The position numbers and the translations under genes were made by a program. A stretch of 64,000 nucleotides of DNA from Mycoplasmataceae bacterium (GTDB lineage Bacteria; Bacillota_I; Bacilli_A; Mycoplasmatales; Mycoplasmoidaceae), in the NCBI GenBank assembly GCA_031273215.1, contig JAISSF010000003.1, positions 1 through 64,000 of the forward strand, given 5' to 3'. Positions 1 through 64,000 of the stretch are shown here, in pieces. Within the stretch, counting starts at the first letter, position 1. Each line of letters starts with the position of its first letter. A model generated the notes under the pieces. It worked only from the letters and a program-made list of their open reading frames with translations. It was not told the origin of the DNA and did not search any database.

Positions 1-14
1 GTTATGTATCCTTT

Positions 15-146
15 CATATAACTCAACTATATTTTCTAAATTATGTATATATAACAAGTTATATATACATTAAAAAATATTTTGATGAAAATAGCACCTT
101 TTTTTGCAACATTGCTTTAGAACAACCTTAACTATAATATAATTGT
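15..146 (+). promoter_or_regulatory. Shared surface-gene upstream module (copy 1)
   Basis: The region upstream of the GTG-started lipoprotein holds three elements in order. These are a box CATATAACTCAACTATATTT (from 15), a near-perfect dyad at 43-70 (arms ATGTATATATAAC / GTTATATATACAT) and the box TTTGCAACATTGCTT (103-117). A TATAAT follows at about 135-140. The stretch 38-117 is almost identical to 4857-4936, upstream of the next lipoprotein. The first box recurs upstream of the acidic-protein gene at 63963-63983, on the other strand. The repetition shows a conserved regulatory module; its regulator is not known. Confidence 0.6.
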
Positions 147-149
147 ATT

Positions 150-3100
150 GTGAGAAAAAGTAAAGTTATTAAATTATTAACAGGGACAGGCGCTATTGTA
201 GCAGCTAGTGGACTAGTTGCTGAATCCGCTCTTATTACTAGTTGTAGTGGGGGGGGGAATACTAACGCTGGTGAACAAGCTTTAGTATTAAGTTTACCTA
301 CAGGATCACAATTATACATGGACGCATCTGGTGCTCCTATTAACTTTGAAGTACAAAGTATTAATGGTGCATCTTTAGCGGGATTAAGTGGTGTTGTTAA
401 AGATGTTGCTGGATCTCCTAATAATAGTTTCCAGATTTCATTTACTAGTACTCCAGAAAACAATAAAATTACTGGCACAGTAAGTATTAAAGAAAACGAA
501 GTTGTTGCTCCTGGAGAATATACAATTTCTGTAAGCAATGGTGGTATAGTTACTGCAACTCAATCATTAACAGTTTCATCAACTCCTAACTCTTCAATTA
601 GTTTAACTGATCACCAATATACACTGGAAGAAGTTGAACAGACATTCACATTATCTGCTATTGTTGGCTCATGAACAGGAAGTACTACTGCGCCTATTAG
701 TTGAGACATAACTACTAATTCCTATGTAACTTTAAATCCATCTGATGATACTAGCAGAGCCACAATAGTGGTAAATACTCTTCCTTCTGAAGCGGATGTT
801 ACCATCACTGTTACCGCTACAGTTGCTGAAGGAATATATGATACATGTGTAGTAATAGTAAAAGTTCCGGCAATTCCACAAGTAAACACTGGAATGACGA
901 TTAGTGGAGGTTTAAGCCAATTAACTACAGTTGGACAAAAATTAATACTTACTGTAAATGTTGAAAATTGAAATGGTTCTACAATAAAGCTTTTCATTCC
1001 TGACGCTGAACGAAATTATTTATCTTGAGAACACGATCAAGAAAATGATAAACGTTTTATTGTTACTTATGGTAATAATGTTGGTGCTGGTGCAACTTTA
1101 TTCACGCAAATTGTTGCATTTATTGGTGAAGGAGACGAACCGGCTGATGGAGATTTAACGGACAAATATGATATTAGTTTATCGAATAACCCCGTTGCGA
1201 GTGCTATCAGTGCTCAAGTACAAAACAATAATGTAAATGAAGACGCTACTTACTCATTCTTAAATGTTGGTGAAACTAAGATACTTCGTGCTGAAATTGT
1301 AGGTATTACAGCGGGTGATAATCTGCAATGATCAATTGTAGATGGGTCAAATTATATTAATTATGTTGTAGATTCTAACGATAGAACGGTTTGTACTATA
1401 TCATATATAACTGCAGTTCAAAATACTGCAACTGTTTCTATTCGAGTTTCAGATACTATTTCTGGCAAATTCTATATTGTTAATATAACACTTTACCCAG
1501 AAACAGAACAAGTTCTTACTTTAACTGCTACTTCTCCAGTTTTGAATAGTTCCGATACTCTTAGTGGCGGTACTACCTCTACAACTATTTCCCAATCTTT
1601 CTCTAAATATACAGAAACATTAAATGCAGAAAGTACTACTTGATCTATACTAGAAGAAGGTGCAAACAATGTCGTTACATTATCAACTATTCAAGCATCT
1701 ACAGTTGTAGTTTCCCTAGACCAAACTACTTATGCCCAACTCTCATCAAATTCATATGTCAAAATTAAAGCAGAAAATAATTATAACGGTGATATAGTGA
1801 CTAGCATAATCATGATTACGATTCTTCAATCTACAGCTTCTCCTGCTGATGTAGCAGCATCTGGACACATTGAAAGTGATAGTGGTAATATATTATCTGA
1901 AACAGGCAAACAGATTAATTTGGAATTAATCACAAATTTACAAGATATTTATACTATTTATTGACACCTTACTAATGGTTCTTCTGTTAGTGATGAATTT
2001 ATTTCTATTGAACAAAGTGAGACAGATGAGAAAAAGGTTGCATTTAAATATAACGCTAGTGTTGTCGATTTAACTTCTTATTTAGTTGTTGCAGAATGTA
2101 AAAATAGTGTTTCATCTACTATTGGTTATTTCACATTTGAAATTCAAGTTTATCCTATTAATACAATTGCAAGATTTATGCAATTAACTACTGGCCATGT
2201 CACCGCTGAACCTGATCTAGATAATTCACGTCCATTTCTTGCTGAACCGATTTCAAGTGTTACTACGCCTGGTGTATCATTTGATGTTAGAGCACAATTA
2301 AATATTGATGCCACTGCTGATAATGCAGTATTTTGAGCGTTAGAGTGAACTGGTAATGTTATTCCTGATGAGAATGTGTATGATTACTTTGATATTTCTC
2401 CATCAGGTGTTGGGCAAAGATGATATTCTACTATTTTATATAAAAAACGTACCACTGTTCCATTATCCGTTAACATTGTTGCTACATTAGGCGGAATAGA
2501 CGGTTCTGAAAATGTTCTTTTACGAAGTACATACATGTTTAATTTAATTCCTCCTACTGGAGAATCTAAATTATTAGTGACTGGTTTAACAACTAGAAAT
2601 ACATTAAGTATTAAAGAAGGCAAAACAGAAGCAACATTGAAATTAGAAGTTGGTGGAGAAGTACTTGAAGCTGATGTTAGTTGAACATGTTCTACAACTG
2701 CTACGCCCGTTTCAGCTACAAACATTACAAGCAATGCATACAAATTGTCTATTGATTCGAGTGTGAGCTCATTTGGTGGTGGTATTTATGTAATAACTGC
2801 TACTTTTGGTTCTATAAAAGTTTCTACAACAATTATGATTGAAGCATATGAACTCATGTTTACAGGAGCACAAACTAAAAAATTAAATAATTCACTTCAA
2901 GATACAAACCTTATTTATAATGAAATTCCAGATCTTTCAAATAAAATTTTTTACACAGGAATTATAGATGTATCTATGTCTTACAATTCTTGGTCTATTG
3001 GTACTTCATCTTTTTGAGTTGGGAGAATTTATTTATATAGATCTGAATCTTCAGTCGTAAACAAATTTAATACATCCATTGAAACAATAAGTGGGTCTTA

Positions 3101-3224
3101 TCCTAATAGTTTAGAAATGCCTACATTTACTTATCCTGGAATGGTGCTTACTTTGTTGACAAAAGGCGCTGGTAGTAGATATGCGGGATACGTAACTTTA
3201 TCTTGAAATTTTCCACGTTTATAA
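150..3224 (+). CDS. Phase-variable surface lipoprotein with Ig-like repeats (ON)
   Basis: This is a 1024-aa secreted lipoprotein that starts at GTG and reads UGA as Trp many times. The N-terminus is a lipoprotein signal (MRKSKVIKLL..., hydrophobic core, lipobox near SALITSC with Cys about 32). The lipid-anchored Cys is followed directly by Ser and a run of nine G bases (249-257) encoding Gly-Gly-Gly. The rest is low-complexity, Ser/Thr-rich, beta-rich sequence in units of about 90 residues, resembling bacterial Ig-like (Big) domains. A nine-base tract keeps the frame open, so this copy is ON; a change of one base would end translation early. I infer a cell-surface antigen and see no enzymatic motif. 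The gene ends before a weak hairpin and a convergent tRNA-Phe. Confidence 0.8.
249..257 (+). repeat. Poly-G tract (G9), phase-variation site, ON
   Basis: Nine consecutive G bases lie just after the lipobox Cys codon of the lipoprotein gene. In a genome this AT-rich such a run is not expected by chance, and similar runs recur at the same place in other surface genes. At nine bases the downstream frame is in register. Confidence 0.75.
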
Positions 3225-3281
3225 AGTTGATAACAATACAATCTGCATTTAATATTTTATTAATTCCCATCTAAATAAAAA

Positions 3282-3308
3282 AACAACCTACCGAGATTTA
3301 GTTGTTTA
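3282..3308. terminator. Possible bidirectional terminator hairpin
   Basis: Inverted repeat AAACAAC (3282-3288) / GTTGTTT (3302-3308) lies between the lipoprotein stop and the convergent tRNA-Phe, with A/T-rich flanks on both sides. The stem is short and AU-rich, so this is tentative. Confidence 0.35.
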
Positions 3309-3324
3309 TAAATTTATTTAATAG

Positions 3325-3400
3325 TGGTGGCTCCACGTGGATTTGCACCACGCACACACAGATTTTCAATCTGTTGCTCTACTACCTGAGCTATGGAGCC
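3325..3400 (-). tRNA. tRNA-Phe (GAA)
   Basis: The minus strand folds as a tRNA. The acceptor GGCTCCA pairs with TGGAGCC, the D arm is GCTCAGGTAGTAGAGC, and the anticodon arm ACAGA-TTGAAAA-TCTGT carries anticodon GAA. The T arm contains GTGCAAATC, and the 3' CCA is encoded. Confidence 0.95.
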
Positions 3401-3457
3401 ATATTTATATTATAAATATAATTAGTACTTTAATATATATTATGGTAAATAGTAATA

Positions 3458-3530
3458 TAGCGAGTTTTGCTTTTGTGGAAGCAAAACACTAGAAAAATAG
3501 CAAGTTTTGCTTTTGTTGAAGCAAAATATA
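3458..3530 (+). repeat. Tandem palindromic repeat upstream of ATPase A
   Basis: Two copies about 40 bp apart (starting 3458 and 3498) each contain the inverted repeat GTTTTGCTT-N6-AAGCAAAAC. They end directly before the TATAAT (3532-3537) of the ATPase gene at 3544. Placement and symmetry suggest an operator for a dimeric regulator, possibly autoregulatory. Confidence 0.6.
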
Positions 3531-3543
3531 CTATAATATTATT

Positions 3544-4779
3544 ATGGAAATAATAAGAGATAAATATATTAAAAAGATATGTATTTATAAAGATACTGAT
3601 TTTATTAAAATCATCACTGGTATTAGACGTTGTGGTAAAACAACTATTATGAAGCAATACATAAATAGTTTAGATATAGATAAACAATATATTCTTTATA
3701 TTGATATGGAAAAAGAAATAAACTCTCAATATAGAGATGTAAATAAACTACAGACATATATTGACTCTTATTTTAAAAGCAAAAAAAATAATAAGTTTTA
3801 TCTTTTTATAGATGAAGTACAAGAAATAGTAGATTTTGAAAAATATATTCTTTCACTATACAATTCTAAAAAGTTTGATATTTATATCACTGGTAGTAAT
3901 TCACACTTAATCTCTTCTCAATTAGCTACTCGCTTTACCGGTCGAGAAGCTCAAATAAATATCTTTCCTTTCTCATACCAAGAATTTATAGAAAGTATAG
4001 GGCAAGAAAATAATAGTGAATCTTTATCTGAATATCTAAATGTTGGTGGAATGCCTGCTCTATTGAACTTCAGAGAACACGAAGTGGAGTTCAACGATCT
4101 TTCTTTAGCAATAGTAAATAATGTTATTAATAAAGATTTAATCCCTTTCTTTAATATTAAAAACCCGACTATTTTTAAAGACTTGCTTAAATATTGCTTT
4201 AGCATTGTAGGAAATATAACTAGTTCTTCTAGTATTTCTAATTTTCTACTATCTCAAAAAATAACAGAATTAAATAATCATACAACTATTGATAACTACA
4301 TTAAAAGCATGTGCGATGGTTATTTACTATACAAATGTGAAAGATTCAATATAAACGGTAAAAGTGTTTTAAAATCAAAATACAAACTATATGCGGTCGA
4401 TTTAGGTCTTGCTAATACCTATGCTAATTTAAAATCAAATATTAATATCGGTCGCAAATTAGAAAACATTGTGTTTTTTGAACTAAAAAGACGTGGATAC
4501 ATAGTATACATAGGTAATATTATCCACAAAGATTCAAAAGAGAAAACAACTAAAACACTAGAAATAGACTTTGTAGCTATTAGAAATAAAAAGGTAATCT
4601 ACATACAAGTATGTGATGATTTAACCAACCAAACTACAATTGATAGAGAGGTATATCCATTAAACCTGGTCCATGATGGTTTAAGGATAATCATCAATAA
4701 TAGTAATATTAATAAGTTTGACAGTGGTATAGAATACATTGATATTAAAAAATGGATAAATAAAGAAGAAAGCCTATAA
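3544..4779 (+). CDS. AAA+ ATPase, DUF4143 family (copy A)
   Basis: A complete 411-aa protein of the AAA_14/DUF4143 family. Walker A is GIRRCGKTT (about 26-34), Walker B is LFIDEVQE (about 87-94) and a sensor-like ITGSNSHL lies near 115. A winged-helix-like middle follows, then a C-terminal DUF4143 region with the nuclease-like signature EIDFVAIRNKKVIYIQV. Where paralogues here have E-x-K (EIK, EVK), this copy has Q-V, so a PD-(D/E)xK-like site would be incomplete. TATAAT ends 6 nt before ATG. The role of the family is poorly known. Context (private palindromic repeats, many paralogues, one IS relic nearby) suggests a selfish, toxin-like or defence gene rather than housekeeping. Confidence 0.85.
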   Translation: MEIIRDKYIKKICIYKDTDFIKIITGIRRCGKTTIMKQYINSLDIDKQYILYIDMEKEINSQYRDVNKLQTYIDSYFKSKKNNKFYLFIDEVQEIVDFEKYILSLYNSKKFDIYITGSNSHLISSQLATRFTGREAQINIFPFSYQEFIESIGQENNSESLSEYLNVGGMPALLNFREHEVEFNDLSLAIVNNVINKDLIPFFNIKNPTIFKDLLKYCFSIVGNITSSSSISNFLLSQKITELNNHTTIDNYIKSMCDGYLLYKCERFNINGKSVLKSKYKLYAVDLGLANTYANLKSNINIGRKLENIVFFELKRRGYIVYIGNIIHKDSKEKTTKTLEIDFVAIRNKKVIYIQVCDDLTNQTTIDREVYPLNLVHDGLRIIINNSNINKFDSGIEYIDIKKWINKEESL

Positions 4780-4856
4780 AAACATCCCATATCTAATGTG
4801 AAGAATATAATAATTGTTTTAGAAAAAGCATAATTCTTAGAAAAACTATATTTCCT

Positions 4857-4961
4857 AAATTATGTATATATAACTTGTTATATATACATTAAAAAATATT
4901 TTGATGAAAATAGCACCTTTTTTTGCGACATTGCTTTACATTTTATTATTTGCTTATAATT
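4857..4961 (+). promoter_or_regulatory. Shared surface-gene upstream module (copy 2)
   Basis: Nearly the same sequence as the upstream module at 38-117. It has a dyad at 4862-4889 with the same 13-base arms around TT, an A/T linker, and the box TTTGCGACATTGCTT (4922-4936). TATAAT follows at about 4956-4961, just before the lipoprotein ATG at 4968. Confidence 0.6.
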
Positions 4962-4967
4962 AAAGTT

Positions 4968-5744
4968 ATGAATAAGAATTTATTAAAATCATTATCACCA
5001 ATCTCTGCTGTTACTCTTATTGTGGGGGGGGGGATTGCCTCTACTCTCATTTTATCTAGTTGTGTTTCTCGAACTACTCCAACTCTAAGTATTTCAACTG
5101 ACACGAAAAGTGCTAATGCGTTTGAGCAAGTTAATATTATTGGTTCATTTGAGTTTCATAAATTCTCTACCAATAGTTTAGTATTATGAGGTGCTGATGC
5201 ACAATATTTTAAAGATTTCACTCCTGACTATGAAACTAAAACTTTTACAGTTAATTTACCTAATGATGTCGCTGGAAATAGAGATTATATTTTACAGTTA
5301 GAAGATACTAATACTGAGATTGTTTCTAATCCTGTATCTATTACAATTAATCCAATTGCTTTATCTGATGTGGGTGTGGGTTGCAACTTAAAAAATAGGA
5401 CAATTGAATTCAATACTTCTCTCACTCCGCAATATATAAAAGAAAATATATTTGTTGAGTCAGGTTGATCATTTGTATTATTGGTTGATACTTCTTCACG
5501 ATATATTTGCATAGCAAACTATAATCCAAACACGTCATATTATGGATATATAGATGTGCATCATTCTGGTCCTTTTTTAGCTTTGAATGGATATCAATGA
5601 AAAACATCATGAGACGACTCTCCTTATTACCAATTTGACAATAGTGATTATGCTGTTGCTCAGATAACAAACGTTAGCAACTTAGGAACTTTCCCTTCTG
5701 TTGCACAACGTAATCTTTTAAAACAATTAGCAATAATTTATTAG
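4968..5744 (+). CDS. Phase-variable surface lipoprotein (ON)
   Basis: A 258-aa lipoprotein under code 4. The signal peptide is MNKNLLKSLSPISAVTLIVG followed by GGIASTLILSSC, with the lipobox Cys at about 32. A run of ten G bases (5024-5033) lies inside the hydrophobic core and codes Val-Gly-Gly-Gly in frame, so the gene is ON. The mature part is rich in Ser, Thr, Asn and Tyr, with no recognised domain. The start is the ATG 6 nt after TATAAT. It probably encodes a surface antigen of the same regulated group as the lipoprotein at 150. Confidence 0.75.
5024..5033 (+). repeat. Poly-G tract (G10), phase-variation site, ON
   Basis: Ten G bases within the signal-peptide hydrophobic core; ten keeps the frame open. 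The position matches G tracts in the other surface genes of this window. Confidence 0.75.
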
Positions 5745-5788
5745 AGTATAATACTATAATAATTTAACACTAATTGGAAAAACTTGTA

Positions 5789-6155
5789 ATGCAACTAAAA
5801 AATACATGAAACTTAATGCCAACAATAAATTCAGATTACGGAAAACCACACGTTTTTAATACGACGCAAGAATGAGCAAAAAAATAATAATGTGCTATTA
5901 TCTGCTGGAAAAGTTGGACAAAGTTCCTATAATCAGCCAATTGAATCATTTTGATGCATTTTAAAAATTGAATGGTTGAATAAAATATCATTTGCGGAGC
6001 GTACTATGAAAAACGTGATATTAGAACTTGAAAAATTTTATGATTATTATGTGTTTAAAAGACCACAAACTAAACTTAATTGAATGATTCCGGCAGATTT
6101 TTTATCTTTAGATGACTATAATATCAGTAAGAACACTCCAATTTTAATGGCCTAG
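5789..6155 (+). pseudogene. IS3-like transposase remnant
   Basis: Code-4 translation gives the C-terminal part of an IS3-family OrfB (rve/DDE) transposase in two frames. The first reads TINSDYGKPHVFNTTQEWAKK. After a shift near an A-rich run at about 5878-5890 it reads NQPIESFWCILKIEWLNK (containing the catalytic-Glu region) and YDYYVFKRPQTKLNWMIPADFL, the usual C-terminal motif. The N-terminus and the first catalytic Asp region are missing, and I found no flanking inverted repeats. It is therefore a decayed fragment. It fills most of the gap between the lipoprotein and tRNA-Cys. Confidence 0.65.
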
Positions 6156-6229
6156 TCTCCTTTAATACGAACCATAATTTTCAATACTTTATATAAATAT
6201 AAACATATAAGATAATATAATTTAAATAA

Positions 6230-6304
6230 GGTGACGTAGCCAAGTGGTAAGGTCCGAAGCTGCAACCTTCGTATGCGCTGGTTCAAATCCTGCCGTCACC
6301 TCCA
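6230..6304 (+). tRNA. tRNA-Cys (GCA)
   Basis: The acceptor GGTGACG pairs with CGTCACC. The anticodon arm CGAAG-CTGCAAC-CTTCG gives GCA. The T loop is GGTTCAAATCC and the 3' end TCCA has CCA encoded. Confidence 0.95.
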
Positions 6305-6309
6305 TTATT

Positions 6310-6386
6310 GCGCTAGTAGCTCAACTGGATAGAGTACTTGGCTACGAACCAAGAGGTTATGGGTTCGACTCCTGTCTAGCGCGCCA
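6310..6386 (+). tRNA. tRNA-Arg (ACG)
   Basis: The acceptor GCGCTAG pairs with CTAGCGC. The anticodon arm CTTGG-CTACGAA-CCAAG gives ACG, the T loop is GGTTCGACTCC, and CCA is encoded. It lies 5 nt after tRNA-Cys, so the two are probably co-transcribed. Its last base touches the stop codon of the convergent rsmA. Confidence 0.95.
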
Positions 6387-7181
6387 TTATTGTTTAACAA
6401 CTAACTGTTTATACATTTCTAAGAATGTTTTGTAGTCTAACTCTTCAGCTCTAACTAATAGACTGATATGTTTTTTGTTTAGAAATTCTTCATAAGATTT
6501 CTTGTCTATAATATTTTTTATATTATTATTAAGTGTTCTACGTTTAGAACCGAAACATTGTTTAATAAATTTATCATATTGTGGATCGAATGTATTTTCA
6601 TTACGGTGAATTGCGATAAAGATTGAATCTACTTCTGGAGCGGGCATGAAGTTGTTTTTAGAGATGTTCATTGTTTTAGTGATGGTAGTATATGTGTTTA
6701 AAAGCACTGTAAAGCCGTTATACTCGTGAGTTTTAGGTACAGCAAGCATTCGTTCAACCATTTCTTTTTGAAGCATGCAGTACATGTGTTGTATGTTTGA
6801 TTTAATAAATTTAATTACTACTAATGAACTGATGGAATAAGGTAGGTTGGAAATAATAATTGGATTTTTATATTGATTAGTTAATTCGTTAAAGTCAACT
6901 TTAAGCACGTCTTCATTAATCAATTTAATTTGTGGATAAGTTTTAGAAATATATTCACTCAATCTTTTATCTATTTCGATAGCGATAACATTATTTGATT
7001 TTTGCACAATGTATTTAGTTATTGCACCTAACCCTGGTCCAATTTCAATCACACAATCTACATTAGTGAAATCAATACTATCTACGATATTTTTACAAAC
7101 TTCTTCATTAATCAAAAAGTTTTGTCCCATCTTTTTTGAAGGATTAAAATTATGTGATGTTAAAAATTCTTTAGTATCCAT
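6387..7181 (-). CDS. rsmA: 16S rRNA dimethyladenosine transferase RsmA (KsgA)
   Basis: The 264-aa protein has full family length. It dimethylates two adjacent adenosines in the 3' hairpin of 16S rRNA using S-adenosylmethionine. Visible motifs are GQNFLINEEVCKNIVD near the N-terminus, the SAM-binding EIGPGLGAIT (about 46-55) and the catalytic NLPYSIS (about 112-118). The C-terminal RNA-binding part ends in SLLVRAEELDYKTFLEMY. The ATG overlaps the stop of the upstream permease by one base (TAATG), so the two are translationally coupled. Loss of this enzyme causes kasugamycin resistance in other bacteria. Confidence 0.95.
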   Translation of the reverse strand: MDTKEFLTSHNFNPSKKMGQNFLINEEVCKNIVDSIDFTNVDCVIEIGPGLGAITKYIVQKSNNVIAIEIDKRLSEYISKTYPQIKLINEDVLKVDFNELTNQYKNPIIISNLPYSISSLVVIKFIKSNIQHMYCMLQKEMVERMLAVPKTHEYNGFTVLLNTYTTITKTMNISKNNFMPAPEVDSIFIAIHRNENTFDPQYDKFIKQCFGSKRRTLNNNIKNIIDKKSYEEFLNKKHISLLVRAEELDYKTFLEMYKQLVVKQ

Positions 7182-10100
7182 TAGTTTGCTTTAATTAATT
7201 CATTAATCTTGTCTTTCTTTAATCCTAAATATCCTAGGAATCCACAAATTAAGAATAAACCAAATGTAGCTCCTAGTGAAGCAACGAATGGAGTAGCATG
7301 TAAAGAAACTACAGCCAAGATTCCCATACCGTTAAAGATAATTGTTGTAAACAATGCGTTCATCATTATTGATAATGGTAATGAAATTAAAGCACCTAAA
7401 ATAATTGTAGGAGCATAGATTGATAAGAATGAAACAATATTTACGTGATCTCTATATCCTAACGCTTTTAGAATTCCACCAAGACGTTTAGAATCACTAA
7501 CAATTAATGATGTTAATAACATAATGATCATTACGAACATGATTGCAATTGTAGAAATAATAATTACTTCAATTTTAGTAATTGTAGCAGCAACGTTATT
7601 AAATACGATTTGTGTTGAAGTTTTATCTAATACATTTTGTACTAATGATACAACAGCATTACCACCAAATGTATCTGTTAATAATTGAATGAATGTATCT
7701 ACATTACTTGCGTATGTTGTATAAGTGGCATCATCATATGTAAAGTTTGTAGATAGTGTACCAGTCGGATACATTCATGCTCTTCAATCTGTATATATCT
7801 TGTTTCCTAATTCTGTATTATTAGGATTATCCACTCCATTTCATAATCCCATAATTTGACTAGCAATTTGTAAGTTAGCACCATATCTTAATAATCCTTC
7901 TAATGTATCTTTATTCATTCTATCATTACCTGGATATAAACCTGATGGACTATATAAACTAACTCCGTTACTTAATAATTGACTGCCATTACTATTCTTA
8001 GTAAATACACCGTTAAATCCGTATGGAGTAATATTGGTACCCACTGATTGTACTTGTGCATTATTTAAATCGTATAAGTCTGTTGTATCATATGTAACTC
8101 CTGGACTCTTAGATGTTTTTAAACCATCAGTTGGGTCGGGGAAAGCTGATAAGTCGTTATTCTTTGCGCTATCAGCTGCTAAAGCAGTTTTATCTTGAGT
8201 TGCTGTTTGTAGTGCTTTATCCATATCTGGGTAGTATTCGTGAGGAGTAACACTCGGTTCAGTAGCAATAGGACCTAAGTTATTTTTTAAGTCTAATACA
8301 TAGTTAGCAACATCTTGGCTAGTATAGTATTCTTCTCCAATGTATGTATCACATACTCCAACTACTTTGAAGTTAGCTGTTAATGGATCTAATCCTCTAA
8401 TTTCTCTATCAAATCTTTGAGAGTTATTAGCTAAATTAACTGTGAATGTACTACCAACACTTAATCCGTATTTCTTTTGAGCATAAGCATTAATAATTAC
8501 TGGGAATTGTGTTTGTTCATTAATATGTTCAGGTAATTTGAATAATAAATTATTAATATTGTTTTTATTATGCATTAAATCAACATAATCACTATTTTGT
8601 TTAATACCCATAATCTTTGCTCCGTCACCTGTTTTAATACCTTTAATTTTACTACCATTAATATCAATGTATGTATATGTTTCTTCTTTATCACTTAAAG
8701 GTACAGTGTTATATCTAATTAAATAATCATGTTCCATCGCTAAATCATTGCTATCACTAATATGTCCATTTTCATCCGGTCATAATAATTGCGAATAAAC
8801 TACATTGATAAACTTAATAAAGTTAGCACTTACGTTACTTGTACCAACATTACCAATAACTGATACAATATTATCTTGACACGCAGAAGATACAATCGAG
8901 TAGTTACCATTATCATCTCTAGCAAACATTGGTGATAAATCTAATCCGGGTGGTAAATCAAATGGAGTTGTGTATGGGTTTTCATACACTTGAGATGTTG
9001 TTCCATTACTAGTAATGTATCCAGGTAAGTTGATGCTTGGTTTCTTAGCAGAAGTGTTGTAATCTAATGTCGGGTGATCTCCATCATTTACGAATGCTTT
9101 CATACCAGCTAATTGTACAATTTGAGCATACACATTATTACATTGAGTTAATTGGTTAGCTGGCATCAATGCTTGAGCAATGTTTCAAGGATTTGTTATC
9201 TTACCCATAGTTGATGAACCAATACTAAAGTCCATTGTAGATTTAGTTACTGTTCTATTTTTTAAATATTGTAAATCGTATTTCTGTCCAACAGCATCAG
9301 CAGCAGTTGGATAAACTGTGTTTGAACCAATTACTTTGCCATCATTTAAAGTAGCACCTAAGTATTGTAATGGGTTATGGTCTTGTTGTGCTAATCACAA
9401 AAAAGCATATTGGTTAGCAGCTGGCATATCATAATATGTTTTGGCTAATTTAGGAGCAGGATTGATACCAGAAAAGATATCAGCATAAGCAGGATCTGTT
9501 AAAGTTAAAGCACCATCGTTTTTATATCCACTAACTCCAACAGTTTCATCTTGGAAATAAGTATTAGGAATAAAGTTAATTCCTTCACTAGTTGTTGTAG
9601 TTCAACCAGATTCACCAAATTTAGTATTATCAGCAGGAATATATTGTCCACTTTGTGTAGTTGGTGAATATAAATCAATTGCATAATTGAAGTTCTTTGA
9701 GTGGTATGTTTCATTCATAGAATTTCCAATCTTACCATTAATTGATCAAGAGAATACGATTGTAGTAATTGCCATACCAGTTAACATGCTCATAACAATT
9801 AATTTTCAAATTGAGTTGAATGCTAACGATACTCTGAACTTAGTAATAATATTGGCTTTAGCAAATGGTTTCTTAGCATATTTATTAACCATGTTAACTC
9901 TATACTCACTACCAGATTTCATTAAGTATGTTGTCTTGATTCTTAATTCCGTGTAAGTTACACCAATTGAAATAGCTACGAAAATAACAAATGGAATTGT
10001 AAACAATAATAATAGAGATACTCAACTAAATCCTAATGTAGCTGTAGGAATAGTTCAATATGCACCTAATAATCCTAAGGTTGGTGTTTGCAAGAACAAT

Positions 10101-12151
10101 CCAAGTAAGTATCCTAAAACACCTCCAACAACTGATGAGAATAAACCGAATGGTAATAGCGAGAAAGCAATTTTATGTTTTTCAATACCAATAGCTTGAG
10201 CAACACCAATGTTAATTCTGTTATTATCAATAAACTTTTTAATAATTGTTGTAGCAATTACTAAAAGTAAGAATAATATAAATACAGTTAAAGTAATATC
10301 GATGATTGAAATACTGTTTACTAAATCTGGAATGAACGCAATTCTAAACGCAGCCGCACTTAAAGTGTTATGAGTATCTGTAGCACTATAAACGTTAGTT
10401 ACGTTAGCTGGTCAGTTCATATTTTGTTTACTGAAATCTAAAAACTCTTTAATTAAATTTTGTACATTAGCACCATTCTTTGCTTTAACAACTAAGTATT
10501 GTTCACTAGGCATGCTTCTTCATGAATCTAACAATCTTTCATATCCAGAACTATTCATAAAGCTAATAGATTCGTTATTTGTATTAGGGATTGAATGTTC
10601 AATTGAAACAATTGGATATAAAAAATCAGCAGTAATTCCTGTACCCATAATGATGTAAGGTGTACCAACACCTACACCGATTACATTATTCTTATATCTT
10701 TCTTTAACTCATGTAAATCATGCATCTAAATCTTCTTGGCTAGTTTGGTTTAATCATTTAATAATATTGGCTCTAGTCGGTGAATCTCCACTTCATCCAG
10801 AGTATTTTGTAAAGATATCAGTTGAAGCTGCTTTAAAATCATGTTTAGCAGCATATTGTGGAGCTAATACTGTAAAGTATGATGTTCAATCATCTAAGAA
10901 TCATGTTGTGGGAACAGCACCATCAGTTCATTGGAAAGAGAATCTTGCAGTTTTGTTTCCATAAACTTCAGTTTGTTGAGAAGTAACATATCAGTTATAA
11001 GTACTTGGTGTTCAAGGAGCACCGTGAGCTAATGTTTGGAAGTTATCGTGGTATGTGGCCGTTGTAGTTGTACCGTGTGCTAGAGCTACGAATTTATCTA
11101 GTGTTCTAACATAGTCGTCTGTTCCTTGGGCAGGGATAGTTGAAGGAACTTTATAAGATAAAATATCAGCAACGTTTGGTGTAGTGCCATCACTTAATGG
11201 TAATAGAGTGGCAATTGTTCCGTCATCAAGTTTTGTAGAAAGAGTTCAATCTGCTTGTGAGAAAGCTTCTTGTCCGCTGAATAAATTCATTTTATCCACG
11301 CTATCACCCTTAACTACAGGTGAACCATCTACTGAAGTAGAATCTGGGTTAGATACAACTGCTTTATAGTAAACGTGGTCGGGAGAAGCGTTAATATCCA
11401 ACGATTTGAATTGTCTGAAATCTGCCTTGTTACCATAGTCTGTGTTTAATTCATTAACCATAGGTGTTGTATATTTATCATTTAAGTAGTTATAGAAGTT
11501 GGTAGCTATATCATTAGCCATATCTCCACTAGTTGCACTTTTATCAACATAGTTTTGTGATCTAATACCGCCTTCATCACTAACACTCAAAGTACTTTGT
11601 GGTCTACCATCATATGTTCCTGCACTATCTTCATATGTATATGTAGCGGTACTATTTGTTACTGTGACTACTGGGAATAAGTAGTTATATAAAGGATCTG
11701 TTCATGGTGTATCTTCAGCAGTAACTTTGTTAAATACATCAGCTACAAATGAATTTGGATCTGTGTTCTCAATATCTAAAGCTAATCTGAATGTATGTTT
11801 AGTAGCAGTAGTAGGATCTATATTAACTCAAGAAACTAATTTGGGTGTTGCTGGAACTACTTCTGTAGAATATCCAACATAAGGATCGCTTGGAGCAAAT
11901 CAAGCATCCTCTGCACTTATATTTTCAATAAAGTCATATCTAATAGTACCTACGTTGTACTTTTCATTAATAGTAATATCATGTAGGTTACCTCTTTTAC
12001 TAATTCTATCATATTCACTACTAACGTTAGTTGTAGTAGAAGACAATAATGTAAAGATACCTATGGCTAAGAAAACCAATATAGTTAAACCTGTTATGGC
12101 TACCTTACTGCTTTTAAGACTACGTAAAGTATTCTTAAATAAGTTTCTCAT
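7181..12151 (-). CDS. Giant FtsX-like ABC transporter permease
   Basis: A single 1656-aa frame under code 4. One TM segment lies at the N-terminus (TILVFLAIGIFTLLSS), followed by a roughly 550-residue extracellular Ser/Thr/Asp-rich region. A first FtsX-like block of several TMs carries the loop FIDNNRINIGVAQAIGIEKHK. A second extracellular block of about 700 residues follows, then a C-terminal FtsX block (IIISTIAIMFVMIIMLLTS, loop SDSKRLGGILKALGYRDH, two more TMs). This matches the MacB/FtsX permease plan and the size of the large mollicute permeases of the MG468 type. No ATP-binding partner is adjacent. The likely role is lipoprotein or peptide export or mechanotransmission; the substrate is unknown. 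ATG follows TATAAT by 8 nt. Confidence 0.8.
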
Positions 12152-12228
12152 ATATTATTATTATAAATAATAATAGAAAATAGATACTTTTAAGGGGTTA
12201 TTTTAAGCTTCTTAAAAAGCATATGAAT

Positions 12229-12294
12229 GTTGTTTTTATTAAAATGAAAATGTTGTATTCATTAAAACGTTTATATTGTTTTTATTAAAATTGT
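12229..12294 (+). repeat. Degenerate tandem repeat upstream of ATPase B
   Basis: Three imperfect units of about 22 bp start near 12229, 12251 and 12272. The consensus is roughly TGTTGTTTTTATTAAAA. They end just before TATAAC (12297-12302), which is 6 nt before the ATPase ATG. This is the same architecture as the other ATPase genes but with a different sequence. Confidence 0.5.
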
Positions 12295-12308
12295 GATATA
12301 ACATTGAT

Positions 12309-13590
12309 ATGGAAACAAAGAACTATAAACCAAGAATTGTAGAGAAACTAATAGGTGACTTACTACGTATAACTGGTGCTGTTGCTATACAAGGACCAAA
12401 GTGGTGCGGAAAAACTGAATGTGGTAAACAATTTGCAAAAACAGTTTTCAATGTAGCAGACCCGTCTGGAAATTTCGCTAACAAGAAAAGAGCCCTTGTA
12501 GATCCTAAGAGCATTTTAGAGGGTCCCAAAACCAATTCTTATAGATGAATGACAAGAGGTAACCACAATCTGAGATACTGTTAAACAAGAAGTAGACAAT
12601 ATAGGTACTAATGGTAATTTTATACTAACTGGTTCTGCTACTCCCGAAGAAGAAGCGAGAATTCACACAGGGGCTGGGCGTATAACTAAAATAAGAATGC
12701 GCCCTATGTCCCTTTTAGAAACTGGTGCATCAGACGGAAAAATAAAACTAAGTGAATTATTTCAAAATAAAGAAGTGGGTGCAAACAAAGGTAACTTAAC
12801 ACTTAATGATGTTTTAAATTTATGTACAATCGGTGGATGACCTAGAAATATATCTAATAACTTATCTGCTAAAGATGCTTTTTTAGCAAATAAACAATAC
12901 ATTAATGATGTTGTGGAAGTAAAAATTAAAGATAAGAATGGAATTACTTCTCGTGACCCTATTAAAATGAAACGCTTAATAGATTCAATTGCTCGTAATG
13001 TATCAACATTAGTCACTCTTGAAACAATTTATGAAGACGTAGAACAAAATAAACAATCTGGGATATCAAAACCGACATTGATGGGCTATATTGATGTTCT
13101 AAAGAAACTATTTATCATAGAAGAAATACCAGCTTGATCTCCCAACATACGTTCAAGTGCTAGATTAAGAAAAACTCCTAAAACAATTTTTACAGACCCT
13201 TCTTTAGCTATTGCTGCTCAAGGTAAAAATAACGATTATTGAATGAATGATTTAAGGACTTTTTGTTTTATCTTTGCAAATTTAGTGTTACGAGATTTAT
13301 TAACATATGGTGAAGCAAATGAATGTTCTATTTCGTATTATCATGATAATACTGATCTTGAAGTGGATGCAATTATTACACGTGAGGATGGTGCGTGAGG
13401 AGCTGTTGAAATTAAATTAGGGGTATATGATGTAGAAAAAGCTGCACACTCACTATTACGTTTTAAAAATAAAATAGAAACAGATAAATTTAAACCTTCT
13501 TTCTTAGCTGTTATTGTTGGTGTTGGTGGAGTTGCTGAAAAAAGAAGTGATGGTATTTATATTATTCCAATTGATAAATTAGGAATATAA
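12309..13590 (+). pseudogene. AAA+ ATPase, DUF4143 family (copy B), frameshifted
   Basis: Relative of copies E and F. The first frame gives METKNYKPRIVEKLIGDLLR, Walker A QGPKWCGKTE (about 28-37) and ends in SILEGPK. The family then requires PILIDEWQ (Walker B), which is in the +1 frame: there is one extra base near 12522-12532 (GGGTCCCAAAACC). After the shift, the frame runs cleanly to 13590 with GNFILTGSATP, GAGRITK, a DUF4143 part and the nuclease-like signature LEVDAIITREDGAWGAVEIK. A single-base indel thus splits an otherwise complete gene of about 426 codons. The site is not a long homopolymer, so I favour recent inactivation (or a sequencing error) over programmed frameshifting. Confidence 0.75.
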
Positions 13591-13741
13591 ATGTCTAATT
13601 CTACTCATTTACCTACATTTGTTAAATGTCTGTTAAATGTCTATAAGTTATAGATAAGGAATAACTAATACACATTAGAATTAGACATAGCTATTTATAT
13701 AAAGTATAAATACAAAGATAATAATAAAGAGAAAGGGAAAC
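13591..13741. other. Intergenic region with repeats
   Basis: No gene is seen here. It contains a direct repeat of GTTAAATGTCT (about 13620-13641). It also has a widely spaced inverted pair ATGTCTAATTCT (13591-13602) / AGAATTAGACAT (13676-13688). It separates two convergent genes, so a terminator function is possible, but the loop of about 73 nt is long. Confidence 0.4.
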
Positions 13742-15076
13742 CTAAAAACCAGCTAGTGGGTTTTGACCTCTCATTATTTTCTTTCCAACTTCCATCATAC
13801 GATCTCTAGAGCTTTCTCATTCCTTTAATAACTTATTGAATTCTTCGGGTTTTCTTCCACTACCTTTAATAACTCTTAGTTTTCTAGTAGGTTCTTTTTT
13901 AAAGAGACTAGGGTTTCTTCTTTCTTTCTTAGTCATAGAACTTAATAAGATGTTTCAAACAGTTAGTTTATTTTGACCTTCTTCGATTTGGTCATCATTG
14001 ATCTTCCCAGCCATCTCAGGCATCATTTTAGTAATACTAGATAAAGAACCTAGTTTACCTATTTGTTCCATTTGCATCATTAGGTCTTCTAGATCCATCT
14101 TACCAGCTAACATACGGGTAAACGAACGTTTAACCTTATCTTGGTCAATTACATCCTTAGCTTTCTCAGAAAGGGAGATAATATCACCTAACCCTAAAAT
14201 ACGGTCAGCCATACGGTCTGGGTGGAAAACGTCCAAAGATCCAACTCTTTCACCAGTACCAATAAACAAAATAGGTACGTTTAGAGACGCAACAAGGCTC
14301 AAACTTGCTCCCGCCCTAGCATCTCCATCCATCTTGGTAATAATCAAGCCTGTTAAGCCTAGGTTGTTGTTAAATTCAGTAGCTACATTAAGAATCTCTT
14401 GACCACTCATGGCATCGGCAACAAAGATAATTTCATCTGGATTAACCTTGTTTCTTACATTAACTAATTCTTCCATTAGTTCTTTATTTGTTTGTAAACG
14501 TCCAGCAGTATCATAGATAATAGCATTATTACCTTTAGATTTAGCTAAAGCAATAGTCTCATCAGCGGTCTTTATAGGGTTTTGTGTACCTTTCTCATAA
14601 AAGTCTACCTTAATTTCATTAGATAAGGTTCTTAATTGTTCAATCGCAGCAGGTCTATAGATATCTAAACCAACTAACAAAGGTTTCTTTTGGAAGTTGT
14701 GTTGTAAGTAGTAAGCAAGCTTAGCACAACTAGTTGTCTTACCTGAACCTTGTAAACCAACAAGCATGATCTTTAATAAAGGTTTATCAGTATTTAGTTC
14801 TCTTTCTTGCTTTCCTAATATATTTATTAGTTCTTCTTTAATAGCATTAATTAGGAATTGTTGAGGATCTTCTTTAGGACTTAAGGTTTTACCAACTACT
14901 TCATCCCTAATCTTTTTAATGAAGTTCTTAACCACTAATAAATTAACGTCGGCATCTAATAAGGTAATTCTTATCTCTTTTAAGACATTAGCAACATCTT
15001 CTTCTTTTATTGTTAAGTTATCTAACCTCTTTTTGAAGTGTTTAGACACTATTGAACTAAGCATTGATTTCAACAT
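13742..15076 (-). CDS. ffh: Signal recognition particle GTPase Ffh
   Basis: The 444-aa SRP54-type GTPase binds signal sequences and 4.5S RNA and delivers ribosomes to FtsY. N domain 1-90; G domain with P-loop GLQGSGKTTSCAKLA, DIYRPAAIEQL, DTAGRLQ and TKMDGDARAGAS; Met-rich M domain (RMLAGKMDLEDLMMQMEQ, then IKGSGRKPEEFNKLLKEW, close to the usual GSGT box). Two TGA Trp codons occur in the M domain, so reading TGA as stop would cut off about 70 C-terminal residues. TATAAT ends 6 nt before ATG. The stop of ATPase C lies only 20 nt upstream. Confidence 0.95.
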
Positions 15077-15096
15077 ATCTTAATTATAAATGTTGT

Positions 15097-16305
15097 TTAA
15101 ATTAAAAAGGCAGGTAATACATATGTACCACCACCTACTACTTTTATGCTGTTAGTATTAGAAATTATTATGTTAGTTTTAAATTTCATTTTATACAAAG
15201 AAGCAACATTTTCAAATTGTTTGCAATAAGAAACATTGTCATTTGACTTAATTTCTATCGCATAATATTCTAGCCCGTTCTTTAGAATTAAATCTATTTC
15301 GTTGCCCTTTTTGTCTCTAAAATAATACCAATCCGGGTTTTTTCCAACATTTGTGTATGATTTTAATATCTCACTAACTACAAATGTTTCAAAAATACTT
15401 CCAAATAAAAAATGATTCTTTAGAACATCAATATTGGTTATGTGTAATAAGTGACATAGCAAACCTGTATCAATAAAATAGATTTTAGGAGTTTTATATA
15501 ACGATTTCTCTATGCTGTTCTTATAAAATGGTTGTAATATATGAATGATATTGGATGATTGCAAAATCATTGTCCAACGTTCAACAGTAGGCATAGATAC
15601 TCTTATTTCTTTTGAGATTGAAGAATAGTTAATTTGTTGACCTGACTTTGAAGCAATAATTTTCAAAAAGTTCAAAAATTTTTCTGAGTCTTCGATATTG
15701 TTTAATTTTTTAACATCTTTTTCGATATATGTATTAATATAACTCTCAAAATATACACTAATATTTATATCGTGGTTCGAACATATTTTAGGATATCCGC
15801 CAATCAATATATCTTTTGTGATATCTTCCGTTTTTTTATTGCCTATTTTACTGATAAAATTATTATCTGGGATAAATTCACCATTATTAACTAAATCATA
15901 TTTTTCTCTTATTGATAAAGGCAGTAACTTAATTAGAGCAATTCTGCCGGACAAACTCTCATTTAATTCCCTTATAGCACTATATTGTTGGCTGTCTGTT
16001 ATTAGATACATACCGTTTTCTTTAATTTCATCAATCATTATTTTTAAATCTCTAAAAAGTGAAGGAACATAATGAATTTCATCTAAAATTAATGGGTAAG
16101 AATTCTGTTTAAGAAAAAATAAACCATCATTTTTTGCCGCAATTTCACTTTGTAAATTATCAAATGTGATGTAATTATTTCTACCATATATATTTTCTAA
16201 TGTCGTAGATTTACCAGCTTGTCTCGCACCAATAATCATTAGTGAAGGGAATGTTTTGCATAAATCTTTAATTAATGCTTCTATGTGTCTTGTTATATAA
16301 TTCAT
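15097..16305 (-). CDS. AAA+ ATPase, DUF4143 family (copy C)
   Basis: A complete 402-aa protein. Walker A is GARQAGKST (about 26-34), Walker B LILDEIHYVP (about 72-81), followed by YLITDSQQ. The substrate-like loop SLSGRIALIKLLPLSI is characteristic of AAA_14. The C-terminal DUF4143 part carries NEIDLILKNGLEYYAIEIKSN, a PD-(D/E)xK-like E-x-K. It belongs to a different branch from copies B, E and F (DEIHYVP instead of DEWQ). It sits immediately upstream of ffh with its own promoter (TATAAT, 8 nt before ATG) and private tandem repeats. The function is not established. Confidence 0.85.
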   Translation of the reverse strand: MNYITRHIEALIKDLCKTFPSLMIIGARQAGKSTTLENIYGRNNYITFDNLQSEIAAKNDGLFFLKQNSYPLILDEIHYVPSLFRDLKIMIDEIKENGMYLITDSQQYSAIRELNESLSGRIALIKLLPLSIREKYDLVNNGEFIPDNNFISKIGNKKTEDITKDILIGGYPKICSNHDINISVYFESYINTYIEKDVKKLNNIEDSEKFLNFLKIIASKSGQQINYSSISKEIRVSMPTVERWTMILQSSNIIHILQPFYKNSIEKSLYKTPKIYFIDTGLLCHLLHITNIDVLKNHFLFGSIFETFVVSEILKSYTNVGKNPDWYYFRDKKGNEIDLILKNGLEYYAIEIKSNDNVSYCKQFENVASLYKMKFKTNIIISNTNSIKVVGGGTYVLPAFLI

Positions 16306-16318
16306 ACAATAATATTAT

Positions 16319-16380
16319 ATATTAAATTATTTAACATAACATATTAAATTATTTAACATAGCATATTAAAATAATATTTT
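16319..16380 (-). repeat. 22-bp tandem repeat upstream of ATPase C
   Basis: The unit ATATTAAATTATTTAACATA starts at 16319 and 16341, with a partial third unit at 16363, a period of exactly 22 bp. The array begins at the -10 region of the ATPase gene on the minus strand. The period equals two turns of B-DNA, which places any bound protein on one face. Confidence 0.6.
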
Positions 16381-16389
16381 AGCATTACA

Positions 16390-17934
16390 TTAGTAATTAT
16401 TACTTATTTGTTTGCACTTAACATAATAGTTAGCAGCAAAGAAACCATAGGTAGCTATTAGTACTGTTAGTTCTGAAACTATTTTAATTACAAAAGACAT
16501 TTGACCACGAGATGCAATAACATCGTAGATTTCAAAGAATAAGTGACACACAGCAAATACCGCTAAGAAGAATAAACAGATAAAAAAAGCAACATTAAGG
16601 TATATATTAGATTTAATACTCTTTTCTTTTAGAATACAATATAAAACAGTAAATACAACAGAGATGTATGTGATGATAGCATAGATAGATGTAACTTGAG
16701 AAAGCGAAGCTACTGAGAATGGAGGAACATATTCGCTGATGATAATAATGTCTTGTGTGCGATCACCAGTCATTTTTCCTTGCAAATCAAATCCTTCAAT
16801 CGTCTCAGGGATTACTAGCAATACAACAGCCAAAGCAAGACAAATACAAACCATAGTAATAATTGCTCGTACTGGTACATTATCTTTGTTTAATGCACCA
16901 GTTCTTTTACTAAAGAAACCAACCTCACTAAGTGGCTGCAATGATGTTCCTGAGTATAAACCATTTTGGATTGCTCCATTGGAGTACATCATAATAATAC
17001 CACAACAAGTTAATACAATACCAATCTTAGCTCAAATAGTAGAACCAAATACACTAGTCCATCCACTAATATCTTGGTTCTCGCTAAATGAACCAAAAGC
17101 ACAGAACAATATAATGAAGAAAAGGATTGACGTTCCAATTGAGAAAAGCATTGCTAGGTTCACACCCTTACCTAAATTCTTTTTAGGATTTTCAATATTC
17201 TTACCTGCGGTAATAATTGTTTCAAAACCAACTAATGCATAGAATGATGTATTAAATGCCTGAGTGAAGTTATATAAATCAAGGTGAGAGTTACCGGCTC
17301 AATCAGGAATGTTCTTTGAACCTCGAGTAAACATTAAGCAGAAAGCTAATAGAATAAACGCTCCACCGGTTACTCATTTAATAATTCCGCTTCATTTAGA
17401 TGCTTTCCTAAAATATTTAATACCCAATACAGTAATTAGCATAATTGAACAATATAAAAACATACCAATTAAATCTAAATATAGATTAGTGAATGCTCCT
17501 CAGTCTTGTACGTTAAAAGGTATTTTACTAGGGTCGCTAACAATATCGGGTGAGAAAATATTTTTAATAAGCATGTTCATTTGTACAACAGCCATTAATG
17601 GTAAAATAAGTAATTGCGAATATCCTACAAAACAACCAAATAGTTTACCTTTAGCTCCATAAGCATAAATCATGGCTCCACCGTTCTTATCACTAGCAAA
17701 TCTACTGGCTAGTTTTTTATAAGCAAAAACACAAATATAAGCAATAAGAGCTGCTAAAGCAAATACCCAAATCACATGCAATCCCAAACCTTTTGTAGAG
17801 CCATCCCCAGTAATAATTACTGCAAAGTAATTCATAAAGGCAATACCGAAGATTGCATTAAATCCATTTCACACAAATTCCTTCAATGTAATTTTATTTT
17901 GTTGCTTTATAGAAACAGCCTTTTGCTTTTTCAC
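16390..17934 (-). CDS. APC-superfamily amino acid permease
   Basis: A 514-aa polytopic membrane protein with about 12 predicted TM segments. It opens with KEFVWNGFNAIFGIAFMNYF, then GLGLHVIWVFALAALIAYICV and YAYGAKGKLFGCFVGYSQLL. The motif FNTSFYALVGFETIITAGKNIENPKKNLGKGV is the typical TM6 region and loop of APC amino acid permeases. I chose the GTG at 17934 because the conserved N-terminal part, including a TGA Trp codon, lies upstream of the first ATG, and TATAAT lies just before it. The substrate cannot be told. It is divergent from tRNA-Leu. Confidence 0.85.
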
Positions 17935-17964
17935 GTTGATTATATTATATAATCACTATATAGT

Positions 17965-18049
17965 GCTCTCGTGGCGGAATTGGCAGACGCGCTAGACTTA
18001 GGATCTAGTACTTCACGGTGTAAGAGTTCAAGTCTCTTCGAGAGCACCA
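17965..18049 (+). tRNA. tRNA-Leu (UAG)
   Basis: A class II tRNA with a long variable arm. The acceptor GCTCTCG pairs with CGAGAGC. The anticodon arm CTAGA-CTTAGGA-TCTAG gives UAG. The T loop is GAGTTCAAGTCTC and CCA is encoded. Confidence 0.95.
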
Positions 18050-18057
18050 AGAATATA

Positions 18058-18345
18058 ATGAGTTCAAAAAAACTTGATTTAATAAAAGAAATCGCTTATG
18101 CTAATGGTATTTCTATAGCTAAGGTTAAAAAAATATTTAATGAATTAGAGAATAAAGTTAGCGATGAACTTATTAAAAATAAAGCGGCTAAATTATTAGA
18201 TTTCGGTACATTTAAAATAGCTGAACAAAAAGCTTGTAAAAAAGTATTTAAAGGCAAGGAATACAAAGTACCTGCTAAGAAAGTTATTAAATTTAAAATT
18301 AGTAATAGATATAGTAAATTACAAAGTAAGGTTAATAAAATATAA
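18058..18345 (+). CDS. HU-family DNA-binding protein
   Basis: A 95-aa HU/IHF-like nucleoid protein. The N-terminal helix pair is MSSKKLDLIKEIAYANGISIAKVKKIFNE. The family core is KAAKLLDFGTFKI (usually V.L.GFGTF). The C-terminal strand VPAKKVIKFKIS ends in SNRYSKLQSKV in place of the usual PFK.GKELK. The sequence is divergent but the pattern and length fit. The ATG at 18058 is chosen because upstream codons belong to tRNA-Leu, only 9 nt away. It probably forms an operon with the FtsK-like gene, which starts 8 nt downstream. Confidence 0.75.
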   Translation: MSSKKLDLIKEIAYANGISIAKVKKIFNELENKVSDELIKNKAAKLLDFGTFKIAEQKACKKVFKGKEYKVPAKKVIKFKISNRYSKLQSKVNKI

Positions 18346-18352
18346 TTAACTC

Positions 18353-20107
18353 ATGGCAGAAAATGCAAAGCAAGTTCAAACTATTCAACCAGTAAGTAGA
18401 TCTAAAGCTGTATATATTACTGGAGGAATATTATTATTCCTTTTAGTATTCTCTTTTGCTCGTATACCTTATACAGGAGCATATATTGATTCATACACTT
18501 TTGATTTTTTATTTGGTACTTATAAATATTTTATTTATTTGTATGTTGCTTCACTATTAGTTATTTGAATGATTAGTGCTGATGTAGTTAAGAAACTATT
18601 GGCTCCAAGATACTTATGAGGGTTTGTAATTATGTCATTTGCAATCATGATGTGTTTAACAACTATCTTTGATATGATTCACTATGATACAATTAGAAAT
18701 GGTTCATTTACTAAGATGATTACTGATTATTGTAACAATACTAATAAGTATGGGGAACACGGATACAACTATAAAGAATTCTTTAACTCTAATTGGGGCG
18801 GTGGATTCTTCTCTGAATTTGTTTATGCTTTGTTATGTTTAACAACAATCGCAATTTATATTGTTCTAGCTCTTATCATTTTCATTATTGGATTAGGAGT
18901 TATTATTAATAAAAAGATATTACATATTATTATTCATAAAAACTTTTTAAATAAAACTAAGGATGAAGGTGAAACACAAATCAATTTGCAAGAAGGTAGT
19001 GTTGCTAAAGTTAACTTAGCGGTTATTCAGCATGATATTATGAGTGGAGAAGTTGAAACACCTTTATTTGATTATCTAATAGATAATGGAGAAGATAATG
19101 ATGTAATTAATATGGGTTTTGCTGATGATTGTGCTAAAAAGATTAGTGATGTATTAGAACAATATAAAATATCAGTTAAAAAAGAACCAAAGATCAATGT
19201 TATGCCTATCTTTACACAAATTATTTATAACATCGAAGATGATAAAGTAGATGATGTGTTAAAATTACAAAACGATATTGCATCTAAATTAACCATTACT
19301 AAATTTGTTATCTTTGTAAAAGGAAATAATGTTATCTTTGAACTAATTAATAAACAACCATCTAAAGTATCTCTAAAGAGCATTCTTAAAAAAGTTGGGC
19401 ATAAAGATAGACTACCTATTGGAGAAGATATTGATAAGAAACCGGTATTCTTAGATTTAGAAAAAAATCATTCAGCTATAGTATTAGGTAGAGTTGGATC
19501 TGGTATTGCTACTGTATTGACTAATTTATTAGTTAGCTATGCTTATGTAAATAATCCTAAACAATATGAAATCGTTTTAATAAGTACTGAAAAAGGCTCT
19601 AAAGGTTTAATTAATAACTTTGGTAAAATCCCTCATATTAAATCTGGTGTTGTTTATGGAAACAACAATATTGCTACTTTTATTAAAAAAGTAAATAGTG
19701 GAACATATTCTAAAGATAACTTGTTAATCTTGTTTGATGACTTCTCTAAATATACAGCTAACTCTAATGTTGATAGAGAGTTATTAATAGATTTAATAAA
19801 GAAAGCTAATAACTCGTCTAAAATCAATGTGGTATTATTCTCTAACGTTGTTGATAACAACTCTGCAGGAGATGATATTTACAATAGTATTAAGTGTAAA
19901 TACATTTTAAAAACAAATACACAAAATGAAAGTATTGCAATTTTAAATTCACCACAAGCATATAGTTTATATGGTTCAGGAGATGGATACTATTTAAATC
20001 CAGAGAATGAAAAGAGTAGAATCCAAGTATGTTATATGGGTGGTAAAGAGTTACAAAATATCGTTGAGATTATTTCTTTCTTCTATATCGAATTAGCTAA
20101 GAAGTAA
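18353..20107 (+). CDS. FtsK/SpoIIIE-like protein with degenerate Walker A
   Basis: The 584-aa protein has four N-terminal TM segments (about 20-200) as in FtsK. A beta-domain-like part follows (INVMPIFTQIIYNIEDDKVDDVLKLQ, VFLDLEKNHSAIVLG). Then comes a RecA-like motor with GRVGSGIA in place of GxxGSGKS, so the P-loop Lys and Ser/Thr are replaced by Ile and Ala. A Walker B-like LLILFDDF remains. The C-terminal gamma (KOPS-reading) domain appears absent. Active FtsK pumps DNA during division; here ATP hydrolysis is doubtful, so a structural or degenerate role is inferred. It lies 8 nt after the HU-like gene. Confidence 0.7.
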
Positions 20108-20113
20108 TATGAA

Positions 20114-21403
20114 TTACACGTGTAGACCTGGTCAGAAAGCATCTGCAATATCATTATAAGTGAAATCAGTTTGCAGATTTTTTCCCCCCCTTGAACTACT
20201 CACTGGATAGTACCACAAAGCATTAAGATTTCCAGTTAATGGATTCGTTTCGTCTCCGTGTAGTGAAATACTAGTGGAAGATGTTGCACCACCAAGGTGA
20301 GTAATCGTTTTACGTTGTTCATCGGTACCATTCATATCACCAGTTACATAATTTAGTAAATTTGCACCATTAGCAGTATATATGGCTGAAGGGATATCAA
20401 GATTAAGATATTGATACCCACTAAGTCCTGATACATCTAAATACTGAGGAGATATGATTTGTCCACTTTCATCTCGCAAATCCTGTTCAAATGAAACATT
20501 AAAACTATTGTTAATACTGCTTGTTTTCTCAACACTATTGATTCTAAGAGTGATGTTTCATCCCACTGTAGAAAGAATTACACTTTGATCACGACTAATA
20601 AAAGTTTGTCCCAAAGCATGTTTCCAAAGTTCCAATGTGTCCAACATTAATAAACAAGCAACTTGTGCTGCAGTAATATTTTCTTTAACTCAGTTATCAG
20701 TACCGTCAAATTCAACAGTATCATTGATTATATTATCTCCAAAATAACTGAGTACATCGTCAGGTGTTGTAGAAGCAGTCATAGCAACACCACTAATATT
20801 ATTTGTAGCAACATTCTTAACAATGTTAGGACTAATAACTTGTTCAGGTGATTCATTATCATCAACCAGAGCAACACTGTTGACGCATTCAACATCAGCA
20901 TATTTTCCACTATTGTCATGCAATTTAGTTGTTATATCCAATTCTTTAAATATGGTTTCATCTTCACCTTGAATACCCGCATAATCTTTTAACAAAATAA
21001 TTTGCACATAAATACCTTGTGAAATATCATTAGCATCATTTCAGAAGATACCAGACTTATTATCGGGCGCATCATCAAGTGAATCAGCGGTAGGTGCACT
21101 AACACCATCATTTCAATCTATATACTCTTCTACACCTGACGTGATGTTAGAAGAACTACCTGTAAAGTTTTTAAGTGGTAAACTCGATTGTAAATCTCAA
21201 ATAACTGTATCATTAGCTTTAGATAATACTTCATTACCGCTTCTCTTTACTAAATTAATTGTAGGAACATGTTCAGGTAATGTTGAGGAAGGTTTATTAA
21301 ATATTAAATAACCTAGTCCAATCCCCCCCCCCGCAGTAAGTAAAGAACACCCCACAATAGCAAAAGAAATTTTGAGTTTATTGTTATTTTTAGTTTTGAC
21401 CAT
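20114..21403 (-). CDS. Membrane-anchored surface protein, phase-variable (ON)
   Basis: A 429-aa protein under code 4. The N-terminus MVKTKNNNKLKISFAIVGCS continues into LLTAGGGIGLGYLIF, an uncleaved anchor or atypical lipoprotein signal (IVGC could act as a lipobox). Ten G bases on the coding strand (21323-21332) encode AGGG in frame, so the gene is ON. The outer part is Asn/Ser/Thr/Asp-rich with no recognised domain; a shorter G run (SSSRGGKN) lies near the C-terminus. TATAAT is 6 nt before ATG. Its stop is 6 nt from the convergent FtsK-like stop. I infer a surface antigen. Confidence 0.7.
21323..21332 (-). repeat. Poly-G tract (G10, C on + strand), ON
   Basis: Ten G bases on the coding strand inside the hydrophobic N-terminal segment of the surface protein starting at 21403. 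At this length the frame is continuous. Confidence 0.75.
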
Positions 21404-21488
21404 GCAATAATTATAGAAAAAAATTTAAGGTTTTTTGGATTTTTTTTAGTATAAAATATTATATTTTATAAAAAGTGGTTATAATCCT

Positions 21489-23257
21489 TTACTGATTAGA
21501 TTCTCAATTAGTTGGCAAACCACCATCTTTTAAAAATGCGAGTACATCAACAGATGACGAACCGTTAGTACTTTCAACAATTCCAACGGTTGCTCAATTG
21601 TTAAAAACACCGGTTCCTAATGTGATACTCGTGATAATGCAATCAATAAAATTCAAATTAACAACAAAAGAACAACCCTCAAATACTCTATCATTAAAAC
21701 GATGGTCATTTCCATAAATCGTTATCATGGTTATTTTATGCATTTGTGAAAAAGCAGTTTTTTTTATAACTTCTACACTAGCTGGTATAACTATCTCTCC
21801 AATGACTTCTTTACATCAAACAAAAGCTGAACGTCCGATTGAAGTTAAGTTTTGCGCTTGACTTAAATCCAAACCAGTTAATGCTTCACAATCTTGAAAT
21901 GCTTCATCTCCAATAATAGTTACATTGCTAGGAATCACTAAAGTACCTATGATGTTTCTAAGTCTTGAAAATGCATGGTAAGGAATACCTGTTAGATTAT
22001 TAGATAATGTTAGTGTGCCATTAAAATTAGTGCATTCATAAAACGCACTATCACCTATATTAGTTACACTATTGGGGATTACTAATGAACCTGTAAAATT
22101 CTCACAATATGAAAAACTACCTTCACCAATACTAGCCACGCTATTTCCAATTATCAATGAACCTGTAAAACCAGCATAAGAGAATGCATAGTCTCCAATA
22201 CGATTAGCATCAATAACTAAATCTCCGGAAAAACCAGTGCAAAGACCAAAAGCACCATATTCGATTATTTTTACATTATCAGTGATTATCAATGAACCAG
22301 TTAAACGTGTACATGCGAAGAATGCACCCTGATTTATATTTTTCAAAGTTGTAGGTAATGTTAGTGAACCAGTTAAACTATCATTTGAATTGTAAAAATA
22401 ATCTACAGGACCAAAAGCAAATTCACCTATATCCGTCACTTGATATATTTTTCCTTTTATAACAACTAATTCAGGTATTATTAGATTTTCGGCTGTATAG
22501 TTTCCAGTATATCCTTCACTTATTACACACGTGTGATTTTCTTCGTCTGAAACATCAGTGGCTAATGTTCCACTCGAATATCCACTTCAATTGCTACCAT
22601 TATCATTTCCTATATGTATTGATAGAATATTAGATTCATGGGAGTGATCTATGTCTTTCACCCTTAGATCATATTTAAGTTTTGCCGGAATCGTTAATGC
22701 AGAAGACAAAGCAACTTCTATATGGCCTGAAGTTTGATCAATAATACTGAAATATTCACTATCATTACCAACTAATTCAACCTCACAATCACTGTTCAAA
22801 CTAGCATCAATTATTAATGCAGTACCGTCTGCATTTATTGTATAAGTAGGATCAATAATTTCTAAACCGTCTGATAATGTTATGGTAATAGAATTAGATT
22901 CAATGCCTGTTTTACTATCTTTTAATTTGATTGCATATTCTCCTGCAACACTTTCACCACTTGCATAGATAGCAAATATATTATCAGGAAATGATGCTAG
23001 GCTGAAATACCCATTGTAGTTATCTACTAATTCTAAGTTAGTAAGTTCAAAATTAGTAGCGGTATATGTCCCGTTAAGAACTCAAGGTTGCCCTGCAATA
23101 CCATGCGTTCAAGATGTTGCATTGATCTCTAATGTTTTAGTATGTTTCGGTTTAGATGTTCCACAACTCGTTAAAATAGTAGATGTGGCATACCCCCCCC
23201 AATAAGTGCAATAGAAGTTACAGACAATAGTGTTTTAAATAAAATGTGCTTTTTCAT
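21489..23257 (-). CDS. BspA-like LRR surface lipoprotein, phase OFF
   Basis: From ATG at 23257 the signal peptide MKKHILFKTLLSVTSIALIG runs into eight G bases (23193-23200). With eight, the frame meets a TAA nine codons later. With nine (or six) G bases it reads GGYATSTILTSC-GTSKPKHTK, a proper lipobox, and stays open to 21489 (about 590 aa). The C-terminal half holds at least seven LRR_5/BspA-type repeats of about 23 residues (LTGSLIIPNSVTNIGDSAFY pattern); the N-terminal half is beta-rich. BspA-like proteins in other microbes bind host proteins or act in adhesion. The gene is intact apart from the tract and is probably switchable. Confidence 0.8.
23193..23200 (-). repeat. Poly-G tract (G8, C on + strand), OFF
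   Basis: Eight G bases on the coding strand within the signal peptide of the LRR lipoprotein. Nine are needed to join the start to the long downstream frame. Confidence 0.75.
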
Positions 23258-23265
23258 TTGTTAAT

Positions 23266-23300
23266 ATTATAAGTGAAGCAATGTTGCAAATTATGTTTTA
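23266..23300 (-). promoter_or_regulatory. Promoter with shared surface-gene box
   Basis: The box TTTGCAACATTGCTT (minus strand, 23276-23290) is identical to that at 103-117. TATAAT follows after 4 bases and lies just ahead of the LRR lipoprotein ATG. The AT-dyad of the other module copies is not obvious here. Confidence 0.55.
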
Positions 23301-23365
23301 TAGTGCTTATAATCACATTAAGAGTTGTCCGGAAAATTAGTTATTGCTTATATATAATTAATTTG

Positions 23366-24505
23366 CTAAGCACTCAAGAACGAGTCCAACTTCTTTTCTA
23401 GTTGTCCACCTTTTCTTCTAGACTTAAGGATTACATGGTGCATGATATATGATTGCAAGATACTGAATAGAGCGGATAAGAATCAATACACACCAACACC
23501 GGTAGGTGAGAATGCCACGATTCCACACATTACACAAGTCATTACGATTTGGATTAATTGACTCTTCTTCATTTGTTTAATACCAGCTATAGATATAGAA
23601 GACGCATTCTTATTTCTTCTTCTTGCTCAGATTTGTGGTAATCTCATAGACAAGAATTGAACTGGTAAGATTATTAATAATAACATTAAATATAATCAGC
23701 CATCATGAGTAAAGTTTGAGAAGATTTCAGTTGTAGGAGTTTTAGCAAATGTTCATAAGTTGAATAATGAAGCAGTCTTCATTGGACGACAAATAGATAC
23801 AACACGGTAAATGATCATGAAAATAGGTAATGTTATTAACATTTGTTCAAAAGCAGCAAATGGTTTAACGTTGTTCTTTTTATAAACTTCCATTACTTCT
23901 TGACTCTTTCTTTGACGACTGAAAGCATCAGTCAAACCTTTATACTTAGCATTAATTTCTGCTACCTTACCTTGTACCTCACTCATCTTTTCATTTTGTA
24001 AAGTAGAACGAAGTGTAACCATTAATGATAATGAACGGATAATTAAAAGTAATAAGAAGATGGCTAATAGAATATTAGTACTACCTCATCAGCCTCTACC
24101 TAATCAAGCAATTTCTGTTGAGAATCAAGCACCAGGATAAACGAACAAAGCATAAAAAGGGCCGTATTGTCACGTGAAATTATCAAACCCATAATATCCC
24201 AATGCGCCATTAGAATAAAGGTCAAAACGGTAGTCTCCTGTTGTTCCTATGGCATATCCAAACTCGAAACCTTGACCAACATATGGAGAAGTCTTAATAT
24301 CACCATCCCACATAGTTTGCATACATCCCCATAAACCCATAACTACGAAGAATATTAGGATTAATAACATAGATCATTTTCTAATTTGTTTAAATACTTT
24401 CTTAGCCTTATTATTCTTAGCTACAGGCTTATCAGTCCAGAAAGGACTAGGCATAGAAGTGGTCTTTAAATTAGTACCAATATGTAAAGCAGGTTTGTTA
24501 CCCAT
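23366..24505 (-). CDS. yidC: Membrane protein insertase YidC
   Basis: The 379-aa YidC/Oxa1 insertase folds and inserts membrane proteins. TM segments: an N-terminal one (LLILIFFVVMGLWG), then NILLAIFLLLLIIRSLSLMVTLRS, the cytoplasmic hairpin SEVQGKVAEINAKYKGLTDAFSRQRKSQEVMEVYKKNNVKPFA, the membrane-re-entering QMLITLPIFMIIYRVV, and GVGVYWFLSALFSILQSYIM near the C-terminus. The conserved Arg in TM2 (IIRSL) is present. The basic tail ends in LEKKLDSFLSA. TATAAT lies 9 nt before ATG. Between this start and topA is only an ATPase relic. Confidence 0.9.
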
Positions 24506-24533
24506 ATTATTTATATTATAAATAAACTATATT

Positions 24534-24735
24534 TTAATTAGTTTTGTTAAGAAGTCAGTCGGGGATGTTTAATATTTGTATACCATCCTCAGTTTTGCCA
24601 TTACCGCTATCTAGAGTTAATAAATACTTAGGGTAGAATCTTTGATTCTTCTTAAACTACCAACTTCACGTTCATAGTTACTCTTTGGATCAGAATTATC
24701 TCCAAGTGATTGAGTTACTATTATTTTTATGTAAA
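24534..24735 (-). pseudogene. C-terminal relic of a DUF4143 ATPase (copy D)
   Basis: The minus strand reads KIIVTQSLGDNSDPKSNYEREVGSLRRIKDS and then, after a +1 shift, PKYLLTLDSGNGKTEDGIQILNIPDWLL before a stop. This matches the usual DUF4143 tail (Y.REVGSLLKI.DNYPKYL.TLD...DGI..). It has no start and at least one frameshift, so it is a decayed copy. Most of the 300-bp gap between yidC and topA is explained by it. Confidence 0.55.
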
Positions 24736-24808
24736 GTATGACATTTAGCACATATTATGAAATAAAGGCAAATGACACTAAAAATAGGCAATATCTAAGA
24801 TATTCTAA

Positions 24809-27052
24809 CTATTTTTTCTTAGCAGGTTTTTTAGCGGGAGCTTTCTTAGCAACTACCTTTTTAGCAGAAGCTTTTTTGCCAGTAGGTTTAATCTTACCTG
24901 ATGCTTTATCTTTCTTATATTGTTCATATTCAGCAGCTGTCATATTAGCAGGACGTGTATATCTACATTTAGGGAAGCCTGTACATGCAATGAACTTCTT
25001 GCCATCACGGTGGCTATATCTATAAGCTAACTTAGAACCACATAGTGGACATAGTTCTTCTAAGATTTCTTGTGGGTGATGTTTTTCATTGTTAGGATAT
25101 TCTACGAAATCACATAATGGGTAAGCACTACATCCAATAAATTTCATGTGTGATTTAAGACTATAACGTTCAACAAGGGGAGATTTACATTTAGGACATA
25201 ATCTTGGTTTACCGTGTTCATCTAATACTTCTGCTGGTTTAATAACATCAAACTTCTTTTCACTAGCAGTCTTTAATTCTTTTTGGAATTTAGGAGTATA
25301 TGATTCTAATCATTTCTTTCAAGCTTCATCTCCATCAGCAATTTTATCTAAGTGTTCTTCTAAAGCTTTAGTAAACTCAATGTTCATAATATCTGGGAAG
25401 TTCTTTTCAAGGTTAACAGCAACTTCATCACCTAATGGGTTCATACGGTAACTTCTACCTTCTAAGTATGTATATCCACGATCAACAACTACATTAGCCA
25501 TTGTGTTATAGGTACTTGGACGACCAACACCAGATTCTTCTAAAGCTTTAATTAAACTTGCTTGGTTAAATCTAGGAGGTGGATCTTTTCTACCTTCCTT
25601 AATATCAATCTTATCTAATTTTAGTTTGTCACCGATTTTAAATTTAGAGAAGTCAATCTTTTCTGTAGAACCTTCATCATCGTCTACACTTCATACTTTT
25701 CTGTATCCATGAACAATAACACGACTACTGTGAGTTAAGAACTTGTTACCGTTATTTAGTAAACGGATAGCAATTGATTCACTTGTACTAGGCCCCATAA
25801 GACTGGCAACTGAACGCATTCATATGATTTTATATAGTCGGTACTCATCTGGTTTAATTTTACTCTTTAAAGAGTCAGGTGTTCTAAATGGATCGGTAAC
25901 ACGGATAGCTTCATGGGCATCCTGAATGTTCTTTTTATTTGCTTTAGCTGCTTTATTATTTCAGTCTCTGAATATAAATTCTTTTTTACCGTAAGCTTTT
26001 TCAATAAACAATTTTGCTTTACTAATAAAAGTAGGAGAAATTCTTGTACTATCAGTACGAGGATATGTAATTAGTGCCTCGTGTTTTCCACCAATATTAA
26101 TACCCTCGAACAATTGTTGTAATAAACCTCTAACACGTCCAGCGGTCATACCTAATAAACCAATAGCTGCTTGGTTAACAGCAGATGTAGTAAATGGAGC
26201 TTTAGGGTTAGAAGTTTTCAGACGTGGTTTTTCTACCATGTAGATTTCATAGTCTTTGCTTAAACTCTTAACAAGTTTTTTAGCACTTTCTTCATCTTGG
26301 AAAGCAACTTCAGCTACTGTATCCTTATTGAACTTTTCGACAATGTTATTCTCTTCATCCAAGAAGTAAGTTCTTAAACCCTTCTCTTTAGGAGACAACT
26401 CACGAAGATATACAGCTTTCTTAAACCCAACTAGAGTAGGAGCAATCTTGTATCATTTATCTTTATGTTTTTCTAAGAATGCTTTAATCTCTTGTTCTCT
26501 ATCATAAATGAATTTAAGAGCAACAGATTGAACACGACCACCTGATTGAGCATGTAATTTACTACGTAGTAATCCACTTAAACCATACCCTACTAATTGG
26601 TCCAATACCAAACGAGCAAAGTAAGCGTGTACTCAATCGGTATCTATCCTACGTGGATGTTTAATAGCATCATGAACTACTTCTGGAGTAACTTCGTTAA
26701 ATGTTATTCTTTTAACTTTCTTTTTATCTTTAGCATCTAAAATTTCATTTACATGTCAAGCAATACCTTCTCCCTCTCTATCTGGATCAGTTGCAATGTA
26801 TACATTAGATGCTTTTGCAGCAGCCCTTTTAATCATTTCGATAGTTTGCTCTTGCGTTAAAGCTACTTTAGCATTTTGTTTTTTATCCAAAACTTTCTTT
26901 ACAATTCAGATTGGTTCAAGGGTTTTCTTATCATAACCCTTCATTTTACGGATATGACCTGTTGTGGCAATTACATCTCAACTTTTATCTAAAAATGTTA
27001 ATAATGTCTTTGTCTTGTTTGGAGACTCAACAATCATCAAGTTCTTACTCAT
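24809..27052 (-). CDS. topA: DNA topoisomerase I
   Basis: The 747-aa type IA topoisomerase relaxes negative supercoils. It starts with the Toprim domain (MSKNLMIVESPNKTKTLL). The catalytic Tyr lies in ALITYPRTDSTRIS. Two C-terminal zinc-ribbon modules with CxxC pairs follow (CPKCKSPLVE.., CPLCGSKLAYRYSHRDGKKFIACTGFPKC), then a basic Lys/Ala tail. TATAAT is 6 nt before ATG; those six bases happen to be GGAGGT but are too close to the start to act as a normal ribosome binding site. It is divergent from the Asp23-family gene. Confidence 0.95.
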
Positions 27053-27116
27053 ACCTCCATTATAACAGTAAAAACCCTAATATATAAAATAAATATTCAC
27101 CATATATAATTTATAT

Positions 27117-27383
27117 ATGTTAGCTAACCCTAAAACACCGCTATTTAAAGAAAACGTAATCAAATCTATGGTACAACAACAATTAGTACTAACCCCGGGT
27201 GTAGAAAAGAAGGCTAAGCATAGTATTTCATATAAAGATGGGGTAGTGAGTATTGAGTTTATCCCTCAATCATATATATTAAATATATATGAAGTGTGTA
27301 GCAGAATACAAACATTAATCAATGCGTTTTTATATAAAACATATAAAAAAGATATAATTATTAATGTAGTAGCTAAAATTTAG
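27117..27383 (+). CDS. Asp23/Gls24-family protein (YloU-like)
   Basis: A short, divergent 88-aa protein whose fold pattern and context fit the Asp23/Gls24 family: a strand-rich N-terminus (VEKKAKHSISYKDGVVSIEF) followed by YEVCSRIQTLINAFLYKTYKKDIIINVVAKI. In many Firmicutes yloU stands directly before yloV (fakA), as here, 17 nt upstream. Its exact role is unknown. TATAAT is 6 nt before ATG. Confidence 0.6.
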   Translation: MLANPKTPLFKENVIKSMVQQQLVLTPGVEKKAKHSISYKDGVVSIEFIPQSYILNIYEVCSRIQTLINAFLYKTYKKDIIINVVAKI

Positions 27384-27400
27384 TTCCTAAATGCAAATTT

Positions 27401-29137
27401 ATGACAAAACGAACAAGTATTGATATAAAAACATTAATCCATATGTTAACCGTTGGTGTTAAGGCTATGGTTGATAAATATAAATATATCGATCAATTAA
27501 ATATTTTCCCAGTTCCTGATGGAGATACTGGTACTAACATGAAGATTACTTTAGAAGGTGCTATTAAAGCAACTGGTGGGTTAGAATTTGAAAACATGTT
27601 CTTATTTGGTAAAGCTTTCAATAGAGGTTTATTAATGAATGCTCGTGGTAACTCAGGTGTTATTACATCACAAATCTTTAAAGGTTTCTTTAAAAATGTT
27701 ACTGAAAACCAAACAGAAATGAACTTGAACGATTTAGTTGAAGCTTTTGTTTCCGCTAAAGATACTGCTTATAAAGCTGTAATGAACCCAGTAGAAGGTA
27801 CAATTCTTACAGTTATTAGAGTAGTTAGTGAAGTTGTTAAAGCTAAACAAAAAACATTCAAATCAGTTGATGAGATCTTCGATACGGTTGTAGAAACAGC
27901 GGAAAAGACATTGTTAACTACTCCTGAATTATTACCTGAACTTAAAGAAGCCAACGTAGTAGACTCAGGTGGATATGGTTTGTGTAGAGTATTTGAAGGT
28001 ATGAACAAAGCTTTGGATGAAGAGATTGGTAAACCGGATGCTGGAGTTAAAACAAAGAAAGTGTTAACACAAAAGATTGAAGAACCTAATAACTTACCGG
28101 CTGTAAAGAAAGAAGAATTTAAAGATAACAACGAAGGTTTCGGTTACTGTAATGAATTCATTGTAGAAATCGGTTCTCGTGTAACGACTAAACAAAAAAA
28201 GAAAGAAGCTTTTGATCTAAACTATTTTAAAAAACAATTAGAGAAAATGGGTGATTCAATCGTATGTGTGTTAGATGATAATATCCTTAAGGTACACATC
28301 CACTCTCCTGCTCCATGAGATATCTTCGCATTTGCAAGTAAATATGGTGAGTTCTTAAAAGTTAAAGTAGAGAACATGACACAACAATTCTTATCTAACA
28401 ACCCCGGTACTACTTTAGAATCATTAGCTGCTCAAGCCGCACAAGCTAAAAAATTCTCTACCGCTACTAGCCAAATTAAAGTTATTGTTACTGTACCTTC
28501 TAAAGAAACTGGAGATATCTTTGAAGAAAGAGTTGGCACTAACTATGAGATTAATACTGAAACTACAGGTAACCCATCAGTTGAGAAATTCTATAACATC
28601 TTTAAGAAAGTTAACTCTTCAAACATTATTCTAATCTTAGATGATTCTAACTACTTATTATCTGCTAAACAAGCTGCTGAATTATTACCTAAAAATATTA
28701 AATGTGAAATCTTTTCAGCTAGAAGTGTGTCTAATGCATTCTACTTATGTTCTTTAATTGACCACAACCAATCATATTCTAAGAATATTAAGGCGTTATG
28801 ATCAAAGATAAAACAAGCTAATGTATGTTTAATCTCTAAATCAGTTAAAGATGGCAGATTTAATAAAATTAAAGTGAGAAAAGGTGAATATATTGGTATG
28901 GCTAACAAACAAATCATTACTGCTGATGCTGGCTTATTAGAGAATGCTAAAAAGACAGTAACTACTCTATTAGGTGCTAAGACTAAATATAAAGAATGTA
29001 TTATCTTTACTGGTGATGAAGCTACTAGTAGTATCATTAAAGATGTAATTGACTTCATTAAAACCAAATATAAAATTTCAGCTGATGTATATAAGGGTGA
29101 TATTCCTAACTATCCATTCTGTATTGCTTTCTTGTAG
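27401..29137 (+). CDS. fakA: Fatty acid kinase subunit FakA (YloV), DAK-like
   Basis: A 578-aa DhaL-like kinase that uses ATP to phosphorylate fatty acids held by FakB proteins, feeding phospholipid synthesis from host fatty acids. The N-terminal DhaL domain shows FPVPDGDTGTNM (Mg-ATP binding Asp cluster), RGNSGVITSQIFKGF and VDSGGYGL. The middle and C-terminal domains (YCNEFIVEIGS, GDSIVCVLDDNILKVHIHSPAP, then the FakB-binding region) are full length. Two TGA Trp codons interrupt it under the standard code. No fakB is in the window. Confidence 0.85.
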
Positions 29138-29156
29138 GGTAGATTAGATAAATTGT

Positions 29157-30443
29157 TTATCTTAACACATTTAAAGGAATTACATTGATTCCATCTTCTT
29201 TTCTTTTGTAAGCAAAACCGTCGCATGTAATGATATTTAGCGACAGAGGTTTTCTAACTTTTGTAAAATCAATATTTTTCATCAAATTATTTAATGATGA
29301 AACTGCCTCATTAATCCATCTTTCGTCAAACCCCATTTTAATCTCGAATGCACATCAATTTCCATCTGATAAAACCATAATTACATCTACTTCTCTGCTC
29401 TTTGCAATTTTCTTTCCATTTTCCGTCGTAGAATACATATCACCATAGTAATATAAATCCGCACCTATCCTATCGGCATAAATTCTTAAGTTTTTAACAA
29501 CTTCATTTTCGAAAATAAAACCAGTGAAGTTCATATCACTCATCAGTTTTTCGGGAGTAGCTTTTAATAGAGCTAAAGCTAATGAAGGATCAACAAAATA
29601 TCTTTTAGCACTACTTCTTAATGATGCTGAACTTCTTAAATGTGTAGGTCAAGCTTCTAATTCTTCAATTATGTGTATTTTTTGCAAAGCTAAATAGTAT
29701 GTGTCGAAAGTATGTTTAGATATTTCTGAATCATGAATTTTTATATCATTTAAGAGTGTGGTTACTGTTGCGTATGTAGAAACGTTACGTGCTAAGCTCA
29801 TTAACAAACTTCTACCAATCTTTCAATTCTTGTTAGTTTCATCAACTCGTTGTAAGTCATCTGCGTAGATTGTTTTTACATATTCTTGTAATCTCATAAT
29901 TTTCTCTTTATAACTACCCGATTCTAAAAGAAATGGTCATCCTCCAAAAACTAATCTTTCTAATTTTTCTTTGAAAGGAATTTCGTTTAGTTTTGTAGTT
30001 TTAATGGTGTTTTTTAAAATATCATCTAAAGTTATTTCTCCAGTAGAGTATTCGAGCTCATATCACGACATAGGCCGCATGTGGTATCTAATAGTTCTTC
30101 CAGCTCCCGAATGCATATATGCGTCTTTAACTGGTGTCGCAGAACCAGTGAGAAAGAAACATCCCTCTTTGTTATCGACGGCATGTCTAATCTTGTTTCA
30201 AATCCACGGTTCAAGTTGCCACTCATCTATTAATCTTGGTTTTCCCCCTTCAGATAAAATATCTGGATTAAGTGATAAAAGTTTTTTCATTCCATCTGTT
30301 CTATCTATTGTGATGCCGCTTTTACATATTTGTTTTGCAGTTTCAGTTTTTCCACAGCCTTTAACACCAGAGATAGAGATCATAACGTTGCTACGAGACA
30401 CTTCTCTTAATTCTTCATCGATTATTCTTTTTTTATATCCCAT
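29157..30443 (-). CDS. AAA+ ATPase, DUF4143 family (copy E)
   Basis: A complete 428-aa protein of the B/E/F branch. Walker A is GVKGCGKTE (about 26-34) and Walker B PRLIDEWQLEP (about 69-79). Next come FFLTGSATPVKDAYMHSGAGR and a winged-helix-like stretch (ATVTTLLNDIKIHDSEISKHTFDTYY). The DUF4143 tail has SREVDVIMVLSDGNWCAFEIKMG, keeping the E-x-K. I chose the ATG at 30443, 6 nt after TATAAT; an ATG 6 nt upstream would also be in frame. A private tandem 23-bp repeat lies at the -35 position. It stands between fakA and the duplicated sufS fragment. Confidence 0.85.
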
Positions 30444-30464
30444 GCACATATTATATAATTTTTT

Positions 30465-30510
30465 CCATAATTTGGGGTTCCACATTTCCATAATTTGGGG
30501 TTCCACATTT
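30465..30510 (-). repeat. 23-bp tandem repeat at the promoter of ATPase E
   Basis: Two exact 23-bp units (30465-30487 and 30488-30510) share the core CCATAATTTGGGGTTCCAC. They lie just upstream of the TATAAT of the minus-strand ATPase gene, covering the place of a -35 box. I infer a repressor or autoregulator site. Confidence 0.65.
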
Positions 30511-30546
30511 TAATAAAATATAGTTTTAAACAAAACTACAAAGTTC

Positions 30547-31023
30547 TTATTTATATAACCCCCCCGCTAGTTCTTTACCCTTTTTGAACTGTTTAAGAGC
30601 GGATATTAAAACATCTATGTCTTTCTTATCGTTATATAAATACATACTAGCTCTTACATATCCGGTTTTATTATGTGTGAATTTTTCTTGCATCTTTACA
30701 CAGGCCATTCCTCCGCGAACTACTATCTTCTTACTACCTAAATAGTTACTTAAATCTTGTGGGTTTACTCCAGTGATATTAAATGAACATACGGGTAGAT
30801 CTGAACCGGCTGGTGCATATTCAATGTTTTTAACTTCTTTAATTCTTTTATCAAAATACTTTTTAAGTTCTAATTCATGTTGGTAGATGTTATTTAATCC
30901 AATTTTGCTTAAAAAGGCCAAGGCAGACCCGAATCCAAGTATCCCCTCATTATTAGGTGTCCCAGACTTAATAGATTTTTTATAATTATTCAGCGAACTA
31001 ATACTCTTTATAAAAATGCCCAA
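30547..31023 (-). pseudogene. Duplicated C-terminal fragment of sufS
   Basis: From GTPNNEGILGFGSALAFLSK to the end this open frame is nearly identical to the last 130 or so residues of intact sufS (32383). It includes the catalytic-Cys loop VRGGMACVKMQEKF. Upstream of a sharp breakpoint near 30970 (right after GGTGTCCCA) the similarity stops, and the frame runs into ATPase F sequence (MGIFIKSISSLNNYKK). The PLP-binding half is missing, so it cannot be an active cysteine desulfurase. Several substitutions show the duplication is not very recent. It overlaps ATPase F by 26 nt. Confidence 0.8.
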
Positions 31024-32254
31024 AGTTAATAATATTTATTCCATCGTTGGTAGTATATGATAAACCATTTGACACAAATATATTCAGCGAACATATTTTG
31101 TGGACATTTACAATTTTGCTTGTTTCAATTTTTCTTTTAAATGCTTTCAAACTTTCGATGCCATCTTTAATCAATTTTTCGCCGCCAAGTTTAACTTCAA
31201 TCGCAATTATATCACCATTTTTAAGTTCGATAATGTAATCAACCTCCAATTTTTCCTTATCTTGGTAGTAATATATTTTAGCACCAATAGACTGAGAATA
31301 TATTTTTAAATCACGACCAACCAACGATTCAAACAAGAATCCTGTATATTGTAAGTCATTCAATAATTTATCTTTAGATAATTGCAAAGAAGCAACGGCA
31401 ATAGAAGGATCTGTTCAATTTCACTTAGGCTTCATGTTAATTCGTATCGAAGATCGTATATGAGGTTTCCATGCATCTACATATTCAAGAACGTTAATAT
31501 CAGATAATAGTTTGGTATAACGTGATAGAGTTTTTGTGTTTATATACGCTTCTTCTGCTATTTTCTCAATAGAAGCATGTGTTAGTAAGTTTCTTGATAT
31601 CGCATTCATTATTTTTTCAGTTGTTTTTGAATTACTTTTACCAGATATTTTTTTAAAATCTGCGTTAACAATAGAATCAACATACTTCTCAACAGCCATT
31701 CCTGCCTTTAAATAGTCAAGGGCACATAATCTTGGCCATCCACCCTTAATAATATGCTCAATATGTTCATCTAACCCAAATTTCGATGCGCCGTAAACTT
31801 TTGTACCATCAATAAGGTGATCAAACTCAACTTCTTTTGAAGAAGTATTCTCTTCTGAATACGACATAGTATACATTTGTATACTAGCAATCCTACCAGC
31901 ACCGGTATGTTTTTTAGAATCAGGTGCGGGTGCCGCTGATCCAGTTAGTATGAATTGCCCGAACTCCGTAGATTTGTTAATCTCATCTCTTACTTTATTT
32001 CACATGTTTTCTACTACTTGTCATTCATCAATAACCATAGGTTTTTGTTGAGAAAAAAATAGCTCAGAATTTATATAGAATTTATTAACTTCATTTTCAT
32101 CTGCATCCATTTTGTGTATATTCCCACCAATCATTTCTGCAGTTCAAGATTTCCCACAATCTCTAGGGCCGGTGATTACAACGCCTCCCATATATGTTAG
32201 AATATCTTTGATATTAGTTTCTATAATTCTTCTGGTATATTTAGATTTATCCAT
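30998..32254 (-). CDS. AAA+ ATPase, DUF4143 family (copy F)
   Basis: A complete 418-aa protein. Walker A is GPRDCGKSW (about 29-37, with Trp from TGA), Walker B PMVIDEWQVVE (about 72-82). GQFILTGSAAP, HTGAGRIAS and a winged helix (ASIEKIAEEAYINTKTLSRYTKLL) follow. The tail LEVDYIIELKNGDIIAIEVKLG keeps the PD-ExK-like E-x-K. TATAAT is 6 nt before ATG. It lies between the two copies of the sufS 3' end and is preceded by three copies of its own 23-bp repeat, so it looks like a cassette inserted at the end of sufS. Confidence 0.85.
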
Positions 32255-32277
32255 GTAATTATTATATAGCTTTTTCT

Positions 32278-32346
32278 TCTAAAACGGAGAAATTGTCGAG
32301 TCTAAAACGGAGAAATTGTCGAGTCTAAAGCGGAGAAATTGTCAAA
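32278..32346 (-). repeat. 23-bp tandem repeat at the promoter of ATPase F
   Basis: Three units start at 32278, 32301 and 32324 (core TCTAAAACGGAGAAATTGTC). The first two are identical and the third has changes at its 3' edge. They lie upstream of the TATAAT of ATPase F. The period is the same as for ATPase E, but the sequence is unrelated. Confidence 0.7.
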
Positions 32347-32382
32347 CTTGGGTGTAGTAGTGTGGTTTTTTGTTAAAATATA

Positions 32383-33591
32383 TTAAATAATCCCAACTAA
32401 TTCTTTACCTTTTTTATATTGTTTAAGAGCATTGATTAAAACATCAATATCTGCTTTATCGTTATATAAATACATACTAGCTCTTACATATCCGGTTTTA
32501 TTATGTGTGAATTTTTCTTGTAGTTTAACACAGGCCATACCACCACGTACAATAATCTTCTTATTACCTAAATAGTTACTTAAATCTTGTGGGTTTACTC
32601 CAGTGATATTAAATGAACACACGGGTAGATCTGAACCAGCTGATGCATATTCAATGTTTTTAACTTCCTTTATTCTTTTATCAAAATACTTTTTAAGTTC
32701 TAATTCATGTTGGTAGATGTTATTTAATCCAATTTTGCTTAAAAAGGCCAAGGCAGACCCGAATCCAAGTATCCCCTCAGTATTAGGTGTCCCACCCTCT
32801 AAACGGTCAGGAATGGGTGCTCAATTGATTTTAGCGGCGGTTACAGTAGACACAGTTCCTCCTCCAAATTTAATAGGATGCATATTGTTTAAGTGTTTTG
32901 CTTTACCACATAATACTCCTACACCACTAGGCCCACACATCTTATGAGCAGAACATACAAAGAAGTCAATATCTAGTTTTTTAAAGTCTAATTTTTGTGC
33001 TGGTACAAATTGGGTAGCATCTATTATCACAATAATATCCTTATTTACTTTTCTTGCTGCTTTAACAATTTTAGCAATGTCTATAGTTTGTCCCACTAAA
33101 TTCCCGGAACTAGCGAAGCTGATTACTTTTGTTTTCCCAGTTATAGCTTTAACAAATGCATTTGTTGTAGGGAAGTTGTTTTCATCTTTAGCAAAAACCA
33201 ACTTAACTCCCTTACTCTCACTTTGCATTCAAGGTAACAAGTTAGATGAGTGCTCTCCATAACTAACTACTACTTCATCCTCCTTCTTTAGGGTAGCTAT
33301 GATATTGGTAGTAATGATGTTCATGCTTTCTGTAGCGCCACTAGTGAATACAATCTCATTAGTTTCTGCATTAAAGAATTTAGCACAGCTAATTCTTACA
33401 TTAGCTAATTTCTTCTTTAATTCATTAGCTATTGGTGAATCTGTATTATGTGGATTAGTGTTATACTTTGTATAGTATTCGCTTACTGTATCAACAACAC
33501 ATTTAGGTTTAAGTGCTGTGGCACTTGAATCTAAATATACTCAACCTTTATTATTTATAAATCAAGGAAAATACTTTTTCAAACTTGTCAT
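32383..33591 (-). CDS. sufS: Cysteine desulfurase SufS
   Basis: The 402-aa PLP enzyme takes sulfur from cysteine for Fe-S cluster and tRNA thiolation pathways. It begins MTSLKKYFPWFINNKGWVYLD. The PLP-binding Lys is in FFVCSAHKMCGPSGVG. The active-site Cys is in VRGGMACVKLQEKF, with the class II (SufS) arrangement. TATAAT is 6 nt before ATG. sufB lies 3 kb away on the other strand, with two surface genes between them. Downstream (minus strand) a cassette of ATPase F and a second partial copy of its own 3' end follows. Confidence 0.9.
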
Positions 33592-33636
33592 AAAATAATT
33601 ATAGAGTTAATGTAAGTATCGCTTAGTTTGTTTTAA

Positions 33637-35304
33637 TTAAAGAATTGGTTGGAACATGTTGTCAGGATCATACAGTTTGCTACTTCAACCTGGATCATTT
33701 CTATAACGAGAAAGTAAACTTGATGGTACGTATATTATTCCATCTTTTGGTTGTTTACCATTTTTACTAAAATGGTCCGCATCTTGGAAAAGTATATCAC
33801 CACCACCACCAACATACTCTGTGGCAGGAATAAATGTATTAGAGCGTAATCATATGGTAGTTAAACTAGATGATGGTACATCCGGATAATCAGTCGTAGC
33901 GCAGAAAGCAGCGTATCTTATTGTTTTCGCACTCTCAGGCAAATCCAAAGACGCAACACTATTGCATCCAGCAAACGGACACTCACCTATCATTCTTTCA
34001 TTCCCACCCAATATGATACCTGTAGTAAAAATTTGATTACGGAAACAATTCCTACCCAGGTACTCAATGGTAGAAGGAAGGGTAATAGTGCCGGTAATAA
34101 ATTTGGTGCTACTCCCCATAAATCCCAACGCTCCTCGGTCAGCACTATAGCAATTTCCAAGCCCCTTCACGGTATACGTAATACTTAGATATGTAATTGT
34201 AGAACCAATTACTACATCCACCCCTTCAAGGGCTGCTGATACATTCCTTCCCGTATCGTAACATTCAACGAAGTGATGAATAGGATCTATTTCAGAAAAC
34301 CTCATTCCTCCACTTGTTCAGCCGGATCATTCACCGCTTTGATCGTTATTTAATACAGTATAGGGTACAACGAAAGAATTAGTAGGTATAGTATATTCAA
34401 CGGTAAAAGAACCATAATAATTCGGACTTTGTTTTGATTGTATAGTAAATTTATAATCACTACCACGAGTGTATGCGTAAGAGTAGTTAAGAATTGTATG
34501 TGGATCGTCAATCCCAACTCTTACCAGTGCATTGTAAGCATCCGTAGCAGCTGACGATGCTGTACCCAAAATAATAGAATCCGGAAGATTAATTGTTGCT
34601 AAATTCACTCTTTGTACAATATAAAAAACAGGAACATTGCCAGTATAAACAGTTGAACCAGAAGCAGGGGTATAGATACTTTGTATGAACCACTATAATC
34701 GGAACCGGTATTTAATACATGAGTAGGATCTCACTCACTTTGAGAAACGTTAACATCAATTTGATTCAAATCAATACCTGGATTTTTTTGTTTAAGTCTT
34801 AATAAAACTTCTAGTTTAGTAGGAGCGGTAGGGAACGGATTATCATCATCAGTCGATAATTGTGTAGTATTAATCACAGTTGATAAATCAGTAGCAGTAG
34901 CAAGTGTTCAAGCAACATTAACAGTACCACAGAAAACACGAGACGTTTCTTTAACGGTAATATCGATATTAGTTGTGCTTGAAGCGTATGATGGAATGAC
35001 TAGGTCATTTAAAACAGAAATAGTATCAGCACCATTATTAGCTACGATACCACCTAAGAAGCTAAGAATATCTGAAGGTGTTGGAGCGGTAGTTAAAACA
35101 GTTGTACCATAATTTAAATTAGCACTTTCAAATACATCTGCGGAAGCAATATCAATCGAACCTACGGTATGACTACTATAAGTTTTAGGTTCATTTACAT
35201 CAGTAATGGAGATATCAGGTAGAGCGCTGCAAGTTAGTGGAGCACTAACAACAGCACACCCCCCCCAATATTCTAGTAATATGTTTCTTTGCTTTTCCTG
35301 TCAT
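33637..35304 (-). pseudogene. LRR-type surface lipoprotein, OFF and frameshifted
   Basis: From ATG at 35304 (MTGKAKKHITRILG) the frame enters eight G bases (35259-35266) and stops at TAG four codons later. With seven or ten G bases it reads GGGCAVVSAPLTCSALPDIS, a lipoprotein-like signal, and continues to about 34675. There a second shift (near TACAAAGTATCTATACCCC) is needed to reach YTPASGSTVYTGNVP and the C-terminal BspA-like part (GTITLPSTIEYLGRNCF, ESAKTIRYAAFC), which ends at 33637. Two lesions, one of which is not a homopolymer, suggest a pseudogene. It may serve as a reservoir for recombination. Confidence 0.65.
35259..35266 (-). repeat. Poly-G tract (G8, C on + strand), OFF
   Basis: Eight G bases on the coding strand in the signal region of the surface gene starting at 35304; seven or ten would open the next part of the frame. 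Confidence 0.7.
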
Positions 35305-35313
35305 AATCTTAAA

Positions 35314-36646
35314 TTAAGTTAGAGAAGTTCAATTAATTGTTTTACTAGTACCTTGCGTATAGTTTATTGAACCGGCAACTGGAGATAATACAATTGTACC
35401 ATTTGTTGCTGTAGTATTATTAATTACTGCATTAATTTGTCCTCAATATAAAGCATCAAAGCCAGTGTTAATATTGTGTAATCATGTCATAACATCACCA
35501 ATTCCAGAAGGCGGAGCGTTAAATTGTATATCACTAACTGATTGAATGTTGTCCATTGTTGTCGATAAACTTACTTGTTGAGTAGAAGAGTATGTTCAGT
35601 TATAACCAGCTACTAAGCCAGCATTAGTAACAGAAGCGTAGTAAGGTGTTCCGCTAAATCCTAAGTATGCGGCACCACTATTAAGGTAGAATGATCAATT
35701 ATCATAATGAGAAGCCCCACCGATTCAACCAAATGAATTCGTTCATCATGATTTATTATTATTTTCTTCATAGAAAGATGTTTCAACTTGAGTATTGGTT
35801 GGAGCAACTATATATGAGTAAGCTCTTGATGTAGGTCAGTTACCTGCATTGGATAATTGCGGACGGAATAATTCAAGAGTGATAGCAATTGGGCTTTGTC
35901 CCGCGTAAACTCCACCAGCAACCGGTTTAACATATAGGTTATAATGGTCTTGTTCATTGCTTCATAGGTTAGTAAGCGAAGCATTATTATCCACACCTAT
36001 GCTTCCAGTTCAATAAGTTGCTCCTTCTACTCCATACCCCAATTGTACACTATTTAGTTGTAAGTTAGGATCTACAATGTGAATAATAGATCAAGCATCA
36101 CTCATTGTAATTGTAGCGTGTTCTTGATTTCTATAACTTAATAAATTTGAATTAGTTGGCACGTTAAAATCAGTAGCATTTAAGTCTTGAGACAATGTTC
36201 TAGCTGGTGCAACTGTAATATATAGTCCCAACGTAAATGAACCTTCGTAACCACGGCTCCCAGATTTTGTTGTAACAATAACTGAGTTATACCCAGATAC
36301 TGCAGGATTCGTTAATTCAGGTACAATGATGTCATTCATAACATCCTGATGTTGACTTTGCAAAGCGATGCTGTTTAGGAAAGAAAACATATATTGTTGA
36401 ATCGAAACCTTATCAGTTGGTCCTGTATATGGTGCACCTTCGACATTCATATTTAATGTATCACCTTGAACATTGAACACTGTCTTAATATTTATTTTAT
36501 CTACACCGATTACACCAATCCCGTATAAAACCCCAACTGTAGTTCCACCAACTACACCTAAACCAGCGATAGGAAGTAATAATCCTAAAAGTAAAGCTTT
36601 CTTAGTGTGTCTTCTTGAACTCTTGGGGGGGGGTATTGTGCTTCAT
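35314..36646 (-). CDS. Phase-variable membrane-anchored surface protein, OFF
   Basis: The long frame encodes an anchor (KSSRRHTKKALLLGLLLPIA then GLGVVGGTTVGVLYGIGVIG) and about 390 residues of Asn/Thr/Ser/Trp-rich surface sequence, ending at 35314. It links to ATG 36646 (MKHNTP...) through a run of nine C bases on the coding strand (36625-36633). With eight or eleven the frame is continuous; with nine it ends at TAA ten codons after the run. The state is therefore OFF, reversible by losing one base. The next surface gene starts 10 nt downstream, so the two may be co-transcribed. No enzymatic motif is seen. Confidence 0.7.
36625..36633 (-). repeat. Poly-C tract (C9, G on + strand), OFF
   Basis: Nine C bases on the coding strand, four codons after the ATG at 36646, coding Pro. 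Eight or eleven would keep the frame. Confidence 0.7.
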
Positions 36647-36667
36647 AATATTTATATTATATATAAA

Positions 36668-36675
36668 CCCCCCCC
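36668..36675. repeat. C8/G8 tract in a divergent promoter
   Basis: Eight C bases lie between the surface gene (minus strand, TATAAT about 10 bp away) and sufB (plus strand, TATAAT 15 bp away). Length changes would alter promoter geometry on one or both sides, as shown for homopolymers in promoters of other mycoplasma surface genes. Confidence 0.55.
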
Positions 36676-36702
36676 AATGTGGTATAAAAATATAATTTGA
36701 GT

Positions 36703-38058
36703 ATGGCTTATAAATATGGTTTTAGTACAAACTATAAAAATAAAGTTAGTGTTACTAAAGGTTTAAGCACTAAAATTATTAAACAAATATCAGAACTAAA
36801 ACAAGATTGTGATTATGTTAAACAATTGAGATTAGAGGCATATAAAGCATTTACTAAATTATCTAATCCTAAATGAGGCCCAGATTTAGAGTTCATTAAT
36901 TTTAATGACTATATATATTATTCATCTCCCGAAATTAGTGAAACTAAATGAAGTGAAATCCCTAAGAAAATTAAGGATACATTTAATAAATTAAATATAC
37001 CTAAAGAGGAAGCTAAAATATTAAGTGGAGTTAATGAACAATATGATTCGCAATCTTTCTATCATAATATTGAAAAGGAATTAAAAGATAAGAAAGTAAT
37101 ATTTTGTAGTATAGAAGAAGGATTTAATAAACACTTTGATATTATTAAACAATATTTTAATAAATTAATACCCTATACAGATAATAAATATGCCGCATTA
37201 AATACTGCTGTATGATCAGGTGGTAGTTTTCTATATGTACCTAAAGGAGTAAAAGTAGATAAACCGTTACAAGCATACTTTAGAATTAATACTAAATCGG
37301 TAGGACAATTTGAAAGAACATTAATTATTATTGATGAAGGAGCTGAAGCACACTATTTAGAAGGATGCACTGCGCCAATCTATGATAAAAACAATTTACA
37401 TGCTGCTGTGGTAGAAGTATTTGTTAAAGATAATGCTAAGTTTAAATATACTACTATTCAAAACTGAAGTAGTAATGTATTAAACTTAGTTACTAAAAGA
37501 GCGATATTAGGTAAGAATGCATATATGGAGTGGATTGATGGCAATATTGGTTCTGGATTAAATATGAAATATCCTGCTACTATATTAAAAGGGGATAATA
37601 GTGTAGCTAAATGTATATCTATTGCTGCTAGTGGTAAAGATATGGTTATGGATACTGGAGCAAAGATGATTCATATGGGAAAGAATACAAGAAGTAATAT
37701 TATTGCTAAATCTATATGTATTAATGGGGGAGTAAGTAATTACAGAGGATTGGTAGATATTAAGAAACAAGCAAGTAATAGTTATAGTGAAGTTAAGTGT
37801 GATACATTAATATTAGATAATATCTCTTCATCTGATACTATTCCTGCAGAGATTATTGGTAATAACACATCATTTATTAAACATGAAGCTAAAGTAAGCG
37901 ATATTGATAAAGAATTAGAGTTCTATATAAATACTAAAGGCATTGACAAAAAAGAAGCACAACAACTATTATCATTAGGATTCATTCAACCATTTAGTGA
38001 TGAACTACCACTAGAGTATGCTATTGAACTAAATAGATTACTAAAACAAATAATATAA
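36703..38058 (+). CDS. sufB: Fe-S cluster assembly scaffold SufB
   Basis: The 451-aa SufB/SufD-family protein normally forms the SufBC2D scaffold for Fe-S clusters. Recognisable parts are [33 protein letters not shown], the conserved Cys in [30 protein letters not shown] and the C-terminal [25 protein letters not shown]. The Cys found near the C-terminus of E. coli SufB is replaced (FYINTKGI), as in other Firmicutes-type SufB. TATAAT is 6 nt before ATG. No sufC or sufD is in the window, so partners must lie elsewhere. Confidence 0.9.
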
Positions 38059-38120
38059 TTTACCATCAAAATTGTTGTGTTTGGTAAAAAATGCGAAAAT
38101 TTACGAAACACTAATATAAC

Positions 38121-38450
38121 CTATTTCAAGTTATTGCGTTTTAATATACCTTCAATATTCTCAAATTTTTTATTAGTTGCTTGTATAAAATTAACTAATA
38201 ATTCTCTATTATTCTCAAATCTATCATTTGTATCTTTTATAAAACCTATTAATAAATCTCTCGTAGAATGTTGCTTTGTCTTTTTAACATTTTTAGTTTT
38301 TCTTTCGCCTCTTTTATCTGGTTTTATAGGATCTGTATCAGGTGTAACAGTTACTTCTTCTGGTTTGCCATCATCAATTTTATTAACTATAACAAATGAA
38401 CCAGTTGCGTTTTCTCTCAAGCCAAATTCTTTAAATTCTATCTTTCTCAT
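38121..38450 (-). CDS. Small coiled-coil hypothetical protein
   Basis: A 109-aa protein. The ATG at 38450 is 6 nt after TATAAT (an in-frame ATG 21 nt upstream would overlap the -10 box). The N-terminal part is MRKIEFKEFGLRENATGSFV, followed by a charged linker rich in Lys, Pro and Thr. The C-terminus has heptad-like repeats (LIGFIKDTNDRFENNRELLV, NFIQATNKKFENIEGILKRN), suggesting a coiled coil similar in style to mollicute DUF16 proteins. I do not recognise a function. Confidence 0.6.
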   Translation of the reverse strand: MRKIEFKEFGLRENATGSFVIVNKIDDGKPEEVTVTPDTDPIKPDKRGERKTKNVKKTKQHSTRDLLIGFIKDTNDRFENNRELLVNFIQATNKKFENIEGILKRNNLK

Positions 38451-38507
38451 ACATATATTATAGAGCTGCATTGCATATTTTTTCTCTATATTTTCCCGTT
38501 TTATTCC

Positions 38508-39146
38508 CTACTTTTTCTTACTTAAATTTTTAATTGGTTCATAAGAAAATCTATGTTGATTAGCAATGGTACCATGTTTAATAATTGCATTCTTATGCAA
38601 TTCAGTTCCATATCCTTTATGTTTATCAAAACCATATTGAGGATAGTCTTTAGCTAATTGTTCCATATAACGATCTCTTTCTACTTTAGCAATAATACTA
38701 GCAGCAGCAATACACATTGATTTAGAATCACCTTTAATATATGTATCATACTTAATATCTTTAGATACTAGTTTTTCTCCATCAATTAAAAAAGCATCAG
38801 CTCTGTTTTTATATTTATCTGCTAAAATCATCATCGCATTTTTGGTAGATGTTTTTATATTGTTTTCTAAATCTACTTGGGATGAAGAAATAAAGATAGT
38901 ATCAGCAACAATTGCATTTTGTTTTATTTCTTCATATAACTTATCTCTTTTTAATTTACTTAATTTCTTACTATCATTAATTTCATTATTGATATATTCT
39001 CTGGGAAAGATAACTAAACCAACTACTAATGGCCCAGCTCAACAACCTCTACCAACTTCATCAATTCCTCCAATAGTTTTATACCCTTGACTATAGTATT
39101 GGTTATCTAATTCATATAGGTTAACTTTCTCTTTAGTTTTTTTCAT
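38508..39146 (-). CDS. rnhB: Ribonuclease HII
   Basis: The 212-aa type 2 RNase H cleaves RNA in RNA-DNA hybrids and at misincorporated ribonucleotides. The N-terminal motif is GGIDEVGRGCWAGPLVVG with the catalytic Asp-Glu pair and a TGA-coded Trp. KLSKLKRDKLYEEI, SKSMCIAAASIIAKVERDRY and QYGFDKHKGYGTELH follow in the expected order. The ATG at 39146 lies inside the end of rbgA (14-nt overlap), so the two genes are coupled, as in many Firmicutes. Confidence 0.95.
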
Positions 39147-39948
39147 AATTTACTCTACAAATCTTACCATCTTTAATTAGATTTAAAAAATAATCCATAC
39201 CCCTTTCTTTATCATATAAGTTTTCCATTTTATAGAAGTTAAATCTTCTACATAAGAAATCAATGAAATCACTAAAAGAAACATGTGTCGGAATTTTAAA
39301 ATAAGAAACAAATTGTTCTCTATATTTTAACATAAAGAAGTTATAAGCTCATTCACATGTATCTTCTAAGGGAATAACATCTTTTTTAATTACATTAAGT
39401 AAAGATAAAATATACCCTTGTTCATCAGTATCTACTTTCTTAACCATAATACCTGGTGTATCGTATAAAAAGAAGTTATCACTAATCTTAATTAGTTGTT
39501 TTCTTTTTGTAACTCCTGGTTTATTTTGTACAATAGCTCTACTACCATATTCACTACAAGCATTAATTAAACTAGATTTACCTACATTAGGTAAACCTAA
39601 TACTAACATATAGAATTGAGGGACTAATAAACCTTTAGTTTTAAGTTTATCTATCTTATCAGCAAAGAATTTATTTAATTGATATAGTATTTGTTCTTTA
39701 GCATCTCCGTCTTTAATAGACAGCACCATAACATCATCAGGAATGTTTAAACTTTTAGCATCAGCTAAATCTTCTTTAAGAGCAACGGTCATTTTAGGTT
39801 TATTAATAAGTTTAATTAAATCACTGTTTCTCGATGTATTAATTGCTCTGGCATCTATTACCTCGATTATTAGATCTAAAGGTTTGGTATCTTTAATATC
39901 ATTTGTGGCACGAGCCATGTGGCCTGGAAACCAGTTTATTTTAGACAT
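39133..39948 (-). CDS. rbgA: Ribosome biogenesis GTPase RbgA (YlqF)
   Basis: A 271-aa circularly permuted GTPase needed for late 50S assembly. It starts MSKINWFPGHMARATNDIKD; the permuted G motifs are IEVIDARAINTSRN, VALKEDLAD (for NKxD), GLPNVGKSSLINA (G1) and NKPGVTKRKQ / YDTPGIM (G2-G3). TATAAT is 6 nt before ATG. It is the first gene of a two-gene unit with rnhB. Confidence 0.95.
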
Positions 39949-40029
39949 ATAGAAATTATAACTCTACATTTTAAGGTTCATAAAAATCATTTTTTTGCTA
40001 GTAACAGCATAAAATGAAAAAAGCAGCAC

Positions 40030-41726
40030 CTAAAATTGTATCGGGTTATGATCTAAATCATGAGCATTTTGTATGTAATCCGAATGATTGGTTGCGTGGC
40101 TAGAACTACGGTAGTAATAAGCTCCTTTAGATTGATAAAATGGACTTAAAGTAAAGAATGGCATAATAATATCGTTGTCATGAATAAAAATTAATACATA
40201 TTCCATTACTTCATCTACATATTCATTTGCAATAGCACCTCTGTTTGCACTATTAGCACCAACCATTACATTTTCTACAATAGAACCAGCATTATATTGT
40301 GAAGCACTAACCGTATCATAATCAATTAAACCCATCGTCGTACACGCTTCAATAAAACCTTTTCTTTCTGTGACACAGACTAAAGATAATCCAGACGCAT
40401 AGGAAAATGCGCCCCTGAAAGCATAGTTAGGCATATACACGGTAGTGCCACCAGTTACTAAATCGTAATCAAGGTAACAGTCTCCAAAAGCAAATCCATT
40501 AGCAACACCAACCCCTAAATTTAATGCTTTGCATCCCCAATGATTCATTAATGGAAAATTAAATGTATGCTTTGGAGTTCCTCAATCTTCAACATCAACG
40601 CACCCACTCATGATATCTCCAACTGGATAAACTGCACCATCTGTTTCTAGTAGGTGATTTCCTTTAGGCAATAACACCGTGCCGATGACTTTATGTCCAA
40701 ATCCATACGTATTTACTAATTCATAATATGGATTTTCTTTGGCAACATTGATACTTTCAACATCGGAAATAACACTAGAAAAAGAAGGATATCGTGAATT
40801 ATCAAGAATAACGGGTTCAGCTGCTAAAATTAATTCAACACTCATATAAGCTGCCGAAAAAATATTAGAAACATCAGGACCAATATAAATACGTGTGTTT
40901 TCGGGAACAAAACTATTGTATGTAAATGCGGCCGGTCCGAATCCTCTACTAAAACATGATGGTGATAGACTTATTTCGCCGTTCAGGATAATGTCGTTAA
41001 AAGATTGTCCTAAAAAAGCACGAAACCCAACTGCACAATTACCATTGATTATTAATCTTTGAATATTTGAAGGGATTGTGGGTATATAAACGAATTCTCC
41101 ACCTTGATTAACAAAAGCATAATCATCGATATATTGAACATTTTCCGGAATGATCATAGCGTTATACTCTTCAAGATCTAGCCCTTCTTTAACCCCCTTT
41201 AAGTGTACTCCATTAACTTCGCTTTCAATGTCATAATCTTCATCGGGTATTGCTACAACTTGAGGGTGGCCAGATAAAGTAAAGGATTGCATATCTAAAA
41301 TTTTGCTAGATTGTTTAACGTTATATGTTTCAATAATAACAACAGTTTCATCAGTCATTTCGCTCGGTTCTTTAACAACTTCAATGTGTGCGTTGATCAC
41401 TGAGGAGTTCTGCCCATCAATTACAACTTTTAAATAGTCATTAAGTGGATATCCATCTTTTGTGTGCAAATTAAATCTTAAATCATGGACGTGATTTTCA
41501 GAACCATGATAGTTTATGGTAAAATTAATTTTTGAGAATTGTTCAAAATCTAATTCATCGTTTTCATTAAGTGAAATCATAGCAGCACTATCTATTGGAG
41601 CATTATTCACTGCGTAGTAAATATAACATCCAGTACCAATTCCGGCACTTAACCCAACAATACCGCAACAAACACCAATTAATGTTTTATTGGTTATTTT
41701 TTTTTTTTTTTTGATGGTAATTTCAT
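40030..41726 (-). CDS. LRR-like surface protein with poly-A phase site
   Basis: The frame 40030-41721 encodes an N-terminal anchor (KKKKKITNKTLIGVCCGIVG, then LSAGIGTGCYIYY) and about 540 residues, partly BspA/LRR-like (YDDYAFVNQGG-type and IYIGPDVSNIF segments). The start is unusual. ATG at 41726 leads through 16 A bases (41697-41712) into an immediate TAA, and 17 A would join it to the frame. An ATT at 41719-41721 is already in frame, with AAAGGAG five bases upstream, one of very few good Shine-Dalgarno sequences here. So either the gene is OFF or it starts at ATT. TATAAT lies about 20 nt upstream, giving a real leader. Confidence 0.65.
41697..41712 (-). repeat. Poly-A tract (A16, T on + strand)
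   Basis: Sixteen A bases on the coding strand encode a Lys run at the N-terminus of the surface protein. The run is far longer than neighbouring A runs and lies between the two possible start codons and the anchor segment, so length changes can switch the frame. Confidence 0.65.
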
Positions 41727-41800
41727 CTCCTTTACAAGTTTATTATTATTATATAATAATTTTTAATCACCAGACTTATATTTTTTTTTATAATATAAGT

Positions 41801-42007
41801 ATGAATAAAGAACTTCATCCAAAAACTCAGTTAGTTAAATTTACGTGTTCTACTTGTGGAGCTAGTTTTGAAATTGAATCAACTAACAAAAATAGTGAAG
41901 TATCTTTAGATGTATGTTCTCACTGTCACCCTGTGTATATTGGTGGTAACGTTGAGCAAAAGATAAAAGGTAAGGCTGAGAAGTTAGCTAAGAAATTTAA
42001 AAAGTAA
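41801..42007 (+). CDS. rpmE: 50S ribosomal protein L31
   Basis: A 68-aa protein with the L31 signature MNKELHPKTQLVKFTCSTCG and a second Cys pair in VCSHCHPVYIGG. The four Cys make this the zinc-binding (CxxC) form. The basic tail is KGKAEKLAKKFKK. It is followed 23 nt later by prfA, a common pairing in Firmicutes and mollicutes. Confidence 0.95.
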   Translation: MNKELHPKTQLVKFTCSTCGASFEIESTNKNSEVSLDVCSHCHPVYIGGNVEQKIKGKAEKLAKKFKK

Positions 42008-42030
42008 CCCTTTTAGATTTTATTTTATAA

Positions 42031-43110
42031 ATGAAATACAATATTAGACTATATGAATCTTTAGAAAGAATGGCTGACAAGTATGACAGCTTTATTAAAG
42101 AGTTAGAAGACCCAACTATTCCTGTAAATAAAGTAACTGAGATTAATAAACAATTAAAGAGAATAGGTGTCATTAAAGATAAGTTCTTGCAATACAAAAA
42201 GGCGATAGATGATGGAAATAGCACGGAAGAGATATTGAGTAAGGAAACTAATAAAGACATGATAGAAATGGCTCAAATGGAGTTAGAAGACCTAAAACAA
42301 AAGATTCCTCAATATGAAGAAGAACTAAAGATTATGTTATTACCAGTTGATCCATATGATGATAAGAATATTATTGTAGAAATGAGACCAGCTGCTGGAG
42401 GTGATGAAAGCGGTATCTTTACATCAGATTTATTCTCAACATACAAAGTATATTGTGAACGTATGGGTTGAAAAGTAAGAGTGATTGATTTATCGGTTTC
42501 AGCTTTTGGATATGATTATGTTTTTTTCAATGTTGTTGGTACTGATGTGTATAGTAAAATGAAATTTGAATCAGGAGTTCATCGTGTGCAAAGAATTCCT
42601 GCAACAGAATCAAAAGGAAGAGTACACACTTCTACCATTACTGTAGCTGTTATGCCTGAGTTAGATGAAGTAGATATCAAAATTAAACCAGAAGAAATCA
42701 GAGTAGATGTTTACCGTGCTGGCGGTGCTGGAGGACAGCACGTTAATAGAACAGAAAGTGCTGTTAGATTAACTCACTTACCTACAGGTATTGTTGCTGC
42801 TTGTGATAGTGAACGTAGCCAAATAGAAAATAGGGCACAAGCAATGAAATTATTGTTATCTAAGATTTGAGAAAAAGCAGAAAAGGATAGACACGACCTA
42901 ATAGATAATATGAAGAGAGAACAAGTAGGGACTGGAGATAGAAGTGAAAAGATTAGAACATATAACTATCCACAAAACAGAGTAACAGATCACCGTATAG
43001 GTTTGAGCTTAAATAAATTGGATTACATTATGCAAGGATATTTAGATGAAATCATTGACGCATTAATTGCAGATGAACAAACTAAATTATTAGAAAATCT
43101 AAAGATTTAA
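42031..43110 (+). CDS. prfA: Peptide chain release factor 1
   Basis: A 359-aa RF1 that recognises UAA and UAG. The GGQ hydrolysis motif is in [20 protein letters not shown]; the C-terminal [21 protein letters not shown] is typical. Two TGA codons encode Trp (GWKVR and IWEKAEK). RF2, which would read UGA, is expected to be absent in such genomes, so RF1 is the sole class-I factor. Downstream of rpmE; convergent with the membrane protein at 43111. Confidence 0.95.
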
Positions 43111-44181
43111 TTATTTCTTTATTTCAATTAATTCTTTTTTAGCCATATGTTTATATTCATATCATCAGTCTGTTAATAAAATTATCCCACCAACACTAGT
43201 AAGTGTACCGCCTAGGATAATTGTAATAATATCAAATCAGTGTTGTTTGCTATCGTCTTTAGTTGTATAGTGTAAGTAAACTAACACCCCAGCACTAATT
43301 AGCATATAGAATAATCAAACTAGTGGCAGAAATAAAGCGGGAATTAATTTTGAATTTAATGCATCAAATTGTCTTGTAATTGCAGGAACTGTTGTAGCAA
43401 TAACAATAAGTATTATTGTAATACATGTAGTCAAAATCATATCAATTCAAGTAAGTTTGAATGCTAATTTCTTTTTGTTAAAGAATAAAGATTTATATGT
43501 TTTTTGCGTATCTCTAACATTTTCAAAATTGAATTTATCAACATGCATGTTATCACCTCATTTATTTTTAATTTCTCAAATCAAAGCAGCACTAACTTTA
43601 ATTTGGTAGAATAATAAGAATACAGCCAAGATTAAAGTAGTTCATCCGAATGGTGTGAAGAAGTCGTGGTATTGAAATTCACTAGAACTAATCACTGTTA
43701 AGTGGTAGTAAGAGAATCAATTTTTTCAACCAATATAAGATCCACCGCCAGCTGGGGTAATAATTTCAGTATGGGGTACAGAGCAGAACATTAAAATAGC
43801 AAAAAGTACAACAAATCCGAAAATAGGGTATACATTAAAGTAAGTTAATTGGTGCTTAGCGAGTTTAAACTTTCAAGTGTGTTCAAGCATTAAAGCAGCA
43901 CCCAATAGAGCTAGTCCAATGATAAGGAAAGATAATAATGTTCACCCATATCAAGCCAATCTTCAGTTATTGTGACTATCAAATTCATATAAACCCATAC
44001 GTTTACCTGATAAATCTAAGTTAGGAGTGTGCGTTATAACTGTGGGAGCATATAATCATAGACCAGTTCATGTAATAGTAATGAAACATATGAAGGCAAA
44101 AGCAAAAGCAGCGATTAATAAGATATGAACTATCTTACGTTCAGTTTTAATATTTGTTAGATGAGAAAATTTAATATCCAT
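43111..44181 (-). CDS. Polytopic membrane protein, Trp-rich, unknown
   Basis: A 356-aa frame visible only with TGA as Trp. MDIKFSHLTNIKTERKIVHI is followed by about seven hydrophobic segments (LLIAAFAFAFICFITITWTGLWLY, LLSFLIIGLALLGAALML, VYPIFGFVVLFAILMFCSV, TLILAVFLLFYQIKVSAALIW, MILTTCITIILIVIATTV, ALFLPLVWLFYMLISAGVLVYL, IITIILGGTLTSVGGIILL). It starts 2 nt after the stop of the 1700-aa surface protein, so it shares its mRNA and may help export or anchor it. The TAA directly abuts the prfA stop. I do not recognise the family. Confidence 0.65.
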
Positions 44182-44183
44182 AA

Positions 44184-47100
44184 TTAGAATCCAGACTTAC
44201 TCGACTTAGTCAGTTTTACTTCCTCCTTTCCATCTTCTTTTTCATCTTCTCTATCTTCTCTTAATAATTTTCTAGCACGAGCTTTATTGGCTAAAATTTT
44301 AGCTCCAATTCCTACACCAGCTACACCAGCGATAGCTCCAATAACTATACCAACAATTTCACCAGTGTGATTTGGTTTAGGTTTCTCTAAATCAAGGACA
44401 AATCCAAATGATAAGTTTAATGGTTGACCAGTGCTATTAACATCGAATCAATCGAATGTAATGTTTATAGCGTATAAGCCATAATATTCTTTGCTCAACA
44501 TGCTCTTATCAACTGTAATATATAAATTACCGTAGTTTACACTTGCTGGGTTGGTTTCGAAAGAAATATTAATGTCATCTGGTAATTCGATTATCTTACC
44601 ATTATATGAGACATCGATATCTAAATATAATTGGTTAAGGAATTCTGCTCATTCATTACCTAGTGGAGAAATTTGGTAGAAGTCCGGGTCAGAATCGGCT
44701 GTAAATGTTGGAACGATTTGGTGAGTTGAAGAATCGGCAATTTTAATCTTGTCACCATTATTTAAAATTTTTCCGTTATAGTTGAAGCTAGCTGATAAGT
44801 CAGTTGGTTTGGAAACGAATTGTCTTATTTCACTAGAAGTATACATTCTTGTGTAGTTACCGTCTTCAGCTTTTGCGTCCAATGTTACAATGTAGTCAAA
44901 TTCTCTATTGAAGAAACCAGATGTATAAGAAGAGAAGTCATATCTAATTTCTACTGTCATATGACCCGCTTGTGTTTCGGAAGGTTTAACATAGTTAGTT
45001 TTTTGAATGTCAAATTGTCCATCGTCAAATACACCGACAGAAGTATCTACGGGAATGAAGTTAACTGCTCAGTCTTCTAGGTCTATATCAGTAAAGTCTC
45101 TAACATATGGAATAGTAATTTCAAGAGTGAAGAACGCGTCACTAGCGGAAGGGTTAGAAGGATCAAATGAAGAGTTACCAGGAACCACAACTAATACATT
45201 TCCACCACCATCAATGATTGCATTACCATATTCTCCAAAGGGAGCGGCAGTTTCTTCTGTATATGTTGTAGAGAATTGTGCTTCACCACTTGATAATTCA
45301 ACCTCGAAATTACATCCATCAGCACTTATCCATGTACTCGAAGCACTAGGGTCATAATTATCAGAGTTTGTAGTACAATAAGTCAATCTAGTAGTAGATC
45401 CACCAGTAAAGTAAATTTCTAAACCAACATCAAACTTATATGCCCCAGTCGAAGATGTTTTTTTTCAAGTTACATTACCAGTGTTTTGATCAATCGTGAA
45501 AATATTTTGGGTAGGTAATTTTTCTCATTCAACAGTGGTTTCGTTTAATTTTCAGAAATTATACACTTTATATACTGGATTGATATTGTTTGGTAAGTAA
45601 GAGAATTGAGGATTAGCTCAATCATCGTTATACGAAAATACATCACCAGTAAATGAACCACTAGTACTAGCATCACAGAAATATTTTGCATGTGGTTGAC
45701 TTGTAAAATGAAGCGGTTGACCAGTTGTAAATAAATTTAAACTATAACCGCTAGTAGTTGTGTAAGATGAAGAGATACCATCATTAATTGTATCATGTGC
45801 TGCTGCTGAATCTACGATTGTAATAGTTAATTTAAATTCAAATGAGAAATTAGATCCGATAGATTGATAAGCATTATTAGCAATAGCTACAGTAGCGCTC
45901 TTTCCGTCATTAGAAGGAGTTAATGTTAAGAAATTAGCAGGCACACCACCAGCACCAACAACGCTTCAGTTATATACAGCTGCTTCAGAATCAACAACAG
46001 GGAACATAGAAGAGATTGTACCTAATGCAGTTCCTGGTAAAGTTTCTGTTCCATCTTGGAATATAGAAGCAGGGTTAGTGAAGGCATTAGTATTAATCGA
46101 AGCATCAATCTTAAATATTTTCATTGCAAAGCTTACCGTGAATTGCGAAGGTGGTTCAACCTTTCTTTCAAGGGTAATACTTACATTGTAAGTACCCTCA
46201 GGAACATTGCTTCAGTCATCAGAAATTAATACTAATCTCATAGTATCAGATACACCGGTAACTTGTGTAAAACTCATATGTTGTTTTAAAGCACCTGTTG
46301 TATCTCCAATAATTGACAATGTTCAATCGCTTGGATTTATATCAGACACACCGTCACCTTCTAAAGTTAATGTTCCAAATGGATTTGTAGTAGAGTGGTT
46401 TCCAATAGCAATAGGAACAACGCTTACATCATTTTGTCCATTAACAGAGAATGCACCAGCAGTTGCAGGATCAACAGTCGGTGTAATTTTTACATCACCA
46501 TATTTCTCTCATGAGAAAGCGTAATTAGTCGTAACTGTAATTTGAGCGTCTTTTGAAACAAAGTCAGCTGTTCAAGAAAGTGTACCAGCGTAATTAGCGT
46601 TTTGTGGAATACCACTACGAGAAACAGTAGTGGTATTTCCAATCATTGTAACATCACCGTTTCAATTTTCTAGGTCGCCAGATATTGTATCCGCAAAGCT
46701 ATCTGCATTGATTGAAGAAGTAAAAGTTTCACTAGGATAACCTTGTCCAGAACCAACAGGTTTAAATCCATTACCATATACGAATGTTGCAATTGGAGTA
46801 TCATATTCATGCGATGCATCTCATGATGCAGATCCATCAAAGTATTGATTATATGTTTGATTTGGAATTGTAATTCCAGTAATTCCTCATAAGTCAAATT
46901 CAAGTTGATCACTTGTTTGTAAAGTTACTCCAGTTTCTTTGAAAAATACTTCGTATTGAACCTTATAAATACCTAGTAGAGAATCATTTGCAGGTTGGGT
47001 AAATTTAGGTGTAATTGTTAAAGCATTAGTAGTTCCTCCGACAGCCGCTAAGGTAAAGCTAAGCATATCATCTCACCCAGCAGGAGGAGAAGTGGTCGGG

Positions 47101-49286
47101 TCAGATGGAGTCTTTTGATAGCTGTTTAAGTTTCATCTAACATCAACTTTGTCAAGAATACTTAAACCAACAGGCATACTTCCTTGTAAAGCAACAGTAG
47201 TAACCAAATTAATTGAAGGAGCAGGAAGTGGTGTACCGCCAGCTAAAATATTCTGAGCAATTGGGTTGTGATTTCCTTGTTGTCCATCACTGTATGTGAT
47301 TGTACCCGGCTCGATGTTTCAGAAACCAACTGAATCTAGGGCACTTGTTGTTTGTACGCTAGCGCTTGCACTTTTAACAGTAATAGTTACATCAGTAGTT
47401 GTGTTTGTTCCAAGACTATTAACAACAGTGAATTTAGGCGCAAATTTCCAAACATAGTGTTTTAATTCAGAATCATATTCATATTTAGCAACATCCGTAC
47501 CGGTTGCATTTAATTCATCAAATTTAGTAGTAGAATCGCCATAGTTTAAGTTAGAACCAAAACTTGTGTTAATCGACACGTTGCTATTAATGTCGCTACC
47601 AGCAAAGTAAGCGTTATGAGGACTTGTGCTTATAGTTCAATATGTATTTCTGTTGCTTCAACCATTTGTGCTGCTAGTAGGATCAAATAATGTATTAAAG
47701 TATTGTGGATTAGTCGTAACCCCTCCAAACGGGAAAGATTTAGTTAGGTTAGGTGTTATAAAATCATAAGATTTAGGAGCAATATATACAGCATGTCGTG
47801 TACCAATATTATTAATTAACTTTTTACCTATCGTAGATTGCTGTGGGTCTCATGTGCCATGTTGGTATGCACTAGTATCCGTGATATCAAATGGAATGTG
47901 GAATGTAATATTGTGGTTTACATTTAGTGTGCTCAAAGAATTAAACAATCCATTAAGCAAACTATCGCTAGGGTTTAATTCGGGGAAGTAGATATCAGTT
48001 AAATAGTTATCAGCAACAGCACTTAAATCACCAAAAATATTATTTGCACATTGAGTTACACCTGTATCACCGTTAGTAGAGTCCGGTTCAGGGAAAACAA
48101 AAGTCGACAAACTTGACCCGGTTCCCATGTTATCAAAAGCCAATTCTCCGATCGTTTGGACAGAGTTAGGCAAATAGAAAGCATCCGAAGAACTACCATT
48201 TAGTGAAGTTAAGTTAACAGCATCTTTAAAAGCTTTGGCTGGAATATTTTTTAAATATGATTTCAAAACATATTCACCCATGTGGCCTTGGTGCAAATCA
48301 ATAGAGTGTAAGTTTTTTGCATTTTCAAAAATACCAGGATTTCTGCCACGATAAACATCACCAACAAAATCTCCGCCTTCATCTGCGTATATTGGTCTAG
48401 GAACACCAACAGGATCATCGCTATAATCATTTATTTGTTGGATAGATGGGTGAGTTAATTCGTCAAGATATGTAATTTGGTTATCAGCTCCAAAATCGAT
48501 TGTAGAAATAGCTGTATTATCGCTAAAAGCACCGGCATGAATAACTTTTAATGAAATTTTACTTGAATCACCTGCTTCACCAAATGTTAAATTGGTCAAG
48601 TTCTTTCACATTGTTTCACCATTTTCTGCCTTAAAAGCACCTGGAGTTGGTTCATAGTATCCATGTAAGTTATTTCCAGAATAAAGTCTAGCATTACCAC
48701 TAAAACAATAGAAACCAACTTGATTTAAAGGAGAAGTAGCGCTAGTATTTCCATGGTAGAGATCACGAATTGTAATACTCGAGATATCTTCAAGTGTGTT
48801 TTCATTATTAGTTGCGTTGTAGTAACCAGGAACATTTAAAGGAATTGCTTGACCACTATCATTATTAAAATCAAGCATAGTAATGCTTGGAATATATGTC
48901 CCATCAGGTAATTTATAAACATCTTGATCAGCACCTTGATTGCTGTTAGCATTATTAAAAATTAAAGTATCAGCACCTTTAGAGATAGTTGTGTTACCAT
49001 AAGCACCACCAGCAATTGGAGACAATCTCGCACTATAAGTGGAAGTTGAACTCTGATAAATGCCACCAGCAGAAATAGTTGCACTAGTCATTAAGTAATT
49101 TGTTCCATTACTAGCTGATATAGAAGATTTTTTTTGTTTAGAGTCGGATAGGCTATCTTCGCTATCAGCTACAAACTCTCCATTTGTTCCTAAGGCAACA
49201 CAAGAAATTAAAGAAGTAGATAAAATTGCAGTAGGAATGATGTAAGATAGTTTATTAAGCGTTAGCTTTTTCTTCATATGTTGCAT
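44184..49286 (-). CDS. Giant surface lipoprotein with C-terminal TM anchor
   Basis: One 1700-codon frame under code 4. The lipoprotein signal is MKKKLTLNKLSYIIPTAILS then TSLISC (Cys about 28 from the first ATG). About residues 60-500 are BspA/LRR-like (SKISLKVIHAGAFSDNTAIS, AFKDAVNLTSLNGS, GELAFDNMG). Then come some ten Ig/cadherin-like beta domains rich in Thr, Ser and Asn. Near the end is a TM segment (GEIVGIVIGAIAGVAGVGIG) and a charged cytoplasmic tail (NKARARKLLREDREDEKEDG). Two anchors at opposite ends are unusual. The start at 49286 is 8 nt after TATAAT; an ATG at 49277 is also possible. I infer an adhesin or host-contact protein. Confidence 0.75.
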
Positions 49287-49308
49287 ATAACAATATTATA
49301 ATATACAT

Positions 49309-50274
49309 ATGGATAATAAAACAAAGACAATAATTGTTGATCAGACAAGTGTTGCTACTAATAGCAAGAAAATCGAAGTTTCTGCAGCTGAAACACAGAA
49401 GATTTTCATCAAAACTAACCACGAGGAACAACAACAAGTTCCTTCTAAGAAAAACGTCAATCCATATGCTTCTTATTTTCCTACTTTCTATGTTAAGGAA
49501 TTAAAACACTCTAAATGAGTGTTAGCCGGTTGAATTATTACGGCTATCATTTTATTAGCTGGCATGGCTACTGCTGGATTTCTTACTATTGAAGATAGTA
49601 AACCAGATACGTATTGATTAATCGTTATTTATGTACTTCCTCTTTTAATTTTCTTTCCAATGTTTTTTATTAATGTTAACCGTTATGTAGCTTTAAAGAA
49701 TGAAGCTAAGACAATTAACTTTAAAGATCAAAAAACACTTTCTTCTAATACCGTTTCTTTATATAAGAGATTGAAAGTTGCTTATTTAAACGCTAACTGA
49801 TTCTGCTCTTTAGGATATATTCTTTGCATAACTGCTTTCTTAGGTTTAATTATTGGTGCTTGAGCTGTTGGTACTTACAAAACAGCTGCTGGTGGTGCTT
49901 CTCAGTTCCACTGATGAGACGTAGTTAACTTTAAAGATTTCTTACAAAACCCATTATCTTTAATCTTAAAACCAGTTCCTGGTGAAGAAGACTGATTCAT
50001 CGCATTTGTGGTTATTCTTGCTTGTTTATTCGCTTGTATATTCATCCATATCTACACAATTACTACTAGCTACATGAGAGTTGCTCGTATTGAAAACTTC
50101 TACAACTCATTCATCGTTACCAACGAAGAAATTGAAGCTTATAAAAAGAAAACTAACAGAAGAGATGCAATCATTTTCTGTATCTGCTTATTAATAATTG
50201 GTTTAATTATTTGAGGAGCAATTAAAGCTGCTAAAAAGAAACGTGCTGCTTTAACTCCCGTTCCTGGAGTATAG
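49309..50274 (+). CDS. Four-TM membrane protein, unknown
   Basis: A 321-aa protein. A roughly 65-residue hydrophilic N-terminus (NHEEQQQVPSKKNVNPYASY) precedes TM segments WVLAGWIITAIILLAGMATA, WLIVIYVLPLLIFFPMFFI, SLGYILCITAFLGLIIGAW, FVVILACLFACIFIHIYTI and AIIFCICLLIIGLIIWGAI, with a basic tail. Many Trp are TGA-coded. It resembles in outline the mollicute MSC_0882-type membrane proteins, which is tentative. It is divergent from the giant lipoprotein and followed after one base by the S1-domain gene, so it is probably the first gene of an operon running to the LRR lipoprotein. Confidence 0.6.
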
Positions 50275-50275
50275 T

Positions 50276-50587
50276 ATGCTTAAAGCTAATGAAACATACA
50301 CTGGTGTGGTTATCAAGATTGAGAAAACTTATGCATTAATCAAAGTACAATCAATTACTGGTATTGTGCACATCTCTGAGATCTCTGATTACCATGTGAA
50401 AGATATCGGGAATATCATTAGTGTTGGTTCGACATATAACTTTAAATTCTTACAACAAAAAGGAGATAAATATGTATTTTCTTACAAACAACTATATCCT
50501 AAATTGCTTAAAGTAAGAGATAAAATTATTGCTACTCCAGGTGGATTCAAGAATGTATATGATAAAATGATGAAAGAATTGAAGTAA
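50276..50587 (+). CDS. S1-domain RNA-binding protein
   Basis: A 103-aa protein. The first 70 residues form one S1 (OB-fold) domain: GVVIKIEKTYALIKVQSITGIVHISEISDYHVKDI. The rest is a basic tail. This is like YugI/general stress protein 13-type small S1 proteins of Firmicutes, which associate with RNA or ribosomes. The start is 1 nt after the upstream stop (TAGTATG). Confidence 0.75.
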   Translation: MLKANETYTGVVIKIEKTYALIKVQSITGIVHISEISDYHVKDIGNIISVGSTYNFKFLQQKGDKYVFSYKQLYPKLLKVRDKIIATPGGFKNVYDKMMKELK

Positions 50588-50614
50588 TTAATTACTTATC
50601 ATATAATTTTAACA

Positions 50615-51838
50615 ATGAATACATATATCTTATTATTTGGAATAACTGGAGATTTATCTAAACGTATGTTACTTCCAAGTTTAGAAAAATTATTAAGTAA
50701 TAATATGATAAATAATATCTATGTTTATGGAGTTAGTAGAAGAGATTTGGATGTAAATGAAATTCTTACAACTTCATTAAATAAACCGATTGAAAACATA
50801 TCTTTAAGTGATAAAGTTTCAGGAATTAAATTAAGTGATAATTTACAAGATTACATCGATTTTAAAAATAAATTAAACTTAAGCAATGAAGATCAACTAT
50901 TAATTTATTTGTCTGTTCCTCCAACTTCCGCTTTACAATATGTAGAATTTTTAGGTAATGCTGGATTGAATGGTAATAATGTAAAATTAATGTTAGAAAA
51001 ACCATTCGGTACGGATTATGCTTCAGCCAACAATTTCCTATCTATTATTGCTAAATTTTATAGAGAAGAACAAGTATATAAAATTGATCACTATTTAGCA
51101 AAAAGAAATGCACAAGCTTTGTTAGAGTTTAGAAAGAATAATGAAAATAATTTAAGAAATTATTGGAATGATCAATATATTGAAAAGATAGAAGTTATTG
51201 CTGCTGAAGCGTTAGATATTCAAGGCCGAGGAGTGTTTTATGAACAAACAGGAGCATTGTGTGATTTCATCCAAGGACACTTATTTGAATTGCTATTATT
51301 AACCATTATTGATATTGACAAAAAGGATTTATTTGAAGCTAGAAGTATTTGTGCTCAATCATTAGAAATCAATAATATTAACAACTGTGTTAGAGGACAA
51401 TATTTAGGATATAAAGAAGAGGTTAATAATACAATGAGTTATGTAGAAACTTATGCTAAAGTAATTTTAAGCTCAAATATGAACGAGTGAAAGAATACTG
51501 AATTCGTATTATTAACCGGGAAGGCATTAGATCACAAAGAAAGCTCAATCAATATTTATTTTAAAGATGGACAAAAATTTAATATTTTAATTTCTCCGGT
51601 TGGAAGTTTACCCAATAAATTTAATGGAGAAGAATTGGTTAATATAGATAATAACAAGTACTTAGATGGTTATGAAGCTGTGTTCTACAATGCTATTAGA
51701 GGCAATAGAACCATCTTTTCTACTACTGATGAAATATTAGCTTCATGAAAAATGTTTATGCCCCTATTGGACTTATGACACAAAAATGGGAAAGGTTTAA
51801 TCGTTTATCCTAAGGGAAGCACTTTAAAATATAATTAA
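50615..51838 (+). CDS. zwf: Glucose-6-phosphate 1-dehydrogenase
   Basis: The 407-aa enzyme oxidises glucose 6-phosphate to 6-phosphogluconolactone and makes NADPH, the entry of the oxidative pentose phosphate route. Motifs: the NAD(P) fingerprint FGITGDLSKRMLLPSL, substrate motif KIDHYLAKRNAQALLEFR and catalytic His in GRGVFYEQTGALCDFIQGHL. It is about 80 residues shorter than most homologues, mainly at the C-terminus. The enzyme is uncommon in mollicutes, and no lactonase or 6-phosphogluconate dehydrogenase is nearby. TATAAT is 7 nt before ATG. Confidence 0.88.
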
Positions 51839-51841
51839 GTT

Positions 51842-53026
51842 ATGAGTAAAAAGGCAATATTACTAACTTTATTACCAATTTCAGTTGCTTCCACTGGCGC
51901 TTCAACAATTTATTTAACTAGTTGCGATAAAAAAGATGGATTTAACATTGCTGCTACTGATGCAGTCGTATCAGGCGATGGTTTAACTATGAGTATTACT
52001 GGAGTTTGTTCTTCTTCTAATAACGTGGTATTATATGGTAAAGATAAAGATAAATTTAGTAATTTACACGTTAGTGATGGTGCATTTGGTGTAACCATGA
52101 GTAGTTCTGTAGGGGTTGGAGAATTTGATTTGCAAATTAAGGATAACTCAAAAAAAGCTGTTTCTAAGAAGGCAAGAATTTTAATTGGCAAGAGAGATGG
52201 AACCAATTGAGATGGATATCTTGGAGGCACATTAGACACATATATTGTTCATCAAAGTCACGAGGCAGAAATTAGAGCTCATTCTGGTTTTGGAAATCTA
52301 TATAGTGCACGCGACCTAATTATCCCGTGAGCTGTATACGATGATGATGGTGGCACATTCGCAACTGTGTCATCTATTGGAGAAAGTGCATTTGCGAATA
52401 ATGGAAGTGGTCTTTCTGGAACTGTTACTTTGCCAAATACGATAACCAACATCGGTAGTGAAGCCTTCTATAGAAGTGAAATAAGCAGTACTATCAAAAT
52501 ACCAAATAAATTAATAAAAATTAGTGATGCAGCTTTTTACGGTTGCCTTAATTTATCTGGCATAGATATTAGTTCAGCAACAAGTTTAACTACAATTGGT
52601 ACGGATGCGTTCGGTTATTCTGGCTTAACTGGAAGATTAGATTTCACTAGTAGCATCAAAGATATTGGCGAAACAGCATTCACACATTGTGAAGGAATAA
52701 CTACATTAAACTTATCCCATGCAATTAACTTAGAGAATATCGGTCCAGGTGCTTTTTGACATTGTACAGGTTTAACAGGAACACTTACTATCCCTCAAAG
52801 GAATGCAAATATTGGTCTCGAAGCATTCACAGAATGCGAAAATATTGATGAATTAGATTTATCTAACTTTACTTCAACTCCAAGTGGATGAGGTGCTGAC
52901 GTTTTAACTGGTTGAAAACAAAATGGACATTACAAAATTAATATAGCTAAATGACCAGAAGTGTTAGCACTTCAATTCCTTCAAAGTAAGGGTTTGCCAG
53001 TAACTTGAACAATTGCTACGGATTAA
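51842..53026 (+). CDS. BspA-like LRR lipoprotein
   Basis: A 394-aa protein. The signal peptide is MSKKAILLTLLPISVASTGA then STIYLTSC, with the lipobox Cys at about 28. An N-terminal beta region follows, then five or more LRR_5 repeats (SGTVTLPNTITNIGSEAFYR, KLIKISDAAFYGC, SIKDIGETAFTHC, LTGTLTIPQRNANIG). There is no long homopolymer, unlike most surface genes here, so it is probably always in frame. It starts 3 nt after the zwf stop, an odd pairing of a surface protein with a metabolic gene. Its end overlaps nrdG by 11 nt (convergent). Confidence 0.8.
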
Positions 53027-53555
53027 ACTTAGTAATTACAACTAATTCCTTATTTTTTAAAGAAGCTACAACATCAATAATTCTTTGGTTAGAACTACCT
53101 CTATATTTATATTCTTCCGTGTGCAGTTTATAATCGTACCTTCCGTCTACTAAAACATCGATGTTTTCTAAGTATTCTTTTATTACCTTTTCTTTTTTAG
53201 CTTTGTTCATTAATTCTTCTCAAGTATAACCCGTTCAAGATCATATATTTAAACCCATTCCATGAGCCGCTTTAGCAATAGGAATAAATTTATCTGCTTG
53301 TTCAACCGGATCTCCACCACTAAAAGTAATTCCATCTAAATATCCTCTTTCTTCCTTTAATGTTTTAATTAATGTTTTAATAGAAATTATTTTTCCACCA
53401 CCAAATTGTCATGTTTCGGGATTAAAACAATTCTTACAATGGTGATTACACCCTTGAGAGAAATATACTTTTCTTAATCCAGGACCATTAACAAGACTTT
53501 GCTCGCTAATTCCGGCCAACATGATTTGATCGTCTTTAACCCCAATATATTTCAT
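53016..53555 (-). CDS. nrdG: Anaerobic RNR-activating radical SAM protein (NrdG-like)
   Basis: A 179-aa radical SAM activase. SLVNGPGLRKVYFSQGCNHHCKNC has the 4Fe-4S motif CxxxCxxC followed by FNPETWQF, and ITFSGGDPVEQ is the GGE-like motif. LVDGRYD and YRGSSNQRIIDV are typical of NrdG, which installs the glycyl radical in anaerobic ribonucleotide reductase NrdD. NrdD is not in the window. It starts 3 nt after the rpsD stop, so both share an mRNA. It could also act on the PFL encoded next to rpsD, but PflA is better placed for that. Confidence 0.8.
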
Positions 53556-53558
53556 GGA

Positions 53559-54170
53559 TTATAATAATCTGTTGTAATACTCAATAACGTAAGCTTCTTT
53601 AATGTTTTGATTTAACTCACTTCTTTCAGGTAATCTAGAGAAAGTACCTGATTTGTTAGCAAAATCAACTGTAACGAATCCGATAGGTTTAATTGTCGCA
53701 TCATGTGTATTAACTACAGTTAAGTTTTTAGATACATCTTTAATAGCAATAACATCACCAACTTCACAAATGTATGAAGGAATAGATAATTTTTTACCAT
53801 TTAATCTTACGTGACCATGAGTAACTAATTGTCTTGCAGCTCTTCTCGTAGGAGCAAAACCCATACGGTAAACTAAGTTATCAATTCTACTCTCTAGAAT
53901 GTTTAATAAGTTTTGACTGTTAGAACCAGACATCTTCATGGCAATTTTAACGAAACGCATTAATTGTCTATCGTTCATATCAAACATTCTAGCAATTTTT
54001 TGTTTCTCAGTTAATTGTAATTTATATTGAGAGTTTCTGCTTCTTCTGTTTCCATGTTGTCCAGGAGCATAAGTTCTCTTCTTTCCTTTAGAGAATTCTT
54101 TGTCATTCTCTAAAATAGAAAAGCCAAGTCTTCTACTTTTTTTATTAATACTACCGGTATATCTACTCAT
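53559..54170 (-). CDS. rpsD: 30S ribosomal protein S4
   Basis: A 203-aa full-length protein that binds 16S rRNA early in 30S assembly. [20 protein letters not shown], the S4 domain [33 protein letters not shown], and the C-terminal [22 protein letters not shown]. The N-terminal zinc Cys are absent. S4 often represses its own translation through a leader, and here a TATAAT about 140 nt upstream allows one. Confidence 0.95.
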   Translation of the reverse strand: [203 protein letters not shown]

Positions 54171-54491
54171 GTGCTAAATTTTATACGATTATTATTTTCA
54201 AATTGTTTCCCTTCATTTAATGTGAATGTTTTCAGTTTTTACAGAAACTTACTTACAAATCCTTTCGGACATCAATGTTGTTGTGAAACTATTGAATACT
54301 GTAATGTATATTTATATTATATAAAATAATTAAATAGAGTATATATCGCTTTAAATCTTAGTACCTTTCGCATATAAACGCTATATGATAGATTTTACTA
54401 TATGTGCTTTTTATGCTCTGCGATAAATTTTGATTATAGACAAATCGCATGTCTATAATGTACCTTAATATAATAATATTACCTACAAAAC
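54171..54491. promoter_or_regulatory. Divergent rpsD / pflB regulatory region
   Basis: No gene is seen in these 320 bp. On the minus side TATAAT near 54316-54321 would give an rpsD leader of roughly 140 nt, a possible S4-binding leader, though TATAAA 9 nt before the ATG could give a near-leaderless mRNA instead. On the plus side the inverted repeat ATAGACA-N7-TGTCTAT (54436-54456) overlaps a TATAAT (54454-54459), a likely operator for the pflB promoter; a second TATAAT is at 54469-54474. I found no tRNA, 4.5S, RNase P or tmRNA signature. Confidence 0.45.
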
Positions 54492-57395
54492 ATGAAGCTT
54501 GATTCTAACATCATATCTCTTAGTTCTACTATTAAATCTCATGTCTTTTTAGTTAAAGATAAAAAAGGTTATACATTAATAGATGCTTCGTATCCTGGAG
54601 ATGGAGAAAAGATTATTAATGAACTTAAGAAACTTAAGATAGATTTAAATAAGATATACCAAATCTTAATCACACATAGTGATTATGATCATATTGGTAG
54701 TCTAAAGTATTTATATGATCATTTAAATGCTAAGGTATATTGCAGCAAAACAGAATATGATAATTGATTTAAAAAGAGTGGTAGTTATCCAGGAATTCCT
54801 GAGTTAATAAAACATGAGTTAGTTAGTTTGAAAAAAATACTTAAACCTATAACTAAATCTACTATTGGAGAATTCGAAGTAATATCTACTCCCTATAAAT
54901 TCCATAGTTATGGTATGAATATGTATTTATACAAAGATGTATTATTCTGTGGAGATATGGTGCAATCAGTTGGTAAATTAGTGCCTATTATTAGCAAGTT
55001 TAATTTAGATAATGAAATCTATGTTGATTATTTAAGAAAATTTGATATTAAAGGAATCAATACCATTTGTCCATCACATGGTCCAAGTGTATCTATTAAT
55101 GAATGACATGATTTAATTAAATTAATTGATACATACAATGTTAAAGAACAAAAAACATTTAAACAGTGATCTGGATTCAAAGCCGGTAATTGAACTAAAA
55201 CAATTGATGTTAGAGATTTTATTCAAAAGAACTACACACCTTATTTAGGTAATAAAGATTTCTTAGCTAAACCTACTAAAACTACAATAACTTTATTAAA
55301 TAAATTAAAATCTTTATTTAAATTAGAAAGAGAGAATGGTGGTATTATTGGAATGGATACGCGATTAAGTGGTATTGATGCATATAAAGCTGGATATCTA
55401 GATAAAAAATTAGAAAAGATTGTTGGAATACAAACAGAACAACCATTAGTGAGAGCTTATATGCCTATTGGTGGAATTAGAACAGCAGTCGCTGCCGCTC
55501 AAGCTTATAACATCCCTACTGATGAAAAAGTAGATGAGATCTTTTTAAAATATCGTAAAACACATAACCAAGGTGTATTTGATGCTTATACAGAAGAAAT
55601 GCGTAAAGCCCGTCATACACATGTAATTACTGGTTTACCTGATAACTATGGAAGGGGTAGAATTATTGGTGATTACCGTAGGGTCGCTTTATATGGCATA
55701 GATTATTTAATTAATGAGAAAAGAAAAGATAAAGAAAATTTAGTTGGAGTAATGAATAATGAAACTATTCAATTAAGAGAAGAGATTAGTGAACAAATAT
55801 CTTCATTAATTAAAATGAAACAAATGGCTAATACATACGGTTATGATATTTCATTACCTGCAGGTAATGCACATGAATGTATTCAATGAACTTACTTTGC
55901 TTATTTAGCGGCTATTAAAGAACAAAATGGGGCCGCTATGAGTATTGGAAGAGTTAGCACATTCTTTGATATTTATATTGAGAAAGATATTAAAGCAAAG
56001 AAATTAACTGAAGCTAGTGCTCAAGAGTTAATTGATCACTTTGTAATGAAATTAAGAATGGTAAGATTTATGAGAGCTCCTGCTTATAATGATTTATTTA
56101 GTGGTGATCCAGTATGAGCAACCGAAAGTATTGGAGGAATGGGGGAGAATGGTAAAACATTAGTTACTAAAACTAGTTATCGTTTCTTGCATACATTAAA
56201 TACTATGGGTCCTGCTCCTGAACCTAATATGACTGTATTATGATCTAATAAGTTACCTAAGAACTTTAAAGACTTCTGTATTGATTATTCAATTAAGTAT
56301 TCTTCTATCCAATATGAGAATGACGATTTAATGAGACCGATGCGTGGTGATGATTATGGTATTGCTTGCTGCGTTAGTCCGATGAAGATTGGTAAAGAAA
56401 TGCAATTCTTTGGTGCAAGATGTAATTTAGCTAAAACATTATTGTATGCAATTAATGGGGGAGTTGATGAAATAGATCCAACTTATCAAATTGGTCCAAA
56501 ATTAAAACCATTAAGTGTTACTAAACCATTAAACTATGATGAAGTTATGAGTAGATTCAAACAATATATTACTTGATTAACTAAACTATATATTAATACA
56601 TTGAATGTAATTCACTACATGCATGATAAATATTATTATGAAGCAGCAGAGATGAGTTTATATGATTCTCAAATTCATAGATTCTTCGCTACTGGTTTAG
56701 CTGGATTTAGTATTGTTGTAGATTCATTAAGTGCAATCAAATACGCTAAAGTAACTCCAGTATGAAAGAAAACAAAGAATGGCAATGTTGCAGCTGGATT
56801 TAATATTAAAGGAGATTATCCTAAATATGGAAATGATGATGATAAAGTAGATAAGATTGGTATTGAATTATTAAAATACATTAATCAAGAAATGAAAAAG
56901 AATGATACATATAGAAAAAGTGAAATCACTACTTCAATATTAACAATCACATCTAATGTAGTATATGGTCATAGTACTGGTTCTACTCCCGATGGAAGAG
57001 AAAGAGGTTGTCCATTTGCTCCAGGAGCTAATCCAATGTATCATAGAGATTGTTGTGGAGCAATCGCTTCATTAAACTCGGTGGCTAAATTACCTTTTAA
57101 ATATGCCATGGATGGAATTAGTAATACATTCACAATCACTCCTGATAGTTTAGGAAAGACTAATAAAGATAAAGTAAATAACTTAGTAGATTTATTAGAT
57201 GGTTACTTTTCTAAGAATGCACAACATCTAAATGTTAACGTATTAAATAAAGAAATGTTAATTGATGCACAAAAGCATCCAGAGAACTATCCTGATTTAA
57301 CAATTAGAGTTAGTGGATATGCAGTTAACTTTATTAAATTAACTAAGAACCAACAAGATGATGTTATTAATAGAACGTTCCACGATAGAATTTAA
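54492..57395 (+). CDS. pflB: MBL-fold hydrolase fused to pyruvate formate-lyase
   Basis: One 967-aa frame under code 4. Residues 1-215 are a metallo-beta-lactamase fold: [10 protein letters not shown] gives the metal motif H62-x-D64-x-D66-H67, with His138, Asp155 (LFCGDM) and His196 (PSHG). From about residue 220 it is a full PflB (about 750 aa): [20 protein letters not shown] matches the E. coli N-terminus, [18 protein letters not shown], active Cys626-Cys627 (IACCVSPM) and glycyl-radical Gly942 in RVSGYAVNF, 25 residues from the end. PFL converts pyruvate and CoA to acetyl-CoA and formate. There is no stop, ATG, GTG or TTG at the junction. The role of the MBL part is unknown. Confidence 0.92.
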
Positions 57396-58108
57396 TTAAA
57401 CTGTTTAATAATTTTGTTTAATTTAGTTTTACTATATGCTTCATAATCTTTTAAGATATATTTCTTTTTTAGTGAAACATATTTATCTTTTGCATAATTA
57501 TGAAATGGTAAGAAATCTATTTTGTCCATATACTTTAATGGTTTAATAAATTGCTTTAACATAGTTAATTGTTTATCACCATCTGTATAGTTTTGTAATA
57601 ATACATATCTAATTGTATATTTTATTTTATTTAGTTCTAAGAATTTGATTAAGTCTAATTCATTTGTATTACTTACTCCTGTTATTTTCTTATGATCAAC
57701 TTTATTTAAACCTTTAATATCTACTAAAAAATATGGTTTGTATTTAATTAATGATTTGTAGAAAGAAAGATTTGATTTAATGAATGTTGCTGCAGATGTA
57801 TCAAAAGCTAAATCTATTTTCTTGCTTTTACATTCCTTAGCAATTGCTAAACAAAATTCTTTGTGTAATAATGGTTCTCCGCCACTAATAGTTATTCCAC
57901 CATTCTTGTAGTACTTTTTATTCTTTTCATATAACTCTAATATTTCTTTAACTGAAATAGTTTTTTCATATTTCATTGTTTGTGATTCAGGATTATGACA
58001 ATAGATGCATTTGTAAGGGCAACCTTGGCTAAAAATAACTAATCTAATGCCTTTACCATCAACAGCTCCAAAACTTTCTATTTTAAAATAAGGCAATAGT
58101 TTACTCAT
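57392..58108 (-). CDS. pflA: Pyruvate formate-lyase activating enzyme
   Basis: The 238-aa radical SAM enzyme makes the glycyl radical on PflB using S-adenosylmethionine. Motifs: [20 protein letters not shown], CxxxCxxC in [41 protein letters not shown] and YVLLQNYTD. It is convergent with the fused pflB gene; the two stop codons overlap by 4 nt. Full length for the family. Confidence 0.93.
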
Positions 58109-58141
58109 ATGTATCTTATATATAAGTATATAATTATATAA

Positions 58142-58591
58142 ATGTTAAAAATTGAAGATAAAATAAATCTGATAGGAATATATTCAGAATTTTTCATAAC
58201 TTTTGAGAGGGTGGTTCGTAAATTAGTTGAAAAAGAAGCTAAAATTAATGTAGATGGTTTGTACGCAAAAAAACAGACACGAGAAGGAGAAATAAAAATT
58301 GGTTTCAATCTTGTTGGTGCTGTTATAGATTTGAAAGTATTAGGATATATTATGCCAAAACATTTTATAGTAGCGCGTTGAAGAAAAGATAGAAATTCAT
58401 TATCGCACGAAGGTATAAAATATTTTGATAAAGAAGCCAAAAATATTATTGCTAATATAGATGAGCTTTATTCTTTCTGCCAAGGAACATTAATACTGTA
58501 TGCCGACGTCTTAGAAGAGGAAGGCAAATCAGTTGAAACGGTAAAAATATATTCAATTTACGAAGATATAAGAAAAAATATTAAAAAATAA
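58142..58591 (+). CDS. HEPN-like hypothetical protein
   Basis: A 149-aa, mostly helical protein with one TGA Trp. The segment ARWRKDRNSLSHEGIKYFDK contains R84-N-S-L-S-H89, an Rx4H motif of the HEPN superfamily, whose members are often RNases in toxin-antitoxin, CRISPR and abortive infection systems. The preceding amphipathic helices (EFFITFERVVRKLVEKEA, GAVIDLKVLGYIM) fit a HEPN bundle. It is divergent from pflA and convergent with fic. No nucleotidyltransferase (MNT) antitoxin is adjacent. The assignment rests on the motif alone. Confidence 0.45.
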
Positions 58592-58604
58592 TCCTACGTT
58601 TTTA

Positions 58605-59519
58605 TTAATTAACAACACTATATTTACTATTCTTACTTCCACCAACTATCTTAATTAGTTTGTTCTTAACCATTTTACTTAATAGATTCTTAGTAGCGGC
58701 TATTTTTAAACCTAATATAGACTCTAATTCACTACGATTAGCATATTTATTGCTTCTTAAGTATTCTATCACCTTAGATTCATTACTAGATAATTCTTTA
58801 TGAGGATGTAGATATTCATCATATTTCATTAAGAATGTTTTTTGTTGTTCTAAGAAATATTTAGTTAATATTGAATAATCATTATTATGTTGGAAGTATT
58901 CCAGACTATTAATATATGTTTTTCTTGTTTCTTGATTAACAATAAAAGGAATAACATTATTGCTTAAACATTGTTTGAAAGCAATCATTCTTCCAATTCT
59001 ACCATTTCCATCTCTAAAAGGGTGGATTCTTTCAAATTCAATATGGAATTGTGCAATATCATCAATTAATAAAATTTTACGTAATTGAAAGTTTTTGATT
59101 AAATTGTCCATCAGTTCATGTACTTTATAGTTTGGTGGAGGATAGTGATTTCCTACTTTAACATCGCTTGTACGGTATTTACCAGTTTCTTGAGGTACAT
59201 TCTTAGCAAAACTAGTATTTTTCTTTAATAATAATTGGTATTTGCATATCTCATTATGTGATAAAGGTTCATCTATATTATCAAAAACATAATCAAATAG
59301 CTTTAAACAGTTTAAGTTTTCTATTGCATCTTCTTTATTACTTGCTTGATTATTAATTACATCTTTTACCGTTGCATCATTAGCACTAGCTAATTCATGG
59401 TGTTGTTCTCTTGTAACAGTTGAACCTTCAATAACAGAAGAGTGGTAAGTAAAATCTTCACGAACACTGTTATAGAATTCTTTATTTGTCTTAAGTAGAT
59501 GTAATATTTGCTTCAACAT
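58605..59519 (-). CDS. Fic-family AMP-transferase
   Basis: A 304-aa Fic protein from the ATG at 59519, chosen because TATAAT ends 6 nt upstream; an in-frame ATG lies 18 nt further up. The catalytic loop is IHPFRDGNGRIGR (HxFxDGNGRxxR). The N-terminal HSSVIEGSTV matches the inhibitory S/TxxxE(G/N) helix, so this is a self-inhibited class II Fic. A winged helix at the C-terminus (NRSELESILGLKIAATKNLLSKMVKNKLIKIV) could bind DNA. Fic enzymes AMPylate proteins; the target is unknown. The promoter carries 11-bp tandem repeats, so autoregulation through the winged helix is plausible. Confidence 0.88.
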   Translation of the reverse strand: MLKQILHLLKTNKEFYNSVREDFTYHSSVIEGSTVTREQHHELASANDATVKDVINNQASNKEDAIENLNCLKLFDYVFDNIDEPLSHNEICKYQLLLKKNTSFAKNVPQETGKYRTSDVKVGNHYPPPNYKVHELMDNLIKNFQLRKILLIDDIAQFHIEFERIHPFRDGNGRIGRMIAFKQCLSNNVIPFIVNQETRKTYINSLEYFQHNNDYSILTKYFLEQQKTFLMKYDEYLHPHKELSSNESKVIEYLRSNKYANRSELESILGLKIAATKNLLSKMVKNKLIKIVGGSKNSKYSVVN

Positions 59520-59530
59520 AATATAATTAT

Positions 59531-59556
59531 ATACCAAATGTATACCAAATGTATAC
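59531..59556 (-). repeat. 11-bp tandem repeat at the fic promoter
   Basis: ATACCAAATGT occurs at 59531-59541 and 59542-59552, followed by a partial ATACTG. One period is about one helical turn. The array overlaps or abuts the -10 box of fic, the same position as the repeats at the ATPase genes. Confidence 0.55.
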
Positions 59557-59577
59557 TGAAAGAAACAAAAAAATAGC

Positions 59578-59910
59578 TTATTCTTTAGTTTTTTTTAACT
59601 GAAAAACCTTATACGTAATACTAACTTGTGCATCTTGATGATAGACAATATTATTCACACTAATTTTTATTTTCTTTTCAAAATTTTCAATATTGTCGCC
59701 AATTTCTTCAAAAAATCTTTTTATAATTCTCTTAAAATCTTCTAATAATTCATTTTCAATAGTTTTAATATCTTCTTCAGCTTTACGTTTTCATAAACCG
59801 TTAATAGGGTTAAGAATAAATTTAAAATTGTAAATTCACTGAATTGGATCATGTGGATTTAATGTAACATTATATTTAATGAAATGTCCTTTAGCAAAAA
59901 AAGAATTCAT
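59578..59910 (-). CDS. Small hypothetical protein upstream of fic
   Basis: A 110-aa frame under code 4 with two TGA Trp codons, so it is invisible with the standard code. The start is ATG at 59910 (MNSFFAKGHFIKYNVTLNPH), with TATAAT ending 6 nt upstream. Motifs: DPIQWIYNFKFILNPINGLWKRKAEEDIK, then a long charged helix (IENELLEDFKRIIKRFFEEIG) and a final beta segment. It lies 58 nt upstream of fic on the same strand and could be co-transcribed. The family is not recognised; a partner of Fic is possible but unproven. Confidence 0.55.
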
Positions 59911-59982
59911 AATCATATTATACGATAAGGTTTTTACTATTTATTTTTTATTGTTTAAGATTAAAATAATATTCCATAGACG

Positions 59983-60017
59983 AAAAAAAAGAACCCAGAT
60001 GTTACTCCAGGTTCTTT
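59983..60017 (-). terminator. Rho-independent terminator of the rRNA unit
   Basis: On the minus strand AAAGAACC (complement of 60010-60017) and GGTTCTTT (complement of 59988-59995) form a stem with a 14-nt loop. It is followed by a T run, directly after the 5S gene. Confidence 0.8.
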
Positions 60018-60026
60018 ATATAGTCA

Positions 60027-60129
60027 TCGGCACAACCTATTCTTGCTTTTGCTACCTTCGGCCTAATGATACTTGACTTCTGTGTTCGGGATGGGAACAG
60101 GTATATCCACCATTAGTATGAGCACCGCT
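60027..60129 (-). rRNA. rrf: 5S ribosomal RNA
   Basis: The minus strand contains CCTGTTCCCATCCCGAACAC and AGAAGTCAAG, the conserved loop B-C region, then GGCCGAAGGTAG. The terminal helix is CGGTGC / GTGCCG. The length of about 103 nt is typical. The ends are estimated from helix I. Confidence 0.9.
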
Positions 60130-60143
60130 AACGTTTATGAGTA

Positions 60144-60195
60144 GATTACTCTACTCAAGAAGTTTTTTGTAATTTTATAATCAACAATGCTTTCT
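60144..60195 (-). repeat. 23S processing stem, 3' arm
   Basis: A 52-nt sequence complementary, with few mismatches, to 63274-63325 upstream of 23S. In the transcript the arms pair (core ATTGTTGATTATAAAATT) and enclose 23S, as in the RNase III processing stalks of other bacteria. It lies between 23S and 5S. Confidence 0.75.
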
Positions 60196-60252
60196 ATAGT
60201 TTAAAATATGTTTCCGAGAATTAGGATTAAAACAAACAAAAATTAATTTGTC

Positions 60253-63163
<2,911 letters not shown>

Positions 63164-63273
63164 GAATCAATTTTTGTTATCTTGGTTTTAATCTTTTATT
63201 TTGGTTTGATTTTTCTTTCAGCTATACTACCCATAACTTACTAACAGTAATAATTATGAACGTATAGCGGAAC

Positions 63274-63325
63274 AGAAAGATTGTTGATTATAAAATTTCA
63301 AAGAACATTCTTGAGTAGAATAATC
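63274..63325 (-). repeat. 23S processing stem, 5' arm
   Basis: Complementary to 60144-60195 across 52 nt. It lies about 110 nt upstream of the mature 23S 5' end and just downstream of the promoter, so the primary transcript starts with it. Confidence 0.75.
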
Positions 63326-63335
63326 ACTCTGTAAT

Positions 63336-63341
63336 ATTATA
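63336..63341 (-). promoter_or_regulatory. Promoter (-10) of the 23S-5S unit
   Basis: TATAAT on the minus strand, immediately upstream of the processing stem. It shows that 23S is transcribed from its own promoter and not as part of a 16S-led operon. Confidence 0.55.
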
Positions 63342-63384
63342 TATTATTTTTAGGTGAGGTGGGTTTAGCTAGGGAAATGGGTAA

Positions 63385-63876
63385 TTATTTAGAATGTTCT
63401 AACACGCCTTCTGCTGTAATATCTCCATTTTCATCGTCCATAACCATTTTAAGATTATCTAAATTAAAATTTTTATTTGCTTTTGTTCCATAAGTTTCTT
63501 TCAGAAAATTATTAATATAATTTCCTAACTCATATTCGGCATCAGCATCACACCCTTCTTTTCCAAATTGATTTTTTGAAACATGAGCGTGGTGGAGACT
63601 TCCTTTTTTAAAAACAAATTTATAAGGAGTTAGATATGAACTTCCTCCATTTATAGGTGTAGTTCCTTTGATATAAAATTCAGTTTGTGGTTCATTTTTT
63701 CTTTTTGTTTCAACATTACTTATTTTTATATAAACATCATCTTCGTCGTTCTCAGAATCATCATCCTCATCATCCTCAAAATCATCATCTTCCGTATCAG
63801 CAGGCACAATGATATCGTCTTCGTCAGTGTTTACTTCTTCCTCGTCAATTATTAGTTTATTTTTGGTTTCAGCCAT
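63385..63876 (-). CDS. Acidic-N-terminus hypothetical protein
   Basis: A 163-aa protein. Residues 8-52 are almost all Asp and Glu (e.g. DTEDDDFEDDEDDDSENDED), a disordered acidic tail. The rest (VYIKISNVETKRKNEPQTEF, GGSSYLTPYKFVFKKGSLHH, ELGNYINNFLKETYGTKANK) is probably a small folded domain. It has no signal peptide or TM and I do not recognise it. TATAAT is 6 nt before ATG. Its upstream region shares the box and overall order of the surface-lipoprotein modules, so it may belong to that regulon though it appears cytoplasmic. It lies directly upstream of the 23S promoter on the same strand. Confidence 0.65.
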   Translation of the reverse strand: MAETKNKLIIDEEEVNTDEDDIIVPADTEDDDFEDDEDDDSENDEDDVYIKISNVETKRKNEPQTEFYIKGTTPINGGSSYLTPYKFVFKKGSLHHAHVSKNQFGKEGCDADAEYELGNYINNFLKETYGTKANKNFNLDNLKMVMDDENGDITAEGVLEHSK

Positions 63877-63883
63877 TTATATA

Positions 63884-63983
63884 TTATATAAGTAATGTTG
63901 CAAAACGGTGGGATAAAATGGTTATTTTTTAAAAACCTATATACATAGTATATAGAAAATTAAAAATATAGTTGAGTTATATG
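63884..63983 (-). promoter_or_regulatory. Shared surface-gene upstream module (copy 3)
   Basis: On the minus strand the order is box CATATAACTCAACTATATTT (63963-63983), a short AT dyad (TATATACTATGTATATA), an A/T linker, the box TTTGCAACATTACTT (63890-63904) and TATAAT just before the acidic-protein ATG. It resembles copy 1 at the window start, in inverted orientation. Confidence 0.5.
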
Positions 63984-64000
63984 GGAAGGACTATAACTCG

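What the first reader, a model, noticed from the sequence alone, without database searches (positions are those of the whole stretch)
30547..33591. ATPase cassette flanked by two copies of the sufS 3' end
Seen: the last ~420 bp of sufS are repeated with few changes on the far side of ATPase F; similarity stops sharply after GGTGTCCCA (about 30970 and 32796). The intact gene is on the promoter side, so function is kept. Inference: insertion of the ATPase cassette with a long target duplication, or a cassette that carries a replacement gene end, as elements that insert at gene or tRNA ends do.
Basis: partly seen in the sequence, partly recalled or inferred. Interest (0 to 1): 0.62.

Follow-up and report, generated by a model that had tools for sequence, protein, structure and literature searches.

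The report
Gene-end copy left by ATPase-gene arrival
A candidate phage-defence gene (AAA ATPase, DUF4143) appears to have arrived behind the sulfur-metabolism gene sufS on DNA from a diverged strain, replacing the end of sufS and pushing the old end and an older ATPase gene aside; similar gene-end leftovers, often of ribosomal RNA genes, lie beside such ATPase genes in related genomes.

Summary
In this mollicute (UGA=Trp), the last ~400 nt of sufS recur, in frame, 33 nt behind ATPase gene F and in front of a second, different ATPase gene G. The copies are not a uniformly drifting duplicate. Next to the junction they differ at 1 of 123 sites; beyond that at 33 of 280, 22 of them at third codon positions. 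F's and G's repeat arrays each start 37-40 nt behind a sufS stop codon. Best reading: displacement by one-sided homologous recombination. Incoming [sufS 3' end - array - F] from a diverged strain recombined within sufS, its far end was joined illegitimately, and the recipient's own sufS end plus G was left downstream, as proposed for T6SS immunity arrays and Rhs ends. The pattern recurs: decayed copies of a neighbouring gene, 16S, 23S or 5S rRNA lie beside DUF4143 ATPases in relatives. But R-M genes also sit beside such copies, and some ATPases lack the nuclease motif, so self-driven mobility is unproven. In passing: F/G-type ATPases are preceded by tandem arrays of exactly 23 nt, in four other phyla too.

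The parts
32383..33591 (-). intact sufS (cysteine desulfurase), probably chimeric: 3' part (about 32383-32671) from the incoming strain
   Evidence: family; mosaic differences
30547..30965 (-). displaced partial copy of the sufS 3' end (about 138 codons plus stop, frame open)
30842..30964 (-). near-identical tract next to the junction (1 difference in 123 nt against 32672-32794): the part truly duplicated
30965..30997 (-). 33-nt tail between the stop codon of ATPase F and the sufS copy; inferred illegitimate junction at its end
30998..32254 (-). ATPase F: AAA_14 + DUF4143, PADLOC PDC-S01 candidate, Walker A/B and D..ExK present
32278..32346 (-). 23-nt tandem array (3 copies, CTCGACAATTTCTCCGTTTTAGA) upstream of F, just 5' of a TATAAT box
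30462..30510 (-). 23-nt tandem array (2.1 copies, TGTGGAACCCCAAATTATGGAAA) upstream of G
29157..30449 (-). ATPase G: second AAA_14 + DUF4143 gene, 32% identical to F in the alignment (first ATG after the array taken as start; the open frame begins at GTG 30506)

Best explanation
The locus is a displacement array. The ancestor had sufS followed, 37 nt behind its stop, by ATPase gene G. DNA from a diverged strain, in which ATPase gene F sits 40 nt behind sufS, entered. It recombined homologously inside sufS near 32671. Its other end, 33 nt behind the F stop, was joined without homology to the recipient's sufS some 400 nt before its stop. Result: a chimeric but complete sufS, then F, then the recipient's left-over sufS 3' end with G behind it (homology-facilitated illegitimate recombination). 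Shown: anatomy, mosaic divergence, codon-position bias, two ATPase units at the same distance from a sufS end, similar arrangements in other genomes. Inferred: order of events, a DNA donor, the illegitimate joint. F and G are probably alternative single-gene defence modules (AAA+, winged helix, PD-(D/E)XK-like) at a variable spot behind sufS; that function is inferred from family resemblance only.
For: Mosaic: 1/123 vs 33/280 differences, p 5.7e-5; longest identical run p 5e-4 by permutation; 22/33 differences at codon position 3, p 9e-5. The copy keeps an open frame and substitutions mostly tolerated in relatives. Spacing sufS stop to array is 40 and 37 nt for F and G. F and G are only 32% identical, so the two units are not a tandem duplication. 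Same anatomy (intact gene - array - ATPase - left-over gene part) in L148 with the closest relative of G (59% aa) and a different host gene. Flanking direct repeats at E<1e-15: 10/148 ATPases vs 1/203 control genes, p 0.001; gene-end copies only, 5/148 vs 0/203, p 0.013. Published precedent: V. cholerae T6SS immunity arrays, PMC5361080; HFIR, PMC3240628.
Against: No donor or empty-site genome was found: the nearest SufS relatives are about 60% identical and have other neighbours. Microhomology at the joint cannot be examined without the donor. Differences come in several patches (three gaps of at least 54 nt, p 5e-5), so later gene conversion could have made the near-identical tract. In most cases with a fragment downstream, the joint lies 17-60 nt behind the ATPase stop, tighter than random illegitimate joints would give. 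Competence or conjugation genes were not looked for.
Confidence: 0.58

Rival explanations
1. Element-driven arrival: the [23-nt array + ATPase] unit is a single-gene mobile module with a defined right end just behind its stop codon. It cuts conserved host genes (free-standing homing) or moves one-endedly, and carries the host gene end as a homology arm.
For: Related units in four genomes share only array plus ORF; homology ends within 0-14 nt of the stop codon and the flanks are unrelated. The joint to a host-gene piece lies 33 nt (F), 40-60 (L148), 17-24 (L206, L212, 16S) and 17-19 nt (L164, L170, 23S) behind the stop. F and G keep D..ExK. Free-standing homing genes next to conserved genes are known in T4 (PMC2988022).
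Against: Only 62 of 148 units keep D..ExK; the units at the 23S joints lack it. Rearranged rRNA ends also lie beside type I R-M genes (L212, which also has an ATPase) and beside other genes without an ATPase nearby (L202, L204). The true 16S spacer of G006 holds a piece of what looks like engB between spacer repeats, with no ATPase. No recognition site was deduced and no mobility shown.
Confidence: 0.17
2. Single-crossover integration of a circle holding [sufS 3' part - F].
For: Also gives one intact and one 5'-truncated sufS with F between. Circularisation followed by single crossing-over is one of the two fates of linear DNA in E. coli (PMC3240628).
Against: The tract between joint and crossover would be donor DNA in one copy and recipient DNA in the other, so about 14 differences are expected in 123 nt; 1 is seen.
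Confidence: 0.1
3. Insertion of F with a ~400-nt target duplication, both copies drifting since.
For: Direct repeats flank F; the intact gene is kept.
Against: Divergence is not uniform (1/123 vs 33/280) and is third-position-biased although one copy is no longer a complete gene. No transposase or terminal inverted repeats.
Confidence: 0.08
4. Metagenome assembly chimera of two strains (one sufS-F, one sufS-G).
For: The genome is a draft of 20 contigs; MAG titles of two same-genus relatives carry k119 contig names; strain mixtures are possible.
Against: The longest identical run is 108 nt, which 119-mers would span if the same assembler setting was used. The F-sufS' joint lies at a non-homologous point. 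Only one further sufS piece exists in the genome.
Confidence: 0.07

Closest known systems
Orphan immunity-gene arrays of Vibrio cholerae T6SS clusters (homology-facilitated displacement, PMC5361080) and displaced Rhs C-terminal ends
   Same: A conserved upstream stretch serves as homology anchor; a new module is added behind it and the older module is shifted downstream.
   Different: The anchor here is a housekeeping gene (sufS; rRNA genes in relatives), the cargo a stand-alone AAA/DUF4143 gene, and a piece of the anchor gene itself is left between the modules.
PADLOC candidate defence system PDC-S01 (DUF4143/AAA_14 ATPases)
   Same: F and G match its models (E 3e-58 and 1.6e-43) and have both Pfam domains above cut-off.
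   Different: The copy-rich mollicute set (up to 46 per genome) includes many members without a D..ExK motif; activity is unknown here.
Free-standing homing endonuclease genes (T4 seg/mob, PMC2988022)
   Same: Stand-alone gene in an intergenic spot next to a conserved gene, with a nuclease-like domain.
   Different: AAA+ plus PD-(D/E)XK-like fold instead of GIY-YIG/HNH; a left-over gene end, which clean homing does not leave; no cleavage site known.
Integrative elements that restore a gene 3' end (tRNA, tmRNA; from general knowledge)
   Same: The gene end is restored on the promoter side, an old end is found on the far side.
   Different: No integrase; the break lies ~400 nt inside a protein gene; gene ends differ by ~12% outside a short tract.

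Membership tests
DUF4143/AAA_14 ATPase (PDC-S01 candidate) | Pfam AAA_14 and DUF4143 above the curated cut-off | tested here: met
   F 54.6 and 113.7 bits, G 46.8 and 88.3 bits
DUF4143/AAA_14 ATPase (PDC-S01 candidate) | match to PADLOC PDC-S01 models | tested here: met
   E 3e-58 (F), 1.6e-43 (G); no curated cut-off given
DUF4143/AAA_14 ATPase (PDC-S01 candidate) | PD-(D/E)XK-like C-terminal fold with catalytic residues | tested here: inconclusive
   D339 and E353-x-K355 present; low-confidence model (pLDDT 61) aligns with Can2, Card1, McrC nuclease folds at Z 7-7.8, a level common without relationship
DUF4143/AAA_14 ATPase (PDC-S01 candidate) | protects against phage | not testable with these tools
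   needs a phage assay
Displacement by homology-facilitated illegitimate recombination | intact chimeric anchor gene with donor-type 3' end, recipient end left downstream | tested here: met
   mosaic differences fit it; which end is the donor's is inferred
Displacement by homology-facilitated illegitimate recombination | older module shifted behind the new one | tested here: met
   G with its own array follows the left-over sufS end
Displacement by homology-facilitated illegitimate recombination | short microhomology at the non-homologous joint | not testable with these tools
   donor sequence behind F unknown
Transposon with target-site duplication | transposase or terminal inverted repeats | tested here: not met
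   only ATPase F lies between the copies; no inverted repeats bound it
Transposon with target-site duplication | flanking duplicates alike throughout, differing only by uniform drift | tested here: not met
   1/123 vs 33/280 differences
Integrase element at a gene end | integrase gene in the element | tested here: not met
   none between the copies
Free-standing homing endonuclease | nuclease motif kept in the members that show the arrangement | tested here: not met
   kept in F, G, L148; absent from L164 and L170
Free-standing homing endonuclease | cuts the neighbouring conserved gene of alleles without the element | not testable with these tools
   needs a cleavage assay

The most novel reading that the evidence does not exclude
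DUF4143/AAA_14 ATPases of the F/G kind are single-gene mobile modules consisting of a cognate array of exactly 23-nt repeats plus the ORF. They install themselves behind conserved genes (sufS, 16S, 23S, 5S rRNA), carrying or copying the end of the host gene and displacing earlier modules. The 23-nt array is the site that the protein recognises.
Probability: 0.2. Interest if true: 0.78.

Novelty: new variant of a known kind. Interest (0 to 1): 0.5.

Why it matters
It shows how a candidate single-gene defence system can be stacked behind a housekeeping gene without harming it, and gives a searchable scar (left-over gene end behind the ATPase) that reveals past arrivals. Expansions of this gene family (up to 46 copies in a 1.3-Mb mollicute) are unexplained. 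The strict 23-nt arrays make the question of what these proteins bind directly testable.

Tried and rejected
Empty-site comparison at sufS in 35 same-genus genomes: sufS neighbours differ, no allelic pair. Genome-contig scan for sufS gave only two relatives at 55-56%. Plain tandem duplication of a sufS-ATPase unit rejected: F and G are too diverged. Generality as 'ATPase always carries a gene end' rejected: most of 148 units show none. L098, L155 and L185 look like tandem paralogous genes, L105 a shortened copy of the ATPase itself, L176 another gene's repeat; none is counted as a gene-end copy. L119 (89-nt shared C-terminal stretch) is counted but is the weakest. PDB sequence search found no relative. 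Literature held almost nothing on DUF4143.

Full report
What is there. The window is a 64-kb contig of a 549-kb draft genome that uses UGA for tryptophan; the two relatives found by name are Mycoplasmataceae MAGs (that these come from termite guts is my reading of the isolate names). On the minus strand the order is: intact sufS (33591-32383), a 23-nt array, ATPase gene F (32254-30998), a 33-nt tail, the 3' end of sufS again (about 30965-30547), another 23-nt array, ATPase gene G (about 30449-29157), then the 3' end of a convergent gene at 29137. F and G each carry AAA_14 and DUF4143 above the Pfam cut-offs. They match PADLOC's candidate defence family PDC-S01 and are 32% identical to each other.

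The duplication. The differences are not spread evenly: 1 in the 123 nt beside the joint, 33 in the next 280 (Fisher 5.7e-5); the longest identical run has p 5e-4. Of the 33, 22 lie at codon position 3 (p 9e-5). The partial copy keeps its frame to a stop, and its residues are mostly ones that relatives also use. So most of the two ends evolved as working sufS ends in two lineages, while a short tract is recent and shared.

Interpretation. Incoming DNA with [sufS 3' end - array - F] recombined inside sufS near 32671 and was joined at its far end, 33 nt behind F, to the recipient's sufS upstream of the crossover. That duplicates the short tract, replaces the end of the intact gene and leaves the recipient's end with G behind it. 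Both arrays start 37-40 nt behind a sufS stop, as expected if F and G were alternative occupants of one spot. The same type of event is proposed for T6SS immunity arrays in V. cholerae (PMC5361080). Circle integration predicts about 14 differences in the near-identical tract where 1 is seen; plain target duplication predicts even divergence.

Is the arrangement found elsewhere? Partial sufS is unique to this genome among 58 with sufS. Around 148 DUF4143 units in same-genus genomes, strong direct repeats flank 10, against 1 of 203 control genes (p 0.001). Without paralogous neighbours and other explained cases five remain (window, L148, L168, L179, L119; p 0.013). The clearest is L148: the closest relative of G, with the upstream gene intact and a decayed copy of its C-terminal part starting within about 60 nt behind the ATPase stop. 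In L168 an intact 5S rRNA gene lies on one side and a decayed 23S-end/5S copy on the other. In L179/L206 four 16S rRNA pieces of 99, 98, 95 and 81% identity to the true gene lie on the ATPase contig, one 17 nt behind the ATPase stop. Further 16S or 23S pieces abut ATPases in L212, L164 and L170. A search for 16S pieces in eight genomes, made without regard to ATPases, found partial copies in three; most lie within 0.5 kb of an ATPase, and two others (L202, L204) end within about 200 nt of a contig end.

Does the ATPase drive it? For: related units in four genomes share just array plus ORF, with homology ending at the stop codon, and most joints lie close behind the stop. Against: only 62 of 148 units keep the D..ExK motif, and those at the 23S joints lack it; rearranged rRNA ends also lie beside type I restriction genes (L212) or without an ATPase (L202, L204), and a gene fragment that looks like engB sits in the rRNA spacer of G006. 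Known recombination of accessory genes at variable spots is enough; self-mobility stays possible.

Function. The AlphaFold model of F is weak (mean pLDDT 61). Its N-terminal part aligns best with archaeal AAA+ ATPases SSO1545 and PABY2304 (Z 8.4-8.6) and its C-terminal part with PD-(D/E)XK-type nucleases such as Can2, Card1 and McrC (Z 7-7.8). With the PDC-S01 match this suggests a single-gene defence module; untested.

The 23-nt arrays. Upstream of 123 ATPases in the genus, 42 have a strong tandem repeat, against 6 of 250 control genes (p 5e-17), and the dominant period is 23. Among ten plasmid-borne relatives of F from Bacteroidota, Actinomycetota, Chlorobiota and Pseudomonadota, nine have 23 as best period (chance 1 in 46 each; several of the scores are only just above shuffled sequence, one below). 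In a broader Bacillota-plus-plasmid sample of 34 DUF4143 genes only 5 do, so it marks the F/G branch, not all DUF4143 genes. The sequence differs between genes, the period does not. The arrays of F and G lie just 5' of a TATAAT box close to the start codon, which suggests an operator; recognition by the protein itself is inference.

Limits. No donor, recipient or sister strain is at hand, the genomes are drafts, the number of independent gene-end cases is small, and several lie at contig ends.

Noticed in passing
window 32278-32346, 30462-30510, 12226-12291, 16319-16370, 3450-3526: Each of the five DUF4143 ATPases in the window has a tandem repeat directly upstream (23, 23, 23, 22, 40 nt). F-like genes on plasmids of four other phyla also have best period 23 (9 of 10), with a different sequence in each lineage.
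   Followed up: partly
G006, G023, G020, G027, G017 (L206, L212, L213, L207, L175, L164, L170, L168, L202, L204): Partial, variously decayed copies of 16S, 23S and 5S rRNA genes are scattered beside DUF4143 ATPases and restriction genes in one group of relatives.
   Followed up: partly
L203 6434-7000 (G006:C28): The spacer behind the true 16S rRNA gene holds a fragment that reads like the GTPase gene engB (by eye), flanked by direct repeats of spacer sequence.
   Followed up: no
L050 777-819 and 2278-2320: One ATPase unit sits between two copies of the 40-nt dyad that belongs to the next ATPase gene.
   Followed up: no
L105 2385-4714: An ATPase gene is followed by a shortened copy of itself keeping only both ends, like a non-autonomous derivative.
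   Followed up: no
L073 3189-3301, 9600-9713, 14682-14814 (G008): Short (80-130 nt) dispersed repeats, mostly 80-98% identical, near ATPase genes and at many other places in G008.
   Followed up: no
G008, G015, G004: 46, 37 and 29 DUF4143 genes in genomes of 0.9-1.3 Mb, an unusual expansion.
   Followed up: partly
window 25-119 and 4844-4938: A 95-nt repeat (96%) lies in front of two lipoprotein-like genes on either side of another ATPase gene; probably a shared leader or promoter.
   Followed up: no
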